Shown here: positions 1-45,842 of the stretch, piece after piece
Numbering within the stretch: position 1 is the first letter of the stretch
Layout of the letters: every line of letters starts with the position of its first letter
Position numbers and translations under genes: made by a program
NCBI GenBank assembly: GCA_026461075.1
Contig: JAPJNH010000102.1
Coordinates: 1-45,842 of the forward strand
DNA: 45,842 nt
Direction of reading: 5' to 3'
Origin: Chitinophagales bacterium
GTDB taxonomy: Bacteria; Bacteroidota; Bacteroidia; Chitinophagales; CAIODY01
The notes under the pieces: generated by a model
Told to the model about the DNA's origin: nothing
Database searches by the model: none
Seen by the model: only the letters and a program-made list of their open reading frames with translations

Positions 1-1362
1 AATGCCGGAGCGGGTTTATCAGGATCGCGTTATTTGCCTGCGTCATTAGGGGAGAGTTTTAATAAAGTAGAGATACAGTTATTGCGACCTTATGTGAATT
101 TTAATAATACCACTTTTACTATGAACGACTTTTTAAGTCTTTCAGGAAAAAGTGTTTTAGGGAATGCTGAAATTACAGAGTTGTTGAATAAGCTAAAAGA
201 ATCAAACCGTATTTATGGTTCTTTTGAGGTTTCTCCATTCAATGTCGGGATTAATGTGCGTCGTAGAAAACATAAGGATTTACCACCAATTTTCTCTGTA
301 GGTTTTTCCTCTCGCCAAGTGACACAGTTTAATGTTTCTTTCAATAATGATTTGTTTGGAATGATCTTACAAGGGAATAAGCCTTATGCTGGAAAATATG
401 TTAGTCTAACGCCTGCGATTCAATTCTTGAATTATTCAGAATATGCACTTGCTGGGGCTGCTAGCTTTAAAATACCTACCACAAAATGGACTCTTCGTCC
501 TGCGCTAAGAATACGTCGTTTAAATGGAATTGCGAGTGTCAATTTGAATGAAAATGCGATTAGTTTATATACTTCTCCTGATGGTCGTCAAATCAAGTTT
601 GGTTTTAATTATGATGCGCAAATTTGTCTGCCAATTGATACAGGGATTTTAAATCAAGCCTTCAATGGATTTGGGGATACGAGTACAACGACTGCCAACT
701 TTAATATTTCCCCACAGCAAATTTTTCGTTCTGTTTTTCAACGCTCAGGAAAAGGATTAGGCTATGATTTTGGTTTGAAAATCGCTCACGGTTCTAATTT
801 TTCAGTGGAAGTTGGGGTAATAGATTTGGGTAAAATTAATTTCGAAAAAGGATCCTTCGTCGTTTCCAATCACAACGCAGTGGTTTACGAAGGGTATAAT
901 GCGTCTACCACTAATGCTGGTCAAAATAGTTGGGTAGGGCAGTTAGATAGTTTTAAAAAGTTGCTATTGCCAACGATTGAATATAAGCCATACAGCGTAG
1001 CATTAGGAGGGAAATTAATTGCGCAGGCTACTTATAAATTAGGAGAGGCCAAACGTAAAGACGTGGTTTATTATAAGCACTCCATTTCTGCTGCCGCTCT
1101 TTATGGATTTAAGTCTAATTACCTTATTTCTTCGAAGAAAGCGACAGTTTCAGCCGCTTACATGTTTAATCTTAAGAATATTTGGCAAGTAGGAGCAAAC
1201 GTATTGTATAACGGAGATGACCGATTGAAATACGGCTTCTTTACAGCATTGCAATTCTCCAAGTTTAAAATTGGTATCAATTCCAATGATGTCTTACCGC
1301 TTCTATCTGGAGCAATGGGACAAGGCTTTGATATAGGTTTATACACAGCCTTAAGTTTCTAA
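1..1362 (+). CDS. DUF5723-like outer-membrane barrel protein (5'-truncated)
   Basis: The reading frame is open from base 1 and stops at 1360-1362, so the N-terminus lies outside the window and the visible 453 codons are the C-terminal part. The protein is rich in alternating polar and hydrophobic residues and aromatic-ended strands, as in a transmembrane beta-barrel, and the final residues (LYTALSF) end in phenylalanine like many outer-membrane proteins. The opening NAGAGLSGSRY and the later strand pattern resemble the DUF5723 family of Bacteroidota, whose function is unknown. The stop is followed by 70 bases before the next gene, which has its own promoter-like element. Family assignment is by eye; the outer-membrane location is inferred. 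Confidence 0.6.
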   Translation, partial: NAGAGLSGSRYLPASLGESFNKVEIQLLRPYVNFNNTTFTMNDFLSLSGKSVLGNAEITELLNKLKESNRIYGSFEVSPFNVGINVRRRKHKDLPPIFSVGFSSRQVTQFNVSFNNDLFGMILQGNKPYAGKYVSLTPAIQFLNYSEYALAGAASFKIPTTKWTLRPALRIRRLNGIASVNLNENAISLYTSPDGRQIKFGFNYDAQICLPIDTGILNQAFNGFGDTSTTTANFNISPQQIFRSVFQRSGKGLGYDFGLKIAHGSNFSVEVGVIDLGKINFEKGSFVVSNHNAVVYEGYNASTTNAGQNSWVGQLDSFKKLLLPTIEYKPYSVALGGKLIAQATYKLGEAKRKDVVYYKHSISAAALYGFKSNYLISSKKATVSAAYMFNLKNIWQVGANVLYNGDDRLKYGFFTALQFSKFKIGINSNDVLPLLSGAMGQGFDIGLYTALSF

Positions 1363-1400
1363 CTTTTAAACTTTTGCAGTTTAAATTGCTTATAACGTAG

Positions 1401-1408
1401 TAATTTTG
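1401..1408 (+). promoter_or_regulatory. Promoter -7 element for the small lipoprotein genes
   Basis: TAATTTTG matches the Bacteroidota -7 consensus TAnnTTTG exactly and lies 24 bases before the ATG at 1433. The nearest upstream TTTG (1373-1376) is spaced 24 bp rather than 19, so the -33 element is weak. Confidence 0.45.
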
Positions 1409-1432
1409 TTCAAAATAAAACCATTTTTTAAA

Positions 1433-1678
1433 ATGAAATCATTCTTAACGTATGTTGTAGTTGCGGGAGCTATTTGCGCCGTGGCTTCATGTAATCAAGG
1501 TCCTGCCCCTGTTGTTGGTGCAGAATTTGACAAAAAAGTTGACAGCACTAAACAGGCACTTATCAAAAATGCTGAAGCAGAAATTGCTAAAAAGTGTGAA
1601 GAACGTATGCATACCGAAGTGATGGCAAAAGCAGATTCTATCATCAATGCTGCTAAAGCTGAAAAAACTGAAGATTAA
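1433..1678 (+). CDS. small lipoprotein, paralogue of the next gene
   Basis: An 81-residue product from the ATG at 1433; the upstream in-frame TTG at 1406 falls inside the promoter element and was not chosen. The N-terminus is a lipoprotein signal with lipobox VASC, so the mature protein should be lipid-anchored in the envelope. The mature part is a short charged helix-forming stretch (VDSTKQALIKNAEAEIAKKC...) with one further Cys. Its middle aligns by eye with the following gene: both carry a VDST/IDST motif, a Lys/Ala-rich helix, K(K/S)C and a second DSI/DSA motif, indicating tandem duplication. DST and DSI fit the Bacteroidota O-glycosylation motif D(S/T)(A/I/L/V/M/T). No family was recognised. 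Confidence 0.72.
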   Translation: MKSFLTYVVVAGAICAVASCNQGPAPVVGAEFDKKVDSTKQALIKNAEAEIAKKCEERMHTEVMAKADSIINAAKAEKTED

Positions 1679-1704
1679 TTTATCAACCACTAACATAATA
1701 TAAA

Positions 1705-2139
1705 ATGAAAAAAATAGCTGTATTAATTGTTGGCGCTACAATTGCGCTTGCTTCTTGTGGCGGTAATGCTGGCATGGATGAAGCTACCATGCAACATAAA
1801 ATTGATTCTACTGCAAAGGAATTAGCTAAGTCGGATATTGAACGTTTGCAAAAGTCATGTGATGACGCTGTAATGCAAGCTGCACAAGATTCTGCAAAAG
1901 CTATGATGGCTGCGGAAAAACACGTTACTAAGAAAGTAACTACAAAGAAAACTACGAAGCCTGCAGAACCAGTTAAGGAAACTAAAACAAAGGTGGATCC
2001 TAAAAAGGATAAAATGAGTGGCAATAACAATACCAACGTAGAAGACAAAAAGTCGAAAATGAATGGTGAAGCGACTAAGTCTAATGTTGAAACAAAGAAA
2101 AGTAAGATGAACAAAATGAAGGCTACTGAAAATAAGTAG
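1705..2139 (+). CDS. small lipoprotein with basic low-complexity tail
   Basis: A 144-residue protein starting MKKIAVLIVG, with lipobox LASC at about residue 18, so a predicted lipoprotein. Residues 19-70 resemble the preceding gene (KIDSTAKELAKSDI, KSC, QDSAKAM). After that comes a long Lys/Thr/Asn-rich tail with short repeats of the type KKSKMN (three variants), which looks disordered and strongly basic. It lies 26 bases after the upstream paralogue and is followed by a strong two-way terminator, so the two genes probably form one transcript. A coiled-coil or surface-binding role is possible, but no function can be assigned. DST and DSA again fit the O-glycosylation motif. Confidence 0.72.
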   Translation: MKKIAVLIVGATIALASCGGNAGMDEATMQHKIDSTAKELAKSDIERLQKSCDDAVMQAAQDSAKAMMAAEKHVTKKVTTKKTTKPAEPVKETKTKVDPKKDKMSGNNNTNVEDKKSKMNGEATKSNVETKKSKMNKMKATENK

Positions 2140-2153
2140 TTCTTTTGTAAAAA

Positions 2154-2190
2154 TAAAAAAGCCCGAATAGATACTATTCGGGCTTTTTTT
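2154..2190. terminator. bidirectional intrinsic terminator
   Basis: A perfect 10-bp stem (GCCCGAATAG at 2161-2170, CTATTCGGGC at 2174-2183) has a 3-base loop and is flanked by an A-run on the left and a T-run on the right, so it can end transcription from both strands. It sits between the convergent lipoprotein genes ending at 2139 (+) and 2206 (-). Confidence 0.9.
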
Positions 2191-2205
2191 ATGGCGTAAA
2201 TTAAA

Positions 2206-2727
2206 TTACTTCTTAGTCCAAGTTCCTGTTACATTATCAGTAACAATTGGAGTACTTGTTTCATCAGTTACTGTGTAAGATACAGTGATTGAGTTACCAC
2301 TGATTGTACCATTACCTTCTACATAAAAACCGTCGTTGTCAGGTGATTGACGAGCAAAGGTGATTGTTGAACCACTGATAGTAGCGTTTACTGTGTTTTG
2401 GAATGAATTCCACACGTTTGAAATATATACCTTGTCAACACTGTTTGAATTAGTAGTGATATTCAAAGTATAAGTAGAAGCGCCAGAAGCAGAACCATTT
2501 TCTACAGCAGAATAGCCAGATGCATTGATGAATTTATCACGCATTGCTGTTTCGCAATTGGTACCTTCATAACCTGTAGCGCAAGAGCAAGTACCGCTAA
2601 GACAAGTACCACCATTTTGACAAACTACATCTTTGCAAGGATCCTTAACGCAAGAGTTAAGATAGAACATTGCTGCTGTTGCAAATACAGCAACAAACAT
2701 GAGGTGAATGGATTTGAATTTTTTCAT
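2206..2727 (-). CDS. lipoprotein with one EGF-like domain
   Basis: A 173-residue protein. Residues 1-25 are a lipoprotein signal with lipobox LNSC, giving lipid-modified Cys26. Six cysteines follow at 31, 36, 42, 47, 49 and 58 with the spacing of an EGF-like domain (the CQNGGTC and GYEGTNC motifs). Residues 65-173 are Ser/Thr/Asn-rich and predicted beta, with a WTKK end, resembling small beta-sandwich domains of Bacteroidota lipoproteins. The start is 20 bases after the stop of the DUF2723 gene on the same strand, so they are probably co-transcribed. The EGF fold suggests protein or glycan binding at the cell surface; no substrate can be named. Confidence 0.8.
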   Translation of the reverse strand: MKKFKSIHLMFVAVFATAAMFYLNSCVKDPCKDVVCQNGGTCLSGTCSCATGYEGTNCETAMRDKFINASGYSAVENGSASGASTYTLNITTNSNSVDKVYISNVWNSFQNTVNATISGSTITFARQSPDNDGFYVEGNGTISGNSITVSYTVTDETSTPIVTDNVTGTWTKK

Positions 2728-2747
2728 TGTGTTTATTGGTTTGATGA

Positions 2748-5700
2748 TTATTGAATTTGTTTCACGAATTGACGCAATTGATCTGGCGTATTCATATTAT
2801 TGTTTTTGCCAAAGTTTGCCTCAAAATTTGGATATAAGCTGTCTAAGGTATTGATCAACTTAGTAGCTTGCTCTTTATCCTTAGCTAATATACAAGTTTT
2901 AGTTAATTGGTCAGCATAATAAACAAAGCGCCAGTACAAATCAGAACCAAGGCGATTGATTTCTTCAGGTTCAAGCTTGAAGTAGAAATCGAATTGCTTT
3001 ACAGCTTGATCCATGTAGAAGTCGCAAAGCTTGCGTGCTTTTTCTTTTTCACCAGCGCCATAATAAATACTAACCGCATGATAAGTATCGTAAGCGTAGG
3101 TAACAGAACCAAGAGGAAGTTCATCAAACATTTTGTCTAATACTTGAGTAGCTTCTTTCTTTTTACCTTCATTCACCAATTGTTCTGCTAAACGCATCAT
3201 TGAAATTTGCGCGCTATGCACAAGATATAAAGCAGTAGTTTCATCGATATTAACTTTCCCTTTTGCAGCTTTGATACCACCAAAATAGAAGTTGTTCATC
3301 ACGTTTTTGTACATGATGTCCGTATTCACATATCCTGGCGCATAGTCAGGGATGATACTAGTGTTTTGTTTTACTTGGAAAGGTGTCAAACGCATACATT
3401 CTCCTTCCACCTGCATGTATTTTTCTAAACCTAAATGGTAACCACCGCCATAACGTGCATCTGTAGCGAAGTTCGCAATGAAGTAAATTGGACGTTTCCA
3501 ATTATTCTTAGCAATGATATCTAAGGTTATAAGGTCACTCTTAATTAAAGTGGTCTTGTTCAAATCCCATTTCAATTCGGTAGGGAATTGCATCGTGTCA
3601 TTCAAAGGTTTGATACCTTGATTGATACAAGCTTCTTTATTAACTGGTACGAACAATTTCTTCGTTGGAAGATAAGAGCGCAATTGACGATCTCCTGCCC
3701 AATCTAATTTTGTTCCTGGTACATTGTCAGAATAAATGAAGTTGAGGATATTGTTCAAGTCGTAATACTTCTCAGCATCGATATTAGCGGCAGCAATACC
3801 GTATTTAGCTGCATCGATGTATGGAAGCTGATCACGTGTATCATGTTCGTATTTATCGATGGTCGCATACATATCTACAGCATCCGCTTTGTTATTCTTG
3901 TGGTGTAATTGATCGATATACCAATCCACACTTAATAAACTCAAGTTGATGATGCGGATATCCGGACGAATGCCTTCTACCTCTTGTGCATACCATAAAG
4001 GATAAGTATCGTTATCTCCTTCTGTGAATAGAATGGCATTTGGTGCACATGAATTCAAATAGTTTTTCGCTACGTCTAATGCAACGGTTCTGTTTGAACG
4101 ATCATGATCATCCCATCCTTGCTTACCCATTACTGTAGGCACCGCTAAGAAGCAAATAACGGTAACACCTATAGCCAATATAGCATTATCCATCTTCAAA
4201 CGCTTACGTAAGAAATCAACGATTGCTACCACGCCTAAACCAATCCAGATACAGAAAGCATAGAACGAACCTGCATAAGAATAATCACGTTCACGCGGCT
4301 GCATTGGCGGCTGGTTCAAATAAAGAACGATTGCCAAACCTGTCATGAAGAATAATAAGAAAACAATGATTCCGTTATTCTTGTCCTTTTTGAATTGGAA
4401 TAATAAACCAACTATACCCAAAAGTAATGGAAGTAAGAAGTATTTATTGGTTCCTTTATTGTTTTTGTAAGGCTCTGCTGCTATTTCAGCTGAATCGTAA
4501 CCTAAACGTGCTTTATCTAAGAACGGAATACCTGAAATCCAAGAACCGTCGCGATGGTTATTATCATGACCTTGAATATCATTTTGACGACCTGCAAAAT
4601 TCCACATGAAGTAGCGGAAGTACATATGATTCACTTGATAGCCGAAGAAGAACTTCAAGTTGTCGCCATAGGTTGGTGTTTCACCTTCCTGTAATTGTAA
4701 CCAATCTTTATAGTAGTTGGTAAAACGAGCTTCTTGATAATCCCAGATACGTGGAAAGAAAATCTCTGCGCTTTCAGAACTGAAAACAGGCTTGATTTGA
4801 TATCCTGCTGTGTCATAACGGTGTTTGCGTTCGTTGTAACCATACTTTACGCCACCTTGATCATAGCGCTCTGGACGGTCAGTATAATAATGTCCAAAAA
4901 CGTGAGGTACATCTCCATATTGATCACGGTTTAAATAAGAAACTAGACTGTATGGATTATCCGGATTATTCATGTCGATTGGAGGATCAGCCAAAGAACG
5001 GATAGGTACCATCAATACTGATGAATAACCAATAATGATAAAGGTGATAGCCAACAAAGCTGTATGATAAACTTGTTTCGGAGAACGATGGGTGAAGAAT
5101 AAGCCAATGCCTAATCCTACAGACAACATGAATAAGAATAGGATAGAACCTGTGTTTTTAGCCATTCCCATGCTGTTCACGAACATTCTATCAAAGAATG
5201 CTGCGATACTTGGCAATTGTTGAATAATACCAAATTGAACGAATGCCAAAAGCAAACCTCCAATCAAGAAAGCGATAATTTGACCACGTAAAGTGGGAAC
5301 ATAACGCTTATTATAATATACGACTGCAATGGCAGGAATCGTCAATAAGTTCAATAAGTGAACGCCGGTAGATAAGCCCATTAAGAACGCAATCAAGATT
5401 ATCCAACGATCTGCATTTGGGGTTGTAGCTACTTCATCCCATTTAATAATAGCCCAGAAAACTATTGCAGTAAAGAACAATGACATGGCATAAACCTCAC
5501 CTTCTACAGCAGAAAACCAAATGCTGTCTGCGAAACAAGCCGCCATTGCACCTACGATACCCGCTCCGATAGACGCCCATAGCCCTGTAGGAGTTAGTTC
5601 GCCTTTTTTATCTTGCATCATTTTTTTTGCAAGTGCGGTAATTGTCCAAAACAAAAACATCATCGCTGCACCTGTAGAAAGGGCAGAGGAGAAGTTGACA

Positions 5701-5927
5701 CATTTAGCGACAACGGCAGGGTTGGAAGTAAATAAAGTAAAGAAACGGCCTATCATCAAAAATAACGGTGCTCCCGGAGGGTGCGCTACTTGAAGTTTGA
5801 AGGCTCCCGAAATAAATTCACCGCAATCCCAAAAGCTTACAGTTGATTCCATTGTCATGGCATAAACTGTCGTCGCTAGAATGCCCACTAAAATTCCAAA
5901 AATGTTGTTTAAACGTTGGTAAGTCAT
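2748..5927 (-). CDS. DUF2723 (GT117-like) integral-membrane glycosyltransferase
   Basis: A 1059-residue membrane protein. The N-terminal ~600 residues contain many hydrophobic segments. The first periplasmic loop carries the acidic motif WDCGEF (D34, E37) and then AHPPGAP (H49-P53), the hallmark of the DUF2723 family, which is related to GT-C protein O-mannosyltransferases such as eukaryotic TMEM260. Residues ~600-1059 are soluble and helical, with TPR-like repeats towards the end. By analogy it would transfer a sugar from a lipid carrier onto proteins outside the cytoplasmic membrane; the acceptor is unknown. It precedes an EGF-domain lipoprotein by 20 bases. Family assignment is confident; the reaction is inferred. 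Confidence 0.88.
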   Translation of the reverse strand: MTYQRLNNIFGILVGILATTVYAMTMESTVSFWDCGEFISGAFKLQVAHPPGAPLFLMIGRFFTLFTSNPAVVAKCVNFSSALSTGAAMMFLFWTITALAKKMMQDKKGELTPTGLWASIGAGIVGAMAACFADSIWFSAVEGEVYAMSLFFTAIVFWAIIKWDEVATTPNADRWIILIAFLMGLSTGVHLLNLLTIPAIAVVYYNKRYVPTLRGQIIAFLIGGLLLAFVQFGIIQQLPSIAAFFDRMFVNSMGMAKNTGSILFLFMLSVGLGIGLFFTHRSPKQVYHTALLAITFIIIGYSSVLMVPIRSLADPPIDMNNPDNPYSLVSYLNRDQYGDVPHVFGHYYTDRPERYDQGGVKYGYNERKHRYDTAGYQIKPVFSSESAEIFFPRIWDYQEARFTNYYKDWLQLQEGETPTYGDNLKFFFGYQVNHMYFRYFMWNFAGRQNDIQGHDNNHRDGSWISGIPFLDKARLGYDSAEIAAEPYKNNKGTNKYFLLPLLLGIVGLLFQFKKDKNNGIIVFLLFFMTGLAIVLYLNQPPMQPRERDYSYAGSFYAFCIWIGLGVVAIVDFLRKRLKMDNAILAIGVTVICFLAVPTVMGKQGWDDHDRSNRTVALDVAKNYLNSCAPNAILFTEGDNDTYPLWYAQEVEGIRPDIRIINLSLLSVDWYIDQLHHKNNKADAVDMYATIDKYEHDTRDQLPYIDAAKYGIAAANIDAEKYYDLNNILNFIYSDNVPGTKLDWAGDRQLRSYLPTKKLFVPVNKEACINQGIKPLNDTMQFPTELKWDLNKTTLIKSDLITLDIIAKNNWKRPIYFIANFATDARYGGGYHLGLEKYMQVEGECMRLTPFQVKQNTSIIPDYAPGYVNTDIMYKNVMNNFYFGGIKAAKGKVNIDETTALYLVHSAQISMMRLAEQLVNEGKKKEATQVLDKMFDELPLGSVTYAYDTYHAVSIYYGAGEKEKARKLCDFYMDQAVKQFDFYFKLEPEEINRLGSDLYWRFVYYADQLTKTCILAKDKEQATKLINTLDSLYPNFEANFGKNNNMNTPDQLRQFVKQIQ

Positions 5928-5980
5928 CTCTATGTAATGATTAAATTTTAAATCAAGTCGTTCTAAAAACGTATGAGTTT

Positions 5981-5988
5981 CAAAAATA
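5981..5988 (-). promoter_or_regulatory. possible promoter -7 element for the DUF2723 gene
   Basis: Read on the minus strand this is TATTTTTG, an exact TAnnTTTG match 53 bases before the ATG at 5927. No TTTG was found at the right distance upstream, so the call is tentative. Confidence 0.35.
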
Positions 5989-6008
5989 AAAAAAATATGC
6001 TTTAGATT

Positions 6009-6039
6009 TTTGAAAAAATACGAAAATTCACTACTTTTG
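6009..6039 (+). promoter_or_regulatory. sigma-A promoter of tRNA-Gln
   Basis: TTTG at 6009-6012 and TACTTTTG at 6032-6039 are both exact matches to the Bacteroidota -33/-7 consensus, with a 19-bp spacer. The tRNA starts 14 bases after the -7 element. Confidence 0.8.
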
Positions 6040-6052
6040 CGTCATCAAAATT

Positions 6053-6125
6053 TGTCCGATGGTGTAACTGGCAACACGTCTGATTTTGGTTCAGAAGAGT
6101 CTAGGTTCGAAACCTAGTCGGACAA
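6053..6125 (+). tRNA. tRNA-Gln (anticodon TTG)
   Basis: A full cloverleaf can be drawn: acceptor TGTCCGA/TCGGACA, D-stem GTGT/ACAC, anticodon stem TCTGA/TCAGA with loop TTTTGGT giving anticodon TTG, and T-arm CTAGG-TTCGAAA-CCTAG. The discriminator base is A6125 and CCA is not encoded. It has its own promoter upstream and a terminator directly downstream, so it is a single-gene unit. Confidence 0.95.
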
Positions 6126-6131
6126 CATAAA

Positions 6132-6158
6132 AACCCTTCCCTTTGGAAGGGTTTTTTG
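6132..6158 (+). terminator. intrinsic terminator of tRNA-Gln
   Basis: A perfect 9-bp stem AACCCTTCC/GGAAGGGTT (6132-6140, 6145-6153) with loop CTTT is followed by a T-run. It lies seven bases after the tRNA. Confidence 0.9.
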
Positions 6159-6185
6159 TTTTCAAAAAAGCCTTTCGTATCTTTC
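6155..6185 (+). promoter_or_regulatory. promoter of the DUF4296 operon, predicted leaderless
   Basis: TTTG at 6155-6158 (inside the T-run of the preceding terminator) and TATCTTTC at 6178-6185 have a 19-bp spacer; the last -7 base is C instead of G. The ATG at 6192 follows after six bases, so transcription should begin at or next to the start codon. Confidence 0.55.
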
Positions 6186-6191
6186 AATTCT

Positions 6192-6536
6192 ATGCGTGCA
6201 ATATTTGCGGTTTTATGGATGCTTTTTGTACTGGCGGCTTGTCAGCAATCTACTACAATTAAAAAACCAAAAGATTGTTTAAGTGAGGTAGAGATGACAG
6301 CCTTGTTAAAAGATTTGCATCTTGCGCAAGCTCGCATCATGTTGTTAAATCCAATAGGAGACAGTCTAAAACGTAGTTACCAACGCGAATATGCTAAGGT
6401 GTTTTCTATTCATCATACGAATACAATAATCTTTAGAAACTCATTACAGTATTACTGTAGTGATCCTGAGAAATTTGATAAAGTATACAATAAGATTATT
6501 GTCGACCTAAATCAATTAGAATTAAAAAACGATTGA
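6192..6536 (+). CDS. DUF4296 domain lipoprotein
   Basis: A 114-residue protein from the ATG at 6192; the in-frame TTG at 6156 lies in the terminator T-run and is rejected. The signal sequence ends in lipobox LAAC. The mature protein begins with a short linker, then LSEVEMTALLKDLHLAQARI, which fits the DUF4296 pattern (a helix ending in D-hydrophobic-H-x-A-x-A). The rest is helical, with YYCSDPEKFDKVY typical of the family end. The function is unknown. The next gene begins three bases after the stop, so this is the first gene of an operon with the DUF58 protein and a glycosyltransferase-like protein. Confidence 0.75.
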   Translation: MRAIFAVLWMLFVLAACQQSTTIKKPKDCLSEVEMTALLKDLHLAQARIMLLNPIGDSLKRSYQREYAKVFSIHHTNTIIFRNSLQYYCSDPEKFDKVYNKIIVDLNQLELKND

Positions 6537-6539
6537 TAG

Positions 6540-7454
6540 ATGCAGAAAATGGAGATTCCTTACGGAGCACTGGATAGCATCGAGCTACTCGCGAAACAAA
6601 TCGTAGAGGGCTTCTTGATTGGTTTACATAAGAGTCCATTTCATGGTTTCAGCGTAGAATTTGCAGAACATCGTTTATATAATGATGGAGAATCTATCAA
6701 ACATATCGATTGGAAAGTATTTGGTCGGACAGATAAAATGTTTGTAAAGAAGTATGAAGAAGAAACGAACTTACGTTGCCAGGTGATACTTGATATTTCT
6801 GGTTCAATGTATTTTCCAGTAGAGAAAGAGCAATTGAATAAACTTCAAATAGCCTGTCTCACTAGCTCTTGCATACAGTATTTGGTCAAGAAACAGCGCG
6901 ACGCTTTTGGCTTGTGCACCTTTGCTACTGATATAGAAAAGTATTTTCCTGCTAAAGCATCTGCCAATCAGCAATCAATCATGGCACATGAATTAGAGTC
7001 TTTATACCAATCTCCGCATGTTTTACGGAGTTCGAATTTGTCGAAGGTTTTAGATCAAATGGCAGAAGTGGTACATCAAAGAAGCCTTATTGTAATCGTC
7101 TCTGATTTTATCGAAGGTGCCGACGAAGAGCAAAGAGAGCAGTTGATGCGTGCGGTACAGCACTTACGCTATAAAAAGCATGAAGTTGTTTTCGTAGATA
7201 TATTCGATAGTCAGTTAGAAGATAAACTTGAATTAGAGAACCGTCCATATCAACTGATTGATATGGAAACAGGTGCGAAAATGAAGTTGCATCCTTCGGA
7301 AGTTCGTGAACAATACCAAATGGCGCTTGCAAAATATAAAGCTCGCTTCGTCGAAATCGCTCGACAGAATAAAATGGATATTGTTGCCGTGGATATTCGT
7401 AAACCATTCACCCAATCTTTCCTTCCTTATTTTTGGCAAAGACTTAGAAAATAG
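6540..7454 (+). CDS. DUF58 domain protein (von Willebrand A-like fold)
   Basis: A 304-residue soluble protein without signal peptide. The motif HIDWKVFGRTDK (residues 55-66) and the MIDAS-like DISGSM (D85, S87, S89) are the DUF58 signature, in a vWA-like domain spanning about residues 80-250. A second in-frame ATG lies three codons in. DUF58 proteins normally occur with MoxR AAA+ ATPases; no moxR gene lies in this window, so the partner must be elsewhere. It starts three bases after the DUF4296 gene and ends five bases before the next ATG. The role is probably in envelope or cofactor maturation by analogy with MoxR systems; the specific target is unknown. Confidence 0.9.
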   Translation: MQKMEIPYGALDSIELLAKQIVEGFLIGLHKSPFHGFSVEFAEHRLYNDGESIKHIDWKVFGRTDKMFVKKYEEETNLRCQVILDISGSMYFPVEKEQLNKLQIACLTSSCIQYLVKKQRDAFGLCTFATDIEKYFPAKASANQQSIMAHELESLYQSPHVLRSSNLSKVLDQMAEVVHQRSLIVIVSDFIEGADEEQREQLMRAVQHLRYKKHEVVFVDIFDSQLEDKLELENRPYQLIDMETGAKMKLHPSEVREQYQMALAKYKARFVEIARQNKMDIVAVDIRKPFTQSFLPYFWQRLRK

Positions 7455-7459
7455 AATTG

Positions 7460-8599
7460 ATGAAAAAATATATAACCATTGTTAATCGACATTATCCTCC
7501 GAACATTAATATTACCGGAGAAAATGCGCGCGACCTTGCGAAGTACTTAATCGAGAAACATAATGTTGAAGTGGATGTAATTCACATCGATCGTGAATAC
7601 GAAGGCGGTGGTGGAAAAAAAGAACCTGTAGGAAATACACTGGCAATAAAAACGATCTATTCAGGTAACGCACCAATCCTTCGTCATTTAAGCAGTTTTT
7701 ATGATGGCTATATGTTGATTAGTGCCGCATTGAAAAAGGGGAGAGGGCCCATTATTGTGATGACGAGCCCTCCATTATTGCCTATGTGGGCAGCTTGGTT
7801 AATCGGTGCTAAAAGAGAATGGATACTTTGGTCGATGGATTTCTTTCCCGAAGGATTTGCAGCAAGTAATCAAATGAATCCGAATGGCGGGTTTTATAAA
7901 TGGTGTATTAAAAAGACCTATTCAAAATCTCCAAGTAAATTAATTGCACTAGGACCAGGACAGGCTCAATACGCCGAAGATAATTATCGCAACCGTATTG
8001 ATAAAGTATTATTGCCTTGTGGTGTTTTTGTAGAACAAAACAAATCACCAGAAGCGCCTGATTGGAAAAATGAAGATCGAATCTATTTCGGTTATTGCGG
8101 TAATGTTAGTCAAGCACATTCTGAACAATACCTTATGGATTTCATCGACTCCATAAATCCGGATAAGCATCGCTTAGTATTGGCATTATATGGTACCAAA
8201 GCTGATTTGGTTAGAGCGCATGCAGCTAATAAGCCCGGCATTATCATCGTTAAAAGCGTTCCAAGAAATCAATTAGGATTTATTGATGTGCACTTGGTTA
8301 GCCTCGTTAAATCCTGGACACATGTCGCAGTGCCTAGTAAGGCTGTAAGTAGTATATGCTCCGGTTCTCCAATCGCTTTTTGTGGGGATCAGTCTTCTGA
8401 TAACTGGCAACTTTTGCAAGAGGCTGCTTGGTTTATTCCTTTAGAAAACGGACGTAAGGAGGCAATTGCAAAACTGCTGAATGATATTACGATGGAAGAG
8501 GTGCAACAAAAAAAATCGGCCGCCTCAAAGAAAGCAGCCGATTTGCAAGCATTAATTATTCAATCCTACGATACGATAGCTTCTTGGGCTAAATCTTAA
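7460..8599 (+). CDS. glycosyltransferase-like protein (GT-B, family 4-like)
   Basis: A 379-residue protein from the ATG at 7460, preferred over the TTG immediately upstream. The N-terminus (NRHYPPNINITGENARDLAKYL, split here by a conserved Gly-rich turn) resembles the acceptor domain of WbuB-type GT4 enzymes, and PSKAVSSICSGSPIAFCG near residue 295 is the equivalent of the nucleotide-sugar loop. The usual EX7E glutamates are not evident in that loop, so activity is uncertain. It ends in an overlap of four bases with the M28 peptidase gene on the other strand. The substrate is unknown; a role in surface polysaccharide is inferred. Confidence 0.68.
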   Translation: MKKYITIVNRHYPPNINITGENARDLAKYLIEKHNVEVDVIHIDREYEGGGGKKEPVGNTLAIKTIYSGNAPILRHLSSFYDGYMLISAALKKGRGPIIVMTSPPLLPMWAAWLIGAKREWILWSMDFFPEGFAASNQMNPNGGFYKWCIKKTYSKSPSKLIALGPGQAQYAEDNYRNRIDKVLLPCGVFVEQNKSPEAPDWKNEDRIYFGYCGNVSQAHSEQYLMDFIDSINPDKHRLVLALYGTKADLVRAHAANKPGIIIVKSVPRNQLGFIDVHLVSLVKSWTHVAVPSKAVSSICSGSPIAFCGDQSSDNWQLLQEAAWFIPLENGRKEAIAKLLNDITMEEVQQKKSAASKKAADLQALIIQSYDTIASWAKS

Positions 8600-9855
8600 A
8601 ACTGAGCATTTACTTTTATTTTCTTTCCATTACGCAATACTTCTATTTTTGCTTTATCACCCTTTTTTAAGTGTGCTAAGGCCGCCATGTATTCGTAAAT
8701 ATCCTTTGTCTTTTCTCCGTTAATTTTAGTAATCACATCGCCTGTTAGAATCCCTGCGTTGGCTGCTACTTTCCCTTCGCTAACACCATCCACTTTAACC
8801 CCTTCTCCGCTATATACATAGTCGGGCATAATTCCCAAGGTTACTTTGAATTTAGGGGTTTCTTTATTGTCTTCATTTTTAGTTGCAGTAAAGCTTAGTG
8901 GGGTACACGCGTCTAGGCTATCAATAATGCGCATCGTATAGGCGATGATATTTGCCTCTCCTTTGTAATTGATTTTGTCCGCATCATCACTCGGCTTGTG
9001 ATAATCACTATGCGTGCCACTGAAGAGGAATAAAACGGGTTCGTTTTTCAAATAGAAGGAAGTATGATCACTTGGTCCGACCCCAGACTCGGAAAGTTTT
9101 ACGGCAAAAGAATCCGCTTTGATATTGTTAAGTACGCGTTTGAAAGTAGGAGAGGTGCCCACTCCACTAACAGAAAGTCCGCCATCCTTTTGTAAACGAC
9201 CAACCATATCTAAATTGATCATGTAATTGATCTTTGGCATTGCTCCGTTAAAAAAGCTGAACTCGTTCAAATGGTCAGCTGCATATTTTGAACCATACAA
9301 TCCTAACTCTTCACCACTAAAGTGAAGGATAAGATAATTGTATTTCATTTTGTGATTAGTGCGTAGTGTGCATAACTCTTGTGCAATTTCAATCACGGCA
9401 GAGGTGCCACTAGCATTGTCATCGGCTCCGTTATGAATTTGTTTGTCTGAGCCAGCGTAGAGTGAGCTACCGTATTCGCCATAGCCAAGGTGATCATAAT
9501 GTGCGCCGATGATTACGGTGTATTCAGCTCCGTTATCAATATAGGCCGCTACATTATACGCGGGTTGATCATTCACTAAATTGTGTTTGGCAATCGTATC
9601 ATGCGGATTTGCCTTTACGGAGAAGTTGAATTTTTGCACCGTTGCTGTAACGCAAGGGAGATTCTTTTCATAGTATTCCAATAAATAATTACGCGCTAAC
9701 TCTTCACCACGACTCCCTGTTTGACGGCCCTCTAAAGCGTCTGAAGCAAGAAAGTTAATGTGTTTTTTAATTCTATTCACCACATTGCTGTCTTGCGCAA
9801 AGGATTTTGTGAAAAGACTAAATGCAGCAATGATTATTAGGAAATACTTTTTCAT
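8596..9855 (-). CDS. M28 family zinc peptidase with C-terminal PDZ domain
   Basis: A 419-residue exported protein (signal peptide 1-20, ending SFAQ). The peptidase domain spans residues ~95-310 and shows the zinc ligands of family M28: H119 in AHYDH, D145 in GADDNASG, E182/E183 in GEELGL, D216 in NLDMVG and H286 in DYHKPSD. Residues ~335-419 form a PDZ domain (AGILTGDVITKING). Such enzymes are aminopeptidases acting in the periplasm or outside the cell. Its ATG overlaps the stop of the upstream CarboxypepD_reg-like gene by one base (TAATG), so the two are translationally coupled. Its stop overlaps the convergent glycosyltransferase stop in a TTAA palindrome. Confidence 0.93.
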   Translation of the reverse strand: MKKYFLIIIAAFSLFTKSFAQDSNVVNRIKKHINFLASDALEGRQTGSRGEELARNYLLEYYEKNLPCVTATVQKFNFSVKANPHDTIAKHNLVNDQPAYNVAAYIDNGAEYTVIIGAHYDHLGYGEYGSSLYAGSDKQIHNGADDNASGTSAVIEIAQELCTLRTNHKMKYNYLILHFSGEELGLYGSKYAADHLNEFSFFNGAMPKINYMINLDMVGRLQKDGGLSVSGVGTSPTFKRVLNNIKADSFAVKLSESGVGPSDHTSFYLKNEPVLFLFSGTHSDYHKPSDDADKINYKGEANIIAYTMRIIDSLDACTPLSFTATKNEDNKETPKFKVTLGIMPDYVYSGEGVKVDGVSEGKVAANAGILTGDVITKINGEKTKDIYEYMAALAHLKKGDKAKIEVLRNGKKIKVNAQF

Positions 9856-10496
9856 TAGTTCTTATTTTTATAATCGCCGCGTTTCCAAGCTTCAAAAAAC
9901 TGTGACCATGCAATAGGGTTGAAAATATTTTGCGGCGGAGTTTGTCCACGATAATAATAAGTGGAAGCTTGATTTCTTAAAACCATGGTAGAAGCTTCCC
10001 TTCCATCTACAGGAACACTCATTTTTATTTCCGGAGTAGACATTCTTGCTATATTTTTTCTAGCTCTTTCCATGTCGTCATTTGGAAGTTTTAAATTAAG
10101 AACTGCTTGCTTTAGCTCTTCCGGACGAGGATAAGGATGAATGACCGTTGCGGCAAGATATACCGTATCCGTAGACATCAATTGGACCATATTGTATTTG
10201 TCGGCAGTTAGTTGAACTGGAATTTGAAAAGCTTTTTTCTTATAGCCGATATAGCTAAAAATGATTGAATCTCCTTCAGCAGCGGCAAACGAAAAGAAGC
10301 CTAATGCATTGGTATAGGTTCCTTGATGTTTTGTTTTATCATAGATCACTGCATAAGGTAAAGGTTGTAGGCTGTCGCTGGTTAGTACCAAGCCACTGAA
10401 TTGTACAACTTTGGCAAGGCGATTACTGTCATTAGTCGCTTGAGCGAATAGGGTAAACGGTAGGCTAATAAATATCAGAAGGAGAATTTGCTTCAT
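9855..10496 (-). CDS. exported CarboxypepD_reg-like domain protein
   Basis: A 213-residue protein from the ATG at 10496, where MKQILLLIFISLPFTLFAQ gives a clean signal peptide; a longer in-frame start at 10541 adds residues before the signal and is less likely. Residues ~30-115 are a carboxypeptidase-regulatory-like beta-sandwich (GLVLTSDSLQPLPYAVI, TNALGFFSF, DSIIFSYIGY), the fold that also leads many TonB-dependent receptors. The C-terminal part (RARKNIARMSTPEIKM, QNIFNPIAWSQFFEAWKRG) resembles other Bacteroidota proteins with this head domain. It is coupled to the downstream M28 gene by a TAATG junction. The function is unknown. Confidence 0.75.
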   Translation of the reverse strand: MKQILLLIFISLPFTLFAQATNDSNRLAKVVQFSGLVLTSDSLQPLPYAVIYDKTKHQGTYTNALGFFSFAAAEGDSIIFSYIGYKKKAFQIPVQLTADKYNMVQLMSTDTVYLAATVIHPYPRPEELKQAVLNLKLPNDDMERARKNIARMSTPEIKMSVPVDGREASTMVLRNQASTYYYRGQTPPQNIFNPIAWSQFFEAWKRGDYKNKN

Positions 10497-10524
10497 AGAG
10501 TAAAGATAATATCTAATGACTAAC

Positions 10525-10549
10525 AAGGATAAAAAATTCAATTATCCTT
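10525..10549. repeat. 8-bp inverted repeat upstream of 10496
   Basis: AAGGATAA (10525-10532) and TTATCCTT (10542-10549) are perfect inverted copies 9 bases apart. On the minus strand the left arm contains TATCCTTG (10531-10524), which resembles a -7 element, with TTTG 21 bp upstream. The repeat could be an operator. Confidence 0.45.
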
Positions 10550-10586
10550 AAACAAAAAATCCTCCGAAGTTTCGGAGGATTTTTTG
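10550..10586 (-). terminator. intrinsic terminator after pntB
   Basis: A perfect 9-bp stem ATCCTCCGA/TCGGAGGAT (10559-10567, 10572-10580) with an AGTT loop is flanked by an A-run and a T-run. It lies 18 bases after the pntB stop on the minus strand and ends the pnt operon before the next gene on that strand. Confidence 0.88.
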
Positions 10587-10603
10587 TTATGTTTTTGAAC
10601 GAT

Positions 10604-12031
10604 TTAGTTTGCTTTAACTTCGTTCACTAATTCTTGCAATACTTTTTTAGCATCTCCGAATAGCATACGAGTTTTGTTGCTATAGAACAAGTCGTTATCG
10701 ATACCAGCGTAACCTTTGTTCATACTACGCTTGTTTACGATAACTGTTTTTGCTTTTTCTACTTCTAAGATCGGCATTCCGAAAATAGGAGAGGCAGGAT
10801 TTGTTTTAGCAGCAGGGTTTACAACGTCGTTGGCACCTAGAATCAATACAACGTCAGTGGTTGCAAATTCATCATTTGCTGCATCCATTTCTAATAATTT
10901 ATCATAAGATACGTCGGCTTCTGCTAACAATACGTTCATATGACCAGGCATACGACCTGCAACTGGATGGATAGCATATTTTACTTCCACCCCTTTCTCT
11001 GTCAATTGCTTTTCCAACTCATGACAAATATGTTGTGCTTGTGCAACAGCCAAACCATAACCAGGAACGATAATAACTTTCTGCGCATAACTCATGTTGA
11101 TGGCAGAATCAGAAACTCCTATTTCTTTAATAGTCCCTCCATTTTCACCAGTGATTGCTGTGGCAGCATTGCCACCGCCGAAAGAACCAATGATAACATT
11201 CAATAAAGAACGATTCATGGCATTACACATCAAGATAGTTAATAGGGTACCAGCAGCACCTACAAGGATACCGCCTGTAAGCATTACTTGGTTGTGATAT
11301 AAGAAACCGCCAAATGCAGCCGCAACACCTGTGAAGGAATTCAACAAGGAGATTACAACTGGCATATCCGCACCACCAATTGGCATAACGAAAGAAACAC
11401 CATAGATACACGCAACGATGAATAGAACATACATCATGGTTGTTGCTTGTGCGCCATTGATACTCATTACATAATAAGCCATTACCATTACAGCAGCTAA
11501 GAATAGCATGTTGAAATAAGACTGACCTTTAAATGAATAGTCGCCTAAATTGCCATTCAATTTCAAGAAGGCAATAACAGAACCTGCAAAAGAGATAGAT
11601 CCAATGATTAATCCTACTAGGATAGTTAAGGAGTGACCAGTCATTAATGAAGCGCCAGCACTATGATTTGCAAGGTGCGTGAACTCAATCATTCCAATTA
11701 AACCGGCACAAATACCACCCATACCATTGAAGATAGATACCATTTGTGGCATAGCTGTCATTTGAACTTTCTTTGCAGAAATGGTTCCTAGAATGGTACC
11801 GATAACCATACCACCAAAAATCCATCCTAGATTTCCTAGGTGTTTGATTTCACCGCTTTCGCCATTAAATTCATATAAGAATATAGTTCCAAATATGGCA
11901 ATAGCCATACCTATTGCTGCAATGATATTCCCTTTGCGGGCTGTTTCTGCCTTAGCTAACATCTTCAAACCGATGATGAAACCAAGACTACCAATTAGGT
12001 AGCAAATATTAAGAAGAGCGTAATTACTCAT
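10604..12031 (-). CDS. pntB: NAD(P) transhydrogenase subunit beta
   Basis: A 475-residue membrane subunit. Residues 1-270 contain about eight to nine hydrophobic segments forming the proton channel (domain II), and residues ~290-475 form the NADP(H)-binding domain III with VPGYGLAVAQAQ as the dinucleotide motif, followed by conserved HPVAGRMPGHMNVLLAEA and LGANDVVNPAA. Together with PntAA and PntAB it couples hydride transfer from NADH to NADP+ to inward proton movement, supplying NADPH. It is 18 bases after pntAB in the same operon and is followed by a strong terminator. The length matches the family. Confidence 0.97.
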   Translation of the reverse strand: MSNYALLNICYLIGSLGFIIGLKMLAKAETARKGNIIAAIGMAIAIFGTIFLYEFNGESGEIKHLGNLGWIFGGMVIGTILGTISAKKVQMTAMPQMVSIFNGMGGICAGLIGMIEFTHLANHSAGASLMTGHSLTILVGLIIGSISFAGSVIAFLKLNGNLGDYSFKGQSYFNMLFLAAVMVMAYYVMSINGAQATTMMYVLFIVACIYGVSFVMPIGGADMPVVISLLNSFTGVAAAFGGFLYHNQVMLTGGILVGAAGTLLTILMCNAMNRSLLNVIIGSFGGGNAATAITGENGGTIKEIGVSDSAINMSYAQKVIIVPGYGLAVAQAQHICHELEKQLTEKGVEVKYAIHPVAGRMPGHMNVLLAEADVSYDKLLEMDAANDEFATTDVVLILGANDVVNPAAKTNPASPIFGMPILEVEKAKTVIVNKRSMNKGYAGIDNDLFYSNKTRMLFGDAKKVLQELVNEVKAN

Positions 12032-12049
12032 GAGATTTTGATTTAAGAA

Positions 12050-12364
12050 TTATTTTTTCTTTTTAAACATTTCCAACATACGGTCAGTAACCACAAAACC
12101 ACCAACTACGTTAAGGGTACCGAATACCACTGCAAGGAAGCCTAGGATTTGAATTAAGATATCATCTGCAGGAGCTTGTCCCATTACGATGATAGAACCG
12201 ATAATAACCACACCGTGAATGGCATTAGCACCACTCATCAAAGGAGTATGAAGGATAGTAGGTACTTTTTCGATTACCTCGATACCTACGAAAATGCTCA
12301 GCACAATGATATAAATCATTCTTAGGTGAGCCGCATCAGTTAATAAAGATTGAATGTATTCCAT
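12050..12364 (-). CDS. pntAB: NAD(P) transhydrogenase subunit alpha part 2 (membrane part)
   Basis: A 104-residue protein with three hydrophobic segments (about residues 14-34, 45-65 and 72-95) and the conserved TPLMSGANAIHGVV motif. This is the membrane part of the alpha subunit, encoded here as a separate gene as in Rhodospirillum-type enzymes rather than fused as in E. coli. It lies between pntAA (19-base gap) and pntB (18-base gap). Confidence 0.95.
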   Translation of the reverse strand: MEYIQSLLTDAAHLRMIYIIVLSIFVGIEVIEKVPTILHTPLMSGANAIHGVVIIGSIIVMGQAPADDILIQILGFLAVVFGTLNVVGGFVVTDRMLEMFKKKK

Positions 12365-12383
12365 TTTCTAATTGCTTTTAATA

Positions 12384-13508
12384 TTAGTTATTAGCTGCCT
12401 CTTTGACACGCTCATTGGTGATTTGACCACCATGTGTAACGCAAGTTCCTTTTACTAAATCATCTTCCCAGTTAAGGTTGGTATTGCCTTCCTTGTCGAT
12501 AATTAGTTTTAAGAAATTGATTAGGTTTTTACCATATAGTTTAGAAGCATCTAAAGATGTTTCACCTGCTAGGTTTGATTGACCAATAATTTTAACTCCA
12601 TTAACTACAACTGTTTCGTTGTTTTTAGTAAAGTCAGTATTACCGCCTGTAGAAGCTGCAAGATCTACAATCACAGATCCTGGTTTCATAGATTCTACTG
12701 TTGCCTTTTCAACCAAGATTGGTGCTTTACGACCAGGGATTTGCGCCGTGGTGATAATGATATCAGCCTTAGAAGCATGTTCATGAATCTTAGCTTTTTG
12801 ACGATCTTGATATTCTTTGCTCTGTTCTACAGCATATCCACCAGCTTTGGAAGCATCTGCTGCGCCTTCTACTTCGATGAATTTCGCACCCAACGATTGA
12901 CATTCTTCTTTTACAGCTGGACGAGTATCGAAAACTTCAACCTGTGCACCAAGACGCTTCGCCGTTGCAATAGCTTGTAAGCCAGCAACACCTGCTCCAA
13001 GGATTAAGACTTTTGCTGGTGTAATAGTACCAGCTGCAGTCATTAACATTGGAAACAAACGGCTATAATTAGTTGCCGCAAGGACAACCGCCTTATAACC
13101 TGCAAGGTTCGCTTGGGAAGATAAAACGTCCATTGCTTGACCACGTGTAGTACGTGGCAACATATCCATGCTGAATAAAGTCAATCCTTTTTCAGCTACT
13201 GATTTCATTTTAGCACCATTGAATAATGGCAAATATTGACCAAACAAAATGGTGTTATTCGCAATCGTTGCAATTTCAGCATCTTCTAAGCCATGAATGC
13301 CTAGCAAGATATCTGATTTCAAAACGTCAGCACGAGAGCAAATAGTTGCTCCTACGTTACTGTATTCAGTATCAGAAGAGAAAGAGCCAATTCCGGCGCC
13401 CGTTTCTACCTTTACACTTACGTTTAATTTGATTAATGCGGCTACGCCTTCCGGTAGCATCGATACACGGTTCTCACCGTTGTTTTCTTTAAGAATTCCT
13501 ATGGTCAT
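12384..13508 (-). CDS. pntAA: NAD(P) transhydrogenase subunit alpha part 1 (NAD-binding)
   Basis: A 374-residue soluble subunit related to alanine dehydrogenase. Residues 1-130 are the N-terminal PNT domain (MTIGILKENNGENRVSMLPE) and residues ~135-350 the NAD(H)-binding domain with G171-A-G173-V-A-G176 and the acidic residue in VEVFDTRPAV. It delivers hydride from NADH to domain III of PntB. It is the first gene of pntAA-pntAB-pntB, with a promoter directly upstream. PntAA residues GGNTDFT and GQITNERV near the C-terminus fit the family. Single-chain split enzymes like this are common in Bacteroidota. Confidence 0.96.
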   Translation of the reverse strand: MTIGILKENNGENRVSMLPEGVAALIKLNVSVKVETGAGIGSFSSDTEYSNVGATICSRADVLKSDILLGIHGLEDAEIATIANNTILFGQYLPLFNGAKMKSVAEKGLTLFSMDMLPRTTRGQAMDVLSSQANLAGYKAVVLAATNYSRLFPMLMTAAGTITPAKVLILGAGVAGLQAIATAKRLGAQVEVFDTRPAVKEECQSLGAKFIEVEGAADASKAGGYAVEQSKEYQDRQKAKIHEHASKADIIITTAQIPGRKAPILVEKATVESMKPGSVIVDLAASTGGNTDFTKNNETVVVNGVKIIGQSNLAGETSLDASKLYGKNLINFLKLIIDKEGNTNLNWEDDLVKGTCVTHGGQITNERVKEAANN

Positions 13509-13537
13509 TTCAAAGTGGACTTTAATTGACTAAAGTG

Positions 13538-13569
13538 CAAATCTAAAATTTAAACTTCACAAAGTCAAA
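13538..13569 (-). promoter_or_regulatory. promoter of the pnt operon
   Basis: On the minus strand TTTG (13569-13566) and TAGATTTG (13545-13538) have a 20-bp spacer and match the consensus exactly. The predicted start of transcription is about 22 bases before the pntAA ATG. Confidence 0.7.
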
Positions 13570-13681
13570 GAGACGCGCTATTTAATTCAATATTAACTAA
13601 GCATTTGAAAAAAAGCTATCAATTCATTCTCGCCGTTTAAAATGAAGAAGCGAAAATATTTTTTAAAATTTTGAGAAAAAG

Positions 13682-13712
13682 TTTGGAAAGTGTGAAAGTC
13701 TTCCTATCTTTG
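13682..13712 (+). promoter_or_regulatory. sigma-A promoter of tRNA-Glu/tRNA-Val
   Basis: TTTG at 13682-13685 and TATCTTTG at 13705-13712 are exact -33 and -7 matches with a 19-bp spacer, ending 14 bases before tRNA-Glu. This is the same geometry as the tRNA-Gln promoter. Confidence 0.82.
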
Positions 13713-13726
13713 CACCCGCAAACGTT

Positions 13727-13801
13727 GCCGCGTTGGTCAATCGGCTAAGACGCCTCCCTTTCACGGAGGAATGACGGGTTCGACTCCCGTACGTGGTACC
13801 A
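13727..13801 (+). tRNA. tRNA-Glu (anticodon TTC)
   Basis: Acceptor GCCGCGT (13727-13733) pairs with ACGTGGT (13791-13797) through two G-U wobbles, including the first pair. The D-arm has GTC/GAC, the anticodon stem is CCTCC/GGAGG with loop CTTTCAC giving anticodon TTC at 13760-13762, and the T-arm is ACGGG-TTCGACT-CCCGT. The discriminator is A13798 and CCA (13799-13801) follows in the DNA. It is the first of two tRNAs behind one promoter. Confidence 0.92.
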
Positions 13802-13808
13802 ACAAAAG

Positions 13809-13883
13809 GGGAGTATAGCTCAGCTGGTTCAGAGCATCTGCCTTACAAGCAGAGGGTCCTTGGTTCGAATCCATGTGCTCCCA
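13809..13883 (+). tRNA. tRNA-Val (anticodon TAC)
   Basis: Acceptor GGGAGTA/TGCTCCC, D-stem GCTC/GAGC, and anticodon stem TCTGC/GCAGA with loop CTTACAA giving anticodon TAC at 13844-13846. The T-arm is CTTGG-TTCGAAT-CCATG, which contains a T-T mismatch at its second pair. The discriminator is A13883 and CCA is not encoded. It is eight bases after tRNA-Glu and shares its promoter and the following terminator. Confidence 0.93.
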
Positions 13884-13886
13884 CAT

Positions 13887-13925
13887 AAAGCCCTATCAAA
13901 GCAATTTGGTAGGGCTTTTGTTTTT
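13887..13925 (+). terminator. intrinsic terminator of the tRNA pair
   Basis: AAAGCCCTA (13887-13895) pairs with TAGGGCTTT (13910-13918), with a further TCAAA/TTTGG inner stem and GCAA loop, followed by a T-rich tract. It lies three bases after tRNA-Val. Confidence 0.88.
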
Positions 13926-14006
13926 CTAACGATCTCTCAAAAGCTTTTTGCTTCATCGCGCTTTTTTACAAGAATAGGTTGTATTTTTAGCATCTATTCT
14001 TGTCTT

Positions 14007-16034
14007 ATGAAAAAAATCATTCTAGTACTCTCCGTCGCTTTACTAAGCTTTTATTCTTGTCATCGTTTGGCCTCAACGAATCTTCAAGATCCATTAGACG
14101 CGCATTGCGATTCTACACTTAATCCAGGAGATAACTTCTGGCTTTTTGCAAATAATGCTTGGTTTACTGCTAATCCAATTCCTTCATCCGAGAAGAGTAA
14201 TGGAATCTTCCGTACGATTCAGGACACGATAAATTCACAAATCTTGCAAATCTGTCAGCGCGCAGGAGCAGAGAACAATCCAACGGGTAGCCTCAAGCAA
14301 AAGATCGGCGATTTCTATTTTTCAGGAATGGATACCATCGGCATTGAAAAGAACGGTTTGCAATCGATTCAATCGGAATTGAACACCATTCAAAATGTAA
14401 AAACGAAAGAAGACTTACAAACTCTTTTTGCGCATTTACACCAATTAGGTATCGGAGTGGGATTTTATTATGGCGTTGGACGTGATGATAAAATTGCGTC
14501 TAAATACGCTGTATGGTTAGTACAAGGTGGTTTAGGATTGCCTGATCGTGATTACTATTTCATGACAGATGCGAAATCTGAAAATATTCGTAAAGAATAT
14601 AAATTGTTTATTGCAAAATTATTGAGTCTATCTGGTGCTGCTAACGCGAATGCAATGGCTGAACAAATATTCTCATTGGAGAAAGATTTAGCCTCTGGCT
14701 CGCGTAAGTTGGAAGATCTTCGTGATCCATACGCGAATTACAATAAGATGAGTATCGATCAAGCGAACCAACTTTCTGCTGGATTTAATTGGAAGCAATT
14801 CTCTAACTCTATCGGACTTGCAAATCTTGATACAATGATTGTTGGTCAACCAGAATTCGTTAGAAATTTCAACACAACCTATACTAAGTATCCATTAAAT
14901 GTTTGGCAAGCCTATTGTCAATTTCATCTGTTAAATGATTTGGCGGATTATTTGCCTAAATCGTTCGAACAGGCGAACTTCCACTTCTTTGGTGAAGTGT
15001 TTAGTGGTATCAAAGAACAGAAGCCTCGTTGGAAGCGTGTGGTTGAAACAACTGACGGTATGTTAGGCGAATTGATTGGTCAGGTATATGTGAAAGAATA
15101 TTTACCTGCAGGTGCAAAAGAGAAAATAACTGAAATAGGAAAAGCCGTGGCTGCTGTTTATGCAGATCATATCAAGGCGCTCGATTGGATGAGTGATAGC
15201 ACCAAAACAAAAGCTTTATATAAATTGAACCATATCACCATGAAAATGGGGTATCCTGATAAATGGAAAGATATGAGTAGTGTGAACGTGGTTCGTAATT
15301 CCTATGTATCGAACGTGCTAGCATGTAAACGCTGGGAAGTGAATTATAATTTGCAGAAGTTTGGCAAACCAGTGGATCGTACAGAATGGAACATGACTCC
15401 GCAAACGTATAATGCCTATTATGATCCAACTAATAATGAAATTGTAATTCCTGCTTGTAATATCATTGTTCCTGGTTTTGAAGGAAGAATGCCAGATGAT
15501 GCGGTCCTTTATGGAATCATAGGTGGAAGTACTATCGGGCATGAAATTACGCATGGTTTCGATGATCAAGGTAGCCAATACGATGCTGAAGGCAATTTGC
15601 GCAATTGGTGGAGTGCAGAAGACAAAGCTAAGTTTGATGTGAAGACTAAAATGATTGTTGCGCAATTTAATAACTACAAAGTTTTAGATTCAATTGCAAT
15701 TAATGGGGAAGCTACACAAGGAGAGAATATCGCTGATCTAGGTGGTGTAGTAATGGGTTATGAAGCATTCAAAAAAACAGCTCAAGGAAGAAGCAATGAG
15801 AAAATTGGGGGCTTCACTCCTGATCAACGCTATTTCTTAAGCTATGCATATTCGTGGATGGTACATATGCGTCCGGAATCACTTGCTCGCAATATTAAAA
15901 CGGATGTTCATTCGCCTGCAGAGTTTCGCGTAAATGGACCTGTAAGTAATAATGAAAATTTTTATAAAGCATTTAATATTTTGCCAGGACAAGCTATGTA
16001 TCGTCCTGATTCAATGCGCGTAAAAATTTGGTAG
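14007..16034 (+). CDS. M13 family zinc endopeptidase (neprilysin-like, PepO-like)
   Basis: A 675-residue exported protein from the ATG at 14007; in-frame codons further upstream run back into the tRNA and terminator and cannot be real. The N-terminus is a signal ending FYSC, possibly a non-canonical lipobox. The N-terminal M13 domain covers about residues 45-430 (NPGDNFWLFANNAWF), and the catalytic domain carries HEITH (residues 512-516), ENIAD (573-577) and NAYYDPTNNEIVIPA, giving the two His and one Glu zinc ligands of the family. The C-terminal RPDSMRVKIW matches the M13 ending. It degrades peptides in the envelope. A TATTCTTG lies four bases before the ATG, and the next gene starts close downstream. 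Confidence 0.95.
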   Translation: MKKIILVLSVALLSFYSCHRLASTNLQDPLDAHCDSTLNPGDNFWLFANNAWFTANPIPSSEKSNGIFRTIQDTINSQILQICQRAGAENNPTGSLKQKIGDFYFSGMDTIGIEKNGLQSIQSELNTIQNVKTKEDLQTLFAHLHQLGIGVGFYYGVGRDDKIASKYAVWLVQGGLGLPDRDYYFMTDAKSENIRKEYKLFIAKLLSLSGAANANAMAEQIFSLEKDLASGSRKLEDLRDPYANYNKMSIDQANQLSAGFNWKQFSNSIGLANLDTMIVGQPEFVRNFNTTYTKYPLNVWQAYCQFHLLNDLADYLPKSFEQANFHFFGEVFSGIKEQKPRWKRVVETTDGMLGELIGQVYVKEYLPAGAKEKITEIGKAVAAVYADHIKALDWMSDSTKTKALYKLNHITMKMGYPDKWKDMSSVNVVRNSYVSNVLACKRWEVNYNLQKFGKPVDRTEWNMTPQTYNAYYDPTNNEIVIPACNIIVPGFEGRMPDDAVLYGIIGGSTIGHEITHGFDDQGSQYDAEGNLRNWWSAEDKAKFDVKTKMIVAQFNNYKVLDSIAINGEATQGENIADLGGVVMGYEAFKKTAQGRSNEKIGGFTPDQRYFLSYAYSWMVHMRPESLARNIKTDVHSPAEFRVNGPVSNNENFYKAFNILPGQAMYRPDSMRVKIW

Positions 16035-16053
16035 TAATTAATCAATGCCTGTT

Positions 16054-17493
16054 ATGAAGAAGATTTTGTTCCTTGTTGTTAGTTTGTATTTTTTGAGTTT
16101 CAATTCCTATTCTCAAAAGGTGGATGGCGGTTGTAATACGCGTATTTCTTCCATTCAGGAAGAATGGCTTAAATCTTGGGTTTTAAAGCATGCCGATAAT
16201 TATCGTAATGTAAAGTCAGGCACCATATACATGCCTATTAAGGCGCATATTGTCGGACGTGATAATGGAACAGGGTATTACTCTCTTGCCACCTTGTTGC
16301 AAGTTATTTGTGAATTGAATACACGTTATCAACCGGTAGGGTTTTATTTTTACTTAGATCCTGAAATTAATTTTATCGACAACAGTTTGTTTTACGAAGA
16401 TGGTTCTTCGCAAGATGCTTATAATTCCATGGCAGCTAATAATGTTGCAGATGAAATAAATATGTACTTCGTTCAGGCTTCTCCCGGACTTTGTGGTTAT
16501 TATGCACCATGGCTCGATTGCGTATGTATCATCGGTAGTTGTGGTCAACCTGGCGGAACAACAATCACACATGAGTTAGGCCATTTCTTTAGTTTGCCAC
16601 ATACGTTCAACGGATGGGAAGGTGGTAATACCCCTGGTCCTGCTCAGTTAGAATTGGTGAATGGTTCTAATTGTCAAACCGCTGGGGATTATTTCTGCGA
16701 TACTCCTGCAGACTTCTTGTCGTACCGTTGGAACTGCCCGTATCAAGGTACCCAAACTGACCCTACAGGAACATCGTATAATCCTGATCCAACATTCTAT
16801 ATGTCTTATGCCTCAGATATTTGCACCAATCGTTTTAGTAATTTACAAATCGGTGCAATGCAGGCAAATGCAAATACTAGAACTACCTTAATTAATCAGG
16901 GGACACCCAATATGACCATTGTTACGAAGCTACCTACGAATTGTACCCCTAGTAATTTTGATTTCGATTTGATTCCTAATCAAACAATTTTACGTTGGAC
17001 AAAACCAAGTAATGCTGCTTATTCACTTGTTCAGCTCGCTTCTTTTGGCGGAGGTGCAATTATCAAAGAAGTTATCACAAGCGATACCTTCCTAGTGTTA
17101 AATAACTTAAACGCTAGTTCACCCTATCAGTGGCGTGTACGTGGATTCAATGTAGGTTATACTTGCGATAATGCTACTATGTTTTCAAATTGGAATACCT
17201 TCTCAACAGGGGAGGTGTTTAATGCAGTAAGCAACATTTCCAATGAGAAAAGTATATATGCATTTAAGAATGGCGTAGGAGAAAATTGCATCGCTTATTA
17301 TGATAATGCAAACACAAATATTGAAACTGCTCACGTAAAAGTTTATAATGCTTTAGGGGTACTACAACTTAGTAAGGATTTAAACTTCGGTATTAATACG
17401 CTCTCAGAAATGAACGAAATGCCTGCCGGCACCTATTTCGCTTTTGTGGAACGTAAGGGAGTTAGAATCAGTCAATTTAAACTTGTAAAATAA
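16054..17493 (+). CDS. secreted M43-like metalloprotease with type IX sorting domain
   Basis: A 479-residue protein starting at the ATG at 16054 (an ATG three codons earlier at 16045 is possible). It has a signal peptide ending SYSQ, then a pappalysin/cytophagalysin-type catalytic domain with HELGHFFSLPH at residues 173-183 and a Met-turn in FYMSYASDIC. Residues ~300-385 look like a fibronectin type III-like domain (YQWRVRGFN). The last ~75 residues form a type A T9SS C-terminal domain (VKVYNALGVLQ, PAGTYFAFV, QFKLVK). The protein is therefore exported by Sec and then by the type IX system to the surface or medium. It follows the M13 gene by about 20 bases, suggesting a protease operon. Confidence 0.9.
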   Translation: MKKILFLVVSLYFLSFNSYSQKVDGGCNTRISSIQEEWLKSWVLKHADNYRNVKSGTIYMPIKAHIVGRDNGTGYYSLATLLQVICELNTRYQPVGFYFYLDPEINFIDNSLFYEDGSSQDAYNSMAANNVADEINMYFVQASPGLCGYYAPWLDCVCIIGSCGQPGGTTITHELGHFFSLPHTFNGWEGGNTPGPAQLELVNGSNCQTAGDYFCDTPADFLSYRWNCPYQGTQTDPTGTSYNPDPTFYMSYASDICTNRFSNLQIGAMQANANTRTTLINQGTPNMTIVTKLPTNCTPSNFDFDLIPNQTILRWTKPSNAAYSLVQLASFGGGAIIKEVITSDTFLVLNNLNASSPYQWRVRGFNVGYTCDNATMFSNWNTFSTGEVFNAVSNISNEKSIYAFKNGVGENCIAYYDNANTNIETAHVKVYNALGVLQLSKDLNFGINTLSEMNEMPAGTYFAFVERKGVRISQFKLVK

Positions 17494-17499
17494 TTGGAA

Positions 17500-18039
17500 A
17501 TGGAAACGGGTCAAGCGCTTGATATGAATGTTGAAGTGCCTAGTAAATTGAAATGGGGTAGTGTTGCTGGTTTTTTTTATGTACTGGCATCCTATATCAT
17601 GTATTTTATTTTAAAAGATGCACGATGTGTGATGTTGCCTTTTACCTTAATTCCGTATTCAATTCCATTAGCAATTGGTTTTTTAACTGCGTGGTTAACC
17701 TTGAAAGTAAAAAATGAATTGAGCTTTCGTGACGCGCTTTCCACTATTTTCAGTGTTATGATTTGGGCGCTTGTTTTTTATGGCGTTTATGAGTGGACCT
17801 TATTCAATAAAATTGATGTCAACTTATATGAGTCCTATAAAAGACTAACCATTAAATTTTATGAGGGGATCCTACAAGGAGAGCAATTAGATATGATGCG
17901 AAATAATATCCTTAGCATTAATACCGTTACAGTAACGGATACGCTGCAAAGCTTTGTATTTAGTATAATCAAAGCCTTTTTTGCATCAGTAGTATTAGCC
18001 CTTCCGTTTTTATATTTCGGAAAGGCTAAACTAAAATAA
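17500..18039 (+). CDS. DUF4199 family membrane protein
   Basis: A 179-residue protein from the ATG at 17500; a TTG two codons upstream sits directly after the previous stop. It has four hydrophobic segments (about 18-37, 44-65, 75-97 and 145-170) and the DUF4199 pattern: KWGSVAGFF at the first segment, FRDALSTIF before the third, and a polar loop of ~45 residues before the last. The function is unknown; it sits in the cytoplasmic membrane. It starts seven bases after the protease stop, and its stop is separated by one base from the dapD stop on the opposite strand. Confidence 0.82.
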   Translation: METGQALDMNVEVPSKLKWGSVAGFFYVLASYIMYFILKDARCVMLPFTLIPYSIPLAIGFLTAWLTLKVKNELSFRDALSTIFSVMIWALVFYGVYEWTLFNKIDVNLYESYKRLTIKFYEGILQGEQLDMMRNNILSINTVTVTDTLQSFVFSIIKAFFASVVLALPFLYFGKAKLK

Positions 18040-18040
18040 C

Positions 18041-18853
18041 TTAGACAGAAACGCCAAACTCTCTTAAAGTGTCGTTTAATGCGGTTTTCTTATCGCTAGA
18101 TTCTTTTCTTTGACCAATGATCAATCCACATGATACTTGGTATTCTCCTGCAGGATATTTACGCGTATAACTTCCTGGAATTACCACCGAACGCTCCGGT
18201 ACATATCCACGATATTCTTTCGGCTCTGAACTAGTTACGTCGATAATTTTTGTAGAAGCGGTCAAAACGACATTCGCTCCAAGAATAGCTTCTCGTCCAA
18301 CTCTAACCCCTTCTACAACAATACAACGCGAACCGATGAATGCGTGATCTTCAATAATTACTGGCGCAGCTTGTACAGGTTCTAAAACACCGCCGATTCC
18401 AACGCCACCACTTAAGTGTACATGTTTTCCAATTTGCGCGCAACTACCTACCGTAGCCCAAGTATCAACCATCGTCCCCTCATCAACATATGCTCCGATA
18501 TTTACATAGCTTGGCATCATAATAACCCCTTTCGCTAAGTAAGCACCATAGCGAGCCGCTGCAGGAGGAACAACACGAACACCTTGTGATGCATAATCTT
18601 TTTTCAATTGCATCTTGTCGTAAAATTCAAACGGGGGTATAGTCCAAGTCTCCATGGTTTGGATAGGGAAGTAAAGTAGTACTGCCTTCTTTAGCCATTC
18701 ATGTACTTTCCAACCATCGGCTTCCGGACTAGCGATACGCATTCTGCCTTTATCCAATTCTTCAATAATGTGACGAATTGCTTCTTGATATTTTGATTCC
18801 TGTAGAAGTGCTCTGTTTTCCCAAGCAGCCTCGATGAGTGATTGTAATTCCAT
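18041..18853 (-). CDS. dapD: 2,3,4,5-tetrahydropyridine-2,6-dicarboxylate N-succinyltransferase
   Basis: A 270-residue cytoplasmic enzyme. Residues 1-100 are the helical N-terminal domain (GWKVHEWLKKAVLLYF), and residues ~100-235 are a left-handed beta-helix of hexapeptide repeats with the characteristic AYVDEGTMVDTWATVGSCAQ split motif, HLSGGVGIGGVLEP, and EDHAFIGSRCIVVEGV. It transfers succinyl from succinyl-CoA in the diaminopimelate/lysine pathway, feeding peptidoglycan. It begins one base after the stop of the nucleotidyltransferase gene on the same strand, so the two are co-transcribed. The length is typical. Confidence 0.97.
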   Translation of the reverse strand: MELQSLIEAAWENRALLQESKYQEAIRHIIEELDKGRMRIASPEADGWKVHEWLKKAVLLYFPIQTMETWTIPPFEFYDKMQLKKDYASQGVRVVPPAAARYGAYLAKGVIMMPSYVNIGAYVDEGTMVDTWATVGSCAQIGKHVHLSGGVGIGGVLEPVQAAPVIIEDHAFIGSRCIVVEGVRVGREAILGANVVLTASTKIIDVTSSEPKEYRGYVPERSVVIPGSYTRKYPAGEYQVSCGLIIGQRKESSDKKTALNDTLREFGVSV

Positions 18854-18854
18854 A

Positions 18855-19847
18855 TTAACTTAAATCTATTTCTGTATTGTCTCCAATGTTTAAACTCTGT
18901 CTGTTTCCTTTTACTAATGCATCACTTCCGATGATGGATTCATGAAGTACCACATCTTGCAGTTTTGCAAACTCTCCAATTATTGAATGACTAATCACTG
19001 CATTTTTAATAACCGCTCCTTCGCCTATAGAGGCGTTTGGTCCGATGACTGCATTAGATAAATCGGCATTCGCACCTATAAACACAGGTGGTATAATCAC
19101 GGTGTTTTGATATTTACTGCTGTCGAAATCTTGAGGAACTTTTTTTAGTAGTAAGCAATTTGTTTCAAGTAGAACTTCTTTCTTTCCGCAATCAAACCAA
19201 TTGTTGACACGATAGGCGTGAAACTTTTCTCCTTGTTCAATCATGCATTGAATGCCATCCGTAAGATGAAATTCGCCTTGCGTTTTCGCATTACTTTTAA
19301 TGTTATTTTCTAAACAGTCAAAAAGCATTTTACTGTTTGAAATTTTATAGAGACCAACTAATGCGTAATTAGATTTTGGAATATTTGGTTTTTCAACGAC
19401 ACGAAATATTTCTTGATTTTCGTTGAATTCCGCTAGGCCAAATCCTCTTGGATCTTCTACTTTTTTAATTGCAAGATGATTACCTGGAAGTGAAATTATT
19501 TCTTTCCAATTTACCTCTAGAACGGTATCGCCAAGGACAATGATGATTTCTTCATTCTCCGCAATAAAAGGCTTAGCTAAATAGATTGCCTCTCCCAAAC
19601 CTGCTCTATTACTTTGCTCTACGAATGAGCAAGGTAGGTGAGGGTAGTGCTTGCTAATATAGTCTTTGATTTTTTCTCCAAGGTATCCTACGACGAAAAC
19701 AAAATCAGTTACACCAGATTCTTGCAAAGAGTCGAGGATATGCGCTAGAATAGTTTTACCTCCAACAGGGATTAAAGCTTTTGGGTGGGTGTAAGTATGT
19801 GGTCGAAGACGAGTACCTGCACCAGCAACAGGAATAATAGCTTTCAT
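18855..19847 (-). CDS. sugar-phosphate nucleotidyltransferase
   Basis: A 330-residue protein. The nucleotidyltransferase domain (residues 1-235) opens with GAGTRLRP at 9-16 and the conserved lysine of HPKALIPVGG (K23), followed by VLGDTV as the metal-binding aspartate and PRGFGLAEF. Residues ~250-325 form hexapeptide repeats (IGPNASIGEGAVI). This architecture fits glucose-1-phosphate thymidylyltransferase-like or mannose-1-phosphate guanylyltransferase-like enzymes; the exact nucleotide and sugar cannot be read from the sequence. It is the first gene of a two-gene unit with dapD. A TATTTTCG lies four bases upstream of the ATG. Confidence 0.88.
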   Translation of the reverse strand: MKAIIPVAGAGTRLRPHTYTHPKALIPVGGKTILAHILDSLQESGVTDFVFVVGYLGEKIKDYISKHYPHLPCSFVEQSNRAGLGEAIYLAKPFIAENEEIIIVLGDTVLEVNWKEIISLPGNHLAIKKVEDPRGFGLAEFNENQEIFRVVEKPNIPKSNYALVGLYKISNSKMLFDCLENNIKSNAKTQGEFHLTDGIQCMIEQGEKFHAYRVNNWFDCGKKEVLLETNCLLLKKVPQDFDSSKYQNTVIIPPVFIGANADLSNAVIGPNASIGEGAVIKNAVISHSIIGEFAKLQDVVLHESIIGSDALVKGNRQSLNIGDNTEIDLS

Positions 19848-19911
19848 AGTGCGAAAATACGTGACGGAGCGTGGATTTTATTGAATAAGAATAGATTATT
19901 TTGAAATAAGC

Positions 19912-19938
19912 TTTTCCACAACTTGTACACAAATGTGT
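19912..19938. other. cluster of DnaA-box-like 9-mers
   Basis: TTTTCCACA (19912-19920) fits the loose DnaA box TTWTNCACA, and TTGTACACA (19923-19931) differs at one position. They are followed by an inverted repeat ACACA-AA-TGTGT (19927-19938). The site lies between divergent genes. A chance match is quite possible. Confidence 0.25.
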
Positions 19939-19967
19939 TTCCAAATTATTAAATATTTCTCAGAAAA

Positions 19968-19998
19968 CTTGTCTTTATCGAATACTCTTTTATTTTTG
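19968..19998 (+). promoter_or_regulatory. promoter of the exbB-exbD-tonB operon
   Basis: CTTG (19968-19971, one mismatch to TTTG) and TATTTTTG (19991-19998, exact) have a 19-bp spacer. The predicted 5' leader before the ATG at 20042 is about 35 bases. Confidence 0.65.
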
Positions 19999-20041
19999 CA
20001 TAATAATAATTCTAAACTAAACCACTCAAAAATCAAAACTC

Positions 20042-20878
20042 ATGGCTGACAACAAATCAACCACAGCAAAAGCTGCAAGTGCAACTGGAAAAACGAGCAA
20101 TTTAAGCTCTATGTTTGCTGTAATCGTGATTGCCGCTGCAATCTTAACGTCGATCTTGATCTTCAAATTTTTATTAGGCAATCCTTCGAACTTTAAGGGT
20201 GGTGATCCTGAAAACGGACCATTACCAGGAAACTTCATGGGTATCGTTTATAAAGGAGGATTTATCGTACCTATCTTGATGTCATTATTGATGATCGTTG
20301 TGACTTTCACAATCGAGCGTTTCTTGACAATTATGAAAGCTAAAGGAAATGGTAGCGTTTCTGCTTTCGTTCGTAACATCAAAATGAAATTAGAAGCTGG
20401 TGATATCGCTGGTGCAAAAGCTGCTTGTGATAAACAACGTGGTTCTGTTGCTAACGTAGTTCGTTCTGCAGTTGAGAAGTACGAATCAATGGAAAAAGAA
20501 GCTGGAATGAACAAAGACCAAAAGGTTTTAGCAATCCAAAAAGAAGTAGAAGAAGCAACTTCATTAGAATTGCCAATGTTGGAGCGTAACTTGACAGTTA
20601 TTGCAACAATCGCTTCTATCGCAACCTTGATGGGATTGTTAGGAACGGTATTAGGTATGATTCGTGCCTTCGCGGCTATGGCGAACGCAGGTGCTCCTGA
20701 TGCAACTGCCTTGTCAACTGGTATCTCTGAAGCCTTGATCAATACCGCATTAGGTATCGGTACTTCAGCTGTTGCCATCATTATGTATAACTACTTCACT
20801 TCATCAATCGATGATTTGAGCTATGGTATCGACGAAGCTGGTTTCAGCATCACTCAAACTTTTGCCGCTAAACACTAA
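20042..20878 (+). CDS. exbB: ExbB/TolQ-type proton channel subunit
   Basis: A 278-residue inner-membrane protein. An extra N-terminal hydrophobic segment (about residues 22-44) precedes the MotA/TolQ/ExbB domain, which has a segment at ~78-98, a cytoplasmic loop, and two long segments near 180-205 and 225-255 including LMGLLGTVLGMIRAF, the signature of the channel core. With ExbD it converts the proton gradient into movement of TonB, energising TonB-dependent receptors that import glycans, iron and vitamins. It is the first gene of four in the order exbB, exbD, exbD, tonB. Confidence 0.93.
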   Translation: MADNKSTTAKAASATGKTSNLSSMFAVIVIAAAILTSILIFKFLLGNPSNFKGGDPENGPLPGNFMGIVYKGGFIVPILMSLLMIVVTFTIERFLTIMKAKGNGSVSAFVRNIKMKLEAGDIAGAKAACDKQRGSVANVVRSAVEKYESMEKEAGMNKDQKVLAIQKEVEEATSLELPMLERNLTVIATIASIATLMGLLGTVLGMIRAFAAMANAGAPDATALSTGISEALINTALGIGTSAVAIIMYNYFTSSIDDLSYGIDEAGFSITQTFAAKH

Positions 20879-20928
20879 TTAGTAGTGCAGGATTCAGTCC
20901 ATTTTAAATCACTACAAATTTTTAAGTA

Positions 20929-21564
20929 ATGCCTAAAGTTAAAATACCAAGAAAGAGTACCACCATCGACATGACTGCGATGTGTGACGTAGCCTTCTTG
21001 TTGTTGACTTTCTTCATGTTAACAACAAAGTTCCGTCCACCTGAGCCAATGACTGTTGATACTCCTTCGTCAATTGTTTCAATGCCAAAGCCTGATAAGA
21101 ATATGATTCTTCTTACAATGAAGGACAATCGTGTATTCTTAGATGTTGATCAACAACAAGTGCGCGTACAAGCATTAGAAATGATGGGAGAGAAGTATGG
21201 TGTGAAATTCACAAAACAAGAGGAAGTTGTTTTCTCTAACCTCGGTACTTTCGGAGCGCCGATGGCTAATATGAAACAATTACTCTCTGCAGGCCCTGGA
21301 GATCGCGATGCGCTCTCTGCTCAAATGCCTGGCGTACCTCGTGATACCGCTAATTTCGATAAATGTGAACTGTTTGATTGGATTTTGTTTATTCGCCAGA
21401 TTAAGCAATCTAATGAAAATGATGTTAAAATCGCTATTCGTGGCGACGTAAAAACACCATATTCTACAGTTAAGAACGTGATAGACATTTTGCAAAAGCA
21501 AAACCTAAACCAGTTTAGTTTCGTGACTGATCTCGAAGCTAAGCCATCTACTCTAAATAAATAA
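20929..21564 (+). CDS. exbD: ExbD-type biopolymer transport protein (first copy)
   Basis: A 211-residue protein with one N-terminal membrane segment starting IDMTAMCDVAFLLLTFFM; the aspartate at CD is the proton-carrying residue of ExbD/TolR. The remaining ~160 residues are a periplasmic domain containing an insertion (about residues 75-135) that makes it longer than E. coli ExbD (141 residues). It lies 50 bases after exbB and three bases before the second exbD copy. The two copies differ clearly, so they may form a hetero-dimer in the channel. Confidence 0.92.
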   Translation: MPKVKIPRKSTTIDMTAMCDVAFLLLTFFMLTTKFRPPEPMTVDTPSSIVSMPKPDKNMILLTMKDNRVFLDVDQQQVRVQALEMMGEKYGVKFTKQEEVVFSNLGTFGAPMANMKQLLSAGPGDRDALSAQMPGVPRDTANFDKCELFDWILFIRQIKQSNENDVKIAIRGDVKTPYSTVKNVIDILQKQNLNQFSFVTDLEAKPSTLNK

Positions 21565-21567
21565 AGC

Positions 21568-22098
21568 ATGGCAGAAATTAATACAGGCGGGGGGAAGAAA
21601 GTCTCTACGCGTATCGACTTAACGCCGATGGTTGACTTAGGGTTTTTATTAGTAACCTTCTTCATGGTTACAACAACCTTCTCTAAGCCAAATGTGATGG
21701 AATTGGCTATGCCTGATAAAACAGAAGATCCTTCAAAAATTACCCCTGTTAAAGAATCGCGTGCGATTACTTTAATCATTGGTGAAAAGGATCGTGTCTA
21801 TTATTATCATGGAACTGGTCAGGATCCTGAAAATACGAAGGTGGAAACCGCTTATTTCTCTGGAGAAAAAAGCATTCGTAAAGTGATTTTAAAACACAAA
21901 GCGGATGTTATGTCTAATCCAAACCTCACAGCTAAAGAACGTGAACCTATCATTCTTATTAAGCCTGATAGTAAATGTACTTTTAGAAATGTGGTGGATG
22001 TATTAGATGAAATGAAAATTTGCGACATTGGCATTTATGCTATTGTTGATCTTTCTGCTCCAGAAAAAGAAATGATTAAAAACGTGAAAGAAGAATAA
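21568..22098 (+). CDS. exbD: ExbD-type biopolymer transport protein (second copy)
   Basis: A 176-residue protein with the membrane segment RIDLTPMVDLGFLLVTFFMV; the aspartate in VDL is the conserved proton carrier. The periplasmic domain ends in a typical ExbD sequence (IKPDSKCTFRNVVDVLDEM, then GIYAIVDL). It begins three bases after the first copy. Bacteroidota operons often carry two ExbD proteins beside ExbB. Confidence 0.93.
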   Translation: MAEINTGGGKKVSTRIDLTPMVDLGFLLVTFFMVTTTFSKPNVMELAMPDKTEDPSKITPVKESRAITLIIGEKDRVYYYHGTGQDPENTKVETAYFSGEKSIRKVILKHKADVMSNPNLTAKEREPIILIKPDSKCTFRNVVDVLDEMKICDIGIYAIVDLSAPEKEMIKNVKEE

Positions 22099-22155
22099 TT
22101 TGTGGAATTTCTGAATTAGGTGCATCCTAATAACAGAACCATTAAACTAACAATT

Positions 22156-22977
22156 ATGAACCCCGATATTTCAAAACTCCAAAATGCCTCTATGGACGAT
22201 ATCGTCTTTATGGGCAGAAATAAGGAATACGGTGCATACATGCTTCGTCAGATTTATGGCAAGCACGTACGTAATGGCTATATTATAGCTATGTCCTTGT
22301 TCCTTCTTTTCTTAGGTGGTCCAATTCTTCTTAAAAAGTTAATGAAAGAAGAAGTGAAAAAAGTGGATGAGCCTACTTTGGTGGATTTGGCTAATATTAA
22401 GCCTCCTCCGCCGGTAGATCCAAAAACACCACCACCACCACCTCCTCCTCCTCCTCCTCCAATCAAGAGTACTGTGAAGTTCACACCTCCTGTTGTAAAG
22501 AAGGATGAAGATGTTCCACCAGAAGATCCACCAAAGCAGAATGAACTTACCAAAGTTGATGTCTCTGATAAAACTGAAAAAGGTGATCCGGATGCAGGTG
22601 TTTCCAACCTAAATATTGATGCTGGTAACGGTAATCAAGATGTGGAAGTGAAACAAGAGCCTCGTAAATTCGTAGAGCAAATGCCTACTTATCCAGGTGG
22701 GGAAGCTGCAATGCTTGAGTTCTTGCAACGTAATATGGATTATCCAGAAGCCGCACGTACACAAGAAATTGAAGGTCGCGTAATCTTGAATTTCGTTGTA
22801 GACGAAAATGGTTCTATCACAGATGTAAAATGTGTTAAAGACATTGGCGGAGGTTGCGGTGAAGCAGCTATCAAAGCTGTTCACAAAATGCCACGTTGGA
22901 CTCCAGGTCGTCAAAATGGTAAAGCAGTGCCAGTTTATTTTAATTTACCCGTAATGTTTACTCTAAGTAGTCAATAA
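22156..22977 (+). CDS. tonB: TonB energy transducer
   Basis: A 273-residue protein from the ATG at 22156; a GTG further upstream in frame would add 12 residues without a counterpart in the family. Residues 1-30 are a cytoplasmic head with MDDIVFMGRNKEYGAY, usual in Bacteroidota TonB. One membrane segment follows at about 40-58, then a proline-rich spacer with 11 prolines in a row, and the C-terminal TonB domain (residues ~180-273: YPGGEAAMLEFLQ, GRVILNFVVDENGSI, VYFNLPVMF). It spans the periplasm and pulls on the TonB box of outer-membrane receptors. It is the last gene of the exb operon and is closed by a long hairpin. Confidence 0.95.
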   Translation: MNPDISKLQNASMDDIVFMGRNKEYGAYMLRQIYGKHVRNGYIIAMSLFLLFLGGPILLKKLMKEEVKKVDEPTLVDLANIKPPPPVDPKTPPPPPPPPPPPIKSTVKFTPPVVKKDEDVPPEDPPKQNELTKVDVSDKTEKGDPDAGVSNLNIDAGNGNQDVEVKQEPRKFVEQMPTYPGGEAAMLEFLQRNMDYPEAARTQEIEGRVILNFVVDENGSITDVKCVKDIGGGCGEAAIKAVHKMPRWTPGRQNGKAVPVYFNLPVMFTLSSQ

Positions 22978-23010
22978 TATTTGCGGTATTCAAAATTGAT
23001 TGAATAATTA

Positions 23011-23050
23011 AAAACCCCGTTCTAAAGGAAACTTTAAAACGGGGTTTTAT
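23011..23050 (+). terminator. intrinsic terminator after tonB
   Basis: An 11-bp stem AAAACCCCGTT/AACGGGGTTTT (23011-23021, 23038-23048) continues after one mismatch into TAAAG/CTTTA with a GAAA loop. The T-tract overlaps the -7 element of the next promoter. Confidence 0.88.
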
Positions 23051-23055
23051 CTTTG
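23048..23055 (+). promoter_or_regulatory. promoter -7 element of rnhA inside the tonB terminator
   Basis: TATCTTTG is an exact consensus match whose first base is the last base of the terminator stem. Only five bases separate it from the rnhA ATG at 23061. No -33 TTTG was found at 19 bp. Confidence 0.5.
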
Positions 23056-23060
23056 CTACA

Positions 23061-23522
23061 ATGTCGGATATTTTAATTTATACAGACGGTTCATCAAGAG
23101 GGAATCCAGGAAGAGGAGGGTATGGCATCGTATTAATTGCCTCACATAAACGTAAAGAATTGGCCGCCGCTTTTAAAAAGACGACCAATAATCGCATGGA
23201 ACTGATGGCTGCTTGTGTTGCATTGGAAGCATTGAAAATTCCAGGAAGCAAAGTCACGCTCGTCTCCGATTCAAAATACGTGACCGAAGCGATTAATAAA
23301 AAATGGATTTACGGTTGGATACGCAAAAATTGGAAGGATGTTAAAAATCCTGACCTCTGGCAGCGATTTTATAGGGTCTTTCAACAGCATCAAGTGACTA
23401 TGCAATGGATTAAAGGACATAACGCCCATCCAGAGAATGAACGTTGCGATGTTTTAGCTACTTATGCGGCCGATAATGGGCCATGGGATATCGATGCTTG
23501 GTTTGAAAACAATCAGGCTTAA
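23061..23522 (+). CDS. rnhA: ribonuclease HI
   Basis: A 153-residue enzyme with the complete active site: D9 in IYTDGS, E47 in NRMELMA, D70 in VSDSKYV and D130 in ENERCD, plus the flexible-loop region GHNAHPEN (H120, H123). It cleaves the RNA strand of RNA-DNA hybrids, removing primers and R-loops. It has the basic handle region (WIYGWIRKNW), as in E. coli RNase HI, and the usual length. Transcription appears to start at or next to the ATG. Its TAA stop overlaps the stop of the convergent hldD gene in a TTAA palindrome. Confidence 0.97.
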   Translation: MSDILIYTDGSSRGNPGRGGYGIVLIASHKRKELAAAFKKTTNNRMELMAACVALEALKIPGSKVTLVSDSKYVTEAINKKWIYGWIRKNWKDVKNPDLWQRFYRVFQQHQVTMQWIKGHNAHPENERCDVLATYAADNGPWDIDAWFENNQA

Positions 23523-24508
23523 TGCGTCTTAAAACCTTTGTTAAGGTAATGCTCCACATAGTCGCTTACCCCAGTTTCAAGGCTGTGTAATTCTTTCGAA
23601 TAGCCAGCATCCCACATTTTTTGCATATCCGCCTCTGTGAAGTATTGATATTTATCGCGAATATCGAGAGGGGTGTCTATATATTCAATTCGTGGTTCTA
23701 ACTTCAAGGTGCTGAAGATGGCTTCTACTAAAGCTTTGAACGTACGTGCTTTGCCGGAGCCTAGATTGTATATCGAAGAGGCAGGTTGTTTCTCTAATAA
23801 GAATAAGATAATACTGGCCACATCCTTTACATAAACAAAATCTCTCAACTGCTCTCCGTCACGATAGTTCGGGTTGTGCGAACGGAATAATTTTACCTCT
23901 CCTTTTTATTTAATTTGTTTGAAGGCGTGAAAAATTACACTTGCCATTCTCCCTTTATGGTATTCGTTCGGACCATAAACATTAAAGAATTTCAGTCCAG
24001 CCCAAAAAGGAGGTTGTACGTCTTGTTCCAAAACCCATTGATCAAATTGTTGTTTCGACCAACCATATGGATTTAATGGTTGCAATTGATTGATTAAGCT
24101 TGTATCATCCTTATAGCCAAATTCTCCGTTACCATAGGTGGCTGCCGAAGAGGCGTAAATGAAAGGGACTTGATGAGCAACAGCTAGATGCCACATCTTC
24201 TTAGAAAAATCGACATTAAGCTCATTAAAAACAGCTTCGTCAAATAGAGTAGTATCTGTTTTCGCTCCGAGATGAATGATAGCGCTAATCGGGAAGGGCG
24301 CTTTTTCAAAATCAGTAAAGAATGAAATCCTATTCATTAAACGTGCATAACGCTTCCCTTTAAAATTTACCTCTTTGCTAGGGTAGCAAATACTTCCATC
24401 TATGTTCGTGAACGCATCTACCAAAACGATATCTTCACGCCCTATTGCGTTTAATTCAGCTAATAAATAGCTGCTTATAAAGCCCGCTGCTCCCGTTAAA
24501 ATAATCAT
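23519..24508 (-). pseudogene. hldD: ADP-glyceromanno-heptose 6-epimerase with in-frame stop
   Basis: This is one reading frame of 330 codons, broken only by a TAA at 23906-23908 (codon 201). Before the stop are the Rossmann motif GAAGFIS (residues 6-12; the third glycine of GxxGxxG is Ser), YASSAATYG and the catalytic Y148-xxx-K152. After it, in the same frame, come GEVKLFRS, YRDGEQLRDFVYVKDV and NLGSGKARTF, all expected of the family. The enzyme would epimerise ADP-heptose for lipopolysaccharide core. As written only a 200-residue fragment is made. A sequencing error, a recent nonsense mutation, or readthrough are all possible; no frameshift is needed to explain it. Confidence 0.88.
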
Positions 24509-24521
24509 CCCTGTTTTTTTA

Positions 24522-24529
24522 CAAAAATA
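24522..24529 (-). promoter_or_regulatory. promoter -7 element of hldD
   Basis: On the minus strand this is TATTTTTG, an exact match 13 bases before the hldD ATG. It is divergent from the scpA element at 24576. The -33 element is not evident. Confidence 0.45.
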
Positions 24530-24575
24530 AGACGCATTTCCTTAAAATTACGAGTGTTTTTGACTTAGTTTTTTA

Positions 24576-24583
24576 TACATTTG
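24576..24583 (+). promoter_or_regulatory. promoter -7 element of scpA
   Basis: TACATTTG is an exact TAnnTTTG match seven bases before the scpA ATG at 24591, which predicts a leader of zero to two bases. The nearest TTTG (24559-24562) has a spacer of only 13 bp. Confidence 0.5.
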
Positions 24584-24590
24584 CTCTTCG

Positions 24591-25340
24591 ATGTACGAAA
24601 TTAAGTTACCCCAGTTTGAAGGACCTTTTGATTTGTTGCTCTTCTTTATTGAACGCGATGAATTAGAAATACATGATATTCCGGTTGCGAAAATCACGGG
24701 CGACTTTTTAGATTTTATCCATCATTTAGAGGCACTAAACATTGAGATAGCGTCCGACTTTATTCTTTTCGCTGCCACTTTGATGCGTATTAAAGTTAAG
24801 ATGTTGTTACCGCGTAAGGAAAAAGATGAACACGGTAATGATATTGATCCTCGTACAGAATTAGTGCAGAAATTACTAGAATACAAACGATTTAAAGAAA
24901 CATTGCCTACCTTACAAACATTAGAGGATATTAGAAGTAAGCAAGTAGAACGTGGTAATTTAAAAACTGAATTGGCGCATATTGCAGAGACATTTAACAC
25001 GGAGCACGAAATACATTCGTTGACTTTGTTTAAGTTGTTAAAGTCTTTCGATCGTGTAATGACACGTTTTGCTAATCAACCGAAAGAAGTACAACATACC
25101 GTAGTTCGTTATAATTATACGCTAGAAGATTCTAAGGTATATTTGCAAACATTAACTAGAAACAAAAAGGAGGTTCCTTTCGAAGAAATCTTTGAGATTT
25201 GTAAAGATCGAATTCACGCAGTGTTTTTGTTTTTGGCAATGTTGGAACTAGTACAATTGGCTGTATTGAAATTGAATTTAGGAGGAGGGATGAATAGTTT
25301 TTCTGTGTCTACCACAGCTGCACCTTTAGCCAACGAATAA
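24591..25340 (+). CDS. scpA: segregation and condensation protein A
   Basis: A 249-residue kleisin. The N-terminus has the family motif FEGPFDLLLFFIERDELEIHDIPV, followed by a helical region with FAATLMRIKVKMLLPR and a C-terminal winged-helix end (FLFLAMLELVQL). ScpA bridges the SMC dimer heads and, with ScpB, forms the condensin that organises and segregates the chromosome. No scpB or smc lies nearby in the window. It is a single gene between divergent hldD and a two-way terminator. The length is typical. Confidence 0.95.
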   Translation: MYEIKLPQFEGPFDLLLFFIERDELEIHDIPVAKITGDFLDFIHHLEALNIEIASDFILFAATLMRIKVKMLLPRKEKDEHGNDIDPRTELVQKLLEYKRFKETLPTLQTLEDIRSKQVERGNLKTELAHIAETFNTEHEIHSLTLFKLLKSFDRVMTRFANQPKEVQHTVVRYNYTLEDSKVYLQTLTRNKKEVPFEEIFEICKDRIHAVFLFLAMLELVQLAVLKLNLGGGMNSFSVSTTAAPLANE

Positions 25341-25364
25341 TTTAAATCAGATCTTACATAAAAT

Positions 25365-25400
25365 AAAAAGAGCCACTACTCAGCGAATAGTGGCTCTTTT
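25365..25400. terminator. bidirectional intrinsic terminator
   Basis: A perfect 13-bp stem (AAAAGAGCCACTA at 25366-25378 and TAGTGGCTCTTTT at 25388-25400) with a 9-base loop. It has A-runs and T-runs on both sides and separates scpA (+) from the DUF4920 gene (-). Confidence 0.9.
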
Positions 25401-25416
25401 CTTATGAAGTAAATTA

Positions 25417-25923
25417 TTACTTAACAATTACACCAGAAGCGGTAAAGCCAGTTTTGATTTTAACTTCCTTAATTGCGGCAATTTCTTCAGCACTTGCGTT
25501 ATTATCTTTTGCAAGGTGCTTTTGCTTTTCGATTGAAATAGTATCTGTGAAACCAACGCCGTTAACAGTCATTGTTTTACCCATCGCATCCTTAGGAATA
25601 GTGATTTCATCACCTTCAGCTGTGCGGAACATTACTTTTACCAAATTACCATTCTTTAGTTTGAAATCAGCCCAACAACCTGCAGCCTGACAAACATTTT
25701 CAATGGTACCTGTTACAACGCCGTTAAATTCTTTGCCTGAACGAACATAAGCGTCCATGCTATCTGGAGTGATTGCGCCTTTATCTTCAAATGCAACACC
25801 ATAGCTTTTACTAGCCACTTCATTAGCCGTTGCTGATTCGTTATTACTTGCAGTGTTATTATCACAAGAGGCTAGGGTAACGCAAGTTCCAAATAGGAGA
25901 GAAGCAATTAAAGTTTTGTTCAT
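25417..25923 (-). CDS. DUF4920 domain lipoprotein
   Basis: A 168-residue protein with signal sequence and lipobox LASC (lipid-modified Cys20). After a Ser/Asn-rich linker, residues ~45-168 fit DUF4920: a small OB-like beta domain with the conserved VCQAAGCWADFKL segment, whose two cysteines could bind metal or form a disulfide, and VNGVGFTDTISIEKQKHLAKD. The function is unknown; related proteins are found with redox or metal genes in Bacteroidota. It begins 20 bases after the UbiA-family gene and is the last gene of that run before a two-way terminator. Confidence 0.82.
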   Translation of the reverse strand: MNKTLIASLLFGTCVTLASCDNNTASNNESATANEVASKSYGVAFEDKGAITPDSMDAYVRSGKEFNGVVTGTIENVCQAAGCWADFKLKNGNLVKVMFRTAEGDEITIPKDAMGKTMTVNGVGFTDTISIEKQKHLAKDNNASAEEIAAIKEVKIKTGFTASGVIVK

Positions 25924-25943
25924 TTTTATTGTTTTTGAATTAA

Positions 25944-26831
25944 TTAGAAAATCAAATGTACGAGATAATTTGCAATGAAAAAAACAGCAAACAGGACACT
26001 CGCAATTCCATTCAACGTAAAGAAGGCTAAGTTTACTTTACTTAAATCTTTAGGCTTCACTATCAGATGCTGATAAGTTAAGAGCGCAATAAAAATGAAA
26101 TATCCAATCCAGAAAAATAAACCGTTTGGAATAATTCGTACTTGTAAAGTAGAAGCAAAATAAAAGCTTACTGGAACTATTGCGTGAACCAAAATTGATA
26201 AAATTAAACTATTACGTGTACCTAATTTAACAGGCACTGAATGTAAGTTTTGTGACTTGTCAAATTGTTCATCTTGCAATGCGTATATAATGTCAAAGCC
26301 GGATACCCAACATAGTACACCGATTCCATAAGCAACAGGTATCCAAGAGAATACTGGGTTGAATGCGAGATAGGCACCGATAGGGGCTAGGCTCAATCCT
26401 AAGCCTAATATAAAGTGACAAAGAAATGTAAATCTCTTGGTGAGACTATAACCTAATATGACAAGTAATGCAATTGGACTTAAATAAAAACAAGTTTTAT
26501 TTATCATTCCTGCACAAAGTATAAATAAACCTATGCAGGATAAAATAAATAGAACTGCGTTTTTCTCTGAAATAATTCCACTTGGTATTTCACGTGTTAT
26601 AGTGCGAGGATTTGCTTTGTCAATTTTTCGATCTATATAACGATTGAACGCCATGGCAGCACTTCTTCCGAATACCATACAACCTAATGCTGCAAAACCA
26701 ATCTGGATAGTTTCGTGTACGGGTAATTCACTATTGTTTTGGTAGCCTATAATCCCGCCAATAATTGCAAAAGGTAAAGCAAATAAGGTGTGGGAAAATT
26801 TTATTAATGATAAGTAAGACTTTGCTTTCAA
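25944..26831 (-). CDS. UbiA-family prenyltransferase (UbiA/MqnP-like)
   Basis: A 295-residue membrane protein with about eight or nine hydrophobic segments. Both aspartate-rich motifs of the superfamily are present: N63-x3-D67-x3-D71 in NRYIDRKID, and DIIYALQDEQFD near residues 180-191, which bind the prenyl diphosphate through Mg2+. In bacteria that make only menaquinone, this subtype attaches the prenyl tail in the futalosine route (MqnP), while annotation often reads 4-hydroxybenzoate octaprenyltransferase; the acceptor cannot be decided here. It starts two bases after rfbC. Confidence 0.88.
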   Translation of the reverse strand: MKAKSYLSLIKFSHTLFALPFAIIGGIIGYQNNSELPVHETIQIGFAALGCMVFGRSAAMAFNRYIDRKIDKANPRTITREIPSGIISEKNAVLFILSCIGLFILCAGMINKTCFYLSPIALLVILGYSLTKRFTFLCHFILGLGLSLAPIGAYLAFNPVFSWIPVAYGIGVLCWVSGFDIIYALQDEQFDKSQNLHSVPVKLGTRNSLILSILVHAIVPVSFYFASTLQVRIIPNGLFFWIGYFIFIALLTYQHLIVKPKDLSKVNLAFFTLNGIASVLFAVFFIANYLVHLIF

Positions 26832-26833
26832 TC

Positions 26834-27391
26834 CTAGCTATTTAAGGTGGAAGTGTATTCGTTAATGTTTGGATGTAATAGGTCTTTCTCTGAAATAATG
26901 GCATCCTTTAAATCCATATTCCAATCGATATTTAAAATTGGGCAATTATAAGCAAGACCGCCTTCAGCGTCTTTTTTATAGTAATTGTCACATTTGTAAA
27001 AGAACTCCGCTTCGTCACTTAAGACTGCATAGCCATGCGCAAATCCTCTCGGGACAAATAATTGTATTTTGTTTTCAGCACTCAAAATAATACTATAGTG
27101 TTTACCATAAGTTACTGAGTCAGGCCTTATGTCGACAGCAACATCTAATACAGTTCCAGCAATTGCAGAAACTAATTTAGCTTGAGCGAACTCTCCTTTT
27201 TGGAAATGCAATCCTCTTAAGACATTTTTTGTCGACTTCGCTTGATTATCTTGTACGAAGTGGATGGCTCTTCCGTATAAATCTGCAAATTTAGCTTCAT
27301 TGAATTTCTCAAAAAAATAACCTCGATCATCCAAGAAAAGAGTAGGGTGAATGATAACCAAACCTTCTATAGGTGTTTGTTCAATGCGCAT
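26834..27391 (-). CDS. rfbC: dTDP-4-dehydrorhamnose 3,5-epimerase
   Basis: A 185-residue cupin enzyme. The catalytic base H62 lies in LRGLHFQ, and the family motifs DVAVDIRPDS, FVPRGFAHGY and FFYKCDNYY are all present. It converts dTDP-4-keto-6-deoxyglucose to dTDP-4-keto-rhamnose for surface polysaccharide. The other rhamnose genes (rmlA, rmlB, rmlD) are not next to it, but the polysaccharide export gene three bases upstream supports the role. The length matches RfbC/RmlC. Confidence 0.95.
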   Translation of the reverse strand: MRIEQTPIEGLVIIHPTLFLDDRGYFFEKFNEAKFADLYGRAIHFVQDNQAKSTKNVLRGLHFQKGEFAQAKLVSAIAGTVLDVAVDIRPDSVTYGKHYSIILSAENKIQLFVPRGFAHGYAVLSDEAEFFYKCDNYYKKDAEGGLAYNCPILNIDWNMDLKDAIISEKDLLHPNINEYTSTLNS

Positions 27392-27394
27392 TAC

Positions 27395-29740
27395 TTAGTT
27401 GGTTTGTTTTAAAAGATTCTTTAGAATAAGCGCTAGAGTTACTACACCGGTAGCTTTGATGGTAAATCCTTCAATTACACGGTTCCAATCCGTCGGATTT
27501 TTTATGGTTGTAGTTTTGTTCTCTGTTTTAAAAGGAACATAAATCTTAGAGCCCGCGTGTACCTTAGGAAACTTGTTAAAGAGTAAGCAATTAACGGTTT
27601 TTCTTATACGACCATTGGCCTCTATGACAACAAGTTTACTGCGTTGTGCGTTTTTATCAAATCCGCCGATATAGTTATTGATATAGTATTTCGCAGTTCT
27701 GTTTTTAACGAAAGGAGTATTGATTTTGCCTAATGTGTCAATACCGCTATAGGCTACAGCTCCGAATACCGTGATGATTTCATTCATCTTCGGAATATTA
27801 ATTGAGTCACCATCTTTAATGACGTAGTTGAATTCAGATTTAGGCTTGTCTAAGGCCTTCTTTAAATCCAAAATAACAATCCCTATATTATCTTCTGTTC
27901 TGTTCAACTTAGCTCCAATAGTAAACGCGTAAGGAGTTAAACCGCCAGCGCGTGTTATAAGATCCATTATCTTTTCATTGTTATTAGTAATCACATAAGT
28001 GCCTGGATATTTAACTTCTCCTGAAATTTTAACAAACTGTGGTTTATTAGCGCCAGGTAATTTTCTTACAAAAACTTCATCATACGGTTCAATTACAAAA
28101 TTCTCAGACTCCTTATCAATACTTAAATCTTTGCCAATCGCTACTGTTTTAATAATAGCTTTTACAGTAGGGCGCGCACCTTCTCTGTTTATTCTAGCGA
28201 TTTCAATACGATTATTAGCGGCTTCCATATCCAAACCTCCAGCGAAGTAAATAAGGTCCTTTAAGGTAAGTTTAGTACCATAATCAAATACTCCTGGTTT
28301 TCTAACATTCCCACTTATACGCACTGTAAGTGAATCGAAAAACTTATCCTTGTTAAAGATGATAATTTCATCATAAGGGAGTAATGATAAGTTCGATGCA
28401 GTTTTAGGGTTGCTGATTATTGAATCTACATTGAAACGGTAATACATGCGAGTGAGGTCTTCCTCATAACGTAATAAGTAACCAGTAGTGGTGAAGGAAC
28501 GGTCAATTAAACCACCGGCTTGTTCAATTAAGTTGGAAATATGCGTATTCTCTGTGATCTCGTACTTATCTGGCACATTTACGGCTCCTTTGATGATTGC
28601 GTAATTGCTCATCTGTGTATTAATGCCTCTTACGCTAATGATATCTCCATCTCTTAAAGGACTAGCTTTTGTAGTGTTGTTTAAATCAATCTCTTCAAGG
28701 GTTACCTTGTTGTTTTGGAATCTAGTAACTTGTATCGATGATTTAAACGCATTAGCCTTTAATCCTCCACAAAAATTTAAAAGCTCTGTTAATTCATCCT
28801 CCGGTTTTAATTCATATTTACCTGGACGCTTTACCTCTCCTTTAATCGTAACGACTTTATTTAAGTTTGGAACCACTATATAGTCGTTATCCATCAAATA
28901 AAATTCACCAGTAGAAGTTGGGTTAATTAAGAAATCATACAAGTCAAGTTGTTTAATGACTTTACCATTACGTTTTACATAAATATTCCTAACAGAACCG
29001 ATAGAGTCAGGTCCATTTGCTGCTGCAAGTGCATTGAAAGCACTATTAATGGCAGATATGTTATAAGTACCAGGGTTTTTAACTTCCCCTACAATATGAA
29101 TAGTGATAGTTCTAGAATAATTAAGACGAATGGCAATTCGCGCTGCATTTAAATCATAAGAAGAGCCAAATCTTTTGGTAATAACCGATTGTGCTTCTTT
29201 GAAAGTTAGTCCTTTTAAGAAAATACGGCCTACGATATTTGGTTGAATAAATCCGTCTTCGTCAATTCTATAAACCTCATTCAATTCACTGTTTCCCCAA
29301 ATAGAAATATTTAATTCGTCACCAGCTTCTAAAACATAGTTTTCAGGAGCCTTTCCGTTTGGTACTTTTTCAAAGAGTTGAATTTGATTGTTGTCAAAAT
29401 AATCCTGTCCATAAACTGAGTGACTTATTTTAGGACTTGTTTTTTTGGGAGCATTAATGTTTTGCGGAGCACTTGTTTCTAGAGCCTCTACCGTATTTTT
29501 ACCAACCTGCTGCTTAAAAGAATCTGCTGCCGTGTTTGTTACAATGGTTGAATTTTTATTACTGGTGGCCTGCTTTAGTGCCGCAAGCTTTTGCTCTAAA
29601 TCATTTTGATTTAAAATACTGGTTCCTCCTTCACCACCGTTTTTTAAATAGGTGGCTAAATCAGCAGTGGTTTGTGCAGCTATGGTTTGATAAAATGCGT
29701 TGGCAATTAGTAATAGTAAAACGAATATTGTTCTCTTCAT
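27395..29740 (-). CDS. Wza-like polysaccharide export protein with SLBB repeats
   Basis: A 781-residue exported protein. The signal peptide ends near residue 22 (TIAAQ). After a low-complexity linker, the polysaccharide export domain begins at about residue 135 (LEAGDELNISIWG, GFIQPNIVGRIFLKG). Several SLBB-type domains follow, each starting with a (V/I)xGxVxxPGxYx motif (for example VGEVKNPGTYNI, IKGEVKRPGKYEL, ISGNVRKPGVFDY, ISGEVKYPGTYVI). The C-terminus has a hydrophobic helix that may cross the outer membrane, as in Wza. It would form the outer-membrane exit for exopolysaccharide. Its ATG overlaps the epimerase stop by one base (TAATG), and rfbC follows by three bases. Confidence 0.93.
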   Translation of the reverse strand: MKRTIFVLLLLIANAFYQTIAAQTTADLATYLKNGGEGGTSILNQNDLEQKLAALKQATSNKNSTIVTNTAADSFKQQVGKNTVEALETSAPQNINAPKKTSPKISHSVYGQDYFDNNQIQLFEKVPNGKAPENYVLEAGDELNISIWGNSELNEVYRIDEDGFIQPNIVGRIFLKGLTFKEAQSVITKRFGSSYDLNAARIAIRLNYSRTITIHIVGEVKNPGTYNISAINSAFNALAAANGPDSIGSVRNIYVKRNGKVIKQLDLYDFLINPTSTGEFYLMDNDYIVVPNLNKVVTIKGEVKRPGKYELKPEDELTELLNFCGGLKANAFKSSIQVTRFQNNKVTLEEIDLNNTTKASPLRDGDIISVRGINTQMSNYAIIKGAVNVPDKYEITENTHISNLIEQAGGLIDRSFTTTGYLLRYEEDLTRMYYRFNVDSIISNPKTASNLSLLPYDEIIIFNKDKFFDSLTVRISGNVRKPGVFDYGTKLTLKDLIYFAGGLDMEAANNRIEIARINREGARPTVKAIIKTVAIGKDLSIDKESENFVIEPYDEVFVRKLPGANKPQFVKISGEVKYPGTYVITNNNEKIMDLITRAGGLTPYAFTIGAKLNRTEDNIGIVILDLKKALDKPKSEFNYVIKDGDSINIPKMNEIITVFGAVAYSGIDTLGKINTPFVKNRTAKYYINNYIGGFDKNAQRSKLVVIEANGRIRKTVNCLLFNKFPKVHAGSKIYVPFKTENKTTTIKNPTDWNRVIEGFTIKATGVVTLALILKNLLKQTN

Positions 29741-30738
29741 TATTTGCTATTTAATTCTCTGAAATAAGTAATGGTGCGTTCAAGCCCTTCCTCGAATTGT
29801 ACTTGCGGTTGGTAGTTTAATAAGTTAGTTGCCTTAGAAATATCTGCTAATGAATTTCTAATGTCTCCGCTACGAGTTTCGCGGTGTGCTGATTCAAATT
29901 TCGTTCCAATCGTTTTTTGCATGCTATCAAACATGTGCAATACGGAATAATTATGACCTGTAGCCACGTTAAATATTTGACCGAAAGCATCTTTGTTTTC
30001 ACTTAACATTGCTTTGATGTTAATCTGAACTACATTTTCAATAAATGTAAAATCTCGGGTTTGTTGTCCATCTCCATCAATTATTGGAACCTCATTACTC
30101 AATAATTTATTAATGAATAATGGAATAACGGCAGCGTAGGCACCATGTGGATTTTGACGTTGGCCAAATACATTGAAATATCTAAAGCCAATTACAGGAA
30201 ACTGGTAAGTATCGTAGAAAATTTTTCCGTACAATTCGTTAGTGAATTTTGTAACAGCATAAGGCGAAAGTGGCTTTCCTATTTGCTCTTCTACTTTTGG
30301 TAGAATTGGACTGTCGCCATAAACAGAGGACGAAGAGGCAAAGACAAACTTTTTTACATTGCTATCGCGAGCGGCGATTAGCATATTTAAAAAACCATCC
30401 ACATTTGCCTGATGTGTTGCGAGTGGGTTTTTGATGGAACGTGGTACAGAACCTAAGGCCGCTTGATGCGACACATAATCGATTCCTTCACAAGCTTCCA
30501 CACAGTTTTCAAATACGCGGATATCCTTCTCGAAAAACTCAAAGTTTGGCGCATTCAAATAAGGGCTTAAATTTTCTTTGAATCCTGTTTCAAGGTTATC
30601 AATCACACGAACCAAACCAGCATTGTTTTCCATTAAATACTGGACAAGGTGAGATCCTATAAATCCGGCTCCTCCGCTAATTAAAAATTTAAGAGAAGAT
30701 AAATCTTTACCTGAATGAAAATTACTGTTTTCGTACAT
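29740..30738 (-). CDS. NAD-dependent UDP-sugar 4-epimerase (WbpP/TviC-like)
   Basis: A 332-residue short-chain dehydrogenase/reductase enzyme. The NAD motif is GGAGFIGS (about residues 22-29), the catalytic residues lie in SSSSVYGDS and SPYAVTK, and QAALGSVPRSIKNP is characteristic of the WbpP group, which interconverts UDP-GlcNAc/UDP-GalNAc or their uronic acids. RYFNVFGQRQNPHGAYAAVIP follows the family. It is the first gene of the export run and is preceded by an inverted repeat that ends three bases before its ATG. Exact sugar preference is inferred from family resemblance only. Confidence 0.9.
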   Translation of the reverse strand: MYENSNFHSGKDLSSLKFLISGGAGFIGSHLVQYLMENNAGLVRVIDNLETGFKENLSPYLNAPNFEFFEKDIRVFENCVEACEGIDYVSHQAALGSVPRSIKNPLATHQANVDGFLNMLIAARDSNVKKFVFASSSSVYGDSPILPKVEEQIGKPLSPYAVTKFTNELYGKIFYDTYQFPVIGFRYFNVFGQRQNPHGAYAAVIPLFINKLLSNEVPIIDGDGQQTRDFTFIENVVQINIKAMLSENKDAFGQIFNVATGHNYSVLHMFDSMQKTIGTKFESAHRETRSGDIRNSLADISKATNLLNYQPQVQFEEGLERTITYFRELNSK

Positions 30739-30741
30739 AAG

Positions 30742-30787
30742 TTATGGGCAACAAATTGTACGCTAAAATAGGTATTTTGCCCCATAA
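30742..30787 (-). promoter_or_regulatory. inverted repeat in the leader of the epimerase gene
   Basis: TTATGGGCAA (30742-30751) and TTGCCCCATAA (30777-30787) form a 10-bp stem with one bulged G, three bases before the ATG at 30738 on the minus strand. A second hairpin, AAAATA/TATTTT (30765-30770, 30773-30778), shares two bases with one arm, so only one of the two can form. It could act as an attenuator or as the end of the upstream FKBP operon. Confidence 0.5.
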
Positions 30788-30795
30788 ATTCCTGC

Positions 30796-31683
30796 TTATT
30801 TCTTTGAGTTAATAGAAGATTTAACCTTGATTAAACTTATGTCAAAAATAAGGCAAGCATTTGATGGAATTGGCCCAGATGAACGTTTGCCATAAGCTAG
30901 ACCCGATGGAATGTAAATCTGCCCCTCTGAGCCTTCAGCAAAGTACAATAATCCCTGGTCCCATCCCTTAATTACGTTGCCTTTACCAAGTATAAAATGA
31001 AAAGGCTCCGGATGACCGAAACGCGCATCGGTATTGGAATCGAAAATAGTCCCATCTAATAATCGTCCAGTATAATTTACCCAAACTGTGTCGCCTGTTT
31101 TTGCCATTGCTCCCGTTCCTGGTTTGTTCACAAAGTAACGTAGACCGTTATTGGTTCCTATGCACTTTCTGTTCTTCTGAGCTAAATAGTTGTCTATTAA
31201 AATTGAATCCTTATTAGCTTGGGCTTGAAATTCAGTTTTAGTCTTAAGTTCCCAATCTGCTTTGCTCATAAAGTCTATTAAGGTGATATAAAACTTCATG
31301 TATTTTTTAGGTCGTGCAAATTGCGGCATATATTTCCCATAGAGGGAATCGCAGGAAATAAAAATCAATGCACTATCGCCCTTGTGTAGAAAGCATAATT
31401 GTTCGTTTAAATCATTTTTGAAGCCTGGTTTTTCAATGGTCAGTTGTTGCATGCCAAACTCCTTGTGCGTATCAAAAATGACTGTGTCTTTAAAGTTCTT
31501 TAAAATTAATTGGTAATAAATAATATTTCCTTGTTTGGGATGTAGGCTGTCCTCGCCCCTTTTTAAAAGGATTAAGGAGTGCTTGTTTTTGATTCCACCT
31601 AAAAGAGATTTTCCCCATACTGCATTTGTTTGCAATAAGGGGAAAATAACTAAAGAGAAAATTAATGTTCTTAGGGAAAGCAT
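30796..31683 (-). CDS. exported FKBP-type peptidyl-prolyl isomerase
   Basis: A 295-residue protein with a signal peptide (cleavage near residues 20-24). Residues ~25-180 are an N-terminal domain that resembles the one in the next FKBP (sharing DSLYGKYMPQF-type and KFYITLIDF-type segments). Residues ~195-290 form the FKBP domain, with VWVNYTGRLLDG, FDSN, VIKGWDQGLLYFAEG, IYIPSGLAYG and LIFDISLIK. It should catalyse proline isomerisation during folding of envelope proteins. Its ATG overlaps the stop of the upstream two-domain FKBP by one base, so it is the last gene of the six-gene operon. Confidence 0.92.
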   Translation of the reverse strand: MLSLRTLIFSLVIFPLLQTNAVWGKSLLGGIKNKHSLILLKRGEDSLHPKQGNIIYYQLILKNFKDTVIFDTHKEFGMQQLTIEKPGFKNDLNEQLCFLHKGDSALIFISCDSLYGKYMPQFARPKKYMKFYITLIDFMSKADWELKTKTEFQAQANKDSILIDNYLAQKNRKCIGTNNGLRYFVNKPGTGAMAKTGDTVWVNYTGRLLDGTIFDSNTDARFGHPEPFHFILGKGNVIKGWDQGLLYFAEGSEGQIYIPSGLAYGKRSSGPIPSNACLIFDISLIKVKSSINSKK

Positions 31684-32978
31684 TATTTAAAGTCGATCAA
31701 TTCAACCTCAAAAATCATAGGTGAGTTGGCAGGAATACTTGGGCTAGGAGAATTTTCTCCATAAGCTAGATTAGAAGGGATATAAAGCACAGCCTTTGCG
31801 CCTTTGTTCAAATAAGAGAAACCGAAATCCCAACCTTGTATTACGTTGCCTTGCATAATGTTGAATGAAAACGGTTCTACGTGCCCAAATTGCGGATCAA
31901 CGTTCGAATCAAACTTTGTACCGTTCAATAACATACCTGTGTATGACGCAGTTACTTGCTGACCAGGTTTTGGTGTTTCCCCCGTACCTGCTTTCAAAAT
32001 TCTGTAATAAATACCTTCTTTTGTTTTAACTGCATCAGTGATGTTGTTGTCTTTAAAGTATTTGGTGAAAGCATCTTCTTGACCTTTGAAATCTACTAAT
32101 TCCACATCGAATACTAGGGTAGAGTAGGCAGGAATAGAACCTTGAACACGATCGCCATAGCCTAAGGAAGAAGGTACATAGATAGTCGCTTTCTCACCTT
32201 TCTTTAAAATTGAAAAGGCAATATCCCAACCTTTAATAACACGACCTTGACCTAATGGGAAGGAGAAGGGTTGCACATGATGAAAAGCTGAATCTACATT
32301 GGAATCGAATTTTTTACCATCCAAAAATTTGCCAGTATAATTTGCGGTGATGTTGTCCCCGTTATGCGCTTTTTCTCCAGTTGTAGCCTTTGTAATCACA
32401 TAGTAAATACCTTCTGGCGATTTAATCGCATTAATCTTATTAGCCTTGAAATATGCTTGTAATGCCGATTCTTCTCCAGCTTTTTTCTTTTCTGCTTGAA
32501 TCTTTGCCTCCGCATCCATTTTTGCAATCATTTCATTTGTAAACGTTCTGAATACAATATTCATGTATTCTCCGTTTTCAAAACCAGGATGTGCTTGTCC
32601 TTTAGCTATTGAATCAATATTTGCTTTAATAACGGCACTATCTCCGTTTTTTAATTCATAGATCGCAGGTAGGATAAAGGCATAGGGTCCGAATGTTTGA
32701 TTTGATAAAACGTAGTCTTTCATCACTCCAAAATCTTGCGCCTTTCCATCCTTCATAACGAGGATGATTTGCATATTACATTTTGAACCGTCACTTAATG
32801 TGGCAGCATCAGCAGTATGATTTGGCATCGCCTTTAAGAAAAGTCCTTTTTTAACGGGCATAAAACCAGTGAAGGTAGTAGGTGCATCAATTTGAGAGGC
32901 TACTATCGTTTCTTGAGCCTTACTGTTGAAGCTCGTTGATAAAACTAAAATCAGACTAAGTAATGCGATTTTTTTCAT
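31683..32978 (-). CDS. exported protein with two FKBP domains
   Basis: A 431-residue protein with a signal peptide ending near residue 21 (SKAQ). The first ~185 residues include a region like that in the following gene (YGPYAFILPAIYEL) and a Lys/Glu-rich linker (AEAKIQAEKKKAGE). Two FKBP domains follow at about 190-300 and 325-431, each with NYTGKFLDG or SYTGMLLNG, FDSNVD, VIKGWD or VIQGWD, and IPAYSTLVFDVELVDF or IPANSPMIFEVELIDF. The tandem domains suggest binding of long or repeated substrates. It starts ten bases after the upstream gene of the operon. Confidence 0.93.
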   Translation of the reverse strand: MKKIALLSLILVLSTSFNSKAQETIVASQIDAPTTFTGFMPVKKGLFLKAMPNHTADAATLSDGSKCNMQIILVMKDGKAQDFGVMKDYVLSNQTFGPYAFILPAIYELKNGDSAVIKANIDSIAKGQAHPGFENGEYMNIVFRTFTNEMIAKMDAEAKIQAEKKKAGEESALQAYFKANKINAIKSPEGIYYVITKATTGEKAHNGDNITANYTGKFLDGKKFDSNVDSAFHHVQPFSFPLGQGRVIKGWDIAFSILKKGEKATIYVPSSLGYGDRVQGSIPAYSTLVFDVELVDFKGQEDAFTKYFKDNNITDAVKTKEGIYYRILKAGTGETPKPGQQVTASYTGMLLNGTKFDSNVDPQFGHVEPFSFNIMQGNVIQGWDFGFSYLNKGAKAVLYIPSNLAYGENSPSPSIPANSPMIFEVELIDFK

Positions 32979-32988
32979 GCTATTATTG

Positions 32989-33873
32989 TTATTTGGATTG
33001 TAAATTTAATTGAATTAAACGTTCCTTCAAATTTTGTTTTAAGGGAATCGTCAATGAATTGTTATAATCACTTGTTAATTTATCTGCTCTTCTCAAACCT
33101 CCTGTATAAAATCGTTGAAACAAAGTATAGCCTATTAATATTCCCGTTGCATAGTAACCTTTGTAAATGCATAAGGCCGTAAATCCTAGGGTCGCTAAAT
33201 TCAGGCCGAAATTAACTAAGCCTTCCTCAAAATGACCAGTATACATCTGACCGGTTCCTGGAATGAATGCGGAGAAAAATGCCGCTTTTTTCGCAGACTT
33301 TAATTTTAAGTTTTTTCCAACTTCTATAAGTGAATCAATGGTACTCGCTCTGTCTATAGGTAATTGAAAGGATGTTTTAAATGTTGTGAAGGTAGTGTAG
33401 AGTTTTGGGTAGTCGTCTTTTGAAAGTAATATTAGGCATTTTAGAAGTTGCGCAGCAGTATCACGACTCAAACCAATACTGTCATTTAATTCATATTGTT
33501 GTATAATTGACAGCGAGTTATCCTCTTCCTTATTCAAATAAGCACAGAGTGCAGTTGAATTATAATAGTGCTTAAGTTGTTGGGCAGGAATAGCATAAAC
33601 AGGGATTCTTTCCACTACCTTACTCGCTTGCGTTATCTCTCCCTTTTCTAGTAAGTGATCTATTTTGTCAAGTAAATGAATGTATTTATTATCTGTTGTG
33701 TCTGAATAAAAAGCGTATTCGTCCAGCAATGTATTAGTTGCAGGATTTTCATTAGACAACTTTACATTCGTTATAACAGTATTGAGCTCTTTTTTACTAC
33801 TATCTACTTGCGTCATACCTTTCAAAGGCAGACAAAGTATGATAAAGCAAAACACTTTTATAAAATGCTTCAT
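32989..33873 (-). CDS. exported protein with PGTGQMYTG hydrophobic module
   Basis: A 294-residue protein with signal peptide MKHFIKVFCFIILCLPLKGMTQ. The middle is helical and TPR-like (residues ~60-190). Residues ~200-265 form a hydrophobic module of two to three segments headed by SAKKAAFFSAFIPGTGQMYTG, followed by a short amphipathic tail. The module resembles that in the gene just upstream. The start codon lies 74 bases inside the end of that gene, in another frame; the signal peptide makes this start convincing. No named family was assigned. Its operon neighbours point to envelope protein biogenesis, which is inference. Confidence 0.78.
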   Translation of the reverse strand: MKHFIKVFCFIILCLPLKGMTQVDSSKKELNTVITNVKLSNENPATNTLLDEYAFYSDTTDNKYIHLLDKIDHLLEKGEITQASKVVERIPVYAIPAQQLKHYYNSTALCAYLNKEEDNSLSIIQQYELNDSIGLSRDTAAQLLKCLILLSKDDYPKLYTTFTTFKTSFQLPIDRASTIDSLIEVGKNLKLKSAKKAAFFSAFIPGTGQMYTGHFEEGLVNFGLNLATLGFTALCIYKGYYATGILIGYTLFQRFYTGGLRRADKLTSDYNNSLTIPLKQNLKERLIQLNLQSK

Positions 33874-34690
33874 TCTCCTTCTTTTTAATTTTTACACTGT
33901 ATACGGTGCCGATGATATTTCCTGCATAAAAAGCACTGAAGGCGGCATAGCTTGCGATTGCAGGCCAACTGGTCCAACCTTGTTTTATACCCAATTCTAG
34001 TGCCACACCTCCTAAAACTGAATTAATGATTAGGGCAGCAAAGGGGGTTCCAAAATAACCTGCGTACCATTTACCCGCACCAGGAACAACAGCAGATAAT
34101 AAGCCTGCAACTAGCGCTGATTTATTTTTTGGGTGTTCTAGCACTTGTATCGATTTAAGAATGTCTTTTACATCTTCTGAAGTAAGTAGAGTTAGTCTAG
34201 GTATCATGTTACAAGAAAAAGGGGAAAGTTCTTTCTTTTGTCGTATTATCGTATCATAAATATTTAGAATAAATATTAATTCTTCTTGCTTGTCATTTTT
34301 GATATTACTAGTTAATTGATTTAGTTTGCTACAAGCAATACTGTCTTTTTTTAGTTTAATGGCAGCAAGACTCTCTAATACTAGAAAATTAAAATACAAA
34401 TCACTGGTATCGTTTTGACGCCAGAAAATGTCATCCTTTAAGATACTTTCGTATTTGCCAAGTTCTAAAGCTGCAAGGGCGTGGTGATATACTAGCGGTT
34501 CGCTTTTGTAATTCTGATCAATACCCGCTTGCGTTAAATTATAAAGAGCCTCAAATTCACCTGTTCTAATGAGGTGCTTGTAAAAACTTACGTGATTGAT
34601 TAAGCTCGAATCACTTTGTGCAAAACTCGTCGTAAATGTGAATGCTAATAACCCAATAAATAGTTTGAGTACCCCTATGTAACGCTTCAT
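33800..34690 (-). CDS. exported protein with PGAGKWYAG hydrophobic module
   Basis: A 296-residue protein with a signal peptide ending near residue 25 (TSFAQ). Residues ~30-185 are helical with TPR-like repeats (YHHALAALELGKYES). Residues ~195-270 hold two to three hydrophobic segments headed by KNKSALVAGLLSAVVPGAGK and WYAGYFG, matching the module in the next gene. It overlaps the YidD-like gene by four bases (ATGA) at its start and the next gene by 74 bases at its end. The pair looks like an old tandem duplication that has diverged. The function is unknown; the membrane module could sit in the inner membrane facing the periplasm. Confidence 0.78.
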   Translation of the reverse strand: MKRYIGVLKLFIGLLAFTFTTSFAQSDSSLINHVSFYKHLIRTGEFEALYNLTQAGIDQNYKSEPLVYHHALAALELGKYESILKDDIFWRQNDTSDLYFNFLVLESLAAIKLKKDSIACSKLNQLTSNIKNDKQEELIFILNIYDTIIRQKKELSPFSCNMIPRLTLLTSEDVKDILKSIQVLEHPKNKSALVAGLLSAVVPGAGKWYAGYFGTPFAALIINSVLGGVALELGIKQGWTSWPAIASYAAFSAFYAGNIIGTVYSVKIKKKENEAFYKSVLLYHTLSAFERYDASR

Positions 34691-35145
34691 CTTTTGAATT
34701 GATAATTTTCTAAGGGATCAATTAAATGATTGTCTTTGCTTAAATTAACTGGAGTTATATCATACTTTAAAAATTCATTGCATCGCATCAATCGATCCGC
34801 GCTCAAAGCAATCCCTTTAAATAATCCATAACGGTTAATGGCCGCTTTACTGAAATTTGAGCAAGATAATTCATACGGACATTCAGCAGCAAATTGCGCA
34901 GATAAAAAACGCTGGTAGGTATACATTAAGCCAACAAACACAAGATGCACCGGGTTGTATTTCGCTAACTTTTTAGTTGATTTGCTTTTTAAAAAACTTA
35001 CGTGCTTAACACTTGGTTCATAAGCTTTTTCTGGTGCTTGTGCTCTTAAAATTTCTTGATAAAAGGTAAGGTCTTGAGCCTTCAACGTTGAAGTTGAAAG
35101 TAGTAGTAATAGCACACATAAAACGGAAGAAAAAATAGTCTTCAT
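34687..35145 (-). CDS. YidD-like protein with signal peptide
   Basis: A 152-residue protein. Residues 62-125 match YidD, the membrane-protein insertion efficiency factor: YNPVHLVFVGLMYTYQRFLS, then C89-P-Y-E-L-S-C95-SNFSKAAINRYG, LFKGIALSADRLMRC122. Unlike standard YidD, which is a short cytoplasm-facing protein, it begins with a signal peptide (MKTIFSSVLC...TLKAQ), so its conserved core should lie in the periplasm or outer membrane, and it has ~25 extra C-terminal residues. It sits two bases after the LolA-like gene and overlaps the following gene by four bases. Whether this branch handles insertion is not known. Confidence 0.82.
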   Translation of the reverse strand: MKTIFSSVLCVLLLLLSTSTLKAQDLTFYQEILRAQAPEKAYEPSVKHVSFLKSKSTKKLAKYNPVHLVFVGLMYTYQRFLSAQFAAECPYELSCSNFSKAAINRYGLFKGIALSADRLMRCNEFLKYDITPVNLSKDNHLIDPLENYQFKR

Positions 35146-35147
35146 AT

Positions 35148-35879
35148 TTATTTCTTTTGAGCAGTTTCTATTCGTTTTGCAGAGCTTGGAATAGTGAAGT
35201 TAATATAGCTCTTATCACAAGCTGTATTTGTTTTAAATTCTGAAAAATTCCTTTGTGTGATTACAGAATCAGTTTTACTCGTGAATTCAATCTCCGTCAT
35301 AGTGCTTGGAAGCATAATTGAAGATACTTTTACATAATTGTCATAATATATCTTCAAGTTAGTAAACTTCTTTTCGTTGGTAAAACTCATATAAATAGGT
35401 AAATTCTTTTCTTGCGCTAAAATTATTTTAAGAATTCCTTTGCTTCTCTTTTCAATAGGCACCCAGGTAGTAACCAATATTCCATCTTTATCTTTTTTCG
35501 TTTCACTGATTTTATAGCCATTTTGTTTTAATCCTAGATCACCGGTTGCGCCGTAAATAAAGTTGTATAAAAAACTGTTCTTGCTACTCAAATCCATGTT
35601 GTTCAAAGAAACATATGTGTTTTGCTTCGAATTATACACCTTCATATCGCCATTTACGTAGTTTATGGCCACTTGGTCGATAGGAGAGATTGCATGAGTA
35701 ACCATTGTTTGCTTAACGATATCAAAGTAAAGAGTTGAATTTACTTTAACATATTGTTTGCCTTGCAGCGTTCTTGCAAGCATATTGACTTGTAAAAATT
35801 GTAAGTTTCCTTGTGGGAAGAAGGCTAGTAAGGGTAGAATAGCAATTAGAACTATGGCTACTAAATTCCATTTTCTCAT
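35148..35879 (-). CDS. LolA-like exported protein
   Basis: A 243-residue protein with an N-terminal hydrophobic signal or anchor (residues 5-22, IVLIAILPLLAFF). The rest is predicted beta-rich with a few helices; segments such as VYNSKQNTYVSLNN, TTWVPIEKRSKGILKIILAQ and KIYYDNYVKVSSIMLPSTMTEIEF resemble the half-barrel of LolA/LolB and related outer-membrane lipoprotein-sorting proteins. It is the first gene of the six-gene operon, two bases before the YidD-like gene. The link to lipoproteins is by fold resemblance only; a related lipid-binding role is possible. Confidence 0.6.
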   Translation of the reverse strand: MRKWNLVAIVLIAILPLLAFFPQGNLQFLQVNMLARTLQGKQYVKVNSTLYFDIVKQTMVTHAISPIDQVAINYVNGDMKVYNSKQNTYVSLNNMDLSSKNSFLYNFIYGATGDLGLKQNGYKISETKKDKDGILVTTWVPIEKRSKGILKIILAQEKNLPIYMSFTNEKKFTNLKIYYDNYVKVSSIMLPSTMTEIEFTSKTDSVITQRNFSEFKTNTACDKSYINFTIPSSAKRIETAQKK

Positions 35880-36006
35880 CTTCTAAAAATAGTGTTTTTT
35901 GCCTTTATCGCCAATTTCAAAATCAAGGAATTAAATAGTCAATTTGTAAAATATTGTTAATCAGCGTGTATTATTTTTATAAAAATGCCTAGTTTGTCAT
36001 TTTTCA

Positions 36007-36038
36007 CTTGATATCGGCTTCGAATTGTTGTATATTTG
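36007..36038 (+). promoter_or_regulatory. promoter of queA
   Basis: CTTG (36007-36010) and TATATTTG (36031-36038, exact) have a 20-bp spacer. The leader before the ATG at 36073 is predicted to be about 30 bases. Confidence 0.65.
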
Positions 36039-36052
36039 CGTCCCTAAAAAGA

Positions 36053-36065
36053 GGAGCAGTGCTCC
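36053..36065 (+). promoter_or_regulatory. short hairpin in the queA leader
   Basis: GGAGC-AGT-GCTCC can form a 5-bp stem with a 3-base loop, seven bases before the ATG. It does not have the layout of a preQ1 riboswitch. It may tune translation or be chance. Confidence 0.35.
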
Positions 36066-36072
36066 ATATACA

Positions 36073-37122
36073 ATGAAATTATCTTCTTTTACATTCGAAC
36101 TACCACAAAACCTAATTGCGCAGTCTCCGGCTAAAAATCGTGAAGATGCTAAATTAATGGTTGTGGATCGCCAGAAAGGCAAAATTTATCACAAAGAATT
36201 CAAAGACATCACTAGCTATTTTAACGACAAAGACTTGATGGTCGTGAACAACACAAAGGTGTTCCCGGCTCGTATGTATGGTCGTAAGGAAAAAACTGGT
36301 GCTAAAATTGAAGTTTTTTTACTACGTGAGCTAAATGGTCCGCAAAAATTATGGGACGTATTAGTAGATCCAGCACGTAAAATTCGTGTGGGCAACAAAT
36401 TATATTTTGGTGATGACGGATTCTTGGTAGCAGAAGTAGTAGACAATACCACTTCTCGCGGTCGTACTATTCGTTTCCTTTGGGATGGTCCGGATGAAGA
36501 ATTTAAAGCTATTTTAAAAAGCTTAGGTGAAACTCCACTTCCTAAATATATCAAACGTAAGCCAACAGATGACGACGCAGAACGTTACCAAACCGTTTTC
36601 GCTAAGCACGAAGGTGCTGTTGCTGCCCCAACTGCAGGTCTGCACTTCTCAAAAACATTGATGAAGAAATTGGAAGTTAAAGGAGTTGATTTTGCAGAAG
36701 TTACTTTGCACGTGGGTCTTGGTACATTCCGCTCAATCGAAGTTGAAGATTTGTCTAAGCACAAAATGGATGCTGAATATGTAGAGGTGGACGCTAAGGC
36801 GGTTGAAATGGTTAACAAAGCAAAAGACAATAAATCTAAAATTTGCGCAATCGGTACTACCAGCGTTCGTGCTTTAGAATCTTCAGTTACAGCGCAAGGA
36901 TATTTGAAAGAATACAAAGGATGGACGAACTTGTTCATTCACCCGCCTTATGATTTCAATATCCCGAATGCGATGGTCACTAACTTCCACTTGCCTAAAA
37001 CAAGTTTGTTAATTATGGTAAGCGCATTTACAGGTTACGATTTGTTGATGGAAGCGTATAACGAAGCCGTGAAGCAAAAATATCGCTTCTATTCTTACGG
37101 AGACGCGATGTTGATTATCTAA
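36073..37122 (+). CDS. queA: S-adenosylmethionine:tRNA ribosyltransferase-isomerase
   Basis: A 349-residue enzyme from the ATG at 36073; an upstream in-frame TTG lies in the promoter and is rejected. Family motifs run throughout: [13 protein letters not shown] at the start, [60 protein letters not shown] and [16 protein letters not shown]. It transfers the ribosyl part of S-adenosylmethionine to preQ1 in tRNA to make epoxyqueuosine. It is monocistronic. Its stop is two bases from the stop of the convergent SirB1-like gene. Confidence 0.97.
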
Positions 37123-37124
37123 TA

Positions 37125-38015
37125 TTATTGGATTCTATCCATTCTTAAAAGCCGGAGTAGCTCATCAGCTTCTTCGGCTTTTTCTTTATTATTGCTCAGC
37201 TCGAAATCTGTTCTAAGTTGCTCTAAAGCTTCTTTAATAATATCGACATTGAAAGCCGGATGGAAATATTTATCCTGAGTATGCAATTTCATGCGTTGTA
37301 AATAATCTATTATCGCATTACGCTTGAAAATCTTTCCGCTATTATATGGATTGATGTAAAAAAGAATATCCTTCGAATTGATCATCCCAAGGTCCGCATT
37401 GAAGACATACGTGTCAATCATGCATAGTATAAAATATCGCTTCAAACAGACGCCAAAAATTGGCATCCGTAGGCGTTGTGCAATGACAAGGTACAACAGG
37501 CCTAAGCCCATGTTGTTGCCTTGTTTGTTCTTAAAAACGCCGCTAATGAGGGTTTGGTCAGGAGAGTGGGTGTTACCTTCCTCAATTGCCTTAAAACCGA
37601 AATGTTTATAGAAGACAATATTGAAAAGTGTTACTTGTTCTAGGGGAGTGGATTCATCCCCGAACTCTAGCCAAATATCACGTTTGATTTTTTCTATCCC
37701 TTCTAAAACAGCACTTAAATCTGCGTTGGGATATAACCATTTTTCAAGAATCATTAAGCCATCTAGTAAATGCTTATGATTATTGATTTGCCATACAAGT
37801 AGTTCGCTCTTGGTATGATTAAATTGGATGTCGTGAATAATCGTTTCAATACGTTCACGCATCAAATTGTCTTCACAAACTTCCCACGACTGTTCAAGCG
37901 TAGGAATACATACTGGACCTAATTCTAGAAAGCGATTATAAATCTCTTCATAGATTCCTTCATCAGGGTCGTCTAATAAAGTAATGAGTGCTTGGATCGT
38001 GTTCGGATGGAGCAC
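37125..38015 (-). CDS. SirB1-like protein (transglutaminase-like fold)
   Basis: A 296-residue soluble protein without signal peptide. Residues ~1-60 look like HEAT-type helices (ALITLLDDPDEGIYEEI). Residues ~95-240 resemble the SirB1 / transglutaminase-like family: FNIVFYKHFGFKAI, MGLGLLYLVIAQRLRMPIFGVCLKRYFILC, and ILFYINPYNSGKIF. In other members the motif after the GV is PGHFLV; here it is LKRYFIL, so the usual His is missing and catalysis is doubtful. The C-terminal ~50 residues are helical. It is eight bases after topA on the same strand. The function of the family is unclear. Confidence 0.78.
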   Translation of the reverse strand: MLHPNTIQALITLLDDPDEGIYEEIYNRFLELGPVCIPTLEQSWEVCEDNLMRERIETIIHDIQFNHTKSELLVWQINNHKHLLDGLMILEKWLYPNADLSAVLEGIEKIKRDIWLEFGDESTPLEQVTLFNIVFYKHFGFKAIEEGNTHSPDQTLISGVFKNKQGNNMGLGLLYLVIAQRLRMPIFGVCLKRYFILCMIDTYVFNADLGMINSKDILFYINPYNSGKIFKRNAIIDYLQRMKLHTQDKYFHPAFNVDIIKEALEQLRTDFELSNNKEKAEEADELLRLLRMDRIQ

Positions 38016-38023
38016 GGACGTAC

Positions 38024-40366
38024 TTATTTTTTAGATTTACCTTTAGCAGCGCCCCAACGACTCTTCTTCTCAGGTGCAGCATCCGCTAATTTTTGCACCT
38101 CTTCTAAAGTAAGTTTGTTGATATCTGCATCCTTTGGCAACTTCACATTTTTCTTTCCTGCTTTAATATAAGGCCCCCAACGACCCACTACGATACTAAT
38201 ATCAGTGCCTTCGAAGGTTCTTAATACACTGTTTCTTTTCTCCTCAATTACAGCTACGGCTTCGTCCATGCTTATCGTCATTGGATCTACACCTTTCTTT
38301 AAGCTATAATATTTCTTGTCATGCAATACATACGGACCAAATCGACCTTCACCAATAATCAAATCGGTTCCTTCGAATTCTCCTAAATGACGAGGTAAGT
38401 CGAATAAACTTAAGGCGTCTTCTAAGCTAATGCTAGAAAGACTTTGATTTGGTTTTAGTTTAGCATACTTCGGCTTATCACCACCTTCTAATTGTTCTCC
38501 GATTTGAACCATTGGACCAAATCGTCCCATACGCACAATAACACGCAAACCACTCTTAGGATCTACACCTAATTCTCTTTCTCCACTTACACGTTCTGCA
38601 TTCTCAATAGTATGTTCAATAGAATGTTTGAAAGGAGCATAAAACTCTTTCAACATGTCATTCCATTTCAACTGGCCATTCGCAATATCATCGAATTCTT
38701 GCTCAATTCTAGCTGTGAAGGAATAGTCAAGAATGTTTTCGAAGTTTTGAACTAAGAAATCACAAGTTAAAATACCGAGATCTGTTGGAGCTAATTTGTT
38801 TTTATCAGCGCCGGTAGTTTCTGTTTTAACCACTTGTGTCACTTTCTGCTTCGCATCTAACTTAACAATAGTATATTCTCTTTGTACACCTTCTCTAACA
38901 GGCTTTTCTACATACCCTCTTTGTTGAATCGTGTTGATGGTCGGAGCATAGGTAGAAGGGCGACCAATTCCTAACTCTTCCAATTTTTTCACTAAACTAG
39001 CTTCTGTATAACGTGCAGAAGGAGCTGTGAAACGTTGCGTTGCTGTAAGTTCTTTTAGATCTACAACTTGACCACTTACCAAAGGAGGTAAGATGGCGCT
39101 ATCGTTATCAGTTTCTTCTTCTACATTGTCTTCGTCCACACTTTCCGCATATACTTTTAAGAATCCTTCAAAACGAATCACTTCTCCTTTTGCAATTAGA
39201 GATTGTTTGTTCGTAGAAATTTCGATTTCAGCAGTAGTACGTTCTAATTCTGCATCTGCCATTTGACTGGCCATTGTACGACGCCAAATCAATTGATAAA
39301 GTCTTAATTGATCATCATCAACTTTGATGTCGATTTTATCCATGAAAGTCGGACGAATAGCTTCGTGCGCTTCCTGTGCATTGGCAGTTTTTGATTTATA
39401 CGTTCGACGTTGGTGATACTGACTACCATATAAATTGGCAATCTGTCCACCTACCTGTTGCATTGCCTGCTCAGATAAGTTTACACTATCCGTACGCATA
39501 TAGGTGATGTGTCCCGCTTCATAAAGACGTTGTGCCAACATCATGGTGCGACTCACGTTCATATAAAGCTTACGACTCGCTTCTTGCTGTAGGGTAGAAG
39601 TGGTAAATGGCGCAGCAGGAGTGCGTTTGCCTGGTTTTACTTCTATATTCTTTACTGTATATTTCGCGCCTACACAACTTTGAACAAATGCTTCTGCATC
39701 TTGTAACGTCTCGTGCTTTTTAGAAAGTTCTGCTTTGAATGCAGCTGGTTTTCCATCTTTTTCAGCCAATAAATAAGCAACTACTTTAAAGTAGCTCTTA
39801 CTTTGGTGGGCAATAATATCTTTCTCTTTTTCTACAATTAATCGTACTGCAACAGATTGTACACGACCCGCACTTAATCCTCTTCCTCCGTTCAACTTTC
39901 TCCATAAAATAGGAGATAATTCAAAACCAACAATACGATCTAATACTCGACGCGCTTGTTGCGCTGCAACAAGATCCATATCGATCTTACGAGGATTATT
40001 GACCGCCTCTTGAATAGCAGATTTAGTAATCTCATGGAAAACAATTCTCTTAGCTTCCAACGGCTTTAAGCCTAAAGCCTCACACAAATGCCATGAAATG
40101 GCTTCCCCCTCACGGTCCTCATCCGTTGCGAGCCAAACTTCATTGGCCTTTTTAGCAAGTTTTTTTAATTCTTTAACAACGTCTTCTTTATCCTCAGAGA
40201 TAATATAAGTAGGCTCAAATCCGTTTTGGACATCAATGGCTTTATTTCCTTTTGCTAAATCGCGTATATGTCCTTTACTAGACACTACAGTGAAATCGCC
40301 TCCCAAATATTTTTCAATAGTCTTGGCTTTCGCAGGCGACTCAACAATCATCAAATTATTAGCCAT
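38024..40366 (-). CDS. topA: DNA topoisomerase I
   Basis: A 780-residue type IA topoisomerase. The TOPRIM domain has E9 in VESPAKAKT and DEDREGE; the active-site tyrosine is Y289 in ITYMRTDS; KLNGGRGLSAGRVQSVAVRL and ELGIGRPSTYAPTI are further family motifs. In place of zinc fingers, the C-terminal ~190 residues carry tandem repeats (MGRFGPMVQIG, EGRFGPYVLHD, VGRWGPYIKAG), and the tail is Lys-rich. It relaxes negative supercoils. It is the first of two co-oriented genes with a SirB1-like gene, and its leader contains two inverted repeats. Confidence 0.97.
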   Translation of the reverse strand: MANNLMIVESPAKAKTIEKYLGGDFTVVSSKGHIRDLAKGNKAIDVQNGFEPTYIISEDKEDVVKELKKLAKKANEVWLATDEDREGEAISWHLCEALGLKPLEAKRIVFHEITKSAIQEAVNNPRKIDMDLVAAQQARRVLDRIVGFELSPILWRKLNGGRGLSAGRVQSVAVRLIVEKEKDIIAHQSKSYFKVVAYLLAEKDGKPAAFKAELSKKHETLQDAEAFVQSCVGAKYTVKNIEVKPGKRTPAAPFTTSTLQQEASRKLYMNVSRTMMLAQRLYEAGHITYMRTDSVNLSEQAMQQVGGQIANLYGSQYHQRRTYKSKTANAQEAHEAIRPTFMDKIDIKVDDDQLRLYQLIWRRTMASQMADAELERTTAEIEISTNKQSLIAKGEVIRFEGFLKVYAESVDEDNVEEETDNDSAILPPLVSGQVVDLKELTATQRFTAPSARYTEASLVKKLEELGIGRPSTYAPTINTIQQRGYVEKPVREGVQREYTIVKLDAKQKVTQVVKTETTGADKNKLAPTDLGILTCDFLVQNFENILDYSFTARIEQEFDDIANGQLKWNDMLKEFYAPFKHSIEHTIENAERVSGERELGVDPKSGLRVIVRMGRFGPMVQIGEQLEGGDKPKYAKLKPNQSLSSISLEDALSLFDLPRHLGEFEGTDLIIGEGRFGPYVLHDKKYYSLKKGVDPMTISMDEAVAVIEEKRNSVLRTFEGTDISIVVGRWGPYIKAGKKNVKLPKDADINKLTLEEVQKLADAAPEKKSRWGAAKGKSKK

Positions 40367-40403
40367 ATATTAGAATAGAACGAGTTTTACGGGTTAAATA
40401 ATC

Positions 40404-40417
40404 GGTGAATTTTCACC
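40404..40417 (-). repeat. palindrome in the topA leader
   Basis: GGTGAA-TT-TTCACC is a perfect inverted repeat 38 bases before the topA ATG. As RNA it could form a 5-bp stem with a four-base loop. Confidence 0.45.
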
Positions 40418-40432
40418 ACTTTTCTTCTCAAA

Positions 40433-40482
40433 TGCCCACTTTCCGAATGGGCAAATATACTTTCTTTATTTAAAAATGAAAA
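40433..40482 (-). promoter_or_regulatory. topA promoter with overlapping inverted repeat
   Basis: On the minus strand TATATTTG (40459-40452) is an exact -7 element, with TTTT in the -33 place (40482-40479, 19-bp spacer). An inverted repeat TGCCCA/TGGGCA (40433-40438, 40448-40453) overlaps the -7 end and the predicted start of transcription, which suits an operator. Confidence 0.5.
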
Positions 40483-42420
40483 TTATTGCAGAATTCGGAC
40501 GCTAGTTCTTCTGTTTTTCGAACGACCTTCTTCCGTTTCATTACTCGCAATTGGGACAGTCTCGCCATAGCCTTTTGCTTTCATTCTTTCTTCAGCAATT
40601 CCTTTCGACTTTAAGAACGCAACCACCGACTCAGCCCTTTGTTGAGATAGATTTAAGTTGTCCTCACTAGTACCAGTATTATCGGTATGTCCTCCAATTT
40701 CTATCTTCATGTTTGGGTTCTCTTTTAGCAACTGAACTAGCAAGAATAATTCTGAAAAAGATTTTTTCTGTAATTCTGCAGAAGCAGTAGCAAAATAGAT
40801 ATTATTCAGGTTTATGTTCGCTCCAACAGCAATTGGTTCCATTAATAAATCTGCATTGTGTGCAATGTTTTCCTCTGTTGATTGTACATCCATATGACTA
40901 CTATAAATAAGATAGCCTGGCATCACAGCTTCGATAGCATATTCCCCTTCGCCCGAAGGTAAGCAAAACATGAACTCACCATCTATATTATTACTTTCTG
41001 CCTCTCTTACTACTCGCCCGGTGTTCAAGTTCACTAATTCTAAGGTAGCACCTAATGCCTTGTTTGTTTTCTTGTCCAAAACTTTACCTTTTAGATAACT
41101 AACAGGCTTAGCCTGAACTTCTGGATTTAATTGAAAGGTATAGATATCTAAATTATTTCCTCCTTTGCCCATTGATGAAGCATAATAGGCTGTTTTCCCA
41201 TCTGCAGTAACAATTAAGTTGGTCTCGTCATCCTTGGTATTGATAGGGTAGCCAAGATTTTGCGGTTTACTCCAGCTACCATCCGCTTGCTTCCTTGTTA
41301 CAAACAAATCCATTTTACCCATTCCCGGATGACCATTAGATGCAAAATATAGGGTTACTCCATCAGGATGAATAAACGGACTGTTTTCATCACTCATTGA
41401 ATTTACGGTTGGACCTAGGTTCTCTGGCAAACTCCATTTTCCATCTGCCTGTAGTTGACTCATATAAATATCCGCTCCGCCAGAGCCAATTTTACTTCTA
41501 TGTGCTGCAAAGTATAAGGTGCGGCCATCCGCAGAGAAGGAAGGCTGAGATTCCCAATCACCTGTATTAATAGGAGGGCCAAGTGGGGTAGGGATAGTCC
41601 ATTGTCCTTTTTCTTTATAGGTAAGATATAAATCACAACCGCTCGACATGTTACGCTTATCATTGCAACGCGTGAAAAACATATAACTGCCATCCACACT
41701 CATACATTGTGCACCTTCGTTATTGTCAGTATTAATAATGTTGCCTAAGTTTTTGGCGCGAGTCCAATTTCCATCTCTAAAATAGCTGATATAAAAATCT
41801 TCATTGCCTGCCGCTCCGTTATTCAATAATCGGTTAAACAATAAAGTACTTCCGTCAGGTGTGATAAAAGGAGAGTAATCACGCGTTCTGGAATTAATAC
41901 TGTCTCCGAGATTATGTGGGTCAAAAGGTACAGGATTTGCAAGGGCTGCAATTCTGAATTCGTAAGACGCTTTTAAATGATCTCCTTGTATTTTCTCTGC
42001 AGAAGTCAATTTACTCAAAGCAAGATACTTGTCGATCGGCTGCAGAGCTTCTTGGCATTTGTCTTCCGCAGCGTATAATTCAGCAATGGTTCTGTAGCGC
42101 TTGCCACAATATTCTTCATCGATAAGAATCGCTTTGCTATAGCTTTCAATCGCTTTGCTTGGTTTCTTTTCTTCTCTTTGAACATCACCCAATAACAGCC
42201 AAGCATCGCAATAACGTGGTTCCAAAACGATTGCCTTGAGTAAAGCTTTTTCAGCATCCGCAAATTGCATGAGTCCCACTGCGCTTATAGCCTCTTGGTA
42301 TTGTGCTTTCGCTTTAGAAGATACTTTACTTGGGTCGTACTGCGCATGCGCCTTGTTTGCGCCGAAACACAAAACAAAGAAGATGGCTAACATTAAAAAG
42401 GGTTTAACGGTTTTTGTCAT
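40483..42420 (-). CDS. OmpA-family protein with TPR, PD40 propeller and CRD (PorE-like)
   Basis: A 645-residue exported protein from the ATG at 42420 (signal peptide ending AHAQ); an ATG at 42438 adds six residues and is possible. Order of domains: TPR repeats (~30-140), a WD40-like PD40 beta-propeller (~165-410, with repeated FSADGRTLYFA-type strands), a carboxypeptidase-regulatory-like domain (~425-510) and an OmpA peptidoglycan-binding domain (~530-645, GGHTDNTGTSEDN, LSQQRAESV). This is the order described for PorE of the type IX secretion system, though similar paralogues exist. It overlaps the end of the protease gene upstream by 17 bases. Confidence 0.88.
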   Translation of the reverse strand: MTKTVKPFLMLAIFFVLCFGANKAHAQYDPSKVSSKAKAQYQEAISAVGLMQFADAEKALLKAIVLEPRYCDAWLLLGDVQREEKKPSKAIESYSKAILIDEEYCGKRYRTIAELYAAEDKCQEALQPIDKYLALSKLTSAEKIQGDHLKASYEFRIAALANPVPFDPHNLGDSINSRTRDYSPFITPDGSTLLFNRLLNNGAAGNEDFYISYFRDGNWTRAKNLGNIINTDNNEGAQCMSVDGSYMFFTRCNDKRNMSSGCDLYLTYKEKGQWTIPTPLGPPINTGDWESQPSFSADGRTLYFAAHRSKIGSGGADIYMSQLQADGKWSLPENLGPTVNSMSDENSPFIHPDGVTLYFASNGHPGMGKMDLFVTRKQADGSWSKPQNLGYPINTKDDETNLIVTADGKTAYYASSMGKGGNNLDIYTFQLNPEVQAKPVSYLKGKVLDKKTNKALGATLELVNLNTGRVVREAESNNIDGEFMFCLPSGEGEYAIEAVMPGYLIYSSHMDVQSTEENIAHNADLLMEPIAVGANINLNNIYFATASAELQKKSFSELFLLVQLLKENPNMKIEIGGHTDNTGTSEDNLNLSQQRAESVVAFLKSKGIAEERMKAKGYGETVPIASNETEEGRSKNRRTSVRILQ

Positions 42421-44527
42421 CAAACAAGATTTGGTCAATTAGAATTAAGCCTGTTTCGTAGATATAGCTGTCTTGACGGATATTTTTACGCCACACATTG
42501 TTTTTACTAAGCTTATTAGTGTCAGCAATCATGCCAATTGAATCTGTGCTTGGAATAGCAACGAACATCGGACGAGTTTTTTTACTCAAACGTTCATTCG
42601 TTTTTGTTTTACTCTTCATTTCATTTTCCTCGCTGATATACTTGTCGTAGTTTAAAGAGTATTTATTGTCATGATTCTTGACACCTATATAATTTGCAAG
42701 ACTAGATACATTGACAAAGAACGAGTCATTCGTTAAACGAGTAGAGCTTTTTTTCTGCAACTCATCTAGTTTAGGTGCTTTTGTCCATTCCTGATGAGCC
42801 GCTGCAGGGATCTGTGACCAACGTAATGGGAAGTCGTCTTTCTTTTCACCATATTCAATTTTTGCATAGGCATCTGGGAGTATGATATCAGGAGTGACTC
42901 CTTTTAATTGTGTAGACCCTCCGTTCACTCTGTAAAACTTCTGATCGGTAATTTTTAAAGCACCAAGCGTTCTCGCCAATTCAAAATTATTGGTACGTGC
43001 GAATACTCCTAAATCATAAAAACGTTGTACGCTACCTTTACCGTGTGTGGAAGGACTACCAACGATAATACCACGATGATAGTCTTGAATAGCTGCAGCT
43101 AAAATTTCAGATGCCGAAGCACTGAATTCATTTACCATTACCGCAACTGGGCCATCATACTGTATTCTGCCATCTGGATCAGCTAAAATTTCAGGATCTT
43201 GTCCTCTAGCTTTTACTTGAACCATGGGGCCATTCTGTACAAACAAGCCTGCAATCTGAACTACGTCAGATAAGGATCCTCCGCCATTATTTCTTACGTC
43301 TAGGATGATTGCATCCACATGATCCTTCTTCAGCTTTTCAACCTCTTTAGCCATATCTGGACCACATCTTCTTCCATTTGCTGCATTAAAGTCCGCATAA
43401 AATTCTGGCAAATAGATATAGCCGATTTTTTTGCCGTTCATTTGCAATATACTTGATTTTGCAAAGGTCTCTTCAATTTCAACCACATCACGCGTAATAC
43501 GGATTTCTTCTTTTGCGCCATCACTATGTTTCACAAATAAACGAACAAGGGTTCCTTTCTTGCCGCGGATATGCTTAATCGCTTCATCGATATCGACATT
43601 CTCTAGTGAAAACCAATCGGCATCCAAACCCTCTGCAACTTTCATAATTAAGTCTTCCGCTTTCAAATGACCTTCCTTCCAAGCCGGACCACCGATTACT
43701 AAACTAGCTACTTTGATATAATCATCTTTCACTTGCAATGTTGCTCCGATGCCTTCTAATTTGCCACTCATTCGAATGTCAAATGTTTCCTTATCTTTTG
43801 GTGGGAAAAAGTTAGTGTGCGGATCCATTACCCCTGTTATGCAGTTTACATATGAACTGAATAAATCTGATTCATTTATCTTGGCAATTCGGTCAAAATA
43901 GTCTTTGGTTGATTTTTGAATCTTAGTACGCGCTTCAATTTCAAGTTGTGCGTCCGTTTTAATTGAATCGTAAGAAGAGTCTTTTTTATCAATCTTCTGT
44001 TGTTGCTCGTCCTTGAGTTCCTTGAACTTCACAAGCACTTGATATTTTAATTCTTTTCTCCAAAGGTCTTTACGCTGCTCCTCCGATTTAGCAAATTGTA
44101 GTTTTTTGCCATCAATAATGATTTCTTCATCCTCCTTAAAATTAAATGGAGTTTCTAATAGAGTAGGGTAGAAGGTCTTTACTTCGGCGATTCTTGATTG
44201 ATAAATTTTTACAATATCGTTATATGCACTCAAATCAGGAGAAATGATAGCATCGTCTAATTTGTTGGCATATTTAGTTTTTAAAGTAGCTATGTCGCTC
44301 GCAAGAAAAAACTTTTTATTATAGTCTAGACGTTGAATAAATAAATTAAAAATATCGTTTGAAAGCGCATCATTAATTTGCTTTGGCTCAAAATGACTGT
44401 TCATAACTGCCGTAGCAACTGATTGGATGACCAACTTTCTTTTTTCTGTTGACTCGGTACTTTCTTGTGCTTTTAAACTCAAGCTCAAACCTAAAATGGT
44501 GATAGCTACACTAACTATATTTCTCAT
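42404..44527 (-). CDS. prc: tail-specific protease (Prc/CtpA-like, S41)
   Basis: A 707-residue exported serine protease with a signal peptide ending near residue 20 (LKAQ). The N-terminal Prc domain covers about 25-230, with a charged linker. The PDZ domain (~230-330) starts at GIGATLQVKDDYIKV. The S41 domain (~360-560) has VRNNGGGSLSDVVQIAGLF, the catalytic Ser in NEFSASASEI and the Lys in STHGKGSVQ. The C-terminal ~110 residues match the Prc C-terminal domain (PLRWSQIP). It cleaves proteins at their C-termini in the periplasm. The PorE-like gene overlaps its 3' end. Confidence 0.95.
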   Translation of the reverse strand: MRNIVSVAITILGLSLSLKAQESTESTEKRKLVIQSVATAVMNSHFEPKQINDALSNDIFNLFIQRLDYNKKFFLASDIATLKTKYANKLDDAIISPDLSAYNDIVKIYQSRIAEVKTFYPTLLETPFNFKEDEEIIIDGKKLQFAKSEEQRKDLWRKELKYQVLVKFKELKDEQQQKIDKKDSSYDSIKTDAQLEIEARTKIQKSTKDYFDRIAKINESDLFSSYVNCITGVMDPHTNFFPPKDKETFDIRMSGKLEGIGATLQVKDDYIKVASLVIGGPAWKEGHLKAEDLIMKVAEGLDADWFSLENVDIDEAIKHIRGKKGTLVRLFVKHSDGAKEEIRITRDVVEIEETFAKSSILQMNGKKIGYIYLPEFYADFNAANGRRCGPDMAKEVEKLKKDHVDAIILDVRNNGGGSLSDVVQIAGLFVQNGPMVQVKARGQDPEILADPDGRIQYDGPVAVMVNEFSASASEILAAAIQDYHRGIIVGSPSTHGKGSVQRFYDLGVFARTNNFELARTLGALKITDQKFYRVNGGSTQLKGVTPDIILPDAYAKIEYGEKKDDFPLRWSQIPAAAHQEWTKAPKLDELQKKSSTRLTNDSFFVNVSSLANYIGVKNHDNKYSLNYDKYISEENEMKSKTKTNERLSKKTRPMFVAIPSTDSIGMIADTNKLSKNNVWRKNIRQDSYIYETGLILIDQILFDDKNR

Positions 44528-44594
44528 GTGGAATCATTTTCTCAATAATACGAAAATTACTTTGGTTTTGTTGTAGCAAGTTCTAAATAAGCTG

Positions 44595-45368
44595 TTAAGC
44601 AGTTTCTGGTTTAAAATATTTGAGGGCTGTTAAAATCCTCGAACCGTACCAGCTGCAATAGCTTCCATTAATTAATTCAACTTTAATTCCAGGAAGTAAT
44701 AATTGTAGCTCCTCTTTGTGTTTTTCTTTGAATGGAAATGGCTCGTCTGAAAGCAATAGTTTGTCCGGCGCTAATTGTTTTATCTCTTCTAAACTCAGAG
44801 TAGGGTAACGGAGCGTTTCTTTTGGAAGGATATTCTCGTAACCAATTGCCTTTAAAAATGAACTGATATAAGTATCATGACCGATACTCATGAAAGGCTT
44901 ATTCCAAATTAAATAGATTACTTTTTCGTTTTTGAATTGAAACTGTTTTCTCGCCTCATCGATTTCAGTAACTAATTGCTCTGATTGTGTTTTCTTGTCA
45001 AAAATGTAACCAATGTCATGGATCATTTTTAAAGCATCTTCAATGGTCTGAATATTACTTACATAACAGTTCGTGTGCTCCGAAATTAAGTCAATATGCT
45101 CTTTTAGATTTTCTTCTTTATTGGCAAATACAATAGCAGGTTTTAATCGAATAATCTCTTCAACATGCGGGTTCTTTGTTCCTCCTATTCGATGAATGCT
45201 ATTACATTCTTTTTCAGGATAAGTACAAAATTTTGTTCTTCCAATAATTGATTCTTTAAGTCCCATGTCAATTAGTAATTCCGTGATGGAAGGGACCAAA
45301 GAAACAATGCTTTGTGGCACTTCTAAAAAAGTAAGTGGCCGGCCTAGTTGGTCATTTATTTTTAGCAT
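44595..45368 (-). CDS. helical-backbone metal receptor (BtuF-like), no signal peptide
   Basis: A 257-residue protein from the ATG at 45368; the longer in-frame start at 45398 runs into the promoter. It has the BtuF/periplasmic-binding protein type 3 layout: IVSLVPSITELLIDMG at the start, GRTKFCTYPEKEC, RIGGTKNPHVEEI and IRLKPAIVFA, then a linker helix and the second lobe (FLKAIGYENILP, LSLEEIKQLAPDKLLLSDEP). These proteins bind cobalamin or iron-siderophores, but this one shows no signal peptide or lipobox, and no ABC transporter gene lies beside it. A cytoplasmic role or a metal sensor is possible. Confidence 0.82.
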   Translation of the reverse strand: MLKINDQLGRPLTFLEVPQSIVSLVPSITELLIDMGLKESIIGRTKFCTYPEKECNSIHRIGGTKNPHVEEIIRLKPAIVFANKEENLKEHIDLISEHTNCYVSNIQTIEDALKMIHDIGYIFDKKTQSEQLVTEIDEARKQFQFKNEKVIYLIWNKPFMSIGHDTYISSFLKAIGYENILPKETLRYPTLSLEEIKQLAPDKLLLSDEPFPFKEKHKEELQLLLPGIKVELINGSYCSWYGSRILTALKYFKPETA

Positions 45369-45400
45369 AATTGTCTCAAAAATCGTAAATTTAACCAAGA

Positions 45401-45431
45401 CAAAGGTAAAATGTCAACAGGTCGTTGGAAA
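45401..45431 (-). promoter_or_regulatory. promoter of the BtuF-like gene, overlapping the divergent gene
   Basis: On the minus strand TACCTTTG (45408-45401) is an exact -7 element and TTTC (45431-45428) is a near -33, with a 19-bp spacer. The -33 lies within the first codons of the methyltransferase gene read the other way. Confidence 0.5.
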
Positions 45432-45842
45432 TGGCGCTTAGCGCAAAATTTAGAAATCCGCTGGTGGAAACGTTATCTAACTGGTAAGGACAAGTCGACC
45501 TATTATGAATGGAAGCGAAACTATTGGTTAAATGCCTTAAATGAGTTAAAAGAATTCGTACCTAAACTTTCTGGATTACACATTGCTGATGTTGGTAGTG
45601 GTCCGGCAGGAATATTCACTATTCTAAATGAAAATATGGTTGATGCGATTGATCCTTTAATCGATTCGTATAAAAACAATATTTCAATTTTTAGTACGGA
45701 AGATTTTCCGTGGGTGAATTTTGTAAATCAAGATTTAGAAAACTGGACTCCGGAAAAAAAGTACGATGTCATTTTTTGCTTGAACGCTATCAATCACGTA
45801 GAAAATATTTACCAAGGATATAGAAATTTATACACCGCACTC
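45411..45842 (+). CDS. class I SAM-dependent methyltransferase (3'-truncated)
   Basis: The frame is open from the ATG at 45411 to the window end, giving 144 residues. After a Trp/Lys-rich start (RWKWRLAQNLEIRWWKRYL), the motif I glycine loop LHIADVGSGPAGI appears at about residue 55, followed by an acidic residue in DAIDPLID and motif IV-like YDVIFCLNAINHV near residue 125. This fits class I methyltransferases of the UbiE/Methyltransf_11 or _25 type. The substrate and full length cannot be judged. It is divergent from the BtuF-like gene with a 42-base gap. Confidence 0.85.
   Translation, partial: MSTGRWKWRLAQNLEIRWWKRYLTGKDKSTYYEWKRNYWLNALNELKEFVPKLSGLHIADVGSGPAGIFTILNENMVDAIDPLIDSYKNNISIFSTEDFPWVNFVNQDLENWTPEKKYDVIFCLNAINHVENIYQGYRNLYTAL

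Follow-up and report, generated by a model that had tools for sequence, protein, structure and literature searches.

The genes yidDx, PG1 and PG2 form a conserved core in many Bacteroidota, usually together with a LolA-like gene, and yidDx encodes a YidD-family protein that carries its own signal peptide. The window, i.e. the whole stretch of DNA analysed, is contig JAPJNH010000102.1 (45,842 nt) of a Chitinophagales bacterium (GCA_026461075.1; lineage Bacteroidota; CAIODY01). Six ORFs, all on the minus strand, span positions 30796-35879 in the operon order LolA-like gene (35148..35879, 243 aa), yidDx (34687..35145, 152 aa; MKTIFSSVLCVLLLLLSTSTLKAQ), PG1 (33800..34690, 296 aa), PG2 (32989..33873, 294 aa), FKBP2 (31683..32978) and FKBP1 (30796..31683). 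The LolA-like gene and yidDx are separated by 2 bases, yidDx and PG1 overlap by 4 bases, PG1 and PG2 overlap by 74 bases with the signal peptide of PG2 encoded within the 3' end of PG1, PG2 and FKBP2 are 10 bases apart, and the two FKBP genes overlap by 1 base. The ORF list thus agrees with the genes, coordinates and spacings given in an earlier note on this DNA. Each of the four proteins from LolA-like to PG2 starts with a signal-peptide-like segment.

Among about 85,000 genomes searched, 80 exported yidD loci were found; together with relatives, 92 cassettes were examined. PG1 stands directly after yidDx in all 92; PG2 is present in 88 and was not found in the remaining four, and the LolA-like gene precedes yidDx in 67. 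The PG1 and PG2 genes overlap in all 88 pairs (median 65 bases), and the order yidDx-PG1-PG2 is kept in 12 out of 12 loci of a divergent class (families f37 and f55). Full-length PG1 occurs in 13 out of 61 relatives, in 11 of them adjacent to yidDx and in two at contig ends. A second YidD match is found in about 50 out of 392 genomes and the distribution across the phylum is patchy; the carriers include the isolates Marinilabilia salmonicolor, M. rubra and Anaerophaga thermohalophila, and a reduced form of the cassette occurs in a MAG labelled Geobacter. The gene order is not due to chance: two congeners keep the whole operon in full synteny, and the core was present again at each of the exported yidD loci examined. 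Contamination (4.13 %) was also ruled out as the source of the cassette, as congener G002, with 1 % contamination, shows synteny over the whole operon and also over its flanks. The neighbourhood proposed in the earlier note is conserved across the phylum, but its six-gene unit as such did not hold: the two exported FKBP isomerases, with two FKBP_C domains in FKBP2 and one in FKBP1, were seen with the cassette in no genus but that of the window, and we rejected them as part of the core and regard them as a genus-level addition.

Canonical YidD is a helper of YidC at the cytoplasmic face of the membrane, with no clear molecular activity. YidDx matches this family over residues 69-133 of 152 (PF01809, E 6.6e-17), and its scores are above the cut-offs of both PF01809 (61.5 bits, cut-off 27) and TIGR00278 (62.1 bits, cut-off 40); no solved structure related to it was matched by sequence. 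It keeps the three Cys and the YQ..IS......C.y.PtCS core, but differs from canonical YidD in several respects: DRL.RC replaces KR..RCHPWGG, the HPWGGhG.DPVP tail is lost, a signal peptide is present, the length is about 150 instead of about 80 aa, and the gene is linked to PG1/PG2 rather than to rnpA. Signal-like N-termini were detected in about 90 out of 98 diverse YidDx proteins (about 125-200 aa long), the window protein among them, and xAxAQ-type cleavage sites in 70, while 94 have no lipobox and 97 have no second TM segment beyond the N-terminal signal. YidDx is also less basic, with a mean core charge of +3.2 (n=94) as compared to +7.4 in canonical YidD (n=44), and the charge is -3.0 in the divergent class (n=12). 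Because of the signal with its AQ sites, the lack of a further TM segment and the loss of basic charge, the core of YidDx is predicted to lie outside the inner membrane, as the earlier note had proposed. In the tree, all exported YidDs are on one side of a single branch that separates them from the canonical proteins (SH-aLRT 97), i.e. one change; within them, the YidDx of the second cassette type form a clade (12 rows, SH-aLRT 95) whose loci carry the TMS type of mini-protein described below.

The same genome carries canonical yidD elsewhere, with two copies linked to rnpA, and it also has another exported yidD, which rules out yidDx as the sole yidD. Copy C31 lies after rnpA and is orthologous to the yidD of the clean congener G002, with which it groups in the tree, whereas copy C80 does not and is probably a contaminant. 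None of the three results that the earlier note had listed against its reading was found, i.e. a neighbourhood that is not conserved, a YidD core anchored on the inside, and a sole yidD in the normal role.

The LolA-like protein has a type I signal and no lipobox, and a lipobox-like match was seen in one out of 71 such sequences. The window protein had no match in a Pfam search and is below the cut-off of NCBIfam LolB1_Flavo (E 0.002). The LolA-like label of the earlier note is supported instead by the relatives, 16 out of 45 of which match PF17131 (LolA_like), and by an AF2 model (pLDDT 95.0) that finds LolA/LolB structures in Foldseek (E 3e-10 to 4e-7); by TM-score the closest of these is LolB of P. 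gingivalis (9tpm, 0.61). As judged from the model, the protein has a LolA/LolB fold. PG1 and PG2 are paralogues that share a homologous stretch of about 100 residues (E 1e-9); what had been missed is that the shared PGxG module noticed earlier is a TM2/DUF5683-like hairpin on a TPR domain. PG1 is composed of a signal peptide, a predicted periplasmic TPR-like domain and the C-terminal TM2-like hairpin (PGAGKWYAG ... FYAGNIIGT; AF2 pLDDT 90.3). The whole chain has no PDB match at E <= 0.001; matches that cover just the TPR part include YbgF and, weakly, the PpiD-YfgM structure (E 1.5). PG2 has a similar build, and although the window protein is below the DUF5683 cut-off (PF18935, E 0.0017, 18.8 bits, cut-off 26.7), 28 out of 46 relatives match this family at E <= 0.01. 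The literature searched holds no relevant description of DUF5683. The hydropathy of both hairpins is only moderate, so their anchoring in the membrane is not certain.

Another association, new and missed in the earlier note, is with small exported TM2 proteins. In a survey of the flanks of 86 loci, the widely recurrent families were these mini-proteins and another TPR protein. No lipid-synthesis gene recurs there, no signalling gene recurs beyond a few loci, no linkage of yidDx to yidC was seen, and transporters and the like were rejected as recurrent functional neighbours, with an ABC-type ATPase in only 7 of the 86 loci. The mini-proteins match Pfam TM2 (E 2e-15); the L074 and L092 copies reach 56.9 and 42.2 bits (PF05154, cut-off 27.9), while the remaining copies are below this cut-off and were included on the grounds of sequence similarity and of alignment A7. 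They adjoin 46 out of 62 cassettes with the LolA-like gene vs. 0 out of 25 without it (p = 2e-11, although p-values overstate independence, since the genomes are related and the two profiles, TM2S and TMS, were built from cassette-linked genes). One or the other of TM2S and TMS was found among relatives in 9 out of 11 yidDx carriers, including the window genome, vs. 0 out of 50 others. The window genome has five copies, all unlinked to the cassette. Their hairpins, like those of PG1 and PG2, share the domain of TM2 (PF05154) and DUF5683 (PF18935) proteins, but differ in having a signal peptide and in carrying, as a fused part, either a TPR domain or a short segment with the conserved pattern Y.LD...E..F. 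In 25 cassettes neither the LolA-like gene nor mini-protein genes are nearby, which suggests that the core can act without them beside it.

We tentatively favour, at somewhat under an even chance, a dedicated module for handling envelope proteins, in which periplasmic YidDx, PG1 and PG2 handle exported TM2 hairpin proteins and pass them, or lipid, to the LolA-like protein. The idea in the earlier note that the genes form an envelope module not described before is supported. After export by Sec, YidDx would be kept at the inner membrane by PG1 and PG2, on the periplasmic face, a placement that would mirror that of canonical YidD beside YidC. There it may receive weakly hydrophobic hairpin proteins that have passed the membrane, above all the small exported TM2 proteins. 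Either these or a lipid bound along with them would next be brought by the LolA-like protein towards the membrane of destination. The mini-proteins are present in multiple divergent copies, up to five per locus, as clients would be expected to look; they may also be working subunits instead. That the cassette inserts proteins into the outer membrane is a guess. In the window's genus the two FKBPs could have been added as folding helpers, comparable to the pairing of an isomerase fold and a TPR protein in PpiD/YfgM at SecYEG. In PpiD-YfgM, too, a TPR protein is exported and anchored in the membrane, but the isomerase of that pair is a parvulin and not an FKBP, the putative anchor in the cassette is the C-terminal hairpin, and nothing in the pair corresponds to the YidD and LolA-like partners. 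FKBP2 scores above the NCBIfam cut-off for BamJ (165.7 bits, cut-off 100), but the score is spread over two FKBP domains and was not taken as membership. The F. johnsoniae BAM complex (BamA, D, G, H, M, P), from the same phylum, works in outer membrane assembly and has an isomerase-fold subunit, BamM; no YidD, LolA-like, TPR-TM2 or TM2 mini-protein is among its reported subunits (PMC12611786).

It is possible, though doubtful, that the cassette serves a route for lipids or lipoproteins: the LolA-like protein would carry one or the other away from the inner membrane, PG1, PG2 and YidDx would be a release platform comparable to the receptor side of LolCDE, and the mini-proteins would be subunits or regulators. 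The fold shared with the Lol pathway (LolA/LolB, including LolA1-3 and LolB1 of Bacteroidota) speaks for it, as do the LolA paralogues known in dedicated Bacteroidota pigment loci (PMC11885536). It is also in favour that F. johnsoniae survives without any of its LolA/LolB homologues and still localises its surface lipoproteins normally, so other routes exist; YidD is not mentioned in that paper (PMC11885536). The LolA-like protein differs from these Lol proteins in several respects: LolB is a lipoprotein with a lipobox, whereas the LolA-like protein has none, is invisible to Pfam in the window and is encoded in the yidDx operon. The lack of a recurrent lipid-synthesis gene and the rarity of the ABC-type ATPase in the flanks, the 25 cassettes without an adjoining LolA-like gene and the several divergent mini-protein copies argue against this route.

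We find it rather unlikely that YidDx, PG1, PG2 and the mini-proteins form one stable structure of the inner membrane and periplasm, e.g. a stress sensor or an envelope scaffold, with the YidD fold as a mere building block. TPR domains are scaffolds and the TM2-like hairpins recur in three of the components as if they packed together, but the flanks show no widely recurrent signalling gene, and both the carrier fold and the isomerases of the window are left unexplained. It is more improbable that YidDx assists the ordinary Sec-YidC insertase as a second helper, from the periplasmic side and for inner-membrane proteins generally. E. coli YidD is indeed a listed contact of the SecYEG machinery in transport and cross-linking work (PMC8082313; our E. 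coli background comes from this paper, PMC3573977 and general knowledge), but the strict linkage to PG1/PG2 and not to yidC, the patchy distribution and the charge and motif changes of YidDx do not fit. An ordinary cytoplasmic YidD, with an N-terminal segment that is no signal peptide and a chance neighbourhood, is hardly credible in view of the signals and AQ sites, the exported operon partners, the charge loss and the canonical copy.

If the favoured module is extended, Bacteroidota would insert alpha-helical hairpin membrane proteins after their export, by a pathway in which signal peptidase frees the TM2 proteins, a periplasmic complex of YidD and the TPR-TM2 proteins takes them over, and a LolA-fold carrier brings them to a membrane, possibly the outer membrane. 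We give this version only a small chance, but if true it would amount to a "Lol pathway for helical hairpins" in which YidD works on the opposite side of the membrane from its textbook place. Nothing on an exported YidD or a link between TM2 and YidD was found in the literature searched. Both exported copies tested exceed the TIGR00278 "equivalog" cut-off, so exported YidDs are likely annotated as ordinary YidD and thus hidden. The cassette also marks out a defined group of exported membrane proteins that are still unstudied, and the cultured carriers allow genetics. For YidD research, an old branch of the family that crossed the inner membrane, always with the same partners, would be a natural relocation experiment.

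The six genes of the operon were found on the minus strand at exactly the positions that the earlier note had read from the sequence. They are a LolA-like gene (35148-35879), yidDx (34687-35145), which encodes a YidD homologue with a signal peptide (YidD domain, Pfam 6.6e-17), the paralogues PG1 (33800-34690; TPR and a TM2-like C-terminal part) and PG2 (32989-33873; TPR and a TM2/DUF5683-like C-terminal part), and the isomerases FKBP2 (31683-32978; two FKBP domains) and FKBP1 (30796-31683), which bring the Pfam FKBP domains to three. The spacings, from the LolA-like gene to FKBP1, are +2, -4, -74, +10 and -1 bases. A queA-like gene in divergent orientation lies upstream, and an epimerase gene followed by a polysaccharide-export-like gene lies downstream. 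FKBP2 also exceeds the NCBIfam BamJ cut-off (165.7 vs 100 bits), perhaps only as the sum of its two domains.

The neighbourhood is conserved in other genomes, but not to the full extent of the six-gene unit proposed earlier. A profile built from 14 exported YidDs and run against about 85,000 genomes yielded 80 loci with named organisms, chiefly Bacteroidota MAGs, together with the isolates Marinilabilia salmonicolor, M. rubra and Anaerophaga thermohalophila. According to local profiles PG1 stands behind yidDx in 92/92 distinct cassettes, PG2 is present in 88 and the LolA-like gene lies ahead in 67; in some genomes two cassettes stand side by side in opposite directions. The six genes together occur in the window and in the congener G002 (61-91 % identity per protein, flanks identical in kind), and the FKBPs are joined to the cassette only in this genus. 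The frames of PG1 and PG2 overlap in 88/88 pairs (median 65 bases), i.e. the signal peptide of PG2 is encoded within the 3' part of PG1; the long out-of-frame overlap of the window (33800-33873) is common to 87 related Bacteroidota loci. Full-length PG1 was found in 13 of 61 relatives' genomes, 11 times adjoining yidDx and twice at a contig end. Many of the 392 genomes sampled from the phylum lack exported yidD, and the same sample contains a divergent class (families f37 and f55) with yidDx-PG1-PG2 in all 12 loci fetched; no LolA-like gene was found beside these 12, and the long PG1/PG2 overlap is absent from this class. A Geobacter-labelled MAG has a reduced pair, an exported YidD and then one TPR-TM2 protein (L126, 5740-7172), which may be a two-gene form outside Bacteroidota. 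A contig filed as Candidatus Parcubacteria (L097) has a cassette of Bacteroidota type, and its MAG is probably mislabelled or mixed.

One branch (SH-aLRT 97) of a tree made from 151 YidD cores parts the exported from the canonical proteins, i.e. one change, while the inner forks are weak because only 87 columns were available. Exported YidDs keep three Cys residues; the divergent class keeps two, the third being Asp. The KR (or WR) ahead of the third Cys in canonical YidD is DR in the exported proteins, and the mean net core charge is +7.4 in canonical, +3.2 in exported and -3.0 in divergent exported proteins, a shift to be expected of proteins that no longer touch the ribosome or the acidic inner leaflet. 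An xAxAQ-type site is present at the N-terminus in 70/98 sequences, and 97/98 have no further hydrophobic segment. The YidDx core would be periplasmic in either case, with its N-terminus cleaved off or retained as an anchor.

A canonical yidD elsewhere in the genome, which the earlier note had proposed to look for, is present. The window genome amounts to 2.5 Mb in 166 contigs, with 99.7 % completeness and 4.1 % contamination. Of its four YidD matches two are exported and two are short canonical ones, the latter on contigs C31 and C80 and both after rnpA. In G002 (1 % contamination) the set is the same except that there is a single canonical copy. The C31 copy groups with it in the tree; the C80 copy (rnpA-yidD pair at 1552-2176) stands apart, hence C80 is probably a contaminant. 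The second exported yidD, on contig C62, follows dxs and precedes a PG1-like gene, and in the tree it falls together with related copies into a separate clade. This second type (L048, 1-1113; L038-L041) has PG1/PG2, lacks the LolA-like gene and lies directly behind dxs, also in the congener.

The profiles of PG1 and PG2 match TPR proteins; in the C-terminal third both are similar to TM2 and DUF5683. The AF2 model of PG1 (pLDDT 90) consists of a signal helix, TPR-like helices, the PGxG turn and two long helices; no PDB entry matched the whole chain. Foldseek pairs the model of the LolA-like protein (pLDDT 95) with LolA/LolB structures at E 3e-10 to 4e-7, the best TM-score being 0.61 with P. gingivalis LolB.

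When the flanking genes of 86 loci were clustered into families, one family dominated (41 of 86 loci). Its members are about 130-180 aa long and combine a signal peptide and a short segment, Y.LD...E..F, with a TM2 hairpin in which HR is invariant and a C-terminus that resembles YxDNPKFFMW; part of the small exported TM2 proteins match Pfam TM2 (2e-15). A related family, TMS (PPLGIPSFLWGFCLG), accompanies one YidDx clade. Small TM2 proteins adjoin 46/62 cassettes with a LolA-like gene vs 0/25 without one (p = 2e-11), and among relatives these families (TM2S or TMS) occur in 9/11 yidDx carriers vs 0/50 others (p = 3e-9), with the caveat that the profiles were built on cassette-linked genes and the genomes share ancestry. 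The window genome encodes five such proteins, none on the cassette contig and three in tandem, and its congeners two and three; since these matches are unlinked to the cassette, synteny alone does not explain the co-occurrence. The three proteins of the tandem array (L184, 3858-5501) are divergent. A second recurrent flank family, an exported TPR-like protein of about 300 aa (L073, 4289-5215, and 20 more loci), has no clear Pfam family.

Work on LolA/LolB of Bacteroidota shows that LolA paralogues can serve special dedicated routes and that further lipoprotein routes must exist; YidD is not mentioned in these papers (PMC11885536, PMC13103446). The isomerase fold is the sole element that the cassette shares with the BAM complex as reported from F. 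johnsoniae (PMC12611786). No description of the system was found in the searched literature, whose coverage mostly excludes subscription papers and preprints. The single parts have known folds; what appears to be new is the composition of the system, with a putative function.

The known position of YidD is next to nascent membrane proteins. TPR domains frequently bind unfolded polypeptides, proteins of the LolA fold ferry greasy cargo across the periplasm and FKBPs aid folding. The TM2 hairpin proteins are multiple, diverse and small and stand beside one conserved machine, which gives them the look of clients, and together with these known roles this favours a hand-over module at the periplasmic face. 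What the analysis establishes is co-occurrence, conservation, the export signals and the folds as modelled. The chief alternative is a route for lipids or lipoproteins, with the TM2 proteins as its subunits. Most likely, the hand-over module would take in exported TM2 hairpin proteins and then pass them, or an associated lipid, to the LolA-like carrier; the complex, its clients and its target membrane are what we infer.
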